Position numbers and translations under genes: made by a program | The notes under the pieces: generated by a model | The model's input: the letters and a program-made list of their open reading frames with translations, nothing else | Database searches by the model: none | What the model was told of the DNA's origin: nothing | Shown here: one piece after another, positions 1 through 64,000 of the stretch | How positions within the stretch are numbered: position 1 is the stretch's first letter | How the letters are laid out: each line of letters starts with the position of its first letter | Assembly (NCBI RefSeq): GCF_014764445.1 | Contig: NZ_CP061721.1 | Coordinates: 1,736,001 to 1,800,000, forward strand | Reading direction: 5' to 3' | DNA length: 64,000 nt | From: Pseudarthrobacter sp. BIM B-2242 | Lineage (GTDB): Bacteria; Actinomycetota; Actinomycetes; Actinomycetales; Micrococcaceae

Positions 1-1
1 G

Positions 2-328
2 GGCCCGGCAGCCTCAGCCTCGGTGCAGCGCGCCTTGGCAGCCGTCGGCCTGGCGGAAACAGGTGGCATTCATCCCGCAGAACTGCCGGCCTCCCGGCAA
101 CGGCTCCTCGCGCTGGCCACGGTCCTGGCCAGGCGGCCTCACGTGCTTGCCCTGGATGAACCGACAATAGCCCTCGACCGCCACGGCCTGGCGAGGCTGG
201 ACACCGCGGTGCGCCGCGCTGCACAGGAGGGCACCGCCGTCGTCCTCGTGACGCATGACGTGGCGTACGCCCGGTCACTGGCGCACCGTACGGTGGTCCT
301 GGCCGGCGGAAAGCTGAGGGCCGGCTGA
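2..328 (+). CDS. ABC transporter ATP-binding protein, C-terminal part (5' end outside window)
   Basis: This is the last ~108 residues of an ABC-type ATPase; the reading frame is open from the window edge to the TGA at 326-328. The Walker B segment (VLALDEPT), the D-loop region and the H-loop (VLVTHD) are clear. The ABC signature is degenerate (ELPASRQRLLALA in place of LSGGQ), a form seen in some cobalt/ECF-type (CbiO/EcfA-like) ATPases. Substrate cannot be told from this fragment. The protein would hydrolyse ATP at the cytoplasmic face to drive a membrane partner lying upstream. It converges on the fatty-acid oxidation gene that follows on the other strand. Confidence 0.85.
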   Translation, partial: GPAASASVQRALAAVGLAETGGIHPAELPASRQRLLALATVLARRPHVLALDEPTIALDRHGLARLDTAVRRAAQEGTAVVLVTHDVAYARSLAHRTVVLAGGKLRAG

Positions 329-404
329 CGGGCCGCCTGCCCGGCCAACCGGCCCCCTCCAACTACTTCGTGCGCTTCGGCGCCTAAGCCCGGACGCCGG
401 GCTC

Positions 405-2570
405 CTAAACCGCAGCGGCGCCGGAGGCTACCCCCGGTGCATGGAACCGCTTGCCGTTCACGCGCTCCGACGCGCCAACCCGGTCCAGGTACGGTGTGAT
501 GCCACCCAGGAACATAGGCCAGCCCGCGCCGAGGATCATGCACAGGTCGATGTCCTCGGGGCCTGCCACAACGCCCTCGTCCAGCATCAGGCCGATCTCC
601 TCGGCGAGGGCATCCTGCACCCGGTGCAGCACCTGGTCGCCGGTGGAAGCCGACGTGCCTAAGGACATCAGCGCGAGTGTGGACGCGGGGATTTCCTGGC
701 TGCCGTCAGCGGCGGGGGCCCAGAGCGACTTAACGCCGTTGTCGATCAGCTTCTGCAGGTTGGCGGACACCTCGAAGCGGTCGCCGAATGCGGCGTGCAG
801 GGATTCCTGGACGTGCTGCGCCACAGGCAGGCCCACCATGGCGCCCAGCGTGAACGGGGTCATCGGCAGGCCCATGGGGCGCAGGGCGTTATCGGCAATG
901 TCCGCCGGAGTGCCTTCGTCAAACGCCGCCACCACTTCGCCCATGAGCCGCAGCAGGACCCTGTTCACCACAAACGCGGGGGCATCCTTGACCAGGACTG
1001 CGGTCTTCTTTAGTCCCTTGGCCAACTCAAACGCCGTGGCCAGAACGGCGTCGTCCGTCCTGGGCGCGCGCACGATTTCGAGCAGCGGCATCACCGCCAC
1101 CGGGTTGAAGAAGTGGAAGCCCACCAGCCGCTCCGGGTGCCGAAGATCCTCGGCCATGGCGGTGACGGAGAGGGAGGAGGTGTTGGTGGCGAGGATGCAG
1201 TCCGGCGTGACGATGGCTTCCACCTCGGCGAAGACCTGCTTCTTGACGTTCAGCTCTTCGAAGACGGCCTCAATGACAAAGTCGGCGTCGGCGAAGGCCT
1301 CCTTGGAGACGGATCCGGTGACCAGGGCTTTGGTGCGGTTGGCTGCGTCCGGGCTGATCCGCTTTTTGCCCAGCAGCTTGTCCACCTCTGCATGGACGTA
1401 GCCCACGCCTTTGTCCACGCGGGCGTGGTCGATGTCCGTCATGACGACGGGGACCTTGAGCTGGCGGGCGAACAGCAGGGCGAGCTGGCTTGCCATCAGT
1501 CCCGCTCCCACGACGCCGACCTTGGTGACCGGACGGGCGAGCTTCCGGTCCGGTGCCCCCGCCGGCCGCTTGGACCGCTTCTGGACCAGGTCCAGGAAGG
1601 CGTAGACAGTGGAGCGGAATTCATCACTCTGCATCAGGCCGGCCAGGGTCTCGCACTCGAGCGCGGCGGAATCAGCCTGGCTCATGGTGCGGTTGGCCGC
1701 CAGGATGTCCAGGACTTTGGCCGGCGCGGGGGACGCGTTGGACGTCTTGGCCTCCACAAAGGCCCGGCCGGCTTTGATGGCCGCTGACCAACGGGCCGCG
1801 ACGGCGGGGTCTGCGGGATCGACCGCGTTGGTCCGCCCGGGAACCACCTCCCCGGCGATCACCTTTGCCGCCCAGAGGAGGGACTGCTCCAGGAAGTCGG
1901 CCGGTTCGAACAGGGCGTCTGCGATGCCCAGTTCGAAGGCCTGCGGGCCGGTCAGGGTCCGGTTGTTGCTCAGGGGATTCTCGATCATCACCCTGACGGC
2001 GTTCTCAGGGCCGATCAGGCGCGGCAGGATATACACGCCACCCCAGCCGGGGACAAGGCCCAGGAGGGCTTCGGGCAGCGCCAGTGCACCGGCTCCCGTG
2101 GAGACGGTGCGGTAGGTGGACTGCAGGGCGATTTCGAGGCCGCCGCCCAGGGCAACGCCGTTGATGAAGGCGAAGCTGGGGACCCCGAGGTTGGCCAGCG
2201 TGGCGTACACATCGTGGCCCAGCTGCGCCATCCACAGGCCGTGTTCGCGGTTCTCCAGCGACTTCACCGCGGACAGGTCCGCGCCGGCCACAAGGAAGTA
2301 GGGCTTGCCGGTTACGCCGACGCCGACGATTTCACCGCGGCCGGCGCGCTCCTTCAGGCCCTCCAGGGCAGTGCCCAGCTCAACCAGGGTGTTGGGCCCC
2401 AGTGTGGTGGGCTTGGAGTGGTCCAGGCCGTTGTCCAGGGTGATCAGCGCGAACACCCCGGGGCTGCGCCGGCCGGGAGCCGCCGGGAGCTCGATGTCCT
2501 GGACGTAGGAATGCGTCACGGTTTCATCGGGAAAGAGTTCGGCCAGTTTGGTAAAGTCTGCGGCGCTCAT
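405..2570 (-). CDS. fadB: 3-hydroxyacyl-CoA dehydrogenase / enoyl-CoA hydratase (FadB/FadJ type)
   Basis: A 721-residue bifunctional beta-oxidation enzyme. The N-terminal crotonase domain hydrates 2-enoyl-CoA (oxyanion region GVALGGGLEIA, then LPEALLGLVPGWGG). The middle Rossmann domain oxidises 3-hydroxyacyl-CoA with NAD+ (VGVVGAGLMASQLA, then NTSSL and HFFNPV), followed by two C-terminal 3HCDH domains. The chosen ATG at 2568-2570 overlaps the TGA of the upstream thiolase gene (ATGA), so the two are translationally coupled; a longer open frame to 2654 would run into the thiolase. Length and domain order match actinobacterial trifunctional-like alpha subunits. Substrate chain length cannot be read from the sequence. 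Confidence 0.95.
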   Translation of the reverse strand: MSAADFTKLAELFPDETVTHSYVQDIELPAAPGRRSPGVFALITLDNGLDHSKPTTLGPNTLVELGTALEGLKERAGRGEIVGVGVTGKPYFLVAGADLSAVKSLENREHGLWMAQLGHDVYATLANLGVPSFAFINGVALGGGLEIALQSTYRTVSTGAGALALPEALLGLVPGWGGVYILPRLIGPENAVRVMIENPLSNNRTLTGPQAFELGIADALFEPADFLEQSLLWAAKVIAGEVVPGRTNAVDPADPAVAARWSAAIKAGRAFVEAKTSNASPAPAKVLDILAANRTMSQADSAALECETLAGLMQSDEFRSTVYAFLDLVQKRSKRPAGAPDRKLARPVTKVGVVGAGLMASQLALLFARQLKVPVVMTDIDHARVDKGVGYVHAEVDKLLGKKRISPDAANRTKALVTGSVSKEAFADADFVIEAVFEELNVKKQVFAEVEAIVTPDCILATNTSSLSVTAMAEDLRHPERLVGFHFFNPVAVMPLLEIVRAPRTDDAVLATAFELAKGLKKTAVLVKDAPAFVVNRVLLRLMGEVVAAFDEGTPADIADNALRPMGLPMTPFTLGAMVGLPVAQHVQESLHAAFGDRFEVSANLQKLIDNGVKSLWAPAADGSQEIPASTLALMSLGTSASTGDQVLHRVQDALAEEIGLMLDEGVVAGPEDIDLCMILGAGWPMFLGGITPYLDRVGASERVNGKRFHAPGVASGAAAV

Positions 2571-3829
2571 GCGGCTGTTCCTTCGATGGTTGCGTAGTTC
2601 CGGTGGTGCGGGTTTTCCCAGATCACGGTGGCACCCATGCCCAGGCCAATGCACATGGTGGTGATGCCGTAGCGGACGGACGGGTCTTCCTCGAACTGCC
2701 GCGCGAGCTGGTTCATCAGCCGGACGCCGGAGGACGCGAGGGGGTGGCCCACCGCGATGGCGCCGCCGTAGCGGTTCACCCGGGGGTCGTCGTCGGAAAT
2801 TCCAAAGTGGTCCAGGAAGCTCAGGACCTGCACGGCAAAGGCCTCATTGATTTCGAAAAGCCCGATGTCCCCGATGGTGAGTCCGGCATTCTTCAGGGCC
2901 TTCTCTGTGGCGGGCACGGGCCCGATGCCCATGACCTCCGGCTCGACTCCTGCATACGCGTAGCTGACCAGGCGCATCCTGACGGGCAGGCCCAGTTCCG
3001 CGGCGGCGTCGGAGGATGCCAGAACGGCGGCGGTGGCGCCGTCATTCAGGCCGGCGGCATTGCCGGCAGTGACCCGGCCGTGCGCGCGGAAGGGAGTGCG
3101 CAGTGCGGCGAGGTCTGCCAGGGTGGTGCCCGGCCGGGGCGGTTCGTCCACGGTGTTCAGGGTCCAGCCCTCGCCCGGCTTCAGCGTGGCCACGGGCACA
3201 AGGTCAGGCTGGATCTGGCCGTTGGCGTAGGCGGCGGCCAGCTTGTCCTGGGAGGCGACAGCGTAGGCGTCGGTTCGTTCCTTGGTGATGGCGGGGAAGC
3301 GGTCGTGCAGGTTTTCGGCCGTGTTGCCCATGTTCAGCGCGGCCGGGTCAACCAGGCGCTCAGACATAAAGCGCGGGTTCGGATCAGCGCCGGAGCCCAT
3401 CGGGTGGTTGCCCATGTGCTCGACGCCGCCGGCAATCACGACGTCGTACGCGCCGAAGCCGATGCCGCTGGCCGTCGTGGTGACAGCGGTCATCGCTCCG
3501 GCACACATCCGGTCGATGGCGAAGCCGGGCACCGTGCGGGGCAGTCCTGCGAGCAGGGCTGCCGTGCGGCCAAGGGTCAGGCCCTGGTCGCCGGTCTGGG
3601 TGGTGGCTGCTACGGCCACTTCGTCGATCCGGGCAGCCGGGAGGGCGGGGTTGCGGCGCAGCAGCTCGCGGATGCATTTCACCATCAGGTCATCAGCGCG
3701 GGTTCCGGCGTAGATCCCTTTTTCGCCGGCCCGGCCGAAGGGTGTGCGGACGCCGTCAACAAAAACGACGTCACGGACAGCACGCGGGGATCTGCTGCTG
3801 GGTTCTCCGCTGTGGCGGGCTTGGCTCAC
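2567..3829 (-). CDS. fadA: acetyl-CoA acyltransferase (thiolase, FadA type)
   Basis: A 420-residue thiolase that cleaves 3-ketoacyl-CoA with CoA to give acetyl-CoA and a shortened acyl-CoA. The acyl-accepting Cys lies in IDRMCAGAMTA, the catalytic His in AVGHPLASSG and the second Cys in TMCIGLGMG. It starts at GTG (3827-3829) with a good GAGGAG Shine-Dalgarno 4-5 bases upstream. It is the promoter-proximal gene of the fadA-fadB operon. A perfect 36-base palindrome 68 bases upstream is a candidate operator. Other members of the family act in degradation of aromatic-derived acyl-CoAs, so the exact substrate is uncertain. Confidence 0.95.
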   Translation of the reverse strand: MSQARHSGEPSSRSPRAVRDVVFVDGVRTPFGRAGEKGIYAGTRADDLMVKCIRELLRRNPALPAARIDEVAVAATTQTGDQGLTLGRTAALLAGLPRTVPGFAIDRMCAGAMTAVTTTASGIGFGAYDVVIAGGVEHMGNHPMGSGADPNPRFMSERLVDPAALNMGNTAENLHDRFPAITKERTDAYAVASQDKLAAAYANGQIQPDLVPVATLKPGEGWTLNTVDEPPRPGTTLADLAALRTPFRAHGRVTAGNAAGLNDGATAAVLASSDAAAELGLPVRMRLVSYAYAGVEPEVMGIGPVPATEKALKNAGLTIGDIGLFEINEAFAVQVLSFLDHFGISDDDPRVNRYGGAIAVGHPLASSGVRLMNQLARQFEEDPSVRYGITTMCIGLGMGATVIWENPHHRNYATIEGTAA

Positions 3830-3896
3830 GGTTACTCCTCATCGAGACGTTGGCGCCGGCCGGAGGGCAAAGGGGCGGCACTCGTCCGGACGGCAG

Positions 3897-3932
3897 TGCA
3901 CACTATGTTACTCGTCAGTAACATAGTGTGCA
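3897..3932. promoter_or_regulatory. 36-base perfect palindrome, candidate operator of fadAB
   Basis: Two 16-base arms (TGCACACTATGTTACT and its exact complement) flank a 4-base spacer CGTC. It sits between the end of rnd and the GTG of fadA, both on the minus strand. No T-run follows, so an ordinary terminator is less likely than a dimeric repressor site. The GTTACT...AGTAAC core resembles the kind of site bound by TetR-family regulators of fatty-acid oxidation; that assignment is inference. Confidence 0.6.
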
Positions 3933-3950
3933 AGGGCCTGATGAGGGGTG

Positions 3951-5279
3951 TTATTCGGCGGTTGCGGCCGCCTTGGCTTCCTTGGGCGGCAACGGCTGTG
4001 GATTGAGGAACGCCTCCGTGATGATGGGGGCAGCCAGGCTGACCTGCCACTCGCGGGCACCGAGGGCGCGCAGTTCCGTGGCAACATTCTCTTCAGTAAT
4101 GACAGCGGGCGGACGCCAGGCCACGCGCCGCAAATAGTCCGGAGTCAACAGATTTTCCATGGGCAGGTTCAGCTCGTCGGCCTTCTCCTGGAGGAGCGGC
4201 CTGGCCGTGGCCAGGCGCTCGGCGGCCTCGGGATCGCGGTCCGCCCATACCCGCGCCGGGGGAGGGGCGTTGGTGGGAAGGTGCAGGGGCGGAAGTTCCT
4301 CGAGGTCCCTGGCGGCGGCAATGCAGCGAAGCCAGCGGGGCGCCTCGCGCTGTGCGGCCCTGCCGTGGAAACCCTTTGTGCCCAGGAGCTGCGGCACGGT
4401 GGTGGGCATGGCCTTGGCGGCGGAGACCAGGGCGGAATCGGGAATCAGCCGGCCCGGGGCAACATCGCGCTTCTGTGCCAGCGAATCGCGCTCGAGCCAC
4501 ATTTCGCGGACTGCCGCCAGTTGGCGCCGGTCGCGGATCTGGTGGAGCCCGGAGGTCTTGCGCCACGGATCAACCCTGGGCGGAGCGACTCCTGCCGCCA
4601 GGATGGCGGCGAATTCCTGTTCGGCGTATTCCAGTTTGCCGTCCGCCTGAAGCAGCTCAATAAGTTCTTCGCGCAGTTCGGTGAGCACTTCCACGTCCAG
4701 GGCGGCGTAGCGCAGCCACGGCTCAGGGAGGGGCCGGGTGGACCAGTCAGCGGCTGAATGTTCCTTGGCGAGGCCGAATCCCAGCAGCTGTTCGATGACG
4801 GCGGCCAGCCCGACGCGCGGCAGGCCGGCAAGGCGCGCAGCCAGTTCGGTGTCGAAAAGTCTGTCCGGCCACATGCCGAGCTCAAGCAGGCAAGGGAGGT
4901 CCTGGCTGGCTGCATGCAGAATCCATTCCACACCCTTGAGCGCATCGTTGATGATGGCCAGGTTTTCGAACGGTTCAGGATCTATCAGCCACGTGCCGGA
5001 GCCTTCGCGGCGGATCTGGACGAGGAAGGCGCGCTGGCCGTACCGGAACCCTGAGGCCCGCTCGGCGTCAACCCCTGCAGGCCCGGTACCGGCTGCGATG
5101 GCTGCCGCGCACCGCTCCAGCCCGGCCTGCGTTTCGATGACCAGGGGCACACCGTCGCGGGGTGAATCAAGGTCAATGACAACGGGGACCTGGCTGTCGA
5201 AGCCCTCCACGGAGATGTGGGAAGTGGGTTCAGCAGCCGGAGCGCCGGCTGTGGTGTTATCCGGAATGTGAGGGGTCAT
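3951..5279 (-). CDS. rnd: ribonuclease D-like 3'-5' exonuclease with HRDC domain
   Basis: A 442-residue protein of the DEDDy exonuclease family. The metal-binding acidic residues are visible in GVDAERASG (Exo I), HAASQDLPCL (Exo II) and YAALDVEVL (Exo III, YxxxD). An HRDC helical domain follows at about residues 230-310 and a longer C-terminal region after it. Predicted role: 3' trimming of stable RNAs such as tRNA. Length fits actinobacterial RNase D homologues. The ATG at 5277-5279 lies 9 bases downstream of a TAAACT -10-like hexamer (5289-5294), so the mRNA leader is probably very short. The neighbour DUF3000 gene is a common partner in actinobacteria. Confidence 0.93.
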   Translation of the reverse strand: MTPHIPDNTTAGAPAAEPTSHISVEGFDSQVPVVIDLDSPRDGVPLVIETQAGLERCAAAIAAGTGPAGVDAERASGFRYGQRAFLVQIRREGSGTWLIDPEPFENLAIINDALKGVEWILHAASQDLPCLLELGMWPDRLFDTELAARLAGLPRVGLAAVIEQLLGFGLAKEHSAADWSTRPLPEPWLRYAALDVEVLTELREELIELLQADGKLEYAEQEFAAILAAGVAPPRVDPWRKTSGLHQIRDRRQLAAVREMWLERDSLAQKRDVAPGRLIPDSALVSAAKAMPTTVPQLLGTKGFHGRAAQREAPRWLRCIAAARDLEELPPLHLPTNAPPPARVWADRDPEAAERLATARPLLQEKADELNLPMENLLTPDYLRRVAWRPPAVITEENVATELRALGAREWQVSLAAPIITEAFLNPQPLPPKEAKAAATAE

Positions 5280-5323
5280 GATGCGTTTAGTTTACCGACT
5301 CTATGTCCGGGACCGGGTCAGTC

Positions 5324-5974
5324 CTAGTTCCGGCGGCGGCGCGGAAGGGCGGAGACGCCGTCTGGTAGCGGGGGGAGGCCGGCAAACGTGCACACCATGT
5401 CGGACCACGCCTCGAGGTGCGCCGTGATGTCGGAGGACGCAGGGGTCCAGGAGGCGCGCAGCTCGATGTCTATCGAGCCGGGCCGGTCGGAGAGCGTGCC
5501 GAAGCTTTCGGACAGGACGCGTGTGGCAGTCCCGCCGGCTGCCCGGTAGGGGGCCTTGTGGTTTTCGAGGGCTTCAACCAGCCAGGTCCAGGCCACGGTA
5601 CCGAGCATCTCGTCGTTGCCCATCTCGGGCTCGAGCTGCGCCCGGATGTAGGTGACGATGCGGAACTCGCCGTCCCACACCGCGGAGCCGTCGGGGTCGT
5701 GGAGCAGGATGAAGCGGCCGGTGGCCAGTTCGGTGGCGTCGTCGTCTTCCGTGCCTGACGCCGCGGCCAGCGCCATGGCTGCGGGGCCGTGGACGGGAGT
5801 GGTGCCGCTGCCCGGACCCGGCGCCATGACTTCGGCGCCGAGTGCCACGGCGAACGGCGCCAGCCGTGCGGGCGCCGGAATTTCCGCCAGCCGGAGTTCA
5901 CTGCGGCAGCGGGCCTTCCTGAGGGTTCCCAAGGCGTGGAGAAATTCCGGGGGAACCTGGGCGAGTGAGTTCAC
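5324..5974 (-). CDS. DUF3000 family protein
   Basis: A 216-residue protein matching the actinobacterial DUF3000 family, recognisable from its start (NSLAQVPPEFLHAL), an internal FILLHDPDGSAVWDGEFR stretch and the WLVEALE region. No catalytic motif or membrane segment is visible, and the function is unknown. A TAATCT hexamer (5981-5986) lies exactly 6 bases before the GTG at 5972-5974, favouring a leaderless start there; an ATG at 5977 one codon earlier is the alternative. It lies 44 bases upstream of rnd and is probably co-transcribed. Confidence 0.85.
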   Translation of the reverse strand: MNSLAQVPPEFLHALGTLRKARCRSELRLAEIPAPARLAPFAVALGAEVMAPGPGSGTTPVHGPAAMALAAASGTEDDDATELATGRFILLHDPDGSAVWDGEFRIVTYIRAQLEPEMGNDEMLGTVAWTWLVEALENHKAPYRAAGGTATRVLSESFGTLSDRPGSIDIELRASWTPASSDITAHLEAWSDMVCTFAGLPPLPDGVSALPRRRRN

Positions 5975-5980
5975 CATCGC

Positions 5981-5986
5981 AGATTA
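5981..5986 (-). promoter_or_regulatory. TAATCT -10 element of a leaderless DUF3000 transcript
   Basis: On the minus strand TAATCT is followed by 6 bases and then the GTG start, the spacing expected for leaderless actinobacterial mRNAs. Confidence 0.5.
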
Positions 5987-6034
5987 CGCACCAGGAGCGG
6001 GCAGGCAGTGCAGGCTCGCCGTCGGCCGGTCATG

Positions 6035-7165
6035 CTACCTCGCGGCCCTGCCTTCGTTGTGGGACGCAAGTTCCTGGCGGATGGCGGCCACAAAGGCGTC
6101 AATGTCCTCTTCGCTCGTGTCAAAGGAGCACATCCAGCGGACCTCGCGGGCGGCCTCGTCCCAGTCATAAAAGCGGAAGGACTCCCGCAACCTGTCCGCC
6201 ACCCCGGCCGGCAGGACCGCGAAGACGCCGTTGGACTCCGTCTTCTGCGTGGGCTCCACGCCGTCGATCGTCTCCACCGCAGCCCGGAGCCGGGCGGCCA
6301 TGGCGTTGGCGTGCGCCGCCGACCGGAGCCACAGATCGCCCTCGAGCAGGGCAATGAACTGGGCGGAGAGGAACCTCATTTTTGAGGCAAGCTGCATGTT
6401 CATCTTGCGGAGGAACACCAGGCCGTGCGCGGCTTCAGGGTTCAGGGCCACCACCACTTCGCCGTAAAGCAGCCCGTTCTTGGTGCCGCCGAAGGAGAGG
6501 ATGTCCACGCCGGCGTCGCGCGTGAAAGCCCGCAGCGACACGCCCAAATGCGCGGCCGCATTGGCCAGCCGCGCCCCGTCCATGTGCAGTTTCATGCCCC
6601 TGGAATGGGCGTGCTCGGCAATGGCGCGGACTTCGTCCGGGGTGTAGCACGTACCCAGCTCGGTGGTCTGGGTGATGGAGACAGCCAAGGGTTGCGCGCG
6701 GTGCTCGTCGCCGAAGCCCCAGGCTTCGCGGTCAATCAGCTCCGGGGTCAGTTTGCCGTCGGGAGTCGGGACATGCAGCAGCTTGATCCCGCCGATCCGC
6801 TCGGGGGCGCCGTTTTCGTCCATGTTGATGTGCGCCGTGGAGGCGCACACCACTGCGCCCCACCGGGGGAGCAGGGACTGGAGGGACAGGACGTTGGCGC
6901 CTGTGCCGTTAAAGACCGGGAAGCATTCAATGCCGGCGCCGAAGTGCTCTTCCATTAATTCCTGCAGGCGGGCGGTGTAGTCGTCCTCGCCGTAGGACAC
7001 CTGGTGTCCTTCGTTGGCGGCCGCGAGGGCAGCCAGCACTTCGGGGTGGACGCCGGAGTAGTTGTCCGACGCGAAGCCGCGGACGGAGGGATCATGCAGC
7101 CGGGCGGCGGTGTCGGGTGCGGTCCGGGGGGCGGCATCTGCCGTGGTTGTCATTGCTTTGCTCAC
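6035..7165 (-). CDS. ltaE: low-specificity L-threonine aldolase-like PLP enzyme
   Basis: A 376-residue fold-type I PLP enzyme of the beta-eliminating lyase/threonine aldolase family, expected to split L-threonine or L-allo-threonine into glycine and acetaldehyde. Visible landmarks are FASDNYSGVHPEVL near the N terminus, the PLP-stacking region ASTAHINMDENG, the Asp-containing KLHMDGARL and the Schiff-base Lys in SFGGTKNGLL. The start is a GTG at 7163-7165 placed 6 bases after a TAGACT hexamer, so the transcript is likely leaderless; an ATG five codons later is an alternative. The gene stands alone between DUF3000 and the SDR pair. Confidence 0.9.
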   Translation of the reverse strand: MSKAMTTTADAAPRTAPDTAARLHDPSVRGFASDNYSGVHPEVLAALAAANEGHQVSYGEDDYTARLQELMEEHFGAGIECFPVFNGTGANVLSLQSLLPRWGAVVCASTAHINMDENGAPERIGGIKLLHVPTPDGKLTPELIDREAWGFGDEHRAQPLAVSITQTTELGTCYTPDEVRAIAEHAHSRGMKLHMDGARLANAAAHLGVSLRAFTRDAGVDILSFGGTKNGLLYGEVVVALNPEAAHGLVFLRKMNMQLASKMRFLSAQFIALLEGDLWLRSAAHANAMAARLRAAVETIDGVEPTQKTESNGVFAVLPAGVADRLRESFRFYDWDEAAREVRWMCSFDTSEEDIDAFVAAIRQELASHNEGRAAR

Positions 7166-7171
7166 GTTCTC

Positions 7172-7177
7172 AGTCTA
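7172..7177 (-). promoter_or_regulatory. TAGACT -10 element of leaderless ltaE
   Basis: TAGACT on the minus strand, then GAGAAC, then the GTG start: a leaderless arrangement. Confidence 0.55.
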
Positions 7178-7215
7178 GGGAGGTCAGATCCGACGGCGGG
7201 GCCCGGGAATCAGGT

Positions 7216-7941
7216 TCAGGTGGCCAGGCGCAGGCGCCGGCCGTTCAGTTCGGGTGCGGGAGTGCGGAAGAGTCTGACGACGGCGGCCCCCAGATCCTTG
7301 ACGTCTGTGGCCCCTGGGAAGGAGCGTTCAGGGTGCGCCTGCCGCTGTTCTGCGTCCACCAGCGCCTTCACCACCAGGACGACGGCGGCGCTGCCCAGCT
7401 CCCTGCCCTCGCCCGCGGCCGAGCGGGACAGTCCGTCCGCCATCGCCATGGTCCACGCCTCCGCGGCAGCCTTGGCCGCCACATAGCTGGCCGTCGCCGC
7501 TGTGGGCTGCTCAACCGCGGTGGAGGATACGATGGCAAACCTTCCCGCGCTGGAGGCGGCCAGGTCATCGAAGAAAACCCGCGACACATTCCGCACCGTG
7601 GTGACGGCCCCGCGGTGCAGGAACTCCCAGTCGGCGTCACTCTGGTCCGTGATGCCCTTCGCGCCGCGCCAGCCACCCACGAGGTGGATCACAGCGTCCA
7701 TCCGTCCGGCAGCGGCCGCGAGGGCCTGCCGGAGGGCGGTGACATCGGCCAGGTCTGCGAGGTCGCACACGAGGGGAGTGACGCCGTCGCCCGCTTTTGC
7801 TGCGGCGGCAGCGATCCGCGCCTGGTCAGAGCCCACGGTGAACACCCGGAATCCTGCCTCCTGCAACGCGCGGGCCACCGCGACCCCGGAGGGTCCGCTG
7901 CCGCCGGTGACCAGCACGTTCAAGGGACTGTCCTGGCTCAC
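7216..7941 (-). CDS. short-chain dehydrogenase/reductase family protein
   Basis: A 241-residue Rossmann-fold protein. The N-terminal dinucleotide site is LVTGGSGPSGVAVARAL; VIHLVGGW corresponds to the NNAG region, and the catalytic-like Ser and Tyr-Lys lie in IVSSTAV and SYVAAKAAAEAW. NAD(P)-dependent oxidoreductase activity is therefore likely, but the substrate is unknown. The GTG start at 7939-7941 overlaps the TGA of the upstream DUF6421-like gene (GTGA), indicating translational coupling and a shared function. A longer open frame upstream (to 8163) lies within that neighbour and was not used. Confidence 0.85.
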   Translation of the reverse strand: MSQDSPLNVLVTGGSGPSGVAVARALQEAGFRVFTVGSDQARIAAAAAKAGDGVTPLVCDLADLADVTALRQALAAAAGRMDAVIHLVGGWRGAKGITDQSDADWEFLHRGAVTTVRNVSRVFFDDLAASSAGRFAIVSSTAVEQPTAATASYVAAKAAAEAWTMAMADGLSRSAAGEGRELGSAAVVLVVKALVDAEQRQAHPERSFPGATDVKDLGAAVVRLFRTPAPELNGRRLRLAT

Positions 7942-9305
7942 AGGGCGGAGGTTCCGGTGATGCCCGCCGTGGATTCGATGACCGGGCGCATTTTCTTCTC
8001 CAACGCCTCGTAGAACATGGACAGCGGGAATTCGTCGTCCAGAACCTGATCCGTCAGGCCGCGCGGCGGCCCTGATACGGGGAGCGCGTCCGGGCCCTTG
8101 GCCCACACTGATGCGGGGCTGGGCGTGACGGTGTTGGAAATCAGTTCGTAGGCAGCAAGCCAATGGGCGGTCTTCGGGCGGTCAATGGAGCGCCAGTAAA
8201 GGTCATCAATCGCTGACCCGAGGGCGATGACGGCGTCCGGCACCTGGTCCCAGTCGATGCGGAGGCGGGTGTCCGTCCAGTGCAGGACGTGGTGCTGGTG
8301 CAGCCAGGCGAACAGCAGTTGCCCGCCGAGGCCGTCGTAATTGCGGACGCGGCTGCCCGTGATCGCAAAGCGGAAGATCCGGTCGAAGATGATGGCGTAC
8401 TGCACCAGCTTCGCGTGCCTGCGGGCTTCCGGCCGGGCGTCGTCGTCCTTTTCAATCCGGACCGATTCCCGGAACGCGGTGAGGTCGCAGCGAAGTTCCT
8501 CCAGTGAATACAGGAAGTAGGGCATCCGCTGTTTGATCATGAAGGGGTCGAACGGCAGGTCGCCGCGCATGTGTGTCCGGTCATGGATGAGGTCCCACAT
8601 CACGAACGTGGCCTCGGCCAGTTCCTGGTCTGCCAGGAGCTCTGCGGCGCCGGCCGGGAGGTCCAGCGAGGTGATGTCCGCCGCCGCCTTCAGGACCCGG
8701 CGGAACCGGGCTGCCTCGCGGTCTGCGAAAATCGCACCCCAGGTGAAGGATGGCGTTTCCCGTACGGCCACGGTTTCCGGGAAAAGCACGGCCGAGTTCG
8801 TGTTGTAGCCGCGGGTGAAGTCCAGGAACCGGATGGGGACAAACAGCTTGTTGGAGTAGGCCCCGGCCTCCAGTTCAGCCACGAACTCCGGCCAGATCAC
8901 CTCGACCAAGACGGCCTCCACCAGCCTGCTGCTGCTGCCGTTCTGGGTGTACATCGGGAAAATGACAAGGTGTGACAGCCCGTCGTGACGCTGCAGCTGC
9001 GGCTGGAAGGCCAGCAGCGAGGCCAGGAAGTCCGGCACGCCGAAGCCGCCGTTTTCCCATGCCTCGAAATCGGCGACGACGGCGTCAAGGTAGGCGGCGT
9101 CGTGCGGGAAGAGCGGCGCCAGCTCGGCAATGGCCTCGGTGATGGCGGCGACCTCGACGGCGGCGGCAGCGTGGTTGACCGCGTCAGGCACTGACCCGTC
9201 CTGGCTCTGCAGTGCCTGCAGCGATTCGGCGGCAGCCTTGAGCCGGTGCCAGGCGGGAAGCCCGGCGGTGATGGTTATGGGGGCGCCGGTCATGGTGACG
9301 GTCAT
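7938..9305 (-). CDS. conserved actinobacterial protein, DUF6421-like
   Basis: A 455-residue soluble protein with no recognised catalytic motif. It looks like the DUF6421 family of actinobacteria; the segment around HDRTHMRGDLPFDPFM and the MPYFLYSLEELRCDL stretch are the most conserved-looking parts. Family assignment is from memory and the function is unknown. The ATG at 9303-9305 has a GAAAGG Shine-Dalgarno about 9 bases upstream; an ATG ten codons earlier lacks one. Its stop overlaps the start of the SDR gene, so the pair likely acts together, possibly with the SDR protein using a product or partner of this one. Confidence 0.7.
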   Translation of the reverse strand: MTVTMTGAPITITAGLPAWHRLKAAAESLQALQSQDGSVPDAVNHAAAAVEVAAITEAIAELAPLFPHDAAYLDAVVADFEAWENGGFGVPDFLASLLAFQPQLQRHDGLSHLVIFPMYTQNGSSSRLVEAVLVEVIWPEFVAELEAGAYSNKLFVPIRFLDFTRGYNTNSAVLFPETVAVRETPSFTWGAIFADREAARFRRVLKAAADITSLDLPAGAAELLADQELAEATFVMWDLIHDRTHMRGDLPFDPFMIKQRMPYFLYSLEELRCDLTAFRESVRIEKDDDARPEARRHAKLVQYAIIFDRIFRFAITGSRVRNYDGLGGQLLFAWLHQHHVLHWTDTRLRIDWDQVPDAVIALGSAIDDLYWRSIDRPKTAHWLAAYELISNTVTPSPASVWAKGPDALPVSGPPRGLTDQVLDDEFPLSMFYEALEKKMRPVIESTAGITGTSAL

Positions 9306-9457
9306 GTGCGACTGCCTTTCTCGTTGCGTGGGCATCTACGGCGAGCGTAGCAAGCAACCAGAGTCCCTAACTCAAATTCCGCCTGAGCATAAGAAACTCT
9401 CATGCTCAGGGCACTTGTCAGCAGCACCAGGGATAGCCCGGCACCCGGCTGGCAGGA

Positions 9458-9973
9458 TCAGGACACCGCGGAATCGCCGTCGTCAACGCTGCGGGGAACC
9501 AGCTTCAGGGATACCGAGTTGATGCAATAGCGCTGGTCAGTGGGCGTACCGTAGCCCTCACCCTTGAACACGTGGCCGAGATGGGAGTCGCAGTTCGAGC
9601 ACCGAACCTCCACGCGTTCCATGCCGAGCGTCCGGTCATGGATGTACCGGACTGTCCCGTCCGCCAGCGGTGCCCAAAAGGACGGCCAGCCGCAGTGGGA
9701 GTCAAACTTCTCGTTGCTCCTGAACAGTTCAGACCCGCAGGCACGGCACTGGTAGACACCCTCCGTGTGGGTGTCCACGTACTCGCCGGTGAAGGGACGC
9801 TCGGTACCGGCCTGCCGCAGCACGCGGTACTCCTCCGGCGTCAGTTCCTGCCGCCACTCATCATCCGATTTCCGGACGGCGGGTTCCGGTACGTCGGTGC
9901 CCACGTCCAGGGACGACGCAGGGATGGAGTCGGTGGCTTTGTTCCCGAAAACGCTCTTTCCAAAGATGCTCAT
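9458..9973 (-). CDS. msrB: peptide-methionine (R)-S-oxide reductase MsrB
   Basis: A 171-residue MsrB. It reduces the R epimer of methionine sulfoxide in proteins. The structural zinc site is formed by two CxxC pairs (CRACG and CSNCD); the catalytic Cys lies in QRYCINSVSL, and the substrate-pocket residues are in SHCGWPSFW and HLGHVF. A ~40-residue N-terminal extension precedes the domain and has no obvious signal peptide. It lies 14 bases downstream of the 163-residue hypothetical gene and may be co-transcribed with it. Confidence 0.95.
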   Translation of the reverse strand: MSIFGKSVFGNKATDSIPASSLDVGTDVPEPAVRKSDDEWRQELTPEEYRVLRQAGTERPFTGEYVDTHTEGVYQCRACGSELFRSNEKFDSHCGWPSFWAPLADGTVRYIHDRTLGMERVEVRCSNCDSHLGHVFKGEGYGTPTDQRYCINSVSLKLVPRSVDDGDSAVS

Positions 9974-9987
9974 GGTGTGCTCAACGC

Positions 9988-10479
9988 TCAGGAGTCGCCG
10001 ATAAATCCCGAGCCGGCATAAAGATGCAGCACGGGGAGGCCCAGCTGGGCCTGGGCTTTGTTCGCCCAGTCTGTGTGGAACGTGTCCGCCACCGCATGGG
10101 GCCGGGTAATCACAACGGCCTGGGCAGCCCCCAGCTGCTTGACCTTCGCCACCAGCCCATTGACGGCGCCGCCCTCCACAATCTCACCCGTGACTCCACC
10201 GCCCAGGCCTTCAAGGGCTGCCAGCGAGACGGCGAGCGTCTCGGCTGCCTCGGCCCGTTCAACGCTGGGGTCCGGGGCATGCGCGGTCAGCTCACGGAAC
10301 GCCTTGGCGACATCCAGCAAGGACAGGTTCTCAAGGAAATCCACCAGCAGATGCCGCTCGGTGTTCCCTGGGACCAGGAGGACCAGGGGGATGTCCTGCC
10401 CGTCCACCAGCCGTTGAATGTTGACGCGGTCATCCGCGCCCAGGGGCTCTTCAGTCAGAATGACGATTGGATCGCTCAT
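9988..10479 (-). CDS. conserved hypothetical protein upstream of msrB
   Basis: A 163-residue acidic, soluble alpha/beta-looking protein. It alternates beta-like strands (VVITRPHAV, PVLHLYAG) with helices, as in small Rossmann-like or stress-protein folds, but no family was firmly recognised. The ATG at 10477-10479 is preceded by TAGGCT and a 6-base gap, so it is probably translated from a leaderless mRNA. It is 14 bases from msrB in the same direction, which suggests a shared role in handling oxidative damage; that is inference from position only. Confidence 0.75.
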   Translation of the reverse strand: MSDPIVILTEEPLGADDRVNIQRLVDGQDIPLVLLVPGNTERHLLVDFLENLSLLDVAKAFRELTAHAPDPSVERAEAAETLAVSLAALEGLGGGVTGEIVEGGAVNGLVAKVKQLGAAQAVVITRPHAVADTFHTDWANKAQAQLGLPVLHLYAGSGFIGDS

Positions 10480-10485
10480 GGCATC

Positions 10486-10491
10486 AGCCTA
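10486..10491 (-). promoter_or_regulatory. TAGGCT -10 element of the leaderless hypothetical-msrB transcript
   Basis: TAGGCT on the minus strand, then GATGCC, then the ATG start: a leaderless arrangement. Confidence 0.55.
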
Positions 10492-10638
10492 GTCGTGCGC
10501 ATGGGCACCCCGCACTCATTTGGGCGGGGCAACCGGTGAAGTGTCGATTGCCCCGGGTTCATCCGCCGCCGGCCCGGGAATGGGCCGCCACGGGCAGTGG
10601 AATAGGGCCAATGCGGCCGCGGCGGTAAGAATGGTTCC

Positions 10639-11913
10639 ATGGCACCTTCCACGCGCACTCCAACGTTGACGGCGAATCCTCCGCAGGCGGACGGCCGCAT
10701 GTCGCTGCGTGCCAAGTGGGCTGTGGGGGGCGCCATTGGCGGCGGGGCCCTGGCCGGCCTGCTTGCAACGGGGTCTTCCGCACTGGCGCTGTATTTCGCC
10801 CGGCGGGTGATCACGCCGGTGCGGCAGCGCGTTGCCGACCAGGAAGTGCTGGCCGTCCTCCGTGATGGCGATGCCATGCAGGTCATACTGGCAGCCACGC
10901 CGGAGACGACCGTTGACGGTGTGTATGGCTTCTTTTTCGACGGCGGCAAAGGGCACGCGCGGATCGGCCGGATCGTTTCCTACGCGCCCGCTGACGGGAC
11001 AGTCCTGCGTGAGGTGGAGGCCGTCTACGCCGGCGACTTCGACACCGCCCGCCGCGGGTGGTGGAGCGGCGCGCTCTATCCGGATCCTGACGCTGCCGGC
11101 ATCGCCGCAGAGGACGTCCTGATCCCGGTGAATGGCGGCCAGGCTCCGGCATGGCTGGTACCGGCAGAAGGCGCCGCGAAAACCTGGGCCATCATGGTGC
11201 ACGGCCGCGGCGCAACCCGCCAGGAGGCCCTGCGCGCTGTTGGGCCGGCCCGGGAACTGGGCCTGACCAGCCTGCTGGTCTCCTACCGGAACGACGGATT
11301 GGCCCCGTCGGCCGACGATGGCCGGTACGGCCTGGGATCCACTGAATGGCATGATGTGGAAGCCGCCATCGACTATGCCCTGGAAAACGGCGCCGAGGAG
11401 ATCGTGCTTTTTGGCTGGTCCATGGGCGGTGCCATTTGCCTGCAGACGGCCGATCTCTCGCGTCACCGCCACCTGATCCGGGCCATGGTTTTGGACGCAC
11501 CCGTCATCAACTGGGTCAACGTCCTGGCGCACCATGCGCAGCTGAACAGGATTCCGTCGCTGGTGGGCCGCTACGGGCAGCTGATGCTGGGACACCCGCT
11601 GGGCCGCAGGCTGACGGGCCTGTCCGCCCCCGTGGACCTCAAGGCCATGGACTGGGTGGCACGCGCCGTCGAGGTCCGGACACCCACCCTGATCATCCAC
11701 AGCGTGGACGACGAGTACGTTCCGTTTGAGCCCTCGGCCCTTCTGGCCGAACGGAATCCGGATATGGTCACGTTCGAGGCTTTCAGCGGTGCGAGGCACA
11801 CCAAGGAATGGAACGTTGATCCGGAGCACTGGGAGAACCTGATTACGGCCTGGCTCCGGACGCGGCTTGCTCCGCGAACCAACCCCGGCCAGCGGCGTCC
11901 GGAGGATGCCTAA
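10639..11913 (+). CDS. alpha/beta hydrolase with N-terminal membrane segment
   Basis: A 424-residue protein. A hydrophobic Ala/Gly-rich helix at about residues 28-53 (VGGAIGGGALAGLLATGSSA) looks like a membrane anchor. After a ~120-residue linker domain comes an alpha/beta hydrolase: oxyanion region MVHGRG, nucleophile elbow GWSMGG, acid Asp in IIHSVDDEYV and the catalytic His in SGARHTKEW. It is probably an esterase or peptidase-like hydrolase at the membrane; the substrate is unknown. It reads divergently from the msrB operon and converges on ybaK. Confidence 0.85.
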   Translation: MAPSTRTPTLTANPPQADGRMSLRAKWAVGGAIGGGALAGLLATGSSALALYFARRVITPVRQRVADQEVLAVLRDGDAMQVILAATPETTVDGVYGFFFDGGKGHARIGRIVSYAPADGTVLREVEAVYAGDFDTARRGWWSGALYPDPDAAGIAAEDVLIPVNGGQAPAWLVPAEGAAKTWAIMVHGRGATRQEALRAVGPARELGLTSLLVSYRNDGLAPSADDGRYGLGSTEWHDVEAAIDYALENGAEEIVLFGWSMGGAICLQTADLSRHRHLIRAMVLDAPVINWVNVLAHHAQLNRIPSLVGRYGQLMLGHPLGRRLTGLSAPVDLKAMDWVARAVEVRTPTLIIHSVDDEYVPFEPSALLAERNPDMVTFEAFSGARHTKEWNVDPEHWENLITAWLRTRLAPRTNPGQRRPEDA

Positions 11914-11940
11914 GTCCAGGGAGGCCTAGTCCAGGGAGCA

Positions 11941-12438
11941 CTATGGCGTGCGTGTGCCGATGTTGGCCGTGATCGCGGATGTGAGCCGGATGAGGTCGGC
12001 CGGAGCCAGTTCGATGTCAAGGCCGCGCTTACCCCCGGAAACCAGCATGGTCCCGAGGCTGAGGGCGCTGCCGTCAAGTACGGTGGGCGACGCCTGCCGC
12101 TGGCCCAGCGGCGAGATCCCGCCCAGCACATAGCCGGTCCGGCGCTCAGCGGCCGCAGGGTCTGCCATGGAGGCCTTCTTGGCCCCCAAGGCGGCGGCGA
12201 AGGCCTTGAGGTCAAGGTTTCCGCTGACGGGCACCACTCCCACCGCCAGCCGGCCTTCGACCTCGACCATCAGGGTTTTGAAGACCGTCTCCGGTGCGAT
12301 CCCCAACGCCTCGGCAGCTTCCGTACCGTAGCTGGCCGCAGACGGGTCGTGGACGTACGGATGCAGCACAAAGGGAACGCCGGCCGCAGCTAATGCTGCT
12401 GTTGCCGGCGTTCCCTGTGACGAGCTTTTGCGTCCCAT
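11941..12438 (-). CDS. ybaK: Cys-tRNA(Pro) deacylase YbaK/EbsC family
   Basis: A 165-residue protein of the YbaK trans-editing family, which hydrolyses Cys mischarged on tRNA-Pro. The conserved Lys lies in VFKTLMVEV and the GxxxP loop in YVLGGISPLGQR. The ATG at 12436-12438 has a GGAG ribosome-binding site about 9 bases upstream; a start at 12471 would lie inside sufE. It follows sufE by 22 bases on the same strand. It does not carry a ProRS fusion and appears as the usual free-standing form. Confidence 0.92.
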   Translation of the reverse strand: MGRKSSSQGTPATAALAAAGVPFVLHPYVHDPSAASYGTEAAEALGIAPETVFKTLMVEVEGRLAVGVVPVSGNLDLKAFAAALGAKKASMADPAAAERRTGYVLGGISPLGQRQASPTVLDGSALSLGTMLVSGGKRGLDIELAPADLIRLTSAITANIGTRTP

Positions 12439-12460
12439 TGGGTCAGCTCCGGTCAGGCGC

Positions 12461-12922
12461 TTAGGCCTCAAGCCGTGAAGTGGCGGCGACCTTGCGCTTG
12501 ATGCGGCCCAGCATGGCGGTCATGCCCCGCATCCGCAGCGGTGTGATGGCCCGGGTCAGGCCCAGCAGTTCGGGCATATCGTCCGGGATAGCCAGGATTT
12601 CGGCCGCGCTGAGTCCATCGAGTCCCTCGTGCAGCACTCCGGCGAAACCGCGCGTGGTGGGGGCTTCGGGCGGCGCTTTGAAGTAGAGCCGGACGGCAGC
12701 GTCCGTGCCGGCGTCGTTCTTTTCCGTTTCGATGGTCAGGAACAGCGGCGACTGGCACTCCACCACTTGCTCCAGGAGCTCCGGGTGGTCCTTCAGGCGG
12801 TCCGGCAACTCGGGGAGCTCACGCGAAAACTCAAGCAGCAACTGAAGCCGCTCCGGTTCCGCCAGGGCCTGGAAGTCATCCACGATTTCCGCCAGTGCGG
12901 CGGGCAGGTCATGTGTAGTCAT
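12461..12922 (-). CDS. sufE: SufE family sulfur-acceptor protein
   Basis: A 153-residue SufE-like protein that accepts persulfide sulfur from a cysteine desulfurase and activates it for Fe-S cluster assembly. The acceptor Cys lies in VVECQSPLFL, the typical SufE loop. The start at 12920-12922 follows the rhodanese gene by 10 bases; a longer frame to 12970 overlaps that gene. Together with the adjacent sulfurtransferase this is a common actinobacterial sulfur-handling pair. Confidence 0.92.
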   Translation of the reverse strand: MTTHDLPAALAEIVDDFQALAEPERLQLLLEFSRELPELPDRLKDHPELLEQVVECQSPLFLTIETEKNDAGTDAAVRLYFKAPPEAPTTRGFAGVLHEGLDGLSAAEILAIPDDMPELLGLTRAITPLRMRGMTAMLGRIKRKVAATSRLEA

Positions 12923-12932
12923 CTGTTCCAGC

Positions 12933-13844
12933 TTACGCCGGGACCGTGCCGCGTTCTGCGCCCTTGACAATGGGTGCGCGGACGGCGTTGCCCCACTCGG
13001 TCCAGGAGCCGTCGTAGTTGCGGACGGTGTCGAAGCCGAGCAGGTACTTGAGCGCGAACCAGGTGTGGCTGGACCGCTCGCCGATGCGGCAGTAGGCCAC
13101 TACATTGTCGCCCGCTTCCAGTCCGGCCTCGCCCAGGTAGAGCGCCTCCAGCTCGTCGCGGCTGCGGTAGGTTCCGTCAGCGGCCGCTGCGCGGGCCCAA
13201 GGGATGGATGCCGCCGTGGGAATGTGGCCGCCGCGGAGCGTGCCTTCCTCGGGATAGGCCGGCATGTGGGTCCGCTGGCCGGTGTATTCCTCGGTGGAGC
13301 GGACGTCGATGAGCGGATTGCCGAAGTGCGCCAGGACGTCTTCTTTGAACGCGCGGATGGGGGAGTCGTTGCGCTCCACCACCGGGTACTCGCCCGGTGT
13401 GGGGGAGGGGCGCTCCGTGGTGAGTTCACGGCCTTCAGCGATCCACTTGTCCCGGCCGCCGTCGAGCAGCCGGACGTCCTCGTGGCCGAAGAGGGTGAAG
13501 ACCCAGAGGGCGTAGGCCGCCCACCAGTTCGACTTGTCCCCATAGATCACCACGGTGGTGTCACGGGAAATGCCCTTCGAAGCAGCCAGTGCAGCGAACG
13601 CTTCGCCGTTGACGTAGTCGCGGGTCACTTCATCGTTGAGGTCGGTGTGCCAGTCAATCTTGACGGCTCCGGGGATGTGGCCGGTCTCGTAAAGAAGGAC
13701 ATCTTCATCGGATTCGACCACGACGAGTTTGCCGTCGGCAACCGCGCCTGACTCCAGTGCAGTCGCAAGCCATTCAGTGGACACCAGGCGCTCTGGATTG
13801 GCGTAGGCGGCGAACTTCTCGTTCTGTTCAACGGGGTAGGACAT
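12933..13844 (-). CDS. sseA: thiosulfate/3-mercaptopyruvate sulfurtransferase (tandem rhodanese)
   Basis: A 303-residue protein of two rhodanese domains. The first (residues ~15-140) lacks a catalytic Cys; the second (~165-290) has the active-site loop CRIGERSSH with Cys as persulfide carrier. CRxGxR with this length matches the actinobacterial CysA/SseA-type thiosulfate sulfurtransferases. A GAAAGG ribosome-binding site precedes the ATG. Position directly upstream of sufE suggests it supplies or disposes of sulfane sulfur for Fe-S or thiosulfate metabolism. Confidence 0.92.
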
Positions 13845-14062
13845 GGTGATGGCCTTTCACTTCAGACATACGGCGGAGCTGTTGCGGGAGGTGGAACCCT
13901 GCTTCCACCCTAGCTATGGCCGGCCGCCGTGTCCGCCCTGCTGTTAACAGGGGGACATATGGCCTTTGTCACGCCGAAGTCATAGACGGCGGCATGGCGC
14001 GGGAGGGCCGGGCCATTGCCGGTATTCTTTCTGGGGACAACCCACCAGCAGAACGGACCACC

Positions 14063-15100
14063 TTGGTACAGATCGAACAGCTTGCCGCCCGTACGCCGGC
14101 GGTGTCGGTGGATGAGCTCCTGAAGGGCTTTTATCCTTCGCCGAGGTTTGGCCAGGTCTCCTTCGCCAGCTACCGGCCTGACCCGAACCAGCCTTCCCAG
14201 GCGGCAGCCGTCAAAGCGCTGGAAGGATTCGCCGGCGGTGTCGGTGCAGGTGACGGCGCAGGTCTGTTCAAAAAGCTCTTCGCAAAGAAGGTCGAAACCC
14301 GGGCCGGAATATACCTCGACGGCGGCTTCGGCGTCGGCAAGACCCACCTGCTCGCGTCCCTGTGGCACGCAGCCCCCGGCCCCAAAGCCTTCGGCACGTT
14401 CGTGGAATACACCAACCTGGTGGGCGCCCTGTCCTTCCGTAAGACAGTCGAGGCGCTGAGCAACTACAAGCTGGTGTGCATCGACGAATTCGAACTCGAT
14501 GATCCGGGCGACACCGTGCTGATGTCCCGGCTGATGCGTGAACTGGCCGACGCCGGCGTGAAGCTCGCTGCGACGTCCAACACCCTGCCGGGCTCGTTGG
14601 GCGACGGCCGCTTTGCCGCCGTCGACTTCGCCCGCGAGATCCAGGTCCTAGCGGACCAGTTCGACGTCATCCGGATCGACGGCGAGGACTTCCGGCACCG
14701 CGGCCTGCCGGCCGCCCCGGCCCCGCTGAAGAACAGCCAGCTCTCGGCACAGATGAAGGCCGAGTTCGACGGCAAGACGGTGGCCCAGGACGAATTCAGC
14801 TCCCTGATCGGACACCTCGCCGGAGTGCACCCGAGCCGCTACCGCCAGCTCATCGACGGCATCGACGGTGTGGTGTGGCGCAACGTGGAAACCATCACGG
14901 AGCAGGCCGTTGCCCTGCGCTTCGTGGTGCTGGCCGATCGCCTCTATGACAAGGATGTCCCCATCCTGGCCAGCGGTGTTCCCTTCGACAAGCTCTTTAC
15001 CGACGAGATGATGAACGGCGGCTACACCAAGAAGTACTACCGTGCCGTGTCCCGTCTCACCGCACTGGCACGCGAGGGCCAGAACCACGAGCCCTCGTAA
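14063..15100 (+). CDS. zapE: cell division ATPase ZapE (AFG1-like)
   Basis: A 345-residue AFG1/ZapE P-loop ATPase. Walker A is GGFGVGKTHLL and Walker B is LVCIDEFELDD, with an arginine-rich C-terminal part. E. coli ZapE acts at the division ring; the role in actinobacteria is less clear. I place the start at TTG 14063, giving VQIEQLAAR at the N terminus, because a TATTCT -10-like hexamer at 14023-14028 would put transcription downstream of earlier ATGs (13916 and 13994). The start codon is therefore moderately uncertain. It reads away from sseA. Confidence 0.85.
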   Translation: MVQIEQLAARTPAVSVDELLKGFYPSPRFGQVSFASYRPDPNQPSQAAAVKALEGFAGGVGAGDGAGLFKKLFAKKVETRAGIYLDGGFGVGKTHLLASLWHAAPGPKAFGTFVEYTNLVGALSFRKTVEALSNYKLVCIDEFELDDPGDTVLMSRLMRELADAGVKLAATSNTLPGSLGDGRFAAVDFAREIQVLADQFDVIRIDGEDFRHRGLPAAPAPLKNSQLSAQMKAEFDGKTVAQDEFSSLIGHLAGVHPSRYRQLIDGIDGVVWRNVETITEQAVALRFVVLADRLYDKDVPILASGVPFDKLFTDEMMNGGYTKKYYRAVSRLTALAREGQNHEPS

Positions 15101-15142
15101 GCACTAATCCGCGACGCGCGTGATGGCCGCTTAAACGCCAAA

Positions 15143-15176
15143 GGTGCAGGTGCCGCCTCCCGGCGGGACCCGCACC
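15143..15176. terminator. GC-rich hairpin between zapE and the convergent small gene
   Basis: GGTGC-GGT-CCGCC pairs with GGCGG-ACC-GCACC across a TCCC loop with single mismatches. The T-run is short, so it may be a weak bidirectional terminator. Confidence 0.4.
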
Positions 15177-15215
15177 CCCTTGACGTGCTAGGGCAAAGCC
15201 CTGGCCAAATCCTTG

Positions 15216-15470
15216 TTACGGAGCCTTGTCGACCGGCGGAACCGGGTTCACCGGCGGTACCTGCTCGCTGGCAGGTGCCGCGCCAGGCGTTCCGTTTTTG
15301 TCAATGAGCTTGGAAGCGCCATCCTGGATCTTGTCGACGTGACCCGCGTACTTGCCGCCGGTCTTGGTGTCGACGAAATCGCCGGCCTTGGTGATGCCGT
15401 CCTTGATGGCCTGCTCGTTGCCATGGATGAGACCCTGAGCCTTGCCCTTAAGATCGTCAATCAGTCCCAC
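15216..15470 (-). CDS. Rv0909/MT0933-like antitoxin-family small protein
   Basis: An 84-residue hydrophilic, Lys/Asp-rich helical protein. The pattern GLIDDLKGKAQGL...ITKAGDFVDTKTGGKYAGHVDKIQ matches the MT0933-like 'antitoxin' family common in actinobacteria, often found without a toxin; a stress-protein role similar to CsbD-like proteins is equally possible. The C-terminal tail is Pro/Val-rich. The GTG at 15468-15470 is preceded by GGGAGG at proper spacing; a GTG two codons earlier is too close to it. No toxin partner is visible beside it. Confidence 0.75.
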   Translation of the reverse strand: MGLIDDLKGKAQGLIHGNEQAIKDGITKAGDFVDTKTGGKYAGHVDKIQDGASKLIDKNGTPGAAPASEQVPPVNPVPPVDKAP

Positions 15471-15640
15471 GAGCACCTCCCTTCAATCACGGAGCCAGGT
15501 CGCTCCTCCGCAATCGATCCTAGACCTCTCTTATGTGTGTGCCAAGGAAATCGGGGGTCCGGGACGTTCGCTGGCAGCGGATCACGCAGCTGCCGCCGGA
15601 AAGAGGGCAATAAAAAAGCAGCTCCGGGGAGCTGCTGCTG

Positions 15641-15712
15641 TGGGCGATACTGGGATCGAACCAGTGACCTCTTCCGTGTCAGGGAAGCGCGCTACCGCTG
15701 CGCCAATCGCCC
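15641..15712 (-). tRNA. tRNA-Val (GAC)
   Basis: A 72-base cloverleaf with 7-bp acceptor stem GGGCGAT/ATCGCCC, anticodon stem CTTCC/GGAAG around loop CTGACAC, and T-arm GGTTCGATCC. CCA is not encoded. It is the last gene of a five-gene minus-strand tRNA cluster. Confidence 0.97.
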
Positions 15713-15756
15713 GGAACCGGAAAGCCGGTTGTTTCGGATTTATTACTGGGGTAGAG

Positions 15757-15829
<73 letters not shown>

Positions 15830-15891
15830 GTATGAAGCACATTCAGGCCGTTGGGCCTTGAGTACTGCATGAAGCAAGTTGTCTTGCTTGG

Positions 15892-15963
15892 TGGGCGATA
15901 CTGGGATCGAACCAGTGACCTCTTCCGTGTCAGGGAAGCGCGCTACCGCTGCGCCAATCGCCC
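15892..15963 (-). tRNA. tRNA-Val (GAC), second copy
   Basis: It has the same 72-base sequence as the Val(GAC) gene at 15641-15712, with the same anticodon loop CTGACAC. Confidence 0.97.
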
Positions 15964-16003
15964 ATTGCCATCCGGGATGAACCGGAAACCATGGTTTTCA
16001 CCG

Positions 16004-16074
16004 AGGTGGGTACGGGATTCGAACCCGTGTATACGGCTTTGCAGGCCGCTGCCTCGCCTCTCGGCCAACCCACC
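16004..16074 (-). tRNA. tRNA-Cys (GCA)
   Basis: A 71-base cloverleaf with acceptor GGTGGGT/ACCCACC, anticodon GCA in the loop CTGCAAA, and T-arm GGGTTCGAATCCC. Confidence 0.96.
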
Positions 16075-16121
16075 GTGTAAGCGCCGGTTCCGAAGAGCCT
16101 TTGCCGTGACAGTGTCCTGCG

Positions 16122-16194
<73 letters not shown>

Positions 16195-16422
16195 ATGTTG
16201 ACTGTTGATTCCGTGCCGTTTCGGGCATTTCCTCGCGTTCCAACGAGTAAGAACTCTATAGGAGGTTCAGGGATTCTCCAAATCGAGCCTCCCGGAGTGA
16301 AAGCGACGGCCCTGGATCCCTGCAATCTAGGGGTTTTTGCGAATTACACCTATGTAATTCGAGGATGACGCCATCTCGATTTCCATAAACCCCGTCCGGT
16401 CCGCTAGCATTCAAGGGCATCG

Positions 16423-16494
16423 GGGCGATTGGCGCAGTGGTAGCGCGCTTCGTTCACACCGAAGAGGTCACTGGTTCGAACCCAGTATCGCCCA
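16423..16494 (+). tRNA. tRNA-Val (CAC)
   Basis: A 72-base cloverleaf with acceptor GGGCGAT/ATCGCCC, anticodon stem CTTCG/CGAAG around TTCACAC, and T-arm GGTTCGAACC. It is transcribed away from the minus-strand cluster and followed by a strong terminator. Confidence 0.97.
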
Positions 16495-16505
16495 CCGAGG
16501 AATCA

Positions 16506-16546
16506 GGTCCGTTTCCGCTCAAGCCGAGCGGGAACGGACCTTTTTT
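16506..16546 (+). terminator. Rho-independent terminator of tRNA-Val(CAC)
   Basis: A 15-bp stem (GGTCCGTTTCCGCTC with one G-T wobble) closes the loop AAGCC and is followed by TTTTTT. Confidence 0.9.
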
Positions 16547-16587
16547 GTGCCCCTCTTTTTGTCAGCCCCTTGTGAAAGAGTCTTTGT

Positions 16588-17448
16588 ATGACTGATCCAC
16601 TCCTTGCCCATGCCACGGAATACGGCCGCATGTACGCGCGGTCCACGTCCGAACAGTTCTCAGTTCCGTCCATCACCACGGTGATCGGCCAGCAGCCGCA
16701 CGGGCTGGACGGCTGGTTCGGCTACATGGGTGCCAGCAGCCTGGCCAAGGATCCGTTGCTGGCCGACTGCCTGGGCAGTCCGGCGAAAATCCGCCAGGCC
16801 GTCAACCGGGCCTCCAAGGCGGCGGAGACATACCGGGATGACGCTGCCAGACGCGGTGACCGGGTCCATAACTACTGCGAGCAGGTCGCACTCCGTGCCC
16901 TGGGCCGGCCGCATGCCATGAAGGAAACACGCGAGGCCCTGGCCGCCAATGGTGAGGAAGCCTTTGCCCTGCGGTTCGATGAGTGGTGGGAACTCTACGA
17001 CGTCGAACCCATCGCGCCGGAAATCACTGTCTGGAACAAATCGGTGGGCTACGCCGGGACGCTGGACCTGGTGGCCCGCATTAACGGCCGGATCTGCCTG
17101 ATCGACTACAAAACCAAGGGAACCACCCGGGACGGCACGGTCAAGCCGCTGGATGACAAGGTGGTCATGCAGCTCGTGGCCGGCATGAAGGCGGAGGAAA
17201 GCCTGGTGGACGCCGTAGCAGGGGAATGGGAGCCCTGGAAGTACGGGGAGAACCCCTTGCTCCTTGCCGTGGCCATTGGCGAGACAGAAGTCCGTCCGGT
17301 CCGGGCCAACCCTGAGGTCCTTAAGCACCATTGGTGGAAGTTCTGCGCCTTGCGGCGCGTATGGGAGCTGTCTGCAGACACGGTGGCTGCCGGCTCGGCG
17401 CTCCTGCCGGTGGCGCCGCCGCCATCAGTACGCGTCCGCACGGCCTAG
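16588..17448 (+). CDS. PD-(D/E)XK nuclease superfamily protein
   Basis: A 286-residue protein with the restriction-fold core expected of RecB/Cas4-like nucleases: an upstream His/Tyr helix (DRVHNYCEQVA), Asp in GYAGTLDLVARI and the D-x-K signature in ICLIDYKTKG, followed by a Gln helix (KVVMQLVAGM). No Fe-S Cys cluster is present, so it is not a typical Cas4. The family appears conserved near def in related actinobacteria, but its substrate is unknown; a DNA-repair role is possible. It lies between the tRNA-Val terminator and def. The ATG has GAAAGAG upstream. Confidence 0.8.
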   Translation: MTDPLLAHATEYGRMYARSTSEQFSVPSITTVIGQQPHGLDGWFGYMGASSLAKDPLLADCLGSPAKIRQAVNRASKAAETYRDDAARRGDRVHNYCEQVALRALGRPHAMKETREALAANGEEAFALRFDEWWELYDVEPIAPEITVWNKSVGYAGTLDLVARINGRICLIDYKTKGTTRDGTVKPLDDKVVMQLVAGMKAEESLVDAVAGEWEPWKYGENPLLLAVAIGETEVRPVRANPEVLKHHWWKFCALRRVWELSADTVAAGSALLPVAPPPSVRVRTA

Positions 17449-17544
17449 CCGTCCCGCCCTTTAGCCTGCTGCAGTCCCTGCAGTGATGGTCCTGCGCCTA
17501 AACTGGATTGGTTCGCCAACCCCCACCGTGAGGAAAGACAGCAC

Positions 17545-18138
17545 ATGGCCATTCTGAATATCCGCATCATTGGAGATCCTGTGCTCCGCACAGTGGCCGA
17601 TCCTGTGACGGAATTCGGGCCGGAGCTGGCCAAGCTCGTCGCCGACATGACGGAAACCATGGAGGACGTTGAAGGCGCCGGTCTCGCCGCGCCCCAGATC
17701 GGCGTCAGCAAGCGCGTTTTCACCTACCGTGTGGGTGGCGTTGACGGCCACATCATCAACCCGGTCCTGGAAAACAGTGATGACTACCAGTCCGACCATG
17801 TGGAGGGCTGTCTCTCCATCCCGGGGCTGGGTTTCCCTGTCCGCCGGTTCCGCGCCACAAAGGTCTCCGGCGTTGACATGCACGGGAATCCTGTGACAGT
17901 CGAAGGCGAGGGCATGCTTGCCCGCTGCTTCCAGCATGAGACTGACCACCTGGACGGCGTCCTTTATACGGACCGCCTGGAAGGCGAGGACCGGAAGACC
18001 GCGCTGCGCGCCATCCGCAACGCGAACTACGAGGCCATCACGGAACGCACGACGACGAAACGCGCCAAAACGGTCGGGTCCAGTTTCGGCGGCGGAAGCT
18101 TTGACGGGTCCGGTTTCGGCGGTGGCCCCACCGCATGA
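17545..18138 (+). CDS. def: peptide deformylase
   Basis: A 197-residue deformylase that removes the N-formyl group from nascent proteins. All three metal/catalytic motifs are present: GAGLAAPQIG, EGCLSIPGL (Cys ligand) and QHETDHLDG (HExxH-like His ligands and Glu). A glycine-rich tail (GGGSFDGSGFGGG) extends the C terminus beyond the usual end. The ATG has AGGAAAG upstream and a TAAACT hexamer about 45 bases before it. The stop overlaps fmt (ATGA). Confidence 0.97.
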   Translation: MAILNIRIIGDPVLRTVADPVTEFGPELAKLVADMTETMEDVEGAGLAAPQIGVSKRVFTYRVGGVDGHIINPVLENSDDYQSDHVEGCLSIPGLGFPVRRFRATKVSGVDMHGNPVTVEGEGMLARCFQHETDHLDGVLYTDRLEGEDRKTALRAIRNANYEAITERTTTKRAKTVGSSFGGGSFDGSGFGGGPTA

Positions 18139-19055
18139 GGGTACTTTTTGCCGGCACTCCGGCCGTCGCGGTCCCGTCCCTGGACGCCCTGGTCAATGCC
18201 GGCTTTGACATCGTTGCGGTCCTGACCCGCCCGGACGCGCCGGTTGGACGCAAGCGCGTGCTGACGCCGTCGCCCGTTGCAGCCCGCGCCGCTGAACTCG
18301 GCATCGACATCATCCATGCCACGCGCGTGGATGAGGCCGTTACGGCGCAAATCGCCGCTGCCCGGCCGGACGTGGCGGCCATCGTGGCCTACGGGGGACT
18401 GATTCCCCGGGCCGCCCTTGATGTTCCGCCGCATGGCTGGATCAACCTGCATTTCTCCCTCCTTCCAGCCTGGCGCGGAGCGGCCCCGGTTCAGCGGTCC
18501 GTCATCGCCGGTGATGACGTCACCGGCGCAGTCACCTTCCTGCTGGAAGAAGGGCTCGATACCGGCCCCGTCTTCGGGACGCTGACAGAGGGCGTCCGCC
18601 CGGACGACACCGCCGGAGCGCTGCTGGAACGGCTGTCCCACAGCGGCGCCGTCCTGCTCTCCCAGACTCTGTCCGCGGTGGAAGCCGGGAAGGCGGCGCC
18701 CCGGCCGCAGGCCGGCGACGTATCGCTGGCCCCCAAACTGACCATCGACGACGGCCGGCTTGACTGGAAGCAGCCTGCGCTTGCCATCGGGAGGCGGGCC
18801 CGGGGCGTTACGCCCGAGCCCGGCGCCTGGACCACGCTGGACGGCCAGCGGGTGAAACTGGAACCGGTCCGGCTCCGGCCCGGCAGTTCCGGCCTGGAGC
18901 CCGGTGCAGTTGCCCTCGAAGGCAAGAGCGTCCTGGTGGGGACCGGATCCCACGCCGTGGAGCTGACGAGGATCCAGCCGTCGGGCAAAAAAATGATGGC
19001 CGCGGCCGATTGGGCCCGCGGTATGGCTTCACTTGAAAGCGTGGTGTTCGAATGA
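18135..19055 (+). CDS. fmt: methionyl-tRNA formyltransferase
   Basis: A 306-residue enzyme that formylates initiator Met-tRNA using 10-formyl-THF, functionally paired with def. The N-terminal MRVLFAGTPAVAVPSL and the signature NLHFSLLPAWRGAAPVQ with its His and the downstream Asp (GDDVTGAVTF) are visible; the C-terminal OB-like domain follows. Start overlaps the def stop by 4 bases; the stop overlaps the rsmB start in the same way, forming a tight def-fmt-rsmB unit. Confidence 0.97.
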   Translation: MRVLFAGTPAVAVPSLDALVNAGFDIVAVLTRPDAPVGRKRVLTPSPVAARAAELGIDIIHATRVDEAVTAQIAAARPDVAAIVAYGGLIPRAALDVPPHGWINLHFSLLPAWRGAAPVQRSVIAGDDVTGAVTFLLEEGLDTGPVFGTLTEGVRPDDTAGALLERLSHSGAVLLSQTLSAVEAGKAAPRPQAGDVSLAPKLTIDDGRLDWKQPALAIGRRARGVTPEPGAWTTLDGQRVKLEPVRLRPGSSGLEPGAVALEGKSVLVGTGSHAVELTRIQPSGKKMMAAADWARGMASLESVVFE

Positions 19056-20602
19056 GCGAGTCCGGCGGTAATGCAGGCGGCCGTGGCAGGGGCGGCAGCG
19101 GAAGCGGCCGGGGCAAGGGCGGCCCGCGCGATACCAGCACGCGCAACGCCCAGGGCCGTGAGCGGAACAGGAGTCCGCAGAAGAGTTTCACCGAGAACGC
19201 CCCCGCTCAGCGCACGCGCCGGGCGGACCCCGCGCGCCTTGTCGCTTTTGAAGTACTGCGTGCGGTGGCCGCCGAGGACGCCTACGCCAACCTGGTGCTC
19301 CCGTCCCGGATCCGCCACCACAACCTGGACAAGCGCGACGCCGGCTTCGCTACCGAACTGAGCTACGGTGCCCTGCGCAACCAGGGCACCTACGACGCCG
19401 TCCTGGCCCGCTGCGTGGACCGGCCGCTGGACCAGCTCGATCCCGCCATCCTCGATGCCCTGCGCATCGGCGCCCACCAGCTTCTGGCTATGCGCGTTCC
19501 GGCGCATGCGGCCCTGGACCAGACTGTTGGCCTGGCACGCGCTGTCATCGGCGCCGGCCCGTCGGCCCTGATCAATGCGGTGCTGCGGAAGGTCACGGCA
19601 CACACCCTGGAGGAGTGGCTTGAGCACCTGGTGGCGGGGGAGAGCGATGAAACCAAAATCGCCTCCATCCGGTATGCCCACCCCGAATGGATCGTCCGGG
19701 CCATGCGCCAGTCGCTGGTGGCACACGGGCGTTCCGTCACGGAGATCAACGACCTCCTGGAAGCCGACAACGCCGCTCCGGTTGTCAACCTTGTTGCCTT
19801 GCCGGGCCTGGGCAGCCTGGATGAGGCCCTCGACAACGGGGCGACGCCGGGTGAACTCGTCGAAGGATCAGCGCTCTCCAGCGGCGGAGACCTTGGCCGG
19901 CTCGCCTCCGTCCGTGAAGGCAGTACCCGCGTGCAGGACGTCGGCTCGCAGTTGGTGGCGCGGGCCATGGCGGCAGTAGAGCTGGGCACCGGCAGCGGCA
20001 CCGGCGAACGCTGGCTGGACCTCTGTGCCGGACCCGGCGGAAAGGCCGCGTTGCTCGGCGCCCTCGCCCGGCAACAGGGCGCCACGCTGCTGGCCAACGA
20101 GCCTGCCCCGCACCGGGCCAAGCTGGTCCGCCAGGCCCTGGCCGCGGTTCCGCGCGAGACGTGGGAGGTGCGCACCGGCGACGGCCGGGAAGTGGGCACG
20201 GAGATGGCCGCGAGCTTCGACCGCGTCCTCGTGGACGTCCCCTGCAGCGGCCTGGGCGCACTCCGCCGGCGGCCGGAGTCCCGCTGGCGCCGTACCCCTA
20301 AGGACCTGGCAGATCTTGGTCCGCTGCAGCGCGCACTCCTCACATCGGCCCTGGATGCAGTCCGACCCGGCGGCGTGGTGGCCTACGTGACCTGCTCGCC
20401 CCACCCGGCCGAAACCACGGCCGTCGTCACCGATGCCCTCCGGAAACGCGAGGACCTCGAACTGCTGGAGGCCGGCGCGGTCCTGGACGGCGTGAGCCTC
20501 ACCGGAAACCTGGGGGCCGGCCACAATTCCACTGCCCAGCTGTGGCCGCACATCCACAGCACCGATGCCATGTTCCTGGCCCTCATCCGCAAGAAGGCCT
20601 GA
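19052..20602 (+). CDS. rsmB: 16S rRNA (cytosine-967-C5)-methyltransferase RsmB-like
   Basis: A 516-residue protein. A basic, Gly/Arg-rich N-terminal tail (~55 residues) precedes a NusB-like RNA-binding domain (~60-200) and a SAM-dependent methyltransferase domain (~290-516). The SAM loop is DLCAGPGGKAALL; the two catalytic Cys of the m5C family are in VDVPCSGLGALRR and VTCSPHPAET. It methylates 16S rRNA. The start overlaps the end of fmt and rpe follows closely. Confidence 0.95.
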   Translation: MSESGGNAGGRGRGGSGSGRGKGGPRDTSTRNAQGRERNRSPQKSFTENAPAQRTRRADPARLVAFEVLRAVAAEDAYANLVLPSRIRHHNLDKRDAGFATELSYGALRNQGTYDAVLARCVDRPLDQLDPAILDALRIGAHQLLAMRVPAHAALDQTVGLARAVIGAGPSALINAVLRKVTAHTLEEWLEHLVAGESDETKIASIRYAHPEWIVRAMRQSLVAHGRSVTEINDLLEADNAAPVVNLVALPGLGSLDEALDNGATPGELVEGSALSSGGDLGRLASVREGSTRVQDVGSQLVARAMAAVELGTGSGTGERWLDLCAGPGGKAALLGALARQQGATLLANEPAPHRAKLVRQALAAVPRETWEVRTGDGREVGTEMAASFDRVLVDVPCSGLGALRRRPESRWRRTPKDLADLGPLQRALLTSALDAVRPGGVVAYVTCSPHPAETTAVVTDALRKREDLELLEAGAVLDGVSLTGNLGAGHNSTAQLWPHIHSTDAMFLALIRKKA

Positions 20603-20620
20603 CCCGTGAAAGGTTCATCC

Positions 20621-21313
20621 ATGCCGCAATGCTGCATCAACCCGAGCATTCTCTCTGCCGACTTCGTCAACCTTGAAGCCGAACTGCAGCGGATCAGCAA
20701 CGCCGACGCCGTCCACGTGGACGTTATGGACAACCACTTTGTTCCCAACCTCACGCTCGGCCTGCCGGTGGTCCAGCGGATCCAGGCCGTCAGCCCCGTG
20801 CCGCTGGACGCACACCTGATGATCTCCGACGCCGACCGCTGGGCGCCCGGATTCGCCGACGCCGGGCTGGCGTCGGTGACCTTCCACGCCGAGGCCTCCG
20901 TTGCGCCCGTAAAGCTGGCCCGGGAACTGCGGGCCAGGGGGTCCAAGGCGGGCCTGGCGTTGCGGCCTGCCACCGCCGTGGAACCGTACCTGGATATGCT
21001 CGAAGAACTGGACATGCTCCTGATCATGACGGTGGAGCCGGGCTTCGGCGGCCAGGCATTCCTGGACCTGACCCTGCCCAAGATCCGCCGCGCGCGGGCC
21101 GCCATCGACGGGTCCGGGCTTGAGGTCGCCCTCCAGGTCGACGGCGGCATCACCGAGGAGACGATCCTGCGGGCGGCAGAAGCCGGGGCGAACGTCTTCG
21201 TCGCTGGCTCGGCCGTGTATGGTGCCGAAGACCCGGGAGCAGCCATCACCCGGCTCCGTGAAGCCGGCACCCTGACGTTGCGTTCCACGTTACGTACCGG
21301 GTCGGGGGAATAG
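20621..21313 (+). CDS. rpe: ribulose-phosphate 3-epimerase
   Basis: A 230-residue TIM-barrel epimerase that interconverts ribulose 5-phosphate and xylulose 5-phosphate in the pentose phosphate pathway. Motifs: [27 protein letters not shown] (metal His/Asp), [12 protein letters not shown] and QVDGGI. I prefer the ATG at 20621, which has GAAAGG 7 bases upstream, to the GTG at 20606. Ribulose 5-phosphate is also a substrate of RibB, encoded in the next operon. Confidence 0.97.
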
Positions 21314-21354
21314 TCCGGACGCCCTTGTAGTTATGGCACAATAGCAACACACAA

Positions 21355-21507
21355 TACGTGCTCCGGGGTCGGTGTAAGTCCGAACCGGCGGTGATAGTCC
21401 GCGACCCGCGAGCCGGCGCTTTCCCCTTCGGGGGAGGGAACCGGCGGACGGTTGAATCGGTGAAATTCCGGTACCGACAGTTAAAGTCTGGATGAGAGAA
21501 GCACGTA
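21355..21507 (+). promoter_or_regulatory. FMN riboswitch (RFN element)
   Basis: The closing stem TACGTGC/GCACGTA brackets the conserved RFN core: GGGGTCGGTGTAAGTCCG, ACCGGCGGTGATAGTCCGCG, ACCGGCGGACGGTTGAATC, GGTGAAATTCCGGTACCGACAG and AGTCTGGATGAGAGA. FMN binding should lower expression of the ribD-ribH operon downstream. A GCGGCGTC hairpin at 21519-21539 follows the aptamer and may be part of the expression platform; it lacks a strong T-run, so control may be translational. Confidence 0.97.
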
Positions 21508-21603
21508 CAGCTGTATCTGCGGCGTCCTGATGACGCCGCGGCCTTCTGCTGTCATATACCCCCGGAGCCATCGCGGTTCTAGAGGGAAGGAACGACACAA
21601 CAC

Positions 21604-21687
21604 ATGAACCCCTTGCGATGGCTCTTTGAAGCCAGGCTGTCCTACGTACCGGACGCCGACGCCACCCGCCCGGTGGCTGCCCCATGA
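21604..21687 (+). CDS. 27-residue short ORF between FMN riboswitch and ribD
   Basis: An ATG at 21604 opens a 27-codon frame that ends in TGA overlapping the ribD ATG (ATGA at 21684-21687). AGGGAAGGA lies about 12 bases upstream, a slightly long spacing. The peptide begins MNPLRWLFEARLSYVP and shows no known domain. The overlap implies that ribD is translated by coupling to this frame. It may be a leader peptide that passes riboswitch control to ribD, or an N-terminal relic; no homologue was recognised. Confidence 0.5.
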   Translation: MNPLRWLFEARLSYVPDADATRPVAAP

Positions 21688-22838
21688 CCCGCGTCGACAA
21701 CGTGACCCGCGTCGACAACGTGACTCCGGTCGATAACGTGACGGCGTTCAGCAACTCCGAAACGGCCGCAATGAACGCTGCCCTCGAAGCAGCCCTTAAG
21801 GGACCGCGCGGAGCGAATCCGCTCGTTGGCGCCGTCGTCATTGACGCCGCCGGTCAGCACCTTGTGACCGGTTACCACCGCGGCGCCGGGACCCCCCATG
21901 CCGAAGCCGACGCGATTTTGGAGGCCGCTGCAGCAGGGCTGGACCTGACGGGCTGCACCATGGTGATCACGCTTGAGCCCTGCGACCATCTCGGCCGCAC
22001 CGGCCCCTGCACCCAGGCGATCATCGAGGCCGGAATCGCCGATGTGGTCTACGCCGTCGACGATCCGCATGACCCGGCAGCGGGTGGCGCAGCCACCCTG
22101 CGGAAGGCCGGAGTCCGCGTCCGCAGCGGCCTCGCCGCCGTCGAAGCCCTGGAACTGAACCGTCAGTGGTTCCTCGCCGTAGCTGCCGGCCGGCCCTTCG
22201 TCACACTGCACATCGCCCAGACCCTGGACAGCCGGATCGCCGCGGAGGACGGGACCAGCCAATGGATTTCGTCTCCGGAGTCCCTGGCGGACAATCACGG
22301 GCTACGGCAGCGGATCGACGCCATCCTGGTGGGCACGCAGACAGTACTGGTGGACAATCCACGGCTCACTGCGCGTGACGCCTCGGGGGCCACTACAGGG
22401 AAGCAGCCGCTGCGTGCCGTGATGGGCCTCCGGGAGATCCCGGCGGACGCAGCCATCCGCGGCGACGACGGGCACGTGCTTCACCTGCCCACCAGGGACC
22501 CGCATGAGGCGTTGTCTCTGCTGTACGCGGAAGGAATCCGCCATGTCATGGTGGAAGGCGGCTCGCGCATCCTCAGCTCATTCCTTGCCGCCGGGCTCGT
22601 GGATGAACTCATTGTCTACCTGGCGCCTACGTTGTTGGGTTCAGGAACGCCCGCGCTGAACGGCTTAGGAATCACCACCCTCGCAGAGGCACAGCACTGG
22701 GAATGGGACACGTCCGACGGCGGCGCGGTGCGGACGCTGGGACGCGACCTTAGGCTGCACCTCCGGCCAGAACCAATCGAAGCTTTGGAACCACAACCAT
22801 CCCGCACTGCCGCGGAACCAGCCATGGGAGGCTACTGA
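21684..22838 (+). CDS. ribD: bifunctional diaminohydroxyphosphoribosylaminopyrimidine deaminase / reductase
   Basis: A 384-residue riboflavin-pathway enzyme. The N-terminal deaminase has the zinc motif PHAEADAI and TLEPCDHLGRTGPC; the C-terminal reductase domain (~165-350) includes GGSRILSSFL and binds NADPH. It performs steps two and three from GTP. The extreme N terminus carries three copies of an RVDNVT-like unit encoded by 18-bp direct repeats (about 21,687-21,741), not part of the usual domain, so the mature start could be downstream. It begins inside the stop of the short leader ORF and overlaps ribE by one base. Confidence 0.95.
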   Translation: MTRVDNVTRVDNVTPVDNVTAFSNSETAAMNAALEAALKGPRGANPLVGAVVIDAAGQHLVTGYHRGAGTPHAEADAILEAAAAGLDLTGCTMVITLEPCDHLGRTGPCTQAIIEAGIADVVYAVDDPHDPAAGGAATLRKAGVRVRSGLAAVEALELNRQWFLAVAAGRPFVTLHIAQTLDSRIAAEDGTSQWISSPESLADNHGLRQRIDAILVGTQTVLVDNPRLTARDASGATTGKQPLRAVMGLREIPADAAIRGDDGHVLHLPTRDPHEALSLLYAEGIRHVMVEGGSRILSSFLAAGLVDELIVYLAPTLLGSGTPALNGLGITTLAEAQHWEWDTSDGGAVRTLGRDLRLHLRPEPIEALEPQPSRTAAEPAMGGY

Positions 22839-23473
22839 TGTTTACCGGAATTATTGCCGAACAGGGCCACGTCCTGTCCGTGGAGCGTGACGGCGATGCC
22901 AGCGCGACCCTCCGGCTGAGTGCTCCAGGAACCACCGAAGGGCTAGCCCTCGGCGGGTCCATTGCCGTCAACGGAGTCTGCCTGACTGCCACAGAGATCG
23001 ACGGCAAGGAGTTCAGCGTTGACGTGATGGGCGAGACACTGGTCCGAAGCACCATTGGCGAGCTTGCGGCCGGTGATTCGGTCAACCTTGAGCGGTGTGT
23101 ACCGGCAGGCGGCCGGCTCGACGGCCACGTTGTCCAGGGCCATGTCGACGGCGTCGGCCAGTTGCTGGAACGCGAGGCGCTGGGCAACTGGGAGCGCCTG
23201 CGGTTCGGTGTGCCGGCCAACCTCGCCCGCTACATCGCCGAAAAGGGTTCCATAGCGATCGACGGCGTCTCCCTCACCGTCACGGCGGTCAGCGCCGCGG
23301 CGGAGTCCGAGCCGTGGTTCGAAGTGGGCCTCATTCCCACAACGCTGGCTGAGACCGGTCTGGGCGCAAAACAAACAGGCAGCAAGGTCAACCTCGAGGT
23401 GGACGTGCTGGCCAAATACACCGAACGCCTGCTGGCATTCAGCACCGGCGCAGCAAATGGAGGCACGCGATGA
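22838..23473 (+). CDS. ribE: riboflavin synthase alpha chain
   Basis: A 211-residue enzyme made of two similar lumazine-binding barrels, each with a [16 protein letters not shown] or [12 protein letters not shown] motif; it begins with the typical [12 protein letters not shown]. It dismutates 6,7-dimethyl-8-ribityllumazine to riboflavin. It shares one base with ribD (TGATG) and overlaps ribB by 4 bases, consistent with coupled translation in one operon. Confidence 0.97.
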
Positions 23474-24186
23474 ACACCACGATCCGGCTGGAGCCAGCCT
23501 CGGACGCAACGACGCGCCGGGACGCCACAACAGGACTCGACCCCGTGGAAGACGCCATCCGCGCCATGGCCGCTGGACTGCCCGTGCTGGTGGTGGATAA
23601 CGAGGACCGCGAAAACGAAGGTGACATTATCTTCGCGGCCCAGCACGCCACTCCCGCACTGATGGGCTGGACCATCCGGTACAGCTCCGGGGTCATCTGC
23701 GTCCCGCTCGCCGGAGACCGCGCCGATGCCCTGGCACTGCCTCCCATGGTGGCAGTCAACCAGGATTCGAAAGGCACGGCGTACACCGTTTCCTGTGACG
23801 CGGCGGTAGGCGTCAGCACCGGCATTTCCGCCACCGACCGCGCCCTGACCGCACGCGTGCTGGCAGACCCCGGCGCCGGACCGGCCGACGTGACCCGGCC
23901 GGGGCATATTTTCCCGCTCCGGGCCGTTAACGGTGGAGTGCGTGAACGCCCCGGCCACACCGAAGCGGCCGTGGACCTCTGCCGGCTTGCCGGACTGGAG
24001 CCGGTGGGCGTCATTGCCGAGGTTGTGTACGACGACGGCGAAATGATGCGGCTCGACGGGCTGCGGGTATTCGCCGCCGAACACGGGTGCCCCTTGATCT
24101 CGATCGAGGACCTTGTGGCTTACCTTGAAGCAGGGGCCGCGGTTCCCGCCGACAGTAACACCGGGCCGGACGCCCGGGCGGAGTAG
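23470..24186 (+). CDS. ribB: 3,4-dihydroxy-2-butanone 4-phosphate synthase
   Basis: A 238-residue DHBP synthase that converts ribulose 5-phosphate to the four-carbon riboflavin precursor and formate. The acidic loop [10 protein letters not shown], the [10 protein letters not shown] segment and GHTEAAVDL are present. In many bacteria this domain is fused to GTP cyclohydrolase II; here the fusion partner is a separate gene 10 bases downstream. The N-terminal ~25 residues are variable. Confidence 0.95.
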
Positions 24187-24196
24187 AGGAGTAACG

Positions 24197-24928
24197 ATGA
24201 CGGTTTCCGGATTTTCGGACGACAGCCACCAGGACGGCCACCACCGCAAGGCAGCCAGCAACGGCCATGCCCACCACCCGGTAAGCGCCGGTCCTATCGT
24301 GCAGCTGCCCACCGCCTTTGGCGACTTCATTACGCAGGCCTGGACCGACCTTGCCACGGGCGCCGAACACCTGGCCGTGAGCTCGCCCAATCCGCCCAAG
24401 GATGGATTGGCCCCCTTGGTCAGGCTCCACTCGGAGTGCCTGACCGGTGACGTTTTCGGTTCCTACCGCTGCGACTGCGGCGAACAGCTGGCGTACGCGC
24501 TGGAGCTCATCAACGAGTTCGGCGGCACCCTGCTGTACCTGCGCGGACAGGAAGGCCGGGGGATCGGCCTGGCCAACAAGATCAAGGCCTACGCGCTCCA
24601 GGAAGCCGGCTTTGACACCGTGGAAGCCAACGAGCAGCTGGGACTCCCGGTGGACGCCCGCTGCTACAAGGCTGCCGCCCAGATCCTCGCAGAGATGGGC
24701 CTCCACGAGGTCCGGCTCCTGAGCAACAACCCTGACAAACAGAACCGGCTCGCCAAAGCCGGCGTGAAGGTCGTGGAGATGGTTCCCACCGAGGTGCCCT
24801 CCCGCGACCAGAACATCCGCTACCTGCAGACCAAAAAGGACCGCATGGAGCACCGGCTGACGCTGGACACCCACGTTGTGGCAGTGCCCGGCGCAGCTGC
24901 TGACACCTTCTCCCACGAACAAGACTGA
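24197..24928 (+). CDS. ribA: GTP cyclohydrolase II
   Basis: A 243-residue enzyme that opens GTP as the first committed riboflavin step. The zinc ligands lie in [18 protein letters not shown], and the catalytic region in [13 protein letters not shown] ~35-residue His/Ser-rich N-terminal extension precedes the domain. The ATG at 24197 has GAGGAG upstream; a frame opening at 24113 lies within ribB. Free-standing rather than fused to RibB. Confidence 0.95.
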
Positions 24929-24945
24929 ACGGACCAGATACACGC

Positions 24946-25434
24946 ATGAGCGGACACGGCGCACCAGATATCGACCTCACCACCCTCAACCCGGCGGAAA
25001 CGTCGCAGCTGCGGCTGGCCATTGTGGCCGCCAGCTGGCACACCCAGATCATGGACGGACTCCTGGACGGTGCACTGCGCGCCGCCAAGGACGCAGGCAT
25101 CAGCGAACCCACGGTCCTGCGCGTTCCGGGAGCCTTCGAGCTTCCGGTCGCTGCCGCGCGGCTGGCACCGCACTTTGACGCAGTGGTTGCTCTCGGCGTC
25201 GTCATCCGCGGCGGCACGCCGCACTTTGAGTACGTCTGCCAGGCAGCGACGTCGGGACTGACCGACGTGAGCGTCAACACCGGGGTGCCGGTGGGCTTCG
25301 GCGTGCTCACCTGCGACACGGAGCAGCAGGGCCTGGACCGGGCCGGGCTGCCCGGCTCCAATGAGGACAAGGGCCACGAAGCAGTGACGGCGGCCCTGGC
25401 CACGGCAGTCCTCCTCAAGCAGTACAGCCGCTAG
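24946..25434 (+). CDS. ribH: 6,7-dimethyl-8-ribityllumazine synthase
   Basis: A 162-residue lumazine synthase, last gene of the rib operon. It condenses the RibD/phosphatase product with DHBP. Motifs: [14 protein letters not shown], the substrate loop [10 protein letters not shown] and the catalytic His region [17 protein letters not shown] hairpin without a T-run at 25444-25475 follows and may end the operon. Confidence 0.97.
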
Positions 25435-25443
25435 CAAAATGGC

Positions 25444-25475
25444 GGGCGCTGTGTGTCTTCACTCACATGGCGCCC
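25444..25475 (+). terminator. possible terminator after ribH
   Basis: GGGCGC-TG-TGTG pairs with CACA-TG-GCGCCC around an 8-base loop. There is no T-run, so assignment is weak. Confidence 0.3.
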
Positions 25476-25517
25476 GTCATGCAGCGGCCCGACAGGCGCC
25501 GTGAGGCGCGCAGCAAG

Positions 25518-25523
25518 TAGGCT
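25518..25523 (+). promoter_or_regulatory. TAGGCT -10 element of leaderless hisE
   Basis: TAGGCT is followed by GTAGGGC and then the GTG start, placing the first transcribed base at or next to the start codon. Confidence 0.6.
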
Positions 25524-25530
25524 GTAGGGC

Positions 25531-25794
25531 GTGAAGAATTTCGAGACGCTGTTCGCTGAACTGAGTGAGAAGGCAGCCACCCGCCCGGCAGGCTCCCGCA
25601 CCGTCGCTGAATTGGAGTCCGGAGTCCACGGCATCGGCAAGAAAGTCGTGGAGGAAGCAGCCGAAGTCTGGATGGCCGCTGAGTACGAATCCGATGAAGC
25701 CGCGGCTGAGGAAATCTCCCAGCTGCTGTACCACCTGCAGGTTCTGATGCTCGCCAAAGGCCTGACCCTGGAAGACGTCTACAAGCATCTGTAG
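25531..25794 (+). CDS. hisE: phosphoribosyl-ATP pyrophosphatase
   Basis: An 87-residue MazG-like four-helix enzyme of the second histidine step. The metal-binding Glu/Asp motif is in [15 protein letters not shown] and the following helix [15 protein letters not shown]. It starts at GTG, with a TAGGCT -10 element seven bases upstream and no Shine-Dalgarno, indicating a leaderless mRNA. hisG follows after 90 bases and is likely in the same transcript. Confidence 0.95.
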
Positions 25795-25884
25795 CCACTG
25801 CGCACTGTGCGGCCTTCCTTGCCCGCCAGTTCCCTGTGTGGCCCGTTTGCCTGATCACTAGACCTCCCAACAAGAAAGACCCCC

Positions 25885-26745
25885 ATGCTGCGAGTAGCCG
25901 TCCCCAATAAGGGCTCCCTGTCCGAAGCCGCCTCCGCCATGCTGTCCGAAGCCGGTTACCGCCAGCGCCGCGACACCCGCGAACTGGTCATGATGGACCC
26001 TGACAACGGCATTGAGTTCTTCTTCCTCCGACCGCGCGACATCGCCGTCTACGTCGGCCGGGGAACGCTCGACGTCGGCATCACCGGCCGCGACCTGCTG
26101 CTGGACGCCGAGGTGGAAGCCGAAGAGCTGCTGCCCCTGGGCTTTGCTGCCTCCACGTTCCGCTTCGCCGGACCGGTCGGGGACTTCAGCAAGGTGGAAG
26201 AACTTGAAGGCAAGCGCCTCGCCACCAGCTACGACGGACTGCTGCGGGGATACCTCGCCGAGCGCGGCGTCAAGGCCACAGTGGTCCGGCTTGACGGCGC
26301 CGTCGAATCATCTGTCCGCCTGGGCGTGGCGGACGCCATTGCCGACGTCGTCGAAACGGGTAACACGCTTAAGGCCGCCGGCATGGAGATCTTCGGCGAT
26401 CCGATCCTCAAATCCGAGGCCGTCCTGATCCGGCGCACCGGCGAAGGCGGCGCCGCCAACGGCACTGCCAAGGAAATTGAAGTTCTCATCCGCCGCCTCC
26501 AGGGTGTCCTGGTTGCGAGGCAATACGTCCTGATGGACTACGACATCCGCAAGGAACTCGTGGAGCAGGCCGCAGCACTCACCCCGGGTCTGGAATCGCC
26601 CACCGTCTCCCCGCTGCGTGACTCCGAATGGGTGGCCGTCCGGTCCATGGTTCCGAAGAAGGAAACCAACCGCATCATGGACGAGCTGTATGACCTTGGC
26701 GCCCGCGCCATCCTGGTCAGCAGCATCCACGCCTGCCGCATCTGA
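25885..26745 (+). CDS. hisG: ATP phosphoribosyltransferase (long form)
   Basis: A 286-residue HisG, first enzyme of histidine synthesis, joining ATP and PRPP. It begins LRVAVPNKGSLSEAA; the PRPP region (VVETGNTLKAAGMEIF) is clear. The length and the C-terminal ~75 residues (ending DLGARAILVSSIHACRI) mark the long form with an ACT-like histidine-binding regulatory domain, so HisZ is not needed. Confidence 0.96.
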   Translation: MLRVAVPNKGSLSEAASAMLSEAGYRQRRDTRELVMMDPDNGIEFFFLRPRDIAVYVGRGTLDVGITGRDLLLDAEVEAEELLPLGFAASTFRFAGPVGDFSKVEELEGKRLATSYDGLLRGYLAERGVKATVVRLDGAVESSVRLGVADAIADVVETGNTLKAAGMEIFGDPILKSEAVLIRRTGEGGAANGTAKEIEVLIRRLQGVLVARQYVLMDYDIRKELVEQAAALTPGLESPTVSPLRDSEWVAVRSMVPKKETNRIMDELYDLGARAILVSSIHACRI

Positions 26746-26797
26746 GCCTTTGGCCTCGTAGCGCCGCAGAATCCACCCGAGAATTCCAGGAGTACCC

Positions 26798-27574
26798 ATG
26801 GCTGTAGCTGTACGAGTCATCCCGTGCCTCGACGTCGACGCCGGACGCGTTGTGAAGGGCATCAACTTCGAGGGCCTCCGCGACGCCGGAGATCCCGTGG
26901 AACTCGCCCACCGGTACGACAACGCCGGCGCCGACGAACTGACGTTCCTCGACGTCACCGCGTCCTCCGGCAACCGCGAGACCACCTTCGACGTGGTCCG
27001 CCGGACCGCCGAGGAAGTCTTCATCCCGCTGACCGTTGGCGGGGGAGTGCGGGGCGTCGCCGAGGTGGACAAGCTCCTGCGCTACGGCGCCGACAAGGCC
27101 TCCATCAACACCGCCGCGGTGGCCCGTCCGGATGTCATCAACGAAATCAGCAGGCACTTCGGTTCGCAGGTGCTTGTCCTGTCCGTCGACGCCCGCCGCA
27201 CCCGGCCGGGATCCGAGCCCACGCCGTCGGGCTTTGAAGTAACCACCCATGGCGGGCGCACTGGTACGGGCATCGACGCCATCGAGTGGGCCAAGGAAGC
27301 GGCCGACCGCGGCATCGGTGAAATCCTGCTGAACTCCATCGACGCCGACGGCACCAAGGACGGCTTCGATTTGGAGCTCATCCGGCTTGTGCGGGCTGCC
27401 GTGAAGGTGCCGATCATCGCTTCAGGGGGAGCAGGGGAACCTGCCCACTTCCCGCCCGCCGTGGCTGCAGGGGCCGACGCCGTCCTGGCCGCCTCGATCT
27501 TCCACTGGGGCCCGGACAACATGATGTCCCAGGTCAAGCAGGCCATCCGCGAAGCAGGCTTCGAAGTCCGCTGA
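26798..27574 (+). CDS. hisF: imidazole glycerol phosphate synthase cyclase subunit
   Basis: A 258-residue beta/alpha-barrel cyclase subunit that works with the HisH glutaminase to make IGP and AICAR. The catalytic Asp pair lies in [15 protein letters not shown] and [14 protein letters not shown]; phosphate-binding loops include [13 protein letters not shown]. hisH is not in the window. A good ribosome-binding site (CCAGGAG) precedes the ATG. The next gene converges from the right. Confidence 0.96.
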
Positions 27575-27591
27575 TCCCCACGCGTGGGTTG

Positions 27592-28236
27592 TTAGAGGCC
27601 CACTTCGGCTGACTGGAGGAGGGCGACGGCGTCGGGCTGGCCTTCGAAGGTGACAAGGGCGTGGCGGGTCCGGCCGTGGGCGTGCATCAGCAGTTCGCCC
27701 GGTTCGCCGACGATGGCCACCGACACGGGTGCGCGTTTGGCCACGTGCCGGGGCCCGGACGGGCGTACCAGCACAATGCCCAGGTCGACGCCGCGGTACA
27801 GGATGGCGGCCCGTTTGATGAGTTCGTCCCACAACGCGTCCGAGTACGCCTCATCCAGCTGCCGCGGAGCCCACCGGTCAAGGGCGCGGCGGATGTCCTC
27901 GGTGTGAACGAAGTATTCGATCAGGTTGGAGCTCTCGTCCAGTGCCTTGATCTTCATGGGCGACAAGGCCGGCGGCCCGCTGCGGAACGTATTGACCAGG
28001 CCCGTGTAGTCGTCCGTGGTCTTCAGCTTCGCGGCGAGCTTGGCAGTGGCCTTGTCCGAGGCCTTTGAAAGGCTCTTGATGATCAGGCCCAGGCCCACGG
28101 CAGCCTTGCGTTCGCGCAGGTAAAGGTGCGCAGCAAGGTCCCTGGTGCGCCAGCCACGGCAGAGGGTGGGGGCGTCAGGGCCGGCCGCCAGGAGGGTTTC
28201 GGCCAGGACTTCTCGGGACGGGTCAACGTAATGCAT
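27592..28236 (-). CDS. TIGR03085 family (DinB/maleylpyruvate isomerase-like) protein
   Basis: A 214-residue protein of the actinobacterial TIGR03085 family, related to the mycothiol-dependent maleylpyruvate isomerase N-terminal (DinB-like) four-helix domain. Visible parts are TLCRGWRTRDLAAHLYLRE and NLIEYFVHTEDIRR, whose His residues are in the positions expected for metal binding. Function is unknown; thiol-dependent chemistry is possible. The ATG at 28234-28236 follows a TAGTTT hexamer by 8 bases. It faces hisI across a short divergent promoter region. Confidence 0.85.
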   Translation of the reverse strand: MHYVDPSREVLAETLLAAGPDAPTLCRGWRTRDLAAHLYLRERKAAVGLGLIIKSLSKASDKATAKLAAKLKTTDDYTGLVNTFRSGPPALSPMKIKALDESSNLIEYFVHTEDIRRALDRWAPRQLDEAYSDALWDELIKRAAILYRGVDLGIVLVRPSGPRHVAKRAPVSVAIVGEPGELLMHAHGRTRHALVTFEGQPDAVALLQSAEVGL

Positions 28237-28358
28237 CACTTGTGAAACTAGCACGAGAGCGGGGAAGTTGGGCAGCAGAAGCGCTCCCGCACGGGTGCCG
28301 TTGGTAACACTCCGTTCCATGCCTGTTCGTGCATATTCGACCGCCCCGGATAAGGCAC

Positions 28359-28364
28359 TAGACT
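28359..28364 (+). promoter_or_regulatory. TAGACT -10 element of leaderless hisI
   Basis: TAGACT is followed by TGACCTG and the ATG; TTCGAC lies 17 bases upstream as a possible -35. Confidence 0.6.
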
Positions 28365-28371
28365 TGACCTG

Positions 28372-28779
28372 ATGTCTGAGCAGCCCGCCCCCGCCCCCGT
28401 ATCTGTCCCGGTCCCCGCCGCCAGCCCGCTGTCGCCGGATCTGGCCGCCGCACTCAAGCGGGACAGTGCCGGGCTTGTTGCCGCTGTGGTCCAGCAGTTC
28501 GACACCAACGAGGTGCTGATGCTGGGTTGGATGGATGACGAGGCCCTGCACCGGACCATGACCAGCGGCCGGGTGACGTTCTACTCCCGCTCCCGCCAGG
28601 AATACTGGCGCAAGGGGGACACCTCCGGCCACGTCCAGTGGGTCAAATCCGTGGCCATGGACTGCGACGGCGATGCCCTCCTGATCCGCGTCGACCAGGT
28701 CGGCGCCGCGTGCCACACGGGCACCAGGACCTGCTTCGACGGCCGGGACCTGGACGTCCGGGCCGGCGCGGCCCTCTGA
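28372..28779 (+). CDS. hisI: phosphoribosyl-AMP cyclohydrolase
   Basis: A 135-residue enzyme that opens the adenine ring of PR-AMP in histidine synthesis. The motifs [29 protein letters not shown] and the zinc Cys cluster CDGDAL...CHTGTRTCF are present. A Pro/Val-rich N-terminal tail of ~20 residues is variable. It starts without a Shine-Dalgarno behind a TAGACT element and appears leaderless. trpE begins 106 bases downstream. Confidence 0.96.
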
Positions 28780-28885
28780 TCCACCCGCCTGGGGCGGAAC
28801 CCCCTCAGGCCTCCATACTTTGGCAGCAGAAGACTGACGCGGTTCCACCGCGGCGGCACACAAGAACAGGCGGCGAAGCATAGCC

Positions 28886-30454
28886 ATGCAGGACCTTGGA
28901 ATCATCAGCCCGGGCCTCGAGGAGTTCCGCGAACTGGCCGGCAACAGCCGGGTCATCCCCGTCACGCTGAAGGTGCTCGCCGATGCGGAGACTCCCATCG
29001 GCCTGTACCGGAAGCTGGCTCAGGGCCAGCCCGGCACCTTCCTGATGGAGTCCGCGGCGGTGGGCGGAACCTGGTCGCGCTACTCGTTCATCGGCGCCAA
29101 ATCCCGTGCCACGCTGACCACCAAGGACGGCCAGGCGTACTGGCTTGGCCAGCCGCCGGCCGGAGTGCCGCTGGACGGCAACCCCGTGGATGCCATCCGC
29201 GACACGGTCGAAGCGCTGCGGACCAGCAGGTTCGAAGGCCTGCCGCCGTTCACGTCCGGCCTGGTGGGCTTCCTGGGCTGGGAAACGGTCCGTCACTGGG
29301 AACGCCTCACCAGCCCGCCCGAAGATGACCTGCACCTGCCGGAACTCGCGCTGAACCTCGTCACGGACATGGCCGTGCACGACAATCACGACGGCAGCGT
29401 GCTGCTTATTGCCAACGCCATCAACTTCGACAACAGCTCTGAGCGCGTTGACGAGGCGTGGCACGATGCCGTGGCCCGGGTCAAGGCCCTGCTCACCAAG
29501 GTCAGCACACCGGTGGCGCAGCCGGTCTCGGTCATGGAACCCGCAGCCCTGGACTTCGCTTCCAGTGTGGAGGAGCGGTGGGCCGAGCCCGCCTACCTGG
29601 AGGCACTGGACCGGGGCAAGGAAGCCATTGTGGACGGTGAAGTGTTCCAGGTGGTCATTTCCCGCCGCTTCGAGATGGAATGCGGCGCGTCCCCGCTGGA
29701 TGTCTACCGTGTCCTGCGCAATACCAACCCCAGCCCCTACATGTACATCCTCAGCCTCGAAGACGCCGACGGCCGGGAGTACTCGATCGTCGGGTCCTCA
29801 CCGGAGGCCCTCGTGACGGTGACCGGCGAAGAGGTCATCACCCACCCGATTGCCGGTTCGCGGCCCCGCGGCAAAACGGTCGAGGGGGACAAAGCCCTCG
29901 CCGAGGAACTCCTGGCGGACCAGAAGGAACGCGCTGAGCACCTGATGCTGGTGGATCTCTCCCGCAACGACCTCTCCAAGGTGTGCGTGGCAGGAACCGT
30001 GGACGTCACACAGTTCATGGAGGTGGAGCGCTTCAGCCACATCATGCACCTTGTCTCCACCGTGGTGGGGAAGCTGTCTCCCCAGGCCAAGGCGTATGAC
30101 GTCCTGAAAGCGACGTTCCCCGCCGGCACCCTGTCCGGCGCCCCGAAGCCCCGAGCCCTCCGCCTGCTGGACCAGCTTGAACCGCACCGGCGCGGAATCT
30201 ACGGCGGCGTGGTGGGCTACCTGGACTTCGCCGGCGACATGGACATGGCCATCGCCATCCGCTCGGCGCTGCTGCGTGAAGGACGCGCCTACGTCCAGGC
30301 CGGCGGCGGCATCGTGGCGGATTCGGTGAACCCCACCGAGGCACTCGAAACCGTGAACAAGGCAGCCGCTCCGCTCCGGGCAGTCCACACGGCCGGATCG
30401 TTGCGCAACATCACGGCCGAATCATTGCCTGATCCCGGGGAGGCCCGCGAATGA
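28886..30454 (+). CDS. trpE: anthranilate synthase component I
   Basis: A 522-residue chorismate-using subunit that forms anthranilate with the TrpG amidotransferase (not in window). The feedback-site region is FLMESAAVGGTWSRYSFIG, and catalytic motifs include VGSSPEALV, PIAGSRPRGKT, MLVDLSRNDL and PAGTLSGAPKPRA. Tryptophan feedback inhibition is expected. No leader peptide with tandem Trp codons was seen in the 106 bases upstream. The stop overlaps the next gene by 4 bases. Confidence 0.96.
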   Translation: MQDLGIISPGLEEFRELAGNSRVIPVTLKVLADAETPIGLYRKLAQGQPGTFLMESAAVGGTWSRYSFIGAKSRATLTTKDGQAYWLGQPPAGVPLDGNPVDAIRDTVEALRTSRFEGLPPFTSGLVGFLGWETVRHWERLTSPPEDDLHLPELALNLVTDMAVHDNHDGSVLLIANAINFDNSSERVDEAWHDAVARVKALLTKVSTPVAQPVSVMEPAALDFASSVEERWAEPAYLEALDRGKEAIVDGEVFQVVISRRFEMECGASPLDVYRVLRNTNPSPYMYILSLEDADGREYSIVGSSPEALVTVTGEEVITHPIAGSRPRGKTVEGDKALAEELLADQKERAEHLMLVDLSRNDLSKVCVAGTVDVTQFMEVERFSHIMHLVSTVVGKLSPQAKAYDVLKATFPAGTLSGAPKPRALRLLDQLEPHRRGIYGGVVGYLDFAGDMDMAIAIRSALLREGRAYVQAGGGIVADSVNPTEALETVNKAAAPLRAVHTAGSLRNITAESLPDPGEARE

Positions 30455-31053
30455 CTCCGGCATGGGCACGCAAGTCTACGCTGGTCCTGCTGATAGCAGT
30501 TCTGGCGCTGGCCGTCTTTGGCACCACCACCCAGACCTGGATCAACATCACCCTGGACCCGGACCAGGTTGGCCAGACAGCGGGAGGACAGAACACCCTG
30601 CCAGTGCAGGGCAGCAAGGCGGCCACCGCGGTGACCGCCCTGGCGCTCGTGGCACTGGCCGGGGGGCTGGCCGCCTCCATCGCCGGAAAGGTCGCGCGCT
30701 GGGTCATCACCGTCATCGTCGTCCTTGCAGCCACCGGCATCGTCGCGGCCGCCGCAACGGTGCTGGCTGACCCGCTGGCCGCCGCGCAAGGGTCCATTGC
30801 TGCCGCCACCGGAGTGACCGGAAGCAGCGCCGGAGCCGAGGCGACTGTCTTCCCGGTTCTCGCCGTCGTCGCCGGTGTCCTGTTGGCGCTGGGCGCCCTG
30901 GTGATTGTTCCGGCGGGCCGGTACTGGAAGTCGCGGACCAAATATGACACGGCCGCCTACGGCGCGTCCGCCGGCAGTAGCATGGCGCCGGCAGGGCCGG
31001 TGGACGAGATCGACAGCTGGGACAGGCTCTCGCGCGGCGACGACCCCACCTAA
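30451..31053 (+). CDS. Trp biosynthesis-associated membrane protein (TIGR02234 type)
   Basis: A 200-residue membrane protein regularly found between trpE and trpC in actinobacteria. Four hydrophobic segments are visible near residues 8-22, 55-75, 80-105 and 130-155, with a soluble C-terminal tail ending in DEIDSWDRLSRGDDPT. Function is unknown; the overlap with trpE suggests a link with tryptophan or anthranilate metabolism. Confidence 0.88.
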   Translation: MTPAWARKSTLVLLIAVLALAVFGTTTQTWINITLDPDQVGQTAGGQNTLPVQGSKAATAVTALALVALAGGLAASIAGKVARWVITVIVVLAATGIVAAAATVLADPLAAAQGSIAAATGVTGSSAGAEATVFPVLAVVAGVLLALGALVIVPAGRYWKSRTKYDTAAYGASAGSSMAPAGPVDEIDSWDRLSRGDDPT

Positions 31054-31169
31054 GCGCCGCCGGCGGCCGGCCGGGATGACGCCCTCAAACCGCCGCCGGG
31101 CCCGCCGATGGGCAGGTCACCGCCAAAAAATGGCAGAATGTAAGCAGTATTGATCCTGAGGAGATTCAC

Positions 31170-31457
31170 ATGAGCAAAGCACCCGCATCCGCGTCCAAGT
31201 CCGCTACTGAAGCTGCCGTCCACCACGGTGTTGACCACAGCCAGGAACTGGGCCATGGCAACAGCCCCGCAGCGTGGACCTGTGTGATCGTGATGCTGGT
31301 TGGTGCCCTGGTGTGCTCCATCGCCTTCGTCATCGCCAACACCCCCATCTTCATCGCCGGTGGAGCCGTTATGGTCCTCGGCCTGATCCTGGGCTACATC
31401 ATGCGCAAGGCAGGCTACGGCGTCGAAGGCAGCAAGCTGAAGAGCACCGGCCACTGA
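31170..31457 (+). CDS. small two-helix membrane protein in trp operon (DUF6704-like)
   Basis: A 95-residue protein. A hydrophilic N-terminal part with the HGNSPAAWT motif is followed by two hydrophobic helices (about 37-56 and 60-78), a pattern I associate with DUF6704 proteins next to trpC. Function is unknown. CCTGAGGAGATTCAC gives a strong ribosome-binding site. Its stop shares one base with the trpC ATG (TGATG), so trpC translation is probably coupled to it. Confidence 0.78.
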   Translation: MSKAPASASKSATEAAVHHGVDHSQELGHGNSPAAWTCVIVMLVGALVCSIAFVIANTPIFIAGGAVMVLGLILGYIMRKAGYGVEGSKLKSTGH

Positions 31458-32278
31458 TGGCTACTGTTCTCGATGACATCAACGCCGGTGTCAGGGAGGA
31501 TATGGACTCCAGGAAGCGCCTCGTTTCGCTCGCGGAACTGAAAGATCTGGCCGCCGCTGCGGCGCCCGCGCGTGATGCCTGGGCGGCCCTCGGCGGTCCG
31601 GCTGATCCGCGCGATGAGCTCAAGGTCATCGCCGAGATCAAGCGGCGCAGTCCGTCCAAGGGGGACCTGGCCACGATCGTGGACCCGGCTTCGCTCGCGG
31701 CGCAGTACGCCGACGGCGGTGCCGCCGTCATCAGCGTCCTCACCGAACAGCGGCGCTTCAATGGCTCCCTCGCGGACCTGGACGCCGTCCGTGCCCGCGT
31801 GGACACTCCGCTGCTGCGCAAGGACTTCACGGTCGACGAATACCAGATCTGGGAGGCCCGCGCCCACGGTGCGGACCTGATCCTGCTTATCGTGGCGTCA
31901 CTCTCGGACAGCGAGCTTCGGGACTTCAGCTCGCTCAGCCGCGAACTGGGCATGAATGTCCTGGTTGAGACGCACACGGAAGAGGAAATCGAACGTGCCG
32001 TGGCGGCGGAGGCGCGCATCATCGGCGTCAACGTCCGCAACCTCAAAACGCTCGACGTCGACCGTTCCGTTTTCGCGTCCCTCGCCGGCCTGATTCCAGC
32101 CGCAGCGCTGGTCATCGCCGAATCCGGCGTGCGCGGCGTGGACGACGTGAGGCACTACGCCGCGAACGGCGCGAACGCCATCCTGGTGGGCGAGGCGCTG
32201 GTGAGCGATTCCACTCCCCGGGAGCGGATCGCCGAGTTCACCGCCGCCGGCGCAGCCGCAATCTCCGCACGGGCCTAG
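31457..32278 (+). CDS. trpC: indole-3-glycerol-phosphate synthase
   Basis: A 273-residue TIM-barrel enzyme that closes the indole ring. Motifs: VIAEIKRRSPSKG (catalytic Lys), LLRKDFTVDEYQ, VLVETHTEEE, IIGVNVRNLKT and VIAESGV. The ATG at 31457 overlaps the upstream stop by one base; an apparent longer frame from 31274 lies in the neighbour and was rejected. It lacks a PRAI (TrpF) fusion. Confidence 0.96.
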   Translation: MATVLDDINAGVREDMDSRKRLVSLAELKDLAAAAAPARDAWAALGGPADPRDELKVIAEIKRRSPSKGDLATIVDPASLAAQYADGGAAVISVLTEQRRFNGSLADLDAVRARVDTPLLRKDFTVDEYQIWEARAHGADLILLIVASLSDSELRDFSSLSRELGMNVLVETHTEEEIERAVAAEARIIGVNVRNLKTLDVDRSVFASLAGLIPAAALVIAESGVRGVDDVRHYAANGANAILVGEALVSDSTPRERIAEFTAAGAAAISARA

Positions 32279-32350
32279 TCCCGGCAACCGCCGGCGCCGG
32301 TGCCGGCGGCACAACACTTCTGAACGATCAACTGGAACAGGACGGGACTG

Positions 32351-33778
32351 ATGGCTGAAGCTTCAGAGAACGCTGACATCAACGCCACGGAGGCATTCCT
32401 GCAGGGCGGCTCGCTGAAGCACGCCCCGGGGCCCTACTTCGGCGGCTACGGCGGACGATGGATGCCCGAGTCGCTGATCGCCGCCCTGGACGAGCTCGAG
32501 GACACCTTCGAAAAGGCCAAGGCCGATCCTGACTTCCTGGCCCAGATCGCGGAGCTGAACAAGAACTACTCCGGCCGGCCTTCGCTGCTCACCGAGGCCA
32601 AGCGGTTCTCTGAATACGCGGGCGGCGCACGGATCTTCCTCAAGCGCGAGGACCTGAACCACACCGGATCGCACAAGATCAACAACGTGCTGGGGCAGGC
32701 CTTGCTGGCCAAGCGCATGGGTAAAACCCGTGTCATCGCTGAAACCGGTGCGGGGCAGCACGGCGTGGCCAGCGCCACCGCCGCAGCCCTTCTCGGCCTG
32801 GAATGCGTTGTCTACATGGGCGCCGAAGACTGCCGCCGCCAGGCACTGAACGTTGCCCGCATGCAGCTGCTCGGCGCCACGGTGGTCCCCGTGACCAACG
32901 GCTCCCAGACCCTCAAGGACGCCATCAACGACGCCCTCCGGGACTGGGTCAGCAACGTCGACACCACCCACTACCTGCTGGGCACCGCCGCCGGCGCGCA
33001 CCCGTTCCCGGCCATGGTCCGCTTCTTCCACGAGGTCATCGGCGAGGAAGCCCGTGCCCAGATCCTGGAGCAGACCGGCAAGCTGCCTGACGCCGTCGTC
33101 GCCTGCATCGGCGGCGGCTCCAACGCGATCGGCATCTTCCACGGGTTCCTGGATGACCCCGGCGTCAGGATCTACGGCTTCGAGGCCGGCGGCGACGGCG
33201 TCGAGACCGGACGCCACGCGGCCACCATCACGCTCGGCAAGCCCGGCGTCCTCCACGGTGCGCGCTCCTACCTCATGCAGGACAACGACGGGCAGACCAT
33301 CGAGTCCCACTCGATCTCCGCCGGGCTGGACTACCCGGGCGTCGGCCCCGAGCACGCCTACCTGGCCGATATAGGGCGGGTCACGTACGAGCCCATCACC
33401 GACAGCGAAGCGATGGAGGCGTTCAAGCTCCTGTGCCGGACCGAGGGCATCATCCCCGCCATCGAGTCCTCACACGCCCTCGCAGGCGCCATCAAGGTGG
33501 GCAAGCGGCTCACCGAAGGCAGCGCCAACCCGTCCGATACGGTCATCATCGTGAACCTCTCCGGCCGTGGCGACAAGGACGTGGAGACTGCCGCGGAATG
33601 GTTCGACATGCTCGACGAGGAGGGCAAGGTCAAGGGGACCAACCTCTCCACCCGCAAGCCCAAGGGCCCTGCCGACCGGGCAGAAACGGAAGCCGTTCCC
33701 GCGACCGGCGCCCCCGCCGCCGTCGCAGATCAAGCCGTTTCAGAGAAGACTGCCGCAGAAAACACTGAGGACCACTGA
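32351..33778 (+). CDS. trpB: tryptophan synthase beta chain
   Basis: A 475-residue PLP enzyme joining indole and serine. The PLP Lys lies in [14 protein letters not shown] and the phosphate loop in [10 protein letters not shown]. About 45 residues of acidic, Ala/Glu-rich tail extend past the usual C terminus. The stop shares one base with the trpA ATG, as usual for this complex. Confidence 0.97.
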
Positions 33779-34584
33779 TGACTGAACAGACGGCCAGCAA
33801 GTCCGCCGCCGCCATCGACCGCGCCCGCGACGCCGGGCGCTCAGCCCTGGTCTGCTACCTGCCGGCCGGGTACCCCGACGTCCAGGCCACCATCGACGCC
33901 GGCATTGCCATGGCGAAGAACGGTGCCGACCTGATCGAAATCGGCATCCCCTACTCGGACCCTGTCATGGACGGTCCGGTCATCCAGGCGGCCACCACCG
34001 AGGCCATCGCCAACGGGTTCCGCGTGGAGAGCGTCTTCGACGTCGTAGCCGGCATCACCGCCGCCACAGACGTCGCCGTCCTGGTCATGACGTACTGGAA
34101 CCCCGTACTGCGCATGGGCGTGGACGAGTTTTCCCGCAGGCTGGCCGAGGCCGGGGGAGCAGGGCTCATTACGCCGGACCTCATCCCGGACGAAGCAACG
34201 GAATGGTTCGCGGCGTCGGACAAGTACGGCCTGGACCGGGTGTTCCTCGTGGCACCTTCCTCCACCCCCGAGCGCCTGGCCATGACCGTGAAGGCAAGCC
34301 GGGGCTTTGTGTACGCAGTTTCCATCATGGGCGTCACAGGCACGCGGCAGGATGTCAGCAGCAGCGCTGAACAGCTTGTTGCCGACACCCACGCTGCCGG
34401 TGCCGAGCGCGTCTGCGTCGGGCTCGGAGTTTCCAACGCCGGGCACGTCCGGGAGATCGCGGCCTACGCCGACGGCGTCATCGTGGGAACGGCACTGGTT
34501 GCCGCAATCCGCGACGGCGGTGTTCCCGCCGTCGCAGACCTCACCCGGGACCTCAGCGCCGGACTCACCCGGGAAGTGGCTTAA
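33778..34584 (+). CDS. trpA: tryptophan synthase alpha chain
   Basis: A 268-residue TIM barrel that splits indole-3-glycerol phosphate and channels indole to TrpB. The catalytic Glu and Asp lie in LIEIGIPYSDPVMDGPVIQ; phosphate-binding segments are SIMGVTGTRQ and GVSNAGHV. It overlaps trpB by one base and precedes lgt by 6 bases. Confidence 0.97.
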   Translation: MTEQTASKSAAAIDRARDAGRSALVCYLPAGYPDVQATIDAGIAMAKNGADLIEIGIPYSDPVMDGPVIQAATTEAIANGFRVESVFDVVAGITAATDVAVLVMTYWNPVLRMGVDEFSRRLAEAGGAGLITPDLIPDEATEWFAASDKYGLDRVFLVAPSSTPERLAMTVKASRGFVYAVSIMGVTGTRQDVSSSAEQLVADTHAAGAERVCVGLGVSNAGHVREIAAYADGVIVGTALVAAIRDGGVPAVADLTRDLSAGLTREVA

Positions 34585-34590
34585 CCCCTG

Positions 34591-35721
34591 ATGCAGACGC
34601 TCCTCCACGCTGCCGCCCTGGTGCCGGCCAGCATCCCCAGCCCGGACTGGTCCGGCTTCGATATCCCGCTGCCGTGGGGGACCCTGCGGATCCACGCCTA
34701 TGCCCTGTGCATCCTGGCCGGCATCATCGTGGGCCTGTGGCTTACGTCCGTCCGGTGGGCCAAGCGCGGCGCACCCGAAGGCAGCGTGTGGGACATCGTC
34801 ATCTGGGCCATCCCGTTCGGCATCATCGGCGGGCGGCTGTACCACGTGGTTTCGTCACCGGACCAGTATTTCGGGCCCGGCTTCGACGGCACCGGCGACC
34901 TCTGGCTGATCCCGCAGATCCAGCGCGGCGGCCTGGGGATCTGGGGGGCCGTTGTCCTGGGTGTTGTGGGCGCCTGGATCGGCTGCCGGCGTGCAGGGGT
35001 CAAGCTCACAGCCTTTCTGGACGCCGCGGCGCCCGGCCTCCTGCTGGCCCAGGCCGTGGGCCGGTGGGGCAACTACTTCAACCAGGAACTCTTCGGCGGT
35101 CCCACTACGCTGCCCTGGGGCCTGCAGATTGACGCGGACAACCCGAACTTTCCCGCCGGCACGCCGGCGGACACGCTCTTCCACCCGACTTTCCTCTACG
35201 AATCGCTCTGGAACATCGCCGGCGTGCTGATCCTGCTGGCCCTGGACCGGCGGTTCAACTTCCGGCGGGCCCGCCTGTTCTGGCTCTACGCGATGTACTA
35301 CACGCTGGGCCGGGTCTGGATCGAAGCGATGCGAATCGACGAGGCGGAGCAGATCAACCTCTTTGGCATCACCACCAGGCTTAACGTCTGGACCAGCATC
35401 TTTGTGTTTGTCCTTGCGTTTGCGGTGTTCATCCTGCTGGGGATGAAGGGACGGCCGGAACCGGACACGCCCTATCTGGAAGGACGCGGTCCCGTGGCAG
35501 CGCCGGGCGAGACTGTCCGCGATGCGGATTCCCGTGTCTCAGATAGTGGTGCGCGTGATAATCTGCCTGTTATCCAAAATGGTTCCGGAAATCCTTCCAC
35601 CCCAACGGAAGAGGAACCGGCGTCCGGCAGCGGCAACAAGCCCGCGGCTGAAGCGTCGGGGACCGGAAATTCCCGCCACAAGGCAACGGAATCAGCGCCG
35701 GAGGCTGGCACAAGCAAGTAG
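34591..35721 (+). CDS. lgt: prolipoprotein diacylglyceryl transferase
   Basis: A 376-residue membrane enzyme that attaches diacylglycerol to the lipobox Cys of prolipoproteins. Seven hydrophobic segments are visible; the Lgt signature is GRWGNYFNQELFGG, and the essential His region is in LRIHAYALC. The ~95-residue hydrophilic C-terminal tail, rich in Ser/Pro/Glu, is an actinobacterial extension. Linkage to trpA is a common actinobacterial order. Confidence 0.96.
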   Translation: MQTLLHAAALVPASIPSPDWSGFDIPLPWGTLRIHAYALCILAGIIVGLWLTSVRWAKRGAPEGSVWDIVIWAIPFGIIGGRLYHVVSSPDQYFGPGFDGTGDLWLIPQIQRGGLGIWGAVVLGVVGAWIGCRRAGVKLTAFLDAAAPGLLLAQAVGRWGNYFNQELFGGPTTLPWGLQIDADNPNFPAGTPADTLFHPTFLYESLWNIAGVLILLALDRRFNFRRARLFWLYAMYYTLGRVWIEAMRIDEAEQINLFGITTRLNVWTSIFVFVLAFAVFILLGMKGRPEPDTPYLEGRGPVAAPGETVRDADSRVSDSGARDNLPVIQNGSGNPSTPTEEEPASGSGNKPAAEASGTGNSRHKATESAPEAGTSK

Positions 35722-35985
35722 GACGCCAGCACGGCATGGGCAGCACAGAGTCACCTCTCGGAGCGCCCGCACCACAGCGTCGTGGCAACAGGGCACGCCC
35801 GGACAGCAGAGAGCTGCTGCCCGGTCAAGCCCGGGTCAGTGGCCTGCGTAACTCTTCGTTCAGCAGGCCTGTCTGGCCTACAATTTCCAGTAAATAAACA
35901 CTTTGTTGTGCCCATCACACAGGCGCGGAGAGTGGGGCCAACGGTGTCCCTTCCATACGTACGATCTCGAGGAAGGACGTCTTCA
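35722..35985 (+). promoter_or_regulatory. promoter and leader region of gltB
   Basis: This 264-base gap contains TACAAT at 35879-35884 as a -10 element and TTCGTT 18 bases upstream as a weak -35. The predicted leader is ~95 bases, with AGGAAGGA just ahead of the gltB ATG. No riboswitch was recognised. Confidence 0.45.
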
Positions 35986-42046
<6,061 letters not shown>

Positions 42047-42107
42047 CATAGCAGTCAGTTCGCCTCAGGTTCACTTCCACAATGACTTAACCAATGCAGC
42101 ACACTAT

Positions 42108-42113
42108 TAGGGT
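42108..42113 (+). promoter_or_regulatory. TAGGGT -10 element of leaderless pyk
   Basis: TAGGGT is followed by AGGTAT and the ATG; the AGG is too close to act as a ribosome-binding site. Confidence 0.5.
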
Positions 42114-42119
42114 AGGTAT

Positions 42120-43604
42120 ATGAGACGCGCTAAGATTGTGGCCACTTTTGGCCCGGCAATTGCCAGCTTTGAGAACACGTTGGCGGTGTTGGAAGCGGGC
42201 GTGGACGTGGCCCGGATGAACATGAGCCACGGCGACTATTCCGTGCACGACAACACGTACGAGAACGTCCGGAAGGCTGCGGGGCAGCTGAGCAAGCCGG
42301 TGGCCATCATGGCCGACCTGCAGGGTCCGAAGATCCGCTTGGGCCGTTTTGTGGACGGCCCGCACGAACTCGCCGAGGGTGACATCTTCACCATCACCAC
42401 CGAGGATGTGCCGGGCACCAAGGAGATCTGCTCCACCACGCTGAAGAGCCTCACCGAAGACGTCAACGTGGGCGATGCCCTGCTGATCGACGACGGCAAG
42501 GTGGCCCTGCGCGCCATCGAAGTGGACGCCGTCAAGGTTGTCGCCGAGGTGACTGTGGGCGGCATGGTGTCCAACAACAAGGGCATCAACCTTCCCGGTG
42601 TGGCAGTGAACGTTCCCGCCCTGAGCGAAAAGGACGAGGACGATCTCCGCTGGGCCATCCGCCGCGGCGTGGACATGGTTGCGTTGTCGTTCGTCCGCGA
42701 CGCCACGGACATTTCCCGCGTGCACGAGATCATGGATGAAGAAGGCCGCCGCGTGCCCGTCATCGCTAAGATCGAGAAGCCGCAGGCCGTGGAGCAGCTC
42801 CACGAAATCATCGACGCGTTCGATGCCATCATGGTGGCCCGTGGCGACCTTGGTGTGGAACTTCCCCTGGAGGAAGTGCCGATCGTGCAGAAGCGCGCCA
42901 TTGAACTGGCACGCCGCTGGGCCAAGCCGGTCATCGTGGCCACTCAGGTCCTTGAGTCCATGATCGACAACCCGCGCCCCACCCGCGCGGAAGCCTCCGA
43001 CTGCGCGAACGCCGTCCTTGACGGTGCGGATGCAGTGATGCTGTCCGGCGAGACCAGCGTGGGCAAGTACCCGATCGAGACCGTCAAGGTCATGGCCCGG
43101 ATCATCGAATCCACCGAGGTCCACGGCCTGGAGCGCGTTCCGCCACTGGGGACCAAGCCCAAGACCCGTGGCGGCGCCATCACCCGCGCCGCCGTCGAAA
43201 TCGCTGACCAGCTGGATGCAAAGTACATCTGTACCTTCACCCAGTCCGGCGATTCCGCGCGCCGCCTGTCGCGCCTGCGCCCCATCCGGCCGGTGTTCGC
43301 CTTCACTCCGCTGGAGCACGTATGGAACCAGCTGGCGCTGACCTGGGGTATCCAGCCGGTGCTCGTTCCGATGGTGGGCCACACCGACGAAATGACCGCA
43401 CAGGTTGACCGCAGCCTGCTGGAGATGAAGCTGGTGAACGACGGCGACCTCGTTGTCATTGCCGCCGGTTCCCCTCCCGGCAAGGCAGGTTCCACCAACA
43501 TCCTGAAGGCTCACAGGGTGGGCGATTTCGCCGACGCCGGCAGCCTCGGCGACAGCAGCCAGGGAGCTCCCCGCGAGAAGCTCGGCCCCTGGCCGACGTC
43601 CTAG
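42120..43604 (+). CDS. pyk: pyruvate kinase
   Basis: A 494-residue enzyme that transfers phosphate from PEP to ADP. Visible motifs: RRAKIVATFGPA, MADLQGPKIRLG, the active-site Lys in VIAKIEKPQAVEQL, MVARGDLGVELP, and AVMLSGETSVGKYP. It appears leaderless, and it is closed by a strong terminator shared with the convergent pdtaR gene. Confidence 0.97.
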   Translation: MRRAKIVATFGPAIASFENTLAVLEAGVDVARMNMSHGDYSVHDNTYENVRKAAGQLSKPVAIMADLQGPKIRLGRFVDGPHELAEGDIFTITTEDVPGTKEICSTTLKSLTEDVNVGDALLIDDGKVALRAIEVDAVKVVAEVTVGGMVSNNKGINLPGVAVNVPALSEKDEDDLRWAIRRGVDMVALSFVRDATDISRVHEIMDEEGRRVPVIAKIEKPQAVEQLHEIIDAFDAIMVARGDLGVELPLEEVPIVQKRAIELARRWAKPVIVATQVLESMIDNPRPTRAEASDCANAVLDGADAVMLSGETSVGKYPIETVKVMARIIESTEVHGLERVPPLGTKPKTRGGAITRAAVEIADQLDAKYICTFTQSGDSARRLSRLRPIRPVFAFTPLEHVWNQLALTWGIQPVLVPMVGHTDEMTAQVDRSLLEMKLVNDGDLVVIAAGSPPGKAGSTNILKAHRVGDFADAGSLGDSSQGAPREKLGPWPTS

Positions 43605-43616
43605 GGACCTAAACGG

Positions 43617-43655
43617 AAGGACCCCTGCCGGTTGGCAGGGGTCCTTTTCGTTTTG
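43617..43655. terminator. bidirectional Rho-independent terminator between pyk and pdtaR
   Basis: A 13-bp perfect stem AAGGACCCCTGCC/GGCAGGGGTCCTT closes a GGTT tetraloop and is followed by TTCGTTTT; A-rich sequence on the other side allows use in both directions. Confidence 0.88.
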
Positions 43656-43664
43656 TCTTAGGTC

Positions 43665-44270
43665 CTAGTTGACCTGGTTGATGATGGTTTCCGCGACTTC
43701 GCGCATGCTGAGGCGGCGGTCCATGGAGGTCTTCTGGATCCAGCGGAAGGCTTCCGGCTCCGTCAGGCCCATCTTGGTGGTGAGGAGGCTCTTGGCGCGT
43801 TCCACGAGCTTGCGGGTGGCGAACTGCTCCTGCAGGTCCGACACTTCGCTTTCGAGGGCCTTGATTTCCTCGTGGCGTGAGAGCGCAATCTCCAGGGCCG
43901 GGATGAGGTCGGCCGGGGTGAAGGGCTTGACCACGTAGGCCATGGCGCCGGCGTCGCGGGCGCGCTCCACGAGCTCTTTCTGGCTGAACGCGGTCAGCAG
44001 GACCACGGGGGCGATCCGGGCCTTGACGATCTTTTCGGCGGCGGTGATGCCGTCCATGACCGGCATCTTGACGTCCATGAGGACGAGGTCGGGCTTGAGT
44101 TCTTCGGCCAGCTGCACGGCCTTTTCGCCGTTGTCTGCTTCGCCGACAACGTCGTACCCTTCACCGCGCAGGATCTCGATGATGTCGAGGCGGATGAGGG
44201 TTTCGTCCTCGGCCACAATGACGCGGCGCGCCGGCTGGGACGTGGGGTTTGACTCCGTCTGTTCAGTCAC
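43665..44270 (-). CDS. pdtaR: ANTAR-domain response regulator (PdtaR type)
   Basis: A 201-residue regulator. The receiver domain (~15-130) has the acidic pocket VAEDETL, phosphoacceptor Asp in LVLMDVKMPVMDG and Lys in YVVKPFTP; the C-terminal ANTAR RNA-binding helices (~140-197) include LTEPEAFRWIQKTSMDRR. Phosphorylation is expected from a PdtaS-type kinase not in the window; targets are antiterminated transcripts. Orthologue of mycobacterial Rv1626 by domain order and sequence. Confidence 0.95.
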   Translation of the reverse strand: MTEQTESNPTSQPARRVIVAEDETLIRLDIIEILRGEGYDVVGEADNGEKAVQLAEELKPDLVLMDVKMPVMDGITAAEKIVKARIAPVVLLTAFSQKELVERARDAGAMAYVVKPFTPADLIPALEIALSRHEEIKALESEVSDLQEQFATRKLVERAKSLLTTKMGLTEPEAFRWIQKTSMDRRLSMREVAETIINQVN

Positions 44271-44473
44271 GGGATCTCCTTGGAAAGGTACGGGGGAACA
44301 TCACCATTTTAGGTGCGCCCGCGGCCGTACTTTGAACTGCATGGTCTATTGCGGCGTCAATGGCGCGATTCTGAAATTTAGCCTATCTGCATGTAGAGTA
44401 ATTCCGCGTACGTGAAGCGATCGCGTTGCTCACAATCAGCTGTGGGCGTACCGGTTTGCATCGCGTATTCCGC

Positions 44474-44555
44474 GCCCGAGTGGCGGAATTGGCAGACGCG
44501 CCGCACTCAAAATGCGGTATCGAAAGGTGTGTGGGTTCGAGTCCCACCTCGGGCA
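44474..44555 (+). tRNA. tRNA-Leu (CAA)
   Basis: An 82-base type II tRNA with acceptor GCCCGAG/CTCGGGC, anticodon CAA in the loop CTCAAAA, a variable arm and T-arm GGGTTCGAGTCCC. TAGAGT at 44394-44399 with CTGAAA 17 bases upstream is a possible promoter. Its 3' end is the left attachment repeat of a genomic island. Confidence 0.97.
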
Positions 44556-44556
44556 C
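44535..44556 (+). repeat. attL: 22-bp tRNA-Leu 3' end direct repeat
   Basis: Twenty-two bases covering the T-arm and acceptor end (GTTCGAGTCCC...GGGCAC) recur exactly at 56373-56394; flanking bases differ on both sides. Confidence 0.88.
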
Positions 44557-44605
44557 AGTGTTATCGCAGGTCAAAAGCTTTTTGGTTTTTTGCTGTTGAC
44601 AAAGC

Positions 44606-44818
44606 TTGACAAATCAAAAAGACATCAGGCGAGATCCATTCCTTGAAAGACTCGTCCGCTGCGTGCTGCCGGCTTCGGAAGTCCCGGAGGCGTTTCTCCA
44701 GAGCGGCTGCAAAAAGTATTCCAAGACAGCTCTCAAGCAGGGCATTGCGACCATCACGGATACGGACGGTTCGCTGATCGACCTGGCCACCCATATCGAG
44801 ATCGAGCGGCGGGCCTGA
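44606..44818 (+). CDS. small hypothetical protein or phage gene fragment
   Basis: A 70-residue frame from TTG 44606 to TGA. The C-terminal half (KKYSKTALKQGIATITDTDG) looks protein-like, but no family was recognised and there is no clear ribosome-binding site. It begins 50 bases inside attL, so it could be the tail of a gene truncated at integration. Low confidence that it is expressed. Confidence 0.35.
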   Translation: MTNQKDIRRDPFLERLVRCVLPASEVPEAFLQSGCKKYSKTALKQGIATITDTDGSLIDLATHIEIERRA

Positions 44819-44895
44819 CGCCACAGCCGCGTCGAGGGGTGGCAAGCGGCAATCAAAGCCATGCAGGAAGCCAAGGAGATGGGGGAGTTGCGGGC

Positions 44896-45084
44896 ATGCG
44901 CATTGAACTCGAGGGTCCTAAAGAAGCCGAGACTCCCGCATCGCTGGTGGCCATCGACACCTACCGGCAGCAGCTGGGGGTCCAGAAAGCCCGACGTATG
45001 CCGGTTGAAGGGTGGGGCCATGTCCTCAACGCTTCAAACGACTCCCTGTCGGGGGTCACGGCTAAGTTTCTTCTGAACGAATAG
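44896..45084 (+). CDS. small hypothetical protein upstream of terminase fragment
   Basis: A 62-residue frame with ATG at 44896 preceded by GGGGGAG at suitable spacing. The product is hydrophilic with no recognised domain. It ends 13 bases before the TTG start of the terminase fragment in the same direction, so it may be the preceding phage gene. Confidence 0.45.
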   Translation: MRIELEGPKEAETPASLVAIDTYRQQLGVQKARRMPVEGWGHVLNASNDSLSGVTAKFLLNE

Positions 45085-45097
45085 GAGCTTGCCGAAC

Positions 45098-46396
45098 TTG
45101 AACCGTCAGAAGAATATAGAGCAGTCCACTTTCCGCCGTCCGACATTGGCCCGACATAGCGTCGCCTTCAACATCGATGTCCCGAAGGGAATCATCTATG
45201 GCGACGGCGGCGGGCAGAAGCTGGGCTGTATGTCGGCGAACTTCCGCTCCCCTGAAGGTGGCCGTGTCACCTTCGCCATCGCCAATGAGGCCCTGGCTCT
45301 GCACACGCCTATTCCCACGCCGGACGGCTGGACGACGATGGGCGAGCTGCAGGCGGGGGACATGATTTACGGCACCACCGGCGAGCCGGTGACGGTGGCC
45401 GAGGCTTTTCCTGTCCAAGTGGGCCGTGACTGCTTCCGTGTCACCTTCTTGGATGGAACCTCCGTCATCGCTTCCGACGGCCACTTGTGGAAGGCCAAAC
45501 CCTCCGGTTGGCCGAAGCAGTACAACAGGCTATGGACTACCCGCCAGATGTACGAGCACAAGGCAAAGCGCTGGGCCATCCCCATTCCAGGTCCGCAGCA
45601 GCGCCCCGAGCGCGATCTGCCCATGGATCCCTACCTGCTCGGCTACTGGTTGGGCGACGGGAGTACCGCCGGCTGCAACATCACCGTCGGGGATGAGGAC
45701 CTGGAGGCGTTCACCGCCAACATGATTGAAATCGGCGTGACCGTCCGCCCGGTCGGTACGAAGAAGGGCGCCGCCAACCGCATGACCTTCTCAGACAAAA
45801 GCGGCTTCGGCGCTGACATGGGCGGCGAGCAGGCCAGGGCGCTCCGCCTACTGCCCTGCTACCGCGACAAGCACATACCCGAGGAATACTTCCTGGCCTC
45901 CATCGACCAGCGCATCGCCCTCCTGCAAGGCCTGCTCGACTCCGACGGCTGCGCAGCCAAGCCCGGCGTCATCTTTGTCGGCAGGGAGCGGCTGTCCCGC
46001 GATGTATTTCAGCTCCTGTCCTCACTGGGTGAGCGGCCGACCATCGCCTTCAGCGCCGACGCACGGTCCCGGGACGGCGGGACGTGGCGGGTATCGTTCA
46101 ATCCGAGGTATGTCACCAAATGCTTCCGGCTGGCCCGGAAGCAGGCAAAGGTCGTCAGGGCCACGCGTACTGAAACATACATTGCTTCCATTGAGCCGGT
46201 CGAGTCCGTGCCGGTGCGCTGCATCCGCGTCGATGCCGAAGACTCACTGTTCCAGGCCGGCGAATCATGCCAGTTGACCCACAACACTCACCACTGGACT
46301 CCGGGCCAGCACGGACCCGCGTTCTACGAGCTCACCAACAACCCGAGCAAGGGTCCAGGGCTGGCTGCTGTGCATGAAGGGGAGCACGGTCGATGA
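45098..46396 (+). CDS. phage terminase large subunit fragment interrupted by an intein
   Basis: A 432-residue frame made of three parts. Residues 1-64 and 397-432 join to read as the middle of an actinophage terminase large subunit: NFRSPEGGRVTFAIANE followed by THHWTPGQHGPAFYEL, the site of the conserved ETHHW motif. Residues 65-396 are an intein. The extein lacks the N-terminal Walker A part and most of the C-terminal nuclease, so the terminase is a relic. TTG 45098 has AGGAG 10 bases upstream; TTG 45089 is too close to it. Confidence 0.8.
   Translation: MNRQKNIEQSTFRRPTLARHSVAFNIDVPKGIIYGDGGGQKLGCMSANFRSPEGGRVTFAIANEALALHTPIPTPDGWTTMGELQAGDMIYGTTGEPVTVAEAFPVQVGRDCFRVTFLDGTSVIASDGHLWKAKPSGWPKQYNRLWTTRQMYEHKAKRWAIPIPGPQQRPERDLPMDPYLLGYWLGDGSTAGCNITVGDEDLEAFTANMIEIGVTVRPVGTKKGAANRMTFSDKSGFGADMGGEQARALRLLPCYRDKHIPEEYFLASIDQRIALLQGLLDSDGCAAKPGVIFVGRERLSRDVFQLLSSLGERPTIAFSADARSRDGGTWRVSFNPRYVTKCFRLARKQAKVVRATRTETYIASIEPVESVPVRCIRVDAEDSLFQAGESCQLTHNTHHWTPGQHGPAFYELTNNPSKGPGLAAVHEGEHGR
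45290..46285 (+). other. 332-residue intein with LAGLIDADG homing endonuclease (class-3 type)
   Basis: It begins with Ala (ALALHTPIPTPDGW) instead of Cys or Ser and ends in LTHN before a +1 Thr. Block B contains DGHLW, block F contains VRCIRVDAEDSLF. Trp in block B, Cys in block F and Thr at +1 form the WCT set that defines class 3 inteins, which use the block-F Cys as the first nucleophile. Two LAGLIDADG helices, LLGYWLGDGS and LLQGLLDSDG, mark the homing endonuclease. All splicing motifs look intact although the host gene is truncated. Confidence 0.82.
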
Positions 46397-46458
46397 GCTG
46401 CGCGGGTACGCGTACTTGTATAGGCCCCGAGCATGACAGCTGAATTCTCCGGCGAAGG

Positions 46459-47337
46459 CTAACGGGCGGCCTGCTGCGTCATTTCTTCCTCGTAGCCCCT
46501 GACGCGTACGGCCGCTATGCCAGCCTGCTTCGCCCGGTAGACCATCCCGTAGTCGGTGGTAATCATCCGGATACCGCTGACGTACGGTGCGACTGCTCCT
46601 GCTCGCTCGATGATCTCCAGATCTCCATCTGGGAGAGGCGATTGGTCAAGAGGCTGCTCTAGGACTGACAGATAGATCGTCTGAGTAGGGGGCGCACTTG
46701 CCATGCTCCCTTCCTGGAGCTTTACGCGCTCACCAGGCACGACTCCTTGTGCCTCGAGATACTTCAGGGTTAACCCCGCCCGAAAGCGGATCGACTTGCC
46801 TCCCTTTGGAGCATCGACGCGGTTCAGTTTGCTGCCGTCGAGCTCATCCACGACCTTCATTGGGACGGTGATGACCAAGGGGACATGAGGACGCTCGTCG
46901 AGCAATTCACGCCACTCGTCATAGTTCAACGGATCATCGAAATACTTCAGCCACGCTCCGGTATCGAGGACGACTGCCACAGCCTCGCCGTTGTCCCACA
47001 GCTGCAGATCGGCTTCGATCCTTCGCTTAGCCTCCTCGAGGGCACGAACGCGCTGCTGCACTTCGCCATCAACCAGCTGCGCAAGGGCGCCGAACGGGAT
47101 GGTCGAGATATCAAGGGCGAGCAGTGACCAGTAACGCCGTGTGGTGATGAGCGCGTCGACTTCGTCAGCGTGCAGGTAATGGGCGAGCAGATTGCCATTC
47201 CGGGACGCCCACTCAACGTAGCTGTTGTACCGGTCGCTGGCGTAGCCGGCGCTCGACACGGTGGCAGCCTCGTTAACTGCGGTACTTAGCATCTTGAGTG
47301 TGGTGTCTGGGGAAGCACCAGGAAGCAATCTGATCAT
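46459..47337 (-). CDS. PIN-domain protein
   Basis: A 292-residue protein. A helical N-terminal half (~1-125) precedes a PIN-type RNase fold at ~130-285: first Asp in VAVVLDTGAWLKYF, middle acidic residue in VPMKVVDELDGSK, last Asp in RMITTDYGMVYRAK. Such proteins usually cut RNA, often as toxins or defence effectors; no antitoxin gene sits beside it. The start at ATG 47337 is fixed by TACACT exactly 7 bases upstream (leaderless); an in-frame ATG 12 codons earlier lies upstream of that element. Confidence 0.8.
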   Translation of the reverse strand: MIRLLPGASPDTTLKMLSTAVNEAATVSSAGYASDRYNSYVEWASRNGNLLAHYLHADEVDALITTRRYWSLLALDISTIPFGALAQLVDGEVQQRVRALEEAKRRIEADLQLWDNGEAVAVVLDTGAWLKYFDDPLNYDEWRELLDERPHVPLVITVPMKVVDELDGSKLNRVDAPKGGKSIRFRAGLTLKYLEAQGVVPGERVKLQEGSMASAPPTQTIYLSVLEQPLDQSPLPDGDLEIIERAGAVAPYVSGIRMITTDYGMVYRAKQAGIAAVRVRGYEEEMTQQAAR

Positions 47338-47344
47338 GGGATTC

Positions 47345-47350
47345 AGTGTA
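47345..47350 (-). promoter_or_regulatory. TACACT -10 element of leaderless PIN gene
   Basis: On the minus strand TACACT is followed by GAATCCC and the ATG. Confidence 0.55.
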
Positions 47351-47410
47351 TGTGCGCGGCTTTGAGAGACCACGGCGCTGGTTCTGGTCGCAGCTTGCTA
47401 GAGTCCGAGC

Positions 47411-47786
47411 ATGACACCTGGTTGACGTTATTGTCGGTACTCCCGGCGAATTGGCCGCTGAAGCGGGAAGGCTCGCGGAGGCATGTCGGGCCATCTTCGG
47501 CGATCCAGCAACGTGGATAACAGCGGATGGCCACCCGACCATCCTGGCATTCGGTGTCGTCGACTCGCTTTGGTCTACGGGGCCCTCGTATAGGGCCGTG
47601 CAGAACGTCGTGGCGCGGTATTCAGCTCATCGTCGGCTAAATGATCACGATGCTTGCCGAGACGGCAGAGAAAAGCTCCTACGCAAGCGGGTGGCGAAGC
47701 TGTACCCCATTGCTGCTAATCGCCTGGACCATGTCATATGGCGCTACACCTCGGGGCGAAAGGTCTTTCGCAACGTGGAGCAGTAA
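47411..47786 (+). pseudogene. hypothetical gene with probable frameshift near the start
   Basis: TAGAGT at 47399-47404 lies 6 bases before an ATG at 47411, as in a leaderless gene, but that frame stops after four codons. Another frame then runs open to the TAA at 47784-47786, giving ~120 residues of plausible protein (including ILAFGVVDSLWSTGPSYRAVQNVVARY). Removing one T near 47423 would join the two. The product family is not recognised. A downstream TTG start at 47451 is the alternative. Confidence 0.35.
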
Positions 47787-47953
47787 CCGGTGCCGGAGTA
47801 CTTACAATCTTGGGGTGCAGCTCCTTGTTTGAGTGTGTTTTGATGGGGCTGAATTTGGGCCATCAAAAGTGTCAGGCGCTCAACAACGAGCGCTAATACT
47901 GGGACACGCGAGGGCAAAGTGGTAGAAGCATTCAATAAAATGTCAGTGGCAGG

Positions 47954-48175
47954 ATGCATCATGACCATATGCACGAACTTATTGAACTTGTCGAGGGAAC
48001 GAGCCGCGCTGGATACCCTGCTGTCGTCTGGATTTGTGCATGCGGGAGGCGCGGTGCAGGCAGCCGTACAGTTCCTGAGGCACAAACCGGATTCTTGAAG
48101 CATGAGCGAGGGCGCGCCCGAGCCGCAGCGGACTACCCGGCCCCGCGCCGGCTAAATACATCACGCAGGTGGTAG
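47954..48175 (+). CDS. small hypothetical protein with CxC motif
   Basis: A 73-residue frame: MHHDHMHELIELVEG at the start, then a WICACGRRGAG segment that could be one half of a zinc-binding motif. No family recognised and the ribosome-binding site is weak. It overlaps the edge of an IS relic, so it may be partly chance. Confidence 0.3.
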   Translation: MHHDHMHELIELVEGTSRAGYPAVVWICACGRRGAGSRTVPEAQTGFLKHERGRARAAADYPAPRRLNTSRRW

Positions 48176-48322
48176 CCGTTGGCACATCTGGTGGCGAAGC
48201 CGCTCCACGTTGAAGAGACTGAAGCATCTTTCCACAGTGTTGCGGCCCTCGTAGGTCTCGGTGTCGAAGTTCACGGGGGTGTCCGCCTCGTGAATTGCGG
48301 CGTTTGCGGCGCCCGATCTGGT
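48160..48322 (-). pseudogene. IS5-family transposase C-terminal relic
   Basis: Reading the minus strand in successive frames gives DQIGRRKRRNSRGG, then FDTETYEGRNTVERCFSLFN, then GFATRC: the conserved end of IS5/IS427-type DDE transposases, broken by at least two frameshifts. Boundaries are approximate. The remnant lies just upstream of the large nuclease-ATPase gene. Confidence 0.6.
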
Positions 48323-48356
48323 CAGAAGGTCACGAAATTCAGCCTGACATTTCCGA

Positions 48357-48362
48357 TATTAT
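48357..48362 (+). promoter_or_regulatory. TATTAT -10 element of leaderless nuclease-ATPase gene
   Basis: TATTAT is followed by CCAGAT and the GTG start at 48369. Confidence 0.55.
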
Positions 48363-48368
48363 CCAGAT

Positions 48369-51300
48369 GTGACCCGTCGAAGCTCTGATCGTTCAAGTGC
48401 TGAAGCGCGCCGACGGCGAGAGGCGCAGCAGCGCCGCGGCGACCAAGCCCGATTACGGTCGGCAGAGTCCATTTTGCCAGACTCGCCGACGGTACCGCAG
48501 TCCGATTTGTGGGCCGCTTCACGGTCTGGCGCCCGTGCCGGGCGCGGGTTCCGTTACCAGGATGTCGTTGCGGCTCTTATTGTGCTCAGTCTGTGGAGCG
48601 AGGGCGAGGCGACTGCGCTGGTGACCCCGGAGGGGTACGACGACATTTCCGTGCAGTCCCGCGCCGGGTCTCATTTCATTCAAGTAAAGTCGCGGCGCGA
48701 GACCGCAGGCCAGTTTCCGGCGACAGAACTGCGCAAACATCTGCGCTCCGTTGCTGCGGCTTGGGTGAAGCGCCGGGATGTGGGGCTTCCGCCCGCGACA
48801 ATCCTGCTGCTTGAGCGTCCCGTCGCAGGCATTCCGGTACCTGGGTGGGACAGCGCCCGGCGGTCGGACTTGACCGCCGGGCCGGAGTTGTCCTGCGAGT
48901 TAGATACGGTCTCCCTCGGAGATGACCAGGCGACGGCAGCATTTGCAGCCTCGATTTCTGTCGCGCTGTGTCCAGATCCCAAGGCTCGAGCGATCACTAT
49001 TGTCGCCACAGCCCGTAGCATTCCAGAGTCGCTGGCCGAAATCGTTGTGGCTGCGGTTTGTACGCAGATCGGCGAGACCAGCAACGCGAACGCCGATCGC
49101 GATGCGGCAAACCGTGCAGTTGTCGAAGTTTCCGGAATCGATGCCCTCGTAGACCACGTCCTCGCGACCGTCGACCTGGAACTGCTTGACGAGGCAAGGT
49201 CGCTCGGGGTCTGTGAGGCCGTAGATTGGGGAACGCCAGGCGACGGATCGGACCTACGGCAGGGCGCGCACGTCGGTGCTCTACATGTCGCTACCGGAAT
49301 GCTTGTGCCCCGACCTGACCTCACGCGGCAGGTGATCGAAGTCGCCGAGGCGCGCCGCCTGGCGGTCATCAGCGGGCCGAGCGGTAGTGGCAAGAGCGTG
49401 CTCGCCTACACCGCCGTTCACCAGACCCGCACCTCGTATCGCTGGCAGCAAGTTCACTCGCTGACACCCTCGGGGCGCACCGGACGTGATGCTGTTGCGC
49501 TGCTCGTTGCGCGCATTGAGTCCCTGCGGCCGAGCGTCTATGCTCCGGTCGGCGTTATGATTGATGACGCGGGGCGCCATGACCCTCGCCTACTCGACCG
49601 GCTGCTGCGGCGGCTCGCGGATCTGCCGAACGTGATCACGGTGGTTTCGATACGCGAGGAGGACCGCTTCCCGGTCCCGCTGCTGTCGTCCATCGCCACG
49701 ATAACGCCCATGCTGGACGAAGCCTTCGCGGAGCAGCTCTGGCGCGACTACCGGGTCCACGATCTCACCGCTTGGGCCGGCTGGCGGGAGCCAGCCGAGC
49801 GCGCAGGCGGCCTCCTCCTGGAATACGTCACTCTGCTCACTGAAGGCGAGAACCTCGATACCGTCGTCGGTGCGCAAGTCCGGGCGCGCGAAGCCGACCA
49901 GAGTCGGTACCTCGAGCTTGAGATTCTTCGCCTTGCTTCTTGTGCTAACCAATACGGTGTTGCTGTCCCCGCATATGCGATCCAATTGGTTTTAGGTGCC
50001 GATCCTGGCGCATTCACCGCAGCCAGCCGTCGCCTCATCGACGAGCACCTTGTCATCGAGGATTCGAGCAGTCTCTTACGACCGCTGCACGAAATCCGCT
50101 CGTCAGCGCTCGCCCGTGCGGCCCACCCGTTCGGACAGCGGGAGAGCCTTCGGCGCGTCGTCGCACTCGTGCCCAGCACCGAACTCGCACGATTCCTTCG
50201 ACGCGCACTCGAGTCCGGGGCCGACTCGGCCGTGATGATCCAAGCCGCAACCGAGCGCGTCACACGCGATCACGAACTCGAGACGCTCGTAGCGGTCGCG
50301 TCGGCCTTCCGCGCCGACGGGCTGCGACGGCGGGCCGACGATTGGAGGCGTATCCTCGACGAATCTGGGGTTGATGCAGGCAACGCTGTTACTGCGTTCA
50401 CGTTGTCCCGCACCCAGCCGCGCCACGACACTGACCAGCTCTTCAAGCCTGAGATTGTCGCTGCCATACAGCGGCTCCGCAGTGTCCCGACCGATCCGGA
50501 TCTCCAACCCCTCTGGCGAAGGATAGACGCGAAGCTAGTCGAAGAACTCGTGACCACTGCGGTCTCCGATGACGATGCAACTCATCTCCTTTTACAAGCC
50601 ATCACCGTACTTCGCGGTTTTGACGCCACAGCCATGGAAGCCGCGGCGGACGCAATCGGCACCCGACTAACGGTATGGGCGCTGAACTACGCAGCCGACA
50701 TCACCGAGGCGTTGCGCCGAGCGGCACCCGAACTCGCGGAACGCGCTGTCACTGCAGCCGGCGGCGAGCAACTACTTTTGCGCAGGATCGCAACAGAGAC
50801 GCCGTGGCTAGCGGCGCTGGACCGCACGGATGACGGCGTTGCCGGAAGCTGGATCTTCATCGACGAGGAACTACAACCGGATCAGAACGAGTCGGTCGTC
50901 GAAGTCTGCCGGCTCGCCCTCGCTCTCGCCCCCACGGCGATGATCGCGAAAGTCGGTGCGGTCGATGCCCTCGGACGTTTGGTCAAGCTCGGCGACTACC
51001 CGCTCGTCGACAAAGCAATTCCGCGGGAGAATCTGCCCCACAGTCTCGAAGTTTCCGAAAATAGAGCCCAAGCCCGAGCACTGGCCCGAAAATACGGCGC
51101 CGGCACGCTGACATCTAAGCTCGCGGCTGAGGCCGAAGCGCTCGGGGCCCTAGTCGAGCTGCTCCCAGAGATCACCATCGCCCATCTGGGCGATCGAGCC
51201 GTACCACAAGCGACTGTTCGCCGGTTCGATGCGGCAACTGCACTGCTTTCAGAGATGGATGCTCCGGCAGACGAAGATTACACGGACGAGGTCCCTGGTG

Positions 51301-52481
51301 CGCTCGGCGACTACCCCGTTGAAAGCACCGCCGTCAATGTCGTGCGATCGCTTCTCCAGCATGTCATTCCAAACCTCGCGCGGGCAGCCATCGCTGAGCG
51401 ACGCCCCATCTTGGCTGTCGGAACGCTTGACGACCTCATCCGTAAGGTCGGCACATTGATCGAACTTGACCGATTCCGTTACCTCCCTGATCCGCCGGAC
51501 TGCGCTCTGCTGCTCGACTGTCTCCGCCACCTACGCGTGATCGCGTCCGCCAGTGCAGGAGCGGACACTCCGGTCCGCGCATCCATGCGTGCCGCCGCTG
51601 GCCGACACACAGGAAATGCAAGGATTGAGGCTGCGGCCGCTGTTGCCACCGAACGCTCCTCGGCAGCCCTCCAGAAAGAGTCCGTGCGAATACGAGATGC
51701 GCTCACCGGCTCGGGGTTCGCCGTATCGGTCGACCCGAGCTGGTCCGACTACACGATGATTAGTTGGCCACCCGGAGACCTAGCGATCACGGTGGAAGGG
51801 GAAAGTGCCCTTACTCATCTGAAATCCGTTGCGGCCCTCGCGGATGCCGCGCGGGATGCTCGTGAACAGCCGGACCGCCGCATGTGGATCGGACTTCGCT
51901 CGCCCGATGGGTACCCGCGTGCCACGATCTTCCAGGTCGCACATGACGGGGTTATCCCACTTGGCAATCGCGAAGCGCCCTCCGCGTTCGCAGGTTCCCT
52001 CGCCTCGACACCGATTTCCGGTCCCTACGCGACTTATCTGCAACTGGCTCGTCGTCTCTCGTCGATCGCCGCGATCATTGCGATCCGCGGAAGTTCTCTG
52101 AGCCCCAACGAAGAAGGCCGAGTTCTCGAAGAATCGTGGGCGGGTCTCGTCAGCGTCAAAGCGCAACTCGATGAGCTCACGTCCGCGCATGCTGGAACCG
52201 AATACGTTTCGGTGCTCAGCAACATATTGACGACCATCGGCACGGCAATCACGGATGACCTGTCCACGGCCATGGACCTAGCAGAGAGAGGTGGATCGGG
52301 GTGGGGCGAGATCGCGAGCCTGCAAAGCCTGCTGCTGCTTGACCCGGACAGAGCGGCCATAGCGGGCACCGACGCTGCGGTCGTCTACGGCACGGCAGCC
52401 GTCATCGCGGACGTCGAGGACGATTTTGAGGGCGCCGATGACCGCATTGCACACATGCATGAGCACGCTTCAAGTTCCTAA
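48369..52481 (+). CDS. predicted antiphage nuclease-STAND-like ATPase (Avs-like)
   Basis: A 1,370-residue protein. Residues ~57-235 resemble the Cap4/DUF4297-type dsDNA nuclease: GRGFRYQDVVAAL, then VTPEGYDDISV and HFIQVKSR, giving the E/D...QxK active site (E88, D91, Q105, K107). A P-loop NTPase follows with VPRPDLTRQV, Walker A GPSGSGKS (336-343) and Walker B VGVMIDDAG (~394-402). The remaining ~700 residues are helical, as in STAND sensor regions. This order matches Avs-type antiviral STAND proteins, which sense phage proteins and degrade DNA. No close family was recognised. The GTG start is leaderless. Confidence 0.75.
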   Translation: MTRRSSDRSSAEARRRREAQQRRGDQARLRSAESILPDSPTVPQSDLWAASRSGARAGRGFRYQDVVAALIVLSLWSEGEATALVTPEGYDDISVQSRAGSHFIQVKSRRETAGQFPATELRKHLRSVAAAWVKRRDVGLPPATILLLERPVAGIPVPGWDSARRSDLTAGPELSCELDTVSLGDDQATAAFAASISVALCPDPKARAITIVATARSIPESLAEIVVAAVCTQIGETSNANADRDAANRAVVEVSGIDALVDHVLATVDLELLDEARSLGVCEAVDWGTPGDGSDLRQGAHVGALHVATGMLVPRPDLTRQVIEVAEARRLAVISGPSGSGKSVLAYTAVHQTRTSYRWQQVHSLTPSGRTGRDAVALLVARIESLRPSVYAPVGVMIDDAGRHDPRLLDRLLRRLADLPNVITVVSIREEDRFPVPLLSSIATITPMLDEAFAEQLWRDYRVHDLTAWAGWREPAERAGGLLLEYVTLLTEGENLDTVVGAQVRAREADQSRYLELEILRLASCANQYGVAVPAYAIQLVLGADPGAFTAASRRLIDEHLVIEDSSSLLRPLHEIRSSALARAAHPFGQRESLRRVVALVPSTELARFLRRALESGADSAVMIQAATERVTRDHELETLVAVASAFRADGLRRRADDWRRILDESGVDAGNAVTAFTLSRTQPRHDTDQLFKPEIVAAIQRLRSVPTDPDLQPLWRRIDAKLVEELVTTAVSDDDATHLLLQAITVLRGFDATAMEAAADAIGTRLTVWALNYAADITEALRRAAPELAERAVTAAGGEQLLLRRIATETPWLAALDRTDDGVAGSWIFIDEELQPDQNESVVEVCRLALALAPTAMIAKVGAVDALGRLVKLGDYPLVDKAIPRENLPHSLEVSENRAQARALARKYGAGTLTSKLAAEAEALGALVELLPEITIAHLGDRAVPQATVRRFDAATALLSEMDAPADEDYTDEVPGALGDYPVESTAVNVVRSLLQHVIPNLARAAIAERRPILAVGTLDDLIRKVGTLIELDRFRYLPDPPDCALLLDCLRHLRVIASASAGADTPVRASMRAAAGRHTGNARIEAAAAVATERSSAALQKESVRIRDALTGSGFAVSVDPSWSDYTMISWPPGDLAITVEGESALTHLKSVAALADAARDAREQPDRRMWIGLRSPDGYPRATIFQVAHDGVIPLGNREAPSAFAGSLASTPISGPYATYLQLARRLSSIAAIIAIRGSSLSPNEEGRVLEESWAGLVSVKAQLDELTSAHAGTEYVSVLSNILTTIGTAITDDLSTAMDLAERGGSGWGEIASLQSLLLLDPDRAAIAGTDAAVVYGTAAVIADVEDDFEGADDRIAHMHEHASSS

Positions 52482-52763
52482 ACGATCGGTCTTCCCGCAA
52501 TGAACTGGTGGCGCTTGGGCAGATGATGTGGGCTGGCTGGAGTATTGAAGTCGAGGTCTGGAGTTTGGGTCGTACAGCAAGCAGCATGATCGACGTGCTC
52601 GCGTTCTTCTTCGGCCGGCCCCGCTGCAGCGATCAACGGATAGCTCGAACATTCTCTTCGGCTCCGCCTTCGGCTTTCGCAAGCTGACCACCACATCGCG
52701 AGATCGTGGCTCGAAACCGGAGGATTCGGACCACCCCTGCACCCCCGATTTCCACGAGCCAGA
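52482..52763. other. non-coding gap between the nuclease-ATPase and the Ntn hydrolase
   Basis: No gene or structured RNA is convincing here. A minus-strand open frame (90 codons) has no recognised features. Confidence 0.5.
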
Positions 52764-52769
52764 TAGTAT
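52764..52769 (+). promoter_or_regulatory. TAGTAT -10 element of leaderless Ntn-hydrolase gene
   Basis: TAGTAT is followed by CTCGAT and the GTG start at 52776. Confidence 0.5.
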
Positions 52770-52775
52770 CTCGAT

Positions 52776-53645
52776 GTGACATCAGTAGTGGCCTGGGAAC
52801 GTCAGGTGGGACAGCTTTCGGAAATGGTTGTCTCTAGCGACAGCCGCCTTGGCGGCGGTGAGCGTTGGGACGCTTGTGCGAAAATATTCGATGTTGGTCG
52901 CGACGATGCACTCCTCGCCTTCGCGGGGAACACCTGGCGTGCACTGCCGTTGGTGTTCCAGGCTGTCGCCACCACGCGTTCCTACAACGGCTCGGCGCTT
53001 CGAACCCTTGATCTTCATCAGTTCGCAAGACACCTGGAGAGCGTGCTGAACGCAGTACTGGACGAGGCGAAGGGGCCCGCCGCCCTCGAAGTGCCTGAGT
53101 GTGAATTCCTTCTAGCCGGCTGGTCATGGAGACTCAACGGCTTCCGCATCTACCGTTACACATTCGACAAGGACAACTGGCGCTTCACCGGCAACGGCAC
53201 CCCGGGCCGACTCCCTCCGGCACTTCGTGGCCATGGACGTGGAACTCGTTTCGCTACGATTGGAGACGGCGGCAGGAGACTCCAGGGAGCGCTGGCGCGG
53301 GATTACAACAAGGGACTCATATCCGGAGCGATGGACTACCATCCTCTCGAATACCTCTACCGCCAAACCCAGGACTCATCTAGAAACGAGGAATCCGTGG
53401 GTGGCCCGGTTCAGGTGTCCAAGGTGTATCGATCAATCCGAGTGGAGCACTTCGCTGTGCGCACCGCCAATGGCCTGTCTGTTTCTGGAAGACCGGTCTT
53501 GCCGTACGAACACCTTGATCTCCGGGCGATCGAGCGGCGCGACGATTCCGGCGAGTGGTTTACGGAAGCCAGTGCTCCCCAGATCCCAGCAGCACGCGCC
53601 GCGCTTGAAACGCTGGAACCAATCATGGATAGCGACCACGACTAG
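52776..53645 (+). CDS. proteasome-like Ntn-hydrolase family protein
   Basis: A 289-residue protein whose N terminus looks like a proteasome beta/HslV peptidase: after Met removal it begins TSVVAWERQ, with Asp in VVSSDSRLGGG (mature residue 21) and Lys in CAKIFDVG (residue 35), close to the Thr1/Asp17/Lys33 set. FAGNTWRALPL follows like the AxxG loop. The last ~130 residues are unlike proteasome subunits. The leaderless GTG start fits exposure of Thr as the first residue. It is not linked to the housekeeping prcBA locus, and its place after a nuclease-ATPase suggests a defence role; substrate unknown. Confidence 0.7.
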   Translation: MTSVVAWERQVGQLSEMVVSSDSRLGGGERWDACAKIFDVGRDDALLAFAGNTWRALPLVFQAVATTRSYNGSALRTLDLHQFARHLESVLNAVLDEAKGPAALEVPECEFLLAGWSWRLNGFRIYRYTFDKDNWRFTGNGTPGRLPPALRGHGRGTRFATIGDGGRRLQGALARDYNKGLISGAMDYHPLEYLYRQTQDSSRNEESVGGPVQVSKVYRSIRVEHFAVRTANGLSVSGRPVLPYEHLDLRAIERRDDSGEWFTEASAPQIPAARAALETLEPIMDSDHD

Positions 53646-54110
53646 AGACCGAGAGGAGTCCCGACTCACGAAACCATGCATTTAATGACTACTGCGCACG
53701 ATCGGACTCGGGTGATCATGAGGAAATCGGTCGATTCAAAGCTGTGGGGGCACGGAGGGCCCTACAGGGCCATCACGAATTTTGGTGGCTTGGGGGAGCG
53801 GTGCGTGGTTGTTTGTCCTGTCGAAGCGGGTGTGTACAGTGTGCACACCTAACCGTCGTTTTGTGCGCGGCGTACCCATGGTGCCAATAACTTCGTGTCG
53901 CTGGTCCGCTGCTTTCTTTGGAATGAGATGAGCCTGTCTTGCCACGGAAGCCATCTTGGCGCTCACTGTGCAAGTGCCGATAGTGTTGACTCTGTAAGGC
54001 TCGGCGTCCCGCCTCGACTATTCGGAAACCTGCAGCCTGCGCGCTCTGCCGAGCTCGACTTGCGCTTGAAATTGGTCTTGTGTGCCGGCTCACCGGGGCA
54101 TGCGTCTTTC
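53646..54110. other. non-coding stretch without recognisable gene
   Basis: About 465 bases with no supported frame. A short self-complementary GTGTGCACAC lies near 53840. Nothing else was identified. Confidence 0.5.
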
Positions 54111-54139
54111 TTGGGAAAATCCCAACTTCGAAGTAGACT
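54111..54139 (+). promoter_or_regulatory. promoter with overlapping palindromic operator of XRE-ImmA/IrrE gene
   Basis: TTGGGA (-35, 54111-54116) is 17 bases from TAGACT (-10, 54134-54139). The -35 is the left half of the palindrome TTGGGA-AAA-TCCCAA (54111-54125), so a dimeric XRE protein bound there would block RNA polymerase. Autoregulation by the gene downstream is inferred. Confidence 0.6.
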
Positions 54140-54192
54140 AGTAATCTGCACTTGGATGGTCTGAGGCGTATGCACCTTTAAGTGGGGGAGTC

Positions 54193-55320
54193 ATGGACGC
54201 AGATACTCAACTATTGCAAGCTGGCGCCCGCGCGCTGCAACGCATTGATGCTCTGCAGATGAAGCACTTGGATGTTGCCGCGGCGGTAGGAATGACTCCT
54301 GACGCCTTATCTCGCTCCCTGCGGGGCCAGCGCAACTTCAAGCTGGTAGAGATGGCTGCCTTGGCCGACCATCTAAATACCTCGATTCACTGGTTGGTGA
54401 CCGGTGAACGCGATCCGTACGAGGTTAAGCTGTCGGCTCGCCACGAATGGGATGCGCACTCGCGGTCAGATCAAGACCATGATTGGCGCATAGCCAAACG
54501 CGTTGGAAATGACATGGCGGCTATATACCATCAGGCTCAGCTGGGACCGGCGGGCAAGCCTTCCTCCGTTCCGAGGGGATGGACGCCACTTCAAGGGGCT
54601 CAGTGGGCTCGCCAGCACCTGGAAGCCGCTTTGGCTCCCGACGAGGTCGTGGCTGATCATTTGCCGGATCTGCTTGAGCGCGTCTTCGCGATAGACGTAT
54701 TTGTGATCGACTATGACACAACATTCGACGCCTACTCGGCAGAAGCCAACGGCGCCAAGTTTGTCGTGCAAAAGACGACTGGCGCTTGGTGGAGGGCGGT
54801 CTTCAATATCGCCCACGAGTTCGGCCACATCCTTCACAATGACCTGGCGTACAGCGATGAGGAACGGACTGTACGCGCCGATGAATGGTGGGCAAACAAC
54901 TTCGCCGCCGAACTCCTGCTCCCACAGGCTGACGTAAGGGCCTTCGACTGGGACGCTGGGAGTGTCAAAGATTTGGCTGAGTTTGTGGAGAGCCACCGAG
55001 TATCCACTCTCGCGACGGCAAATCGGGTCAACAGTCTTGGGATTTCGCCGAATGAACGGCTCGCTGCCGCTTTGACTTGGAAGACACCCAGGCTTATGCA
55101 AGCCCGTCACTCGCCTTTTTGGGTTTCGCCTATGGACGGGGTGTATCGCAGGCCGCGGTTTCCTTCTCGAGTCGTCGAGGCTCACCAATTGGCTGTTGCC
55201 GAAGGACGTGCGAATGGTCAGACTTTGGCGTGGATGTTGGGAGTTCCTGTAGAAGACGTTGACCCAACATGGGTTGCTGGGCCGTCGATGACTGCTGAAC
55301 GCCTGCACGCTGTCCTGTGA
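54193..55320 (+). CDS. XRE-family HTH protein with ImmA/IrrE metallopeptidase domain
   Basis: A 375-residue protein. An XRE helix-turn-helix occupies ~20-70 (DVAAAVGMTPDALSRSLRGQ) and an ImmA/IrrE (COG2856) zinc peptidase follows, with HEFGHILHND at ~208-217. Family members cleave or displace repressors to switch phage, ICE or toxin-antitoxin genes. GGGGGAG precedes the ATG. It overlaps the PIN gene by 4 bases (GTGA), forming a two-gene module often seen as a toxin-antitoxin or defence unit. Confidence 0.85.
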   Translation: MDADTQLLQAGARALQRIDALQMKHLDVAAAVGMTPDALSRSLRGQRNFKLVEMAALADHLNTSIHWLVTGERDPYEVKLSARHEWDAHSRSDQDHDWRIAKRVGNDMAAIYHQAQLGPAGKPSSVPRGWTPLQGAQWARQHLEAALAPDEVVADHLPDLLERVFAIDVFVIDYDTTFDAYSAEANGAKFVVQKTTGAWWRAVFNIAHEFGHILHNDLAYSDEERTVRADEWWANNFAAELLLPQADVRAFDWDAGSVKDLAEFVESHRVSTLATANRVNSLGISPNERLAAALTWKTPRLMQARHSPFWVSPMDGVYRRPRFPSRVVEAHQLAVAEGRANGQTLAWMLGVPVEDVDPTWVAGPSMTAERLHAVL

Positions 55321-55907
55321 ACGACGCGAAGGGCCAAATTGAGTTCGTTTTTCCTGACACAAGCCTTCTGATGAACTTTGCTGCCGTGAGCCGCATAGAC
55401 CTAGTCAAGGCGGTCGTTAAAGATCGGGGTTGTTGGACGGAAGCCATTCGCGACGAGGTTCAAAGGTGGTGCCAGGAATCGCGGTACCAAGCGCTGGCGG
55501 AGGTATTCGACTTCATGCCACCGGAGCCCCATATTGCCAGATCTGAAGAGATGGCCACCGGCGAGGAGATCCGGCGTCGGCTAGCTAAACCCGGTGACCC
55601 TCGCGGTCAGCACTGGGGTGAGTGTGAGACCTTGGCCGTGATTCACCACCGTTACAACGAAAAGACTGTGTTGGTTCTCTCCGAGGACGCAGGCGTTCTA
55701 GCCGAATGTCGTCACCAGCGTGTCGAAACTGTAACCACAAAGGTCCTACTTGAGCTCGCAGCTATACGAGGTCATATCTCTTGGCTTCAAGCAGAGGAGA
55801 TCGCACGACTGTTGAAAGATATGGGGGAGCCTGTGCTGAATTATCCGCCAGCCATTCGCCCTCCTATGCCTTCGGGTCTGCGCCCTCAGCCGGCGGGAGA
55901 CGCATAG
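55317..55907 (+). CDS. PIN-like domain protein paired with the ImmA/IrrE gene
   Basis: A 196-residue protein with a PIN-type nuclease pattern: Asp in FVFPDTSLLMNF, acidic residues in HWGECETLAV and Asp in LVLSEDAGVLAE. It is expected to be an RNase, possibly the toxin of the pair, controlled by the upstream XRE-ImmA/IrrE protein. The GTG start overlaps the upstream stop, so the proteins are made together. The C-terminal tail is Pro-rich. Confidence 0.78.
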   Translation: MNDAKGQIEFVFPDTSLLMNFAAVSRIDLVKAVVKDRGCWTEAIRDEVQRWCQESRYQALAEVFDFMPPEPHIARSEEMATGEEIRRRLAKPGDPRGQHWGECETLAVIHHRYNEKTVLVLSEDAGVLAECRHQRVETVTTKVLLELAAIRGHISWLQAEEIARLLKDMGEPVLNYPPAIRPPMPSGLRPQPAGDA

Positions 55908-56257
55908 CGTCGTCATGGAACGGCGTGCCGACCGGGCACATCAGGGTCGCCATCTCGCCGCGTTCATGTCGACCGGGTCTGTCGAGTGCCAGTTGAAGGA
56001 ATGGGTGTGCTTTTGCCTCTGCCTTCCCACGAGTTGGTGCAGCCGATAACCAAAACTTGGACCCGAAGCTCTTGTACTTCGCTCCAGGAGGGTTTCGCTT
56101 CCGGGGTCGGCGCGTAGTAGCGCCCTGGTTGCGCAGAGGACCCGCCCAGAGATCGTGGGGCATATCAGAGTGACAATCAGCGAAGCTTCGGTGCCCTTCC
56201 ATGGAACTCATGTAGGGCAACAGCACGGCCCGGATGGCAGGGATGCAAGGACAAGAG
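55908..56257. other. non-coding right arm of the island
   Basis: About 350 bases. A minus-strand frame of 138 codons (55864-56280) crosses it but overlaps the PIN gene and shows no recognised features; I see no supported gene. Confidence 0.45.
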
Positions 56258-56284
56258 AAAGGTGTTGACAGTGTCAACACCTTT
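56258..56284. repeat. 27-base perfect palindrome near attR
   Basis: Arms AAAGGTGTTGACA and TGTCAACACCTTT flank a single central G. It lies 89 bases inside attR. It could be a regulator or recombinase site, or a small hairpin; it also contains a consensus TTGACA. Confidence 0.6.
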
Positions 56285-56372
56285 GTCGCCGGAACGGGTC
56301 GTACATCGGCCGGACTAGATCGGATTGCTTATGTTTTCGGGAGTTCCTAGTGTTTGCAAGGCCTGGAATGCA

Positions 56373-56394
56373 GTTCGAGTCCCACCTCGGGCAC
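56373..56394 (+). repeat. attR: second copy of the 22-bp tRNA-Leu 3' end
   Basis: Exact repeat of 44535-44556, without the rest of the tRNA, marking the right end of the island. Confidence 0.88.
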
Positions 56395-56648
56395 GTGTTT
56401 TCCCTGTCCAGGGGCTTGTTGGTTTCTGAGTGTGCACACGCTGTTCACCTGTGGGCCCTTGCGGGGGCCTTTCTTTGGTGGTGGCCTGTGGCCGAGCGGC
56501 TCGTTCCTCGTGGGGCTGATGCTTCCGCGTTCTTGCCTCTTCATGGCTGAGTGGGGGCGCGGCTGCATTGGTTGGGTCCCCATGTAGAAGTCCAGTGTTT
56601 GTGTGAGTTTCGTGTCCGAGAATGGACATAGGAGGAAATTCACGAATC

Positions 56649-56927
56649 ATGGCACGCAGACACACCCCTGAGCAGGTCATCGCCAAGGTCCGGCAGGGCC
56701 AGAAGATGCTCAATGACGGCCGCCCGATGCTCGAGGTCATCAAGGAACTCCAGATCACCGAGGCGACCTGGTACCGCTGGCTGAACCAGTACGGGTCCGA
56801 GAAGAACGCCGAAGCGTCCAAACGGACCAAGGAGCTGGAGAAGGAGAACGCCCGGCTCAAGCGGCTGTTGGCGGAGAAAGAACTGGCCATCGACATCCTG
56901 AACGAGGTGGCCAAGGGAAAATTCTGA
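56649..56927 (+). CDS. IS3-family transposase OrfA
   Basis: A 92-residue protein with an HTH_Tnp_1 domain (ARRHTPEQVIAKVRQGQKML) and a C-terminal leucine-zipper-like coiled coil (KELEKENARLKRLLAEKELA). It binds the IS ends. GGAGG precedes the ATG. In this family OrfA and OrfB are usually joined by -1 frameshifting to give the active transposase; OrfB is in the -1 frame here and is open back past the OrfA stop. Confidence 0.9.
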   Translation: MARRHTPEQVIAKVRQGQKMLNDGRPMLEVIKELQITEATWYRWLNQYGSEKNAEASKRTKELEKENARLKRLLAEKELAIDILNEVAKGKF

Positions 56928-56950
56928 GCCCCGAGCCCCGCCGCCGTGCC

Positions 56951-57796
56951 GTGCGCATGGCGGTGGAGAAGTTCGGGGCGTCCGAACGCTTCGCCTGCAA
57001 GGTTTTGGGGCAGAACCGGTCCGCGTTCCGCAAGAAGAAACCCGACATGGGCTTCGAGGAAGCCCAGCTCCGCTCGGAGCTACGTGCCATCGCGGTCAAG
57101 CACCCGGCGTGGGGCTGGCGGAAGGCCCGCTGGCACCTGCTGGCCCAGCCGGCCTGGGACGGGGTGGCGCTGAACAGGAAGCGGGTGCGCCGGCTCTGGC
57201 GCGACGAAGGCCTGACCTGTAAACCCAGGGCGAGGAAGAAGCGCCGCACCGGGCCCGGCGCCGGGGAACAGAAACGCCTCACAGCCCAGTACCCGATGCA
57301 TGTGGTCAGCTTCGACTTCCAGTCCGACGTGACCTCCTGCGGGCGGCATATCCGGTTCTTCAACGTCATCGACGAATACACGCGCACGGCGCTGGCGGTC
57401 ATCCCGCGGAGGTCGTTCAAAGCATCGGATGTGGTCGCGGTGCTGGAGAACATCATCGCCGAAACCGGCGCCGCACCGGCCTACCTCAGGTGTGACAACG
57501 GCCCCGAATTCACGGCCGCCGCACTGATCGAATGGTGTAATACCGCCGGAGTCGACACCGCGTTCATCGACCCGGGATCACCCTGGCAGAACGGCTTCAT
57601 CGAATCCTTCAACGCCCAATTCAGAAGGGAACAACTCTCCGGAGAAATCATGGACACCATGGCCGAAGCCAAGTATTTGGCCGAGGAATGGAAAGCTATC
57701 TACAATCATGAACGGCCCCACGGATCCCTGGACGGCATGACGCCGAAACGCTACTGGGAAACATGGACGCAAGAAAACCAATTAGCTACCGCATAG
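56951..57796 (+). CDS. IS3-family transposase OrfB
   Basis: A 281-residue DDE integrase. Catalytic residues appear in VVSFDFQSD (first D), YLRCDNGPEFTA (second D) and WQNGFIESFNAQFRREQL (E). It starts at GTG 56951 if made alone; the frame is also open upstream through GGGAAAATTC, where a -1 shift from OrfA would occur. All motifs are intact, so the copy may be active. Confidence 0.9.
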   Translation: MRMAVEKFGASERFACKVLGQNRSAFRKKKPDMGFEEAQLRSELRAIAVKHPAWGWRKARWHLLAQPAWDGVALNRKRVRRLWRDEGLTCKPRARKKRRTGPGAGEQKRLTAQYPMHVVSFDFQSDVTSCGRHIRFFNVIDEYTRTALAVIPRRSFKASDVVAVLENIIAETGAAPAYLRCDNGPEFTAAALIEWCNTAGVDTAFIDPGSPWQNGFIESFNAQFRREQLSGEIMDTMAEAKYLAEEWKAIYNHERPHGSLDGMTPKRYWETWTQENQLATA

Positions 57797-57943
57797 ACGC
57801 TGGACTGCTAATGGGGGCCCAATCACTCTGCCGCCCCGCCGGTCCCGGCACTGGCTTGTAGAACTGTTCAGGCTGACCATCCCAGGGTGTCTGATGAAAG
57901 AAGGCTTCAAAGTTGAGCGGGGGAGGGGCCTGCGGCTCGCCTG

Positions 57944-58768
57944 TCACGAGCGGGTGTCGAGGTAGTGCAGAATCGCCCGGGCCGTTTCCTCCGGAGCGCT
58001 GACGTGGGGGCAGTGCCCGGTGGCCTGAAGCTGCACCAGGGTGCTGTGTTCTAAATTCCTGTGCAGATAGGCGCCTACTTCCGGCGGGGCAAGCCGATCG
58101 TCGGAACACTGCAGAATCAGGGAGTTCGTGCGCACGTTTTTCAGTTCAGGGCGGGTATCAGAGAAAAAGGTTACCCCGGCGAAGTGCCGCGCGATGGTCG
58201 GATTTGTCCGGCAGAAGCTGACACGCAGGTCCTCCGCCAATTCCGGCGCCTGCGGATTGCCCATCACCATGGGCGCCACGGCCGCGGCCCAGGCGAAATA
58301 GTCGCTGTCCAGAGATGCCAGCAGGCCCTCGATGTCTTCCCGCGAAAACCCGCCCACGTAGCCGTCGTACGGGTCATCCGTATGGCGGGGTGAAGGAGCA
58401 AGCAGGACCAGGTGGGAGAAACGGTTGGGGTCCTGCACGGCGGCGATCACGGCGACCATGGTGCTGACACTGTGGCCTACGAGGATGACGTCCTCAAGGT
58501 CAAGGGCGGCGCAAATCTCCAGCAGGTCCGACGCGTACCCATTTAGGGACCCGTACTTCTCCCAGTCATAGGCGCTGATGTCGGAGTGTCCCGCACCAAC
58601 ATGGTCAAAAAGCACCAGCCGGTAGTCATCAACGAAATAGGGCAGCAGCTTCTGCCACATAGCCTGATCGCATCCAAAACCGTGGGCAAACATCATCACA
58701 GGCCCATCAACCCGGCCGGATATGGTGACATTGTTCCGGCCGATTACAGCAGCAACTGCTTCAATCAC
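57944..58768 (-). CDS. alpha/beta hydrolase, RsbQ-like
   Basis: A 274-residue hydrolase resembling RsbQ, the partner of the RsbP phosphatase in sigma-B energy-stress signalling. Motifs: RNNVTISGRVDGPVMMFAHGFG, nucleophile Ser in ILVGHSVSTMVA, Asp in LQCSDDRLAPP and His in ATGHCPHVSAP. The GTG at 58766-58768 gives the family length; the frame stays open for another 119 codons upstream without a recognised domain. No RsbP-like gene is adjacent, so signalling is not certain; karrikin/strigolactone-receptor-like hydrolases share this fold. Confidence 0.8.
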   Translation of the reverse strand: MIEAVAAVIGRNNVTISGRVDGPVMMFAHGFGCDQAMWQKLLPYFVDDYRLVLFDHVGAGHSDISAYDWEKYGSLNGYASDLLEICAALDLEDVILVGHSVSTMVAVIAAVQDPNRFSHLVLLAPSPRHTDDPYDGYVGGFSREDIEGLLASLDSDYFAWAAAVAPMVMGNPQAPELAEDLRVSFCRTNPTIARHFAGVTFFSDTRPELKNVRTNSLILQCSDDRLAPPEVGAYLHRNLEHSTLVQLQATGHCPHVSAPEETARAILHYLDTRS

Positions 58769-59266
58769 GTTCTCACTGACCCTCGCGTAGGGTGACTTCC
58801 CGTCCCAGACTATAGAGAATCCTAGGGATCTTCCCACTATGAACTTCAAGGTGACATCGATCCAGCCCATTACTTCCGACGCGGTTAACGCAACTCCTCC
58901 GACAGGGACCATGCTCGCGATCAGAGCGTCGTCAGCCAGTACAGGTGCGAACCAAACGGCTACGGCTCTCCACGGAAGTATTGGCCCGCGCCTCTGATCC
59001 ATTGGCGGCAAAAGACCGAGCAATAGTGGCTGACCCAGCCCCTCTTCGGGGACTTCCCCGTCCATTCTCGAAGCCGATAAGGGCCCTTCGTCAGCCTTGA
59101 CTGAGGGAGAGGAGCCCAAGGGCACATCTGAGGAGTTCGGCTCACGCGGAGTTTCCAGGAGTCACGGTGTAGCCTTCCGGGATGGGCCTCGGGATGGTGG
59201 GAGCCAGTTGGGATGCCCGGACGGCAACGGCCCGCCCGGCTCTGTCCCCGGTCGTTGTCGTTCAGC
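58769..59266. other. divergent intergenic region
   Basis: About 500 bases between the RsbQ-like gene and the 68-residue gene. It must hold both promoters; no RNA gene or repeat was recognised. The minus frame is open through most of it. Confidence 0.4.
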
Positions 59267-59272
59267 TAGTCT
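59267..59272 (+). promoter_or_regulatory. TAGTCT -10 element of leaderless 68-residue gene
   Basis: TAGTCT is followed by TTTGCG and the ATG at 59279. Confidence 0.5.
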
Positions 59273-59278
59273 TTTGCG

Positions 59279-59485
59279 ATGGCTGACATGGAATTCAAGA
59301 AGCGCTTGGATCAGGTCGACGGGCTGTACAACGAACTCTACGAGTTGCGGCAGCGCGGTGATAATGCCGGCAAGGAAGAAATGCTGTTGGCAGAGATGCG
59401 GCTGGATAACGCTTGGCGGGAGTTGTACGCATTCATGGGGCTTCCGCTGTCACCAGATGCCCAGACAGGCGACGGTTCCGAGTAG
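59279..59485 (+). CDS. small conserved-looking hypothetical protein (68 aa)
   Basis: A 68-residue acidic, helical protein (FKKRLDQVDGLYNELYELRQ) likely to form a helical hairpin or coiled coil. No family recognised. The TAGTCT-N6-ATG arrangement supports translation from a leaderless mRNA. It precedes the repeat-peptide operon by 413 bases on the same strand; a link is not shown. Confidence 0.6.
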   Translation: MADMEFKKRLDQVDGLYNELYELRQRGDNAGKEEMLLAEMRLDNAWRELYAFMGLPLSPDAQTGDGSE

Positions 59486-59898
59486 TGTCGGCTACCGAAG
59501 TTTGTGCATCTGCTCCGACCACTTGTGAAGACACCCTCAGGGTGGAGTGCAATTCGATATGACCGAGAGGCGCAATAGCCGCGATATTAGGTGATCCAAT
59601 CTCCTGCGGACCGGAAGCGTTTCTGGTCTGCCCTCGGCGCTACACCATAGGTGGCACCAAAGAGAGGGCGGAGGGTCTCATCACTGCCTGACCTACTGCG
59701 CATCGCAACTGCTGACGTGACGGAATGCCATCTTCGACGTGCCCGGCCTTTGGGACCGCTGAGTGCGTGCGAGCTGTTCCCAGAGCTGACCCATATCGAT
59801 AGGGTGATCACGAGCGGTGTCGATGTAGGATCGCTCGGTTTGGAACCAGGCGCCGAAACCGGAGCCTGGGTTACGCCATTCGATTCTTGGGAGGAAGC
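59486..59898. other. upstream region of the repeat-peptide operon
   Basis: A frame from GTG 59651 is open through this region into the repeat array, but it has no ribosome-binding site or recognised domain, and in the array its codons vary at positions that change the amino acid. I treat it as non-coding leader/promoter sequence. Confidence 0.4.
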
Positions 59899-60138
59899 AT
59901 GTCTAATCCAGAGCAGGATCCAAGCCAGCAGGAGGGCCCAGCCGACGGCGGCGCGGACGGCATCCCAGGCGCCCACGACGGCGGTGCCGACGGCGGTGCC
60001 GACGGGGGTGCTGACGGCGGTGCTGACGGGGGTGCTGACGGGGGTGCTGACGGGGGTGCCGATGGCGGTGCTGACGGGGGTGCCGATGGCGGTGCTGACG
60101 GGGGTGCCGATGGCGGCGTCGAACAACAGGGCAGCTGA
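59899..60138 (+). CDS. Ala-Asp-Gly-Gly repeat peptide, candidate RiPP precursor
   Basis: A 79-residue peptide. A short N-terminal part (MSNPEQDPSQQEGP) is followed by ADGG, ADG-IPGAH, DGG and then eleven perfect ADGG units, ending VEQQGS. There is no signal peptide or membrane helix. GGAGG lies 4 bases before the ATG. The gene ends 2 bases before an iron/2-oxoglutarate oxygenase gene. The leader-plus-repeated-core layout and the adjacent oxygenase suggest that the Asp (or Gly) residues are hydroxylated or otherwise modified. No known RiPP class was recognised. Confidence 0.7.
   Translation: MSNPEQDPSQQEGPADGGADGIPGAHDGGADGGADGGADGGADGGADGGADGGADGGADGGADGGADGGADGGVEQQGS
59986..60117 (+). repeat. 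12-bp tandem array, 11 units (ADGG codons)
   Basis: Eleven head-to-tail 12-bp units of GCY GAY GGS GGY. Units differ only at third codon positions of the ADGG frame, all synonymous. The other forward frame would change amino acids. Confidence 0.9.
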
Positions 60139-60140
60139 GT

Positions 60141-61343
60141 TTGAGCTCTACCACTGACTTCCAGGACCCCGGCCCGGGGAGGGATGCCGGGGTCCTGGAA
60201 ACACGCCTGATTGGCATCGCCCATGAGAAATTCGCCAGCGACGTCTGGGGGCGCACTGCGCTGCTCACGCGTGGTGTCAGCGACTTCTCCGATTTGTTCT
60301 CTGCAAAGGCCGTCGACGAACTGATCTCGCGCCGCGGGCTGCGGACACCTTTCCTGCGTGTAGCCAAGGGTGGCTCGACACTTCCCGACTCCTCATTCAC
60401 CTCGCCGGCAGGCGTTGGCGCCACTATCTCTGACCAGCTCGACGACACCGAACTTTGGCGCAAATTCGCCGACGGAGCCACTCTCGTCCTACAGGCGCTG
60501 CATCGCACGTGGGAGCCGGTGTCGAGCTTCAGTACGCAGCTAAGTACCGAGCTCGGACATCCTGTGCAGGCCAATGCATACATCACCCCGCCCCAGAACC
60601 GCGGTTTCGACGATCACTACGACATCCACGACGTCTTCGTTCTGCAGATCGAGGGAACAAAGCGCTGGATCATCCATGAGCCGGTCCACATGGATCCGCT
60701 GCGTAGCCAGCCCTGGACAGATCGCCGCTCCGCCGTCGCCGAGGCCGCTAAAGGCACGGCCTACATCGACACGGTCCTCAAGCCCGGTGATGTCCTCTAC
60801 CTGCCACGTGGTTGGTTGCATGCCGCCCAGGCACAGGGCAAAGTCTCGATCCATCTCACCCTGGGAGTTCACAACTGGACTCGCTACGGGCTGGCCGAAC
60901 ACCTGGCGCAGGCCGCGCTTGCAGCACTGTGCGACGATCCCGAGATGCGCCGTTCCTTGCCATTGGGCGTGGAGGGACCCGATGGGGAGATCGCCGCCGT
61001 GCGTGAACGTCTCGCCGCCGCAATCTCTGAGGCTGATACCACTTCCCTTTTCCACCGCGCCCGGAGGGGACAGGGACGCCCGGCTCCGCTAGGCCCCGTG
61101 GCCCAGCTCGCGGCCCTCGAGCGCCTCGGCCCCGCGTCGCTGGTGCGGCTTCGGGATGCACTGGAACCACGGCTCGAGGGCTCACGCCTGACTACCCGCG
61201 TGGGCTGGCTCGATTTCCCGGAGACACATCTGCCGTCCGTCAAGCTCCTGCTCGACGGCAAGGATCACCCCGTGACGGATCTTGGCGTTGAACTCGTCGA
61301 ACGGCTGTTACGCGCAGGAGTTCTCGTCCCCGTTGAACAGTGA
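60141..61343 (+). CDS. JmjC-domain/cupin ribosomal-oxygenase-like (ROX) hydroxylase
   Basis: A 400-residue Fe(II)/2-oxoglutarate oxygenase of the cupin_4/JmjC (ROXA, YcfD) type. The metal triad is H159-x-D161 in FDDHYDIHD and H227 in LPRGWLHAAQ; K174 or nearby in IEGTKRW fits 2OG binding. The C-terminal third resembles the dimerisation/winged-helix part. Known members hydroxylate ribosomal-protein residues; here the gene follows a repeat peptide by 2 bases, making that peptide the likely substrate. The start is TTG 60141, with translation probably coupled; its stop shares a base with the next ATG. Confidence 0.85.
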   Translation: MSSTTDFQDPGPGRDAGVLETRLIGIAHEKFASDVWGRTALLTRGVSDFSDLFSAKAVDELISRRGLRTPFLRVAKGGSTLPDSSFTSPAGVGATISDQLDDTELWRKFADGATLVLQALHRTWEPVSSFSTQLSTELGHPVQANAYITPPQNRGFDDHYDIHDVFVLQIEGTKRWIIHEPVHMDPLRSQPWTDRRSAVAEAAKGTAYIDTVLKPGDVLYLPRGWLHAAQAQGKVSIHLTLGVHNWTRYGLAEHLAQAALAALCDDPEMRRSLPLGVEGPDGEIAAVRERLAAAISEADTTSLFHRARRGQGRPAPLGPVAQLAALERLGPASLVRLRDALEPRLEGSRLTTRVGWLDFPETHLPSVKLLLDGKDHPVTDLGVELVERLLRAGVLVPVEQ

Positions 61344-62248
61344 TGTCCCCCGTGGCCCCAACAAAACGTTTCTTCTGCGCAGAAAGCGCTCGGACGCGCG
61401 GCGACTCGATGGCAGGCACGGCGTCGCCCGGCTCGGTTTGGATCCTCATAGAGTACCGGGGCGGGTGGCCGCCCAACGGCTTCGACGGCCTTGATCTTGA
61501 CGCTGGAACAAAAGCCCTCGTAGTCTCGGCTGCGCGGACGGCACGTGCACGGGTCCTCTTGGTGCGGCGGCCCGGCCCACGCCGGCGCCTCGGTCCCGGA
61601 CGTTGGGCCGTACTGCGCCATCAAAGCGCCGACGCCTATCAACAGCTATGGGGAACGTGGGACCGGGACGAGGACCTGGCAAAGATCGTCCCAGCCCTGA
61701 CATCGCCCGGACATCCTGGCTTGCCGCCGGTCATCCTGATCTGCGCTCATGGTCAGCATGACCCCTGCTGCGCCGTGCGGGGACGGCCCGTAGGACGTGC
61801 ACTCAGTGAGCGATGGCCAGAGCTGGTGTGGGAGTGCTCCCACGTTGGCGGTGACAGGTTCGCAGCTAACGCCGTCGTCGCCCCCGACGGTGTGTACTAC
61901 GGTGGACTCGATGCCGAGTCATCCGTCACCACGATCGAGAATCACCTCGCCGGTCGCATCCACGCAGAGTATCTGCGCGGATACACGGATCTCATCCCAC
62001 CACAGCAAGCCGCCGTCGCTGCCGTGCTCGGACGTTTCGGCCCCGCCGGCCGGAATGACTATCTGGTCACTGAGACCTTGAGCGAGGGCAACCATTGGCG
62101 CATCCACATCACCGGCCGCCCGCCCCACCCGGCGCATATCGACGTGGAACTGCGGGCCCACCGCTCACCGCCTTGTCAGCTGACCTGCCGAGGGCCGGCG
62201 CTGGGCTCGGTCATAGTCTACGAACCCACCTCCATCCGCAGAACCTGA
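61343..62248 (+). CDS. sucrase/ferredoxin-like family protein
   Basis: A 301-residue protein of the Suc_Fer-like family, a thioredoxin-like ferredoxin fold. The conserved Cys/His segments are ICAHGQHDPCCAVRG and ECSHVGGDRFAANAVV with the YGGL region, likely binding a [2Fe-2S] cluster. The ATG shares one base with the oxygenase stop (TGATG), so the two are translationally coupled. In context it may keep the oxygenase iron reduced or carry out a second redox step on the peptide; it may equally act elsewhere. Frequent actinobacterial family of unknown biochemical role. Confidence 0.82.
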   Translation: MSPVAPTKRFFCAESARTRGDSMAGTASPGSVWILIEYRGGWPPNGFDGLDLDAGTKALVVSAARTARARVLLVRRPGPRRRLGPGRWAVLRHQSADAYQQLWGTWDRDEDLAKIVPALTSPGHPGLPPVILICAHGQHDPCCAVRGRPVGRALSERWPELVWECSHVGGDRFAANAVVAPDGVYYGGLDAESSVTTIENHLAGRIHAEYLRGYTDLIPPQQAAVAAVLGRFGPAGRNDYLVTETLSEGNHWRIHITGRPPHPAHIDVELRAHRSPPCQLTCRGPALGSVIVYEPTSIRRT

Positions 62249-63065
62249 CACTTGCGGACCGCACAGGCTGCGCTGGAGATCCATCTGGTCAACGGCAGCT
62301 CCCCGTCACCAAGCGATGGCAGCCACTAACGCGTACGATCACGAGGCGCCAAGAAGGCTTTCCAGCATGAACGATCACCAAAGGTGTTGCCCGGATTGTC
62401 CACTGTTTCTGGTCGAACGCCCATAAATGTCAAAGCTGAATGTCCGGCGATAGCTGTCAGACATACCGGCCGGCCCGTGGAGATTGATGTCCCACCGGCT
62501 TCAACATCCTTTTCCTGAAGTTTCCGCAGTCCCTCATCATCCTCTCAAGCCTCCAGATTGCAGAGCTCGTGGCCGAACGGCTGGACAGCAGTCAGGGCTG
62601 GCTCCCGCGATGGCAGGTCTCTAGGGCGGCCTGACTTCAGTGGTGGACAATCTGACGCCAGAGCTGCAGATGCGTAGGCTCCAAAGGGGCACGTGAGCGG
62701 AGGCCAACGGCGTCCTTTAGAGGGATGCGCTCATCATCCCGAGGTGCAGTGAGGCACGTTTATAAGTGTGCACGTCGTGCGCACTTCGGGCTCCGGATGG
62801 GTCGTACTGCAGCCGGACCGGGCCAGAGGGTTCAGAGGACTCCGTGTCCACCAATTCAGGAATCCGTAGGCGGGCAGGAGCCTCCCCAAGCTGCCGCAGT
62901 TGCACGGAACGCACCCGTTGGATTTCATTTCGAAACTTGAGCAAAACCTGCGCCTTTATGCAGCGTGCTTCTGTTTGAATGACCTTGTACAATTCCTTGC
63001 CTCCCTTGTCAGAGCAAGAACCTGGGCAACCTCTCGAGGCACTAGCTGATGCTTGGGGGAACGAA
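62249..63065. other. 817-base region without supported gene
   Basis: Several short frames occur on both strands, but none has start signals or recognised features. A plus-strand stretch near 62,500-62,635 reads like a possible gene remnant. No RNA gene or repeat was found. Confidence 0.45.
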
Positions 63066-64000
63066 ATGCCGGGAGAGCGTGTTCGGTTCGATCGCAGGAT
63101 TATCGAGGCTGGGATCGCAGCGGCTTTGGTGCCGGTGTTCTTCCTAGGCCTGGCAGGGCCTTTGCCTGCGGTGAGCGCCCGGGACGGCCTGACCACTTCG
63201 GCTGATCTGTTGGAGACCCTTGAAATGCGGCCGGAAGCAGGCGTGCCTTTGGATCCCAAGGGCTTTGGCCGTTGGATTGATGCTGACAGAGACGGCTGTG
63301 ACACTGCCAACGAGGTGCTCATTGCAGCGTCCCACCCGTCCATGATCGTCGTTGAGCCACCCTGCACAATCATTTCCGGCAGCTGGATTTCCCTATACGA
63401 CCGCGTATTTGCATCAGATCCAGCGGAAATGACGGTCGATCATATGGTCCCGCTCGAGGAAGCCTGGCAGTCAGGGGCCTGGGCCTGGACGGCCGAACAG
63501 CGGCGCGACTTTGCCAACGACCTCAAGTACCCGGACACGACTCTCAGGGCCGTGACAAGGGCCGTCGATGACGACAAAGGATCCAAAGACCCGGCCCAGT
63601 GGCAGCCGCCAGGTTCTGGCGTGCAATGCGGCTATGCAGACAAATGGATCTTTGTGAAGTCCCGGTGGAACTTGAGCGTTGACCCCGCCGAGTACGCCAC
63701 GCTGATGGAGATGCTCGGCGATAACTGCCCCGAAGGAACCCTCATTCCCGAACGCGGCCTGACCCCAGGCCTGGGACCCGCGGCCATTATCGGCGAAGTA
63801 AGCAGCGTGGGAACGGTGTTCAGCCTCCTCACAGTGGAGGCATACGCAGAGGACGGTTCCGTGGCCGGGCGCACGTCTGTGGATGCCGACGGCAGCTACG
63901 AGCTGACCGGGCTCGCACCGGGAACCTATCGGCTCAAGTTCCTCGGCGGAACCAGCGGCGCCCTGGACCGGTGGTACAGCAGCGACAGTCCGGGCCAGGA
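63066..64000 (+). CDS. secreted HNH/DUF1524-like nuclease with regulatory-like tail (3' end outside window)
   Basis: At least 311 residues, running off the window. Residues ~13-38 form a signal peptide (IIEAGIAAALVPVFFLGLAGPLPA). The domain at ~60-235 has DADRDGCDTANEVL and the His-containing VDHMVPLEEAWQSGAW followed by RRDFANDLKYP, typical of secreted HNH/GmrSD-C-like nucleases of actinobacteria. A carboxypeptidase-regulatory/CNA-B-like repeat then starts (VAGRTSVDADGSYELTGLAPGTYRL). Probably a cell-surface or extracellular DNase. GGGGGA precedes the ATG. Confidence 0.82.
   Translation, partial: MPGERVRFDRRIIEAGIAAALVPVFFLGLAGPLPAVSARDGLTTSADLLETLEMRPEAGVPLDPKGFGRWIDADRDGCDTANEVLIAASHPSMIVVEPPCTIISGSWISLYDRVFASDPAEMTVDHMVPLEEAWQSGAWAWTAEQRRDFANDLKYPDTTLRAVTRAVDDDKGSKDPAQWQPPGSGVQCGYADKWIFVKSRWNLSVDPAEYATLMEMLGDNCPEGTLIPERGLTPGLGPAAIIGEVSSVGTVFSLLTVEAYAEDGSVAGRTSVDADGSYELTGLAPGTYRLKFLGGTSGALDRWYSSDSPGQ

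Follow-up and report, generated by a model that had tools for sequence, protein, structure and literature searches.

An Asp-rich repeat peptide gene beside genes for a ROX-type JmjC oxygenase and a Suc_Fer protein in actinobacteria: a candidate RiPP-like peptide-modification module

The characterized ROX oxygenases (NO66/RIOX1, MINA53/RIOX2 and the bacterial YcfD) act on ribosomal proteins, whereas the gene considered here adjoins an Asp-rich peptide gene (at 131 of 132 loci), usually has a Suc_Fer gene beside it as well, and is patchily distributed. In the biphenomycin-type RiPP clusters (BipG, BpmG, PbsQ), a RiPP precursor receives a hydroxyl group from a JmjC or cupin-like Fe/2OG enzyme, as we propose here, although in the excerpted accounts it is placed on Orn derived from Arg, genes for an MNIO, a B12 radical SAM enzyme and a metalloprotease are also in the clusters, and neither an Asp repeat nor a Suc_Fer protein is mentioned. 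The type of product that we propose, a ribosomal peptide containing beta-hydroxyaspartate, is known from PesHI (nitrilobacillins) and from SmaO with SmaX in a graspetide cluster (PMC13097080); as far as the excerpt goes, PesHI is an MNIO that works with a partner and hydroxylates one named Asp, and the partner enzymes differ from those of the present module. Corallotide, a graspetide, is described in part as having a large precursor whose repeated motifs are hydroxylated by a 2OG-Fe(II) enzyme, again comparable to our proposal, but the same partial account has it requiring a graspetide synthetase and hydroxylating cross-linked Lys. No such synthetase gene is conserved here, and among 32 loci there is no further conserved neighbor that might be a graspetide ATP-grasp ligase.

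The Suc_Fer family, whose function is described as poorly understood in the excerpt available (PMC8482512), includes the thioredoxin-like ferredoxins Aim32 and Apd1, with an Aquifex ferredoxin related by fold; the protein encoded here shares with them the Suc_Fer domain, a CX8C motif and the fold. The open-licence PMC literature, a collection that mostly excludes subscription papers and in which names written with slashes may escape phrase matching, yielded no account of the gene set as a whole; the first-pass annotation knew of no described class with this set. Our best reading is that a RiPP-like module as such is familiar but that this combination of a precursor with a ROX enzyme and a Suc_Fer protein is undescribed.

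The three genes lie on the forward strand near the end of the window, by which we mean the whole 64,000-nucleotide stretch of Pseudarthrobacter DNA that was analyzed. The precursor-type peptide gene (59899..60138, + strand) encodes 79 residues from an ATG; Asp accounts for 15 of them and His for one, and Lys and Arg are absent. Its putative ribosome binding site, GGAGGA at 59890..59895 (+), is assigned by sequence; GGAGG is invariant across 18 aligned Streptomyces-type loci and nearly so across 16 Arthrobacter/Kocuria loci. In the alignment of those 16 loci, the most conserved upstream stretch, the ribosome site aside, is a promoter-like block at 59775..59820 (+), roughly 80-125 bases 5' of the ATG, which may serve as the promoter. 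The N-terminal part of the peptide contains a candidate leader, MSNPEQDPSQQEGP (59899..59940, +), conserved in most Arthrobacter, Kocuria and Streptomyces peptides, and the core consists of 11 tandem ADGG units (59986..60117, +), the differences between which all fall at third codon positions. Counted over the whole peptide there are 12 ADGG units and 13 DGG. Counting third-position changes in DGG units taken from many genes presupposes DGG and is by itself uninformative, so only the tandem array of the window was used for this purpose.

The coding pattern for DGGADGG has 11 matches in the 4.78-Mb genome, all of them inside the peptide ORF, and this together with the recurrence across the phylum places the arrangement beyond chance, although the pattern alone is unspecific, being present in 61 of 101 genus genomes. 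Searched up to E = 1, Pfam holds no family for the window peptide, the peptides of six relatives have no NCBIfam match, and a Pfam search with five peptides returned one weak RHS match, under its cut-off. Precursors of this kind are easily overlooked, as they are of low complexity and, in the cases tested, have no Pfam or NCBIfam model.

The JmjC/cupin_4 (ROX-type) Fe(II)/2OG oxygenase gene (60141..61343, +, 400 aa) starts with TTG at 60141, leaving a 2-base gap after the peptide ORF, and ends with TGA at 61341-61343. It matches Pfam JmjC_2 (PF08007) at 2.6e-28, and its nearest named relatives, from Pseudarthrobacter and Arthrobacter, are 89-90% identical. The codons of the predicted metal site are at 60615-60623 (HYD) and 60819-60821 (the distal His), and the HxD...H triad they specify (H159, D161, H227) does not vary among 12 diverse sequences in alignment, one of them from the window, or among 50 closer sequences. 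A structural model of the protein (pLDDT 75, middling confidence) fits the NO66, MINA53 and YcfD folds along the whole length of the oxygenase (model residues about 16-400). Assignment to the ROX group thus draws on the triad within a JmjC/cupin core and, by predicted fold, on the part after that core, which we take to be the C-terminal dimerization and winged-helix domains of ROX enzymes. The nearest structural relatives, judging from their entry names, act on ribosomal proteins at His or Arg, which counts against the reading of Asp hydroxylation set out below. The first-pass annotation had recorded a 79-aa peptide with eleven ADGG units, separated by 2 bases from a ROX-type oxygenase whose HxD...H site is intact, and both parts of that description proved accurate.

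The Suc_Fer gene (61340..62248, +, 302 aa) begins either at GTG 61340, overlapping the oxygenase stop by 4 bases, or at ATG 61343; the overlap of a single base given in the first-pass annotation applies with the ATG but not with the GTG. By fold, the protein appears to comprise an N-terminal region, a thioredoxin-like ferredoxin domain (129-215) and a cystatin-like C-terminal domain (218-302). It matches the Suc_Fer-like family (PF06999) at 5.8e-16, with 59.6 bits against a cut-off of 34.9, and this family is matched by 12 of 12 diverse Suc_Fer members at E 0.01. Both cysteines of CX8C (C135 and C144) are invariant. Where the Aim32/Apd1 type has HX3H, however, the protein has HX3D (H168-x3-D172), and its N-terminal region and cystatin-like domain are additions to that type. 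D172 is invariant in 50 Suc_Fer sequences and kept by 11 of 12 diverse ones, the remaining one (L018) having Cys. An LTC motif at residues 281-283, in the cystatin-like domain, is likewise invariant in 50 relatives.

Further loci were collected by oxygenase similarity from kin genomes, GTDB contigs and a phylum-wide sample. The kin set held 99 genomes, 23 of them with an oxygenase match (two very weak); the GTDB contig scan supplied the best 80 of 393 confirmed matches, a choice biased toward close relatives; and 55 of the 396 genomes in the phylum-wide sample, drawn from Actinomycetota as the one phylum covered evenly, had a match, all 58 places being examined. The final count, which leaves out seven loci found by the peptide pattern (two distinct oxygenases), covers 148 distinct oxygenases, 139 scoring at least 170 bits and treated as the family, and nine scoring less. 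Among the 99 at 430 bits or more, the peptide was detected at 95 of the 95 loci with enough upstream sequence and Suc_Fer at 94 of the 98 with enough downstream; among the 40 between 170 and 430 bits, the figures are 36 of 37 and 34 of 39. For the family of 139 as a whole, in which near-relatives are not independent, an Asp-rich short ORF lies directly upstream in 131 of 132 cases and a Suc_Fer gene downstream in 128 of 137. Adding the seven pattern-found loci would give 133 of 134 for the peptide and the same count for Suc_Fer. Below 170 bits, the outgroup JmjC genes show the peptide in 0 of 8 cases and Suc_Fer in 1 of 9, the latter being a locus (L199) that scores low because of its short contig, and where the peptide is present. 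The same peptide detector applied upstream of other long ORFs, a good many of them perhaps not genes, gave 2 of 752.

The only family locus missed by the detector (L189) has a repeated, Asp-containing peptide of other make-up, while one counted as positive (L137, the L014 locus) has a peptide that is acidic without being repetitive, and its Suc_Fer gene is not adjacent. The first-pass annotation had held that its proposal would gain support if cupin_4 genes recurred next to ADGG/DGG repeat ORFs in actinobacterial genomes; an Asp-rich short ORF does adjoin the oxygenase gene at 131 of 132 family loci, and at none of 8 in the outgroup. An oxygenase family widespread without any repeat peptide, which it had named as telling against its proposal, is not what we found.

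Eight distinct loci (L137, L143, L141, L153, L131, L179, L189 and L191) are without an intact adjacent copy of Suc_Fer, suggesting that this protein is not strictly required everywhere. A ninth locus scored in this way, L147, does have one by tblastn and PF06999. The L137 genome carries a copy elsewhere, none was found in the genomes of L143, L141 and L153, and L131 has an adjacent remnant by eye, with none found in its 81%-complete genome; for L179, L189 and L191 the absence refers to the locus only. Core repeats of other kinds, SADGTDQGVEGGTYGPRDA-like at L129 (L153) and GPTEDDENLDAPGEHSQDTGDE-like at L189, accompany a related JmjC gene with Suc_Fer not adjacent. An apparent JmjC-Suc_Fer fusion at L053 was rejected, the cause being a frameshift near the end of the JmjC gene.

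Inspection of 32 representative loci revealed no fourth conserved gene. In these loci, 13 families of ORFs of at least 90 aa recur in four or more, and those beyond the three genes either represent the opposite strand or another frame of these same genes or stand at unrelated distances. The conserved unit therefore appears to be exactly three genes. No protease and no exporter or transporter is conserved beside it in the 32 loci, such genes being common in RiPP systems although not strictly defining, and the release of a small product is accordingly unsupported. Two other RiPP features looked for, a conserved pair of precursor and modifying enzyme (131 of 132) and a conserved leader followed by a variable core, are present. 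The earlier interpretation as a whole is partly supported, and its suggestion of a new RiPP system is a reasonable one.

Within the genus, the oxygenase occurs in 19 of 101 genomes and a relative of Suc_Fer in the identical 19, with the peptide adjoining the oxygenase in 17 of them, a figure that omits two genomes (G488 and G494) whose pattern matches were counted without their places. One of the 19, G519, has a JmjC gene broken by an in-frame stop (G519:C51:9741-10895). In the oxygenase tree, the Streptomyces enzymes cluster with those of Arthrobacter and Kocuria, and enzymes from other families in the window's order are more distant, which suggests that the cassette may have been transferred between families. 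Among the streptomycetes, a strain of S. albidoflavus (L072) carries it. A plasmid-borne cassette was considered and rejected, as the plasmid collection gave no hit at E 1e-40, as was a virus-borne one, none being confirmed in viral contigs; PADLOC matches none of the three proteins as a defence system. JmjC and Suc_Fer distances are correlated (0.69 over 50 loci), as common descent would also produce.

The peptides divide by the make-up of the core. Those of the DGG class, from Arthrobacter, Kocuria, Streptomyces and other genera, are built of units that either resemble EGPADGGAAGTPGVHDGGADGG or are simply ADGG/ADSG, whereas lineages in other classes of the phylum, along with a few members of the window's order (L020, L021), carry DGDATDADGTDA-type cores, DPAGS, DADST or repeats of greater length. 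The N-terminus is conserved separately from the core. In most of the window's clade it is PEQDPxQQ-like, and the DDDI-type motif is not found there; in distant lineages a motif of the L-[ST]-D-[DE]-D-I-x-T type stands ahead of varied Asp-rich repeats. Starts resembling MALNDDDITT also occur in DGG-class members of other families, and the leader motif is present as well in an Amycolatopsis protein that one source labels 'BatC protein'. A strict regular expression for the leader matched 27 of 38 non-DGG peptides and 8 of 99 DGG peptides, leaving 91 of the 99 unmatched, in sets that contain a few false choices of ORF or start (e.g. at the outgroup loci L196 and L203). Mapped onto a 47-row oxygenase tree, the core type requires 3 changes, compared with 14.7 when labels are shuffled, in a tree that marks some true peptides as 'none' (L123, L127, L130, L132 and L021 do have Asp-rich peptides).

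The conserved adjacency, the co-presence of oxygenase and Suc_Fer in the genus, the core type tracking the enzyme tree and the leader motif of distant lineages together give strong support, from sequence comparison, to the view that peptide and oxygenase form a functional pair. We consider it reasonably probable that the three genes constitute a self-contained peptide-modification module in which the oxygenase hydroxylates core Asp and Suc_Fer assists. In such a scheme, the ribosome would make a short peptide whose N-terminus serves for recognition and whose Asp-rich core is repetitive (ADGG eleven times in the present case). The ROX-type oxygenase would bind this peptide, perhaps via its own C-terminal domain, and with Fe(II), O2 and 2-oxoglutarate would hydroxylate the recurring residues sequentially, most likely at the Asp beta-carbon. 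That the peptide is modified in some way is very likely; that the Asp beta-carbon is the site we hold at somewhat better than even. Asp is the best-fitting target because it is common to all core types seen, an argument partly circular in that the peptide detector required Asp. FIH hydroxylates both Asn and Asp within repeats.

Suc_Fer, through its thioredoxin-like ferredoxin domain, would probably hold the oxygenase iron reduced or carry out a second redox step, an assignment to which we give slightly less than an even chance. As 2OG oxygenases turn over without an electron donor and some lineages have no Suc_Fer, it is more likely an iron-reducing helper or the agent of an optional second oxidation than a participant in the main reaction. 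What results would be a peptide that is polyanionic and rich in hydroxyaspartate; it may stay long, given that no gene for export or cleavage is linked, or may be processed by housekeeping enzymes. Metal binding by such a peptide is plausible but speculative, and we regard it as doubtful; in 34 loci no iron or zinc operator was recognized upstream, the best match to the consensus regulator boxes still having 5 mismatches.

Several other readings deserve weighing. That the oxygenase targets the His of HDGG, just as NO66 and MINA53 modify ribosomal proteins at His, with the Asp repeats a mere scaffold, would fit its closest solved relatives, which are histidyl hydroxylases, and the presence of HDGG in 88 of 104 distinct peptides; but 13 of the 104 have no His after residue 15, which rules out His as the general target, 49 of 135 lack any within roughly the final 50 residues (the window's peptide, whose single His lies earlier, included), and in the window's peptide that one His faces 15 Asp, so that we find this quite unlikely. 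An oxidation of another sort that cuts or remodels the repeat and is completed by Suc_Fer, such as Gly alpha-carbon hydroxylation and backbone cleavage, or Asp desaturation or decarboxylation, is also unlikely. Some cores contain little Gly (fewer than three in about the last 50 residues in 3 of 135), Asp often precedes Ala, Ser or Thr in others, and the ROX fold is associated with side-chain hydroxylation, all despite the DGG found in 94 of 104 distinct peptides, the suitability of a regular repeat for repeated cleavage, and the usual presence of a second redox protein with no conserved protease.

A different substrate altogether, such as a ribosomal protein, with the peptide an unmodified, co-transcribed and disordered Asp-rich factor (a metal buffer, for example), is suggested by the characterized ROX enzymes, which by their entry names target ribosomal proteins, and by the indirect way in which modification of the peptide is deduced. 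The gene context nevertheless speaks for the peptide over a ribosomal protein as the probable substrate: it adjoins 131 of 132 genes of this JmjC clade as against 0 of 8 outgroup genes, its core type tracks the enzyme tree, and a cassette as patchy as this (19 of 101 in the genus) is unexpected for ribosome modification. We therefore hold a different substrate to be very unlikely. GC-rich tandem repeats may hold frames open, but the idea that the repeat ORF is a chance frame in low-complexity DNA merits almost no credence, since the units in the window vary at third codon positions only, the start, ribosome site and N-terminus are conserved, and recurrence is 131 of 132 against a background of 2 of 752; we reject it.

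Returning to hydroxylation of core Asp, the broader proposal is of a phylum-wide RiPP class in actinobacteria, so far undescribed, in which a dedicated ROX-type JmjC enzyme with a Suc_Fer partner processively hydroxylates core Asp to give polyhydroxyaspartate peptides, possibly a ribosomal counterpart of the hydroxyaspartate siderophores or a metal buffer, and we judge the chances of this to be evenly balanced. If it is true, the bacterial ROX-type JmjC enzymes, considered ribosome oxygenases, would gain peptide modification as a second job, a Suc_Fer protein would be assigned a pathway, and a hydroxyaspartate-polymer type would be added to the ribosomal peptides.

The remainder of the window holds other genes of some interest, all on the + strand. 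About 2.1 kb 5' of the cassette is an IS3-type integrase gene (56951-57796; rve, rve_3). At 54193-55907, a gene with HTH and IrrE-type (Peptidase_M78) domains overlaps a 196-aa gene that has no Pfam match and is PIN-like by eye, in a toxin-antitoxin-like layout. A candidate defence gene at 48369-52481 encodes a 1370-aa protein that has a nuclease domain of the Cap4 type and matches STAND NTPases weakly, and a 435-aa ORF at 45089-46396 is intein-like by eye, its LAGLIDADG part being a weak Pfam match under the cut-off. Downstream of the cassette, the protein encoded from 62979 to 64000, which runs past the window end, has a GmrSD_C match and weaker matches of the carboxypeptidase-regulatory-like and SdrD_B-like kinds.
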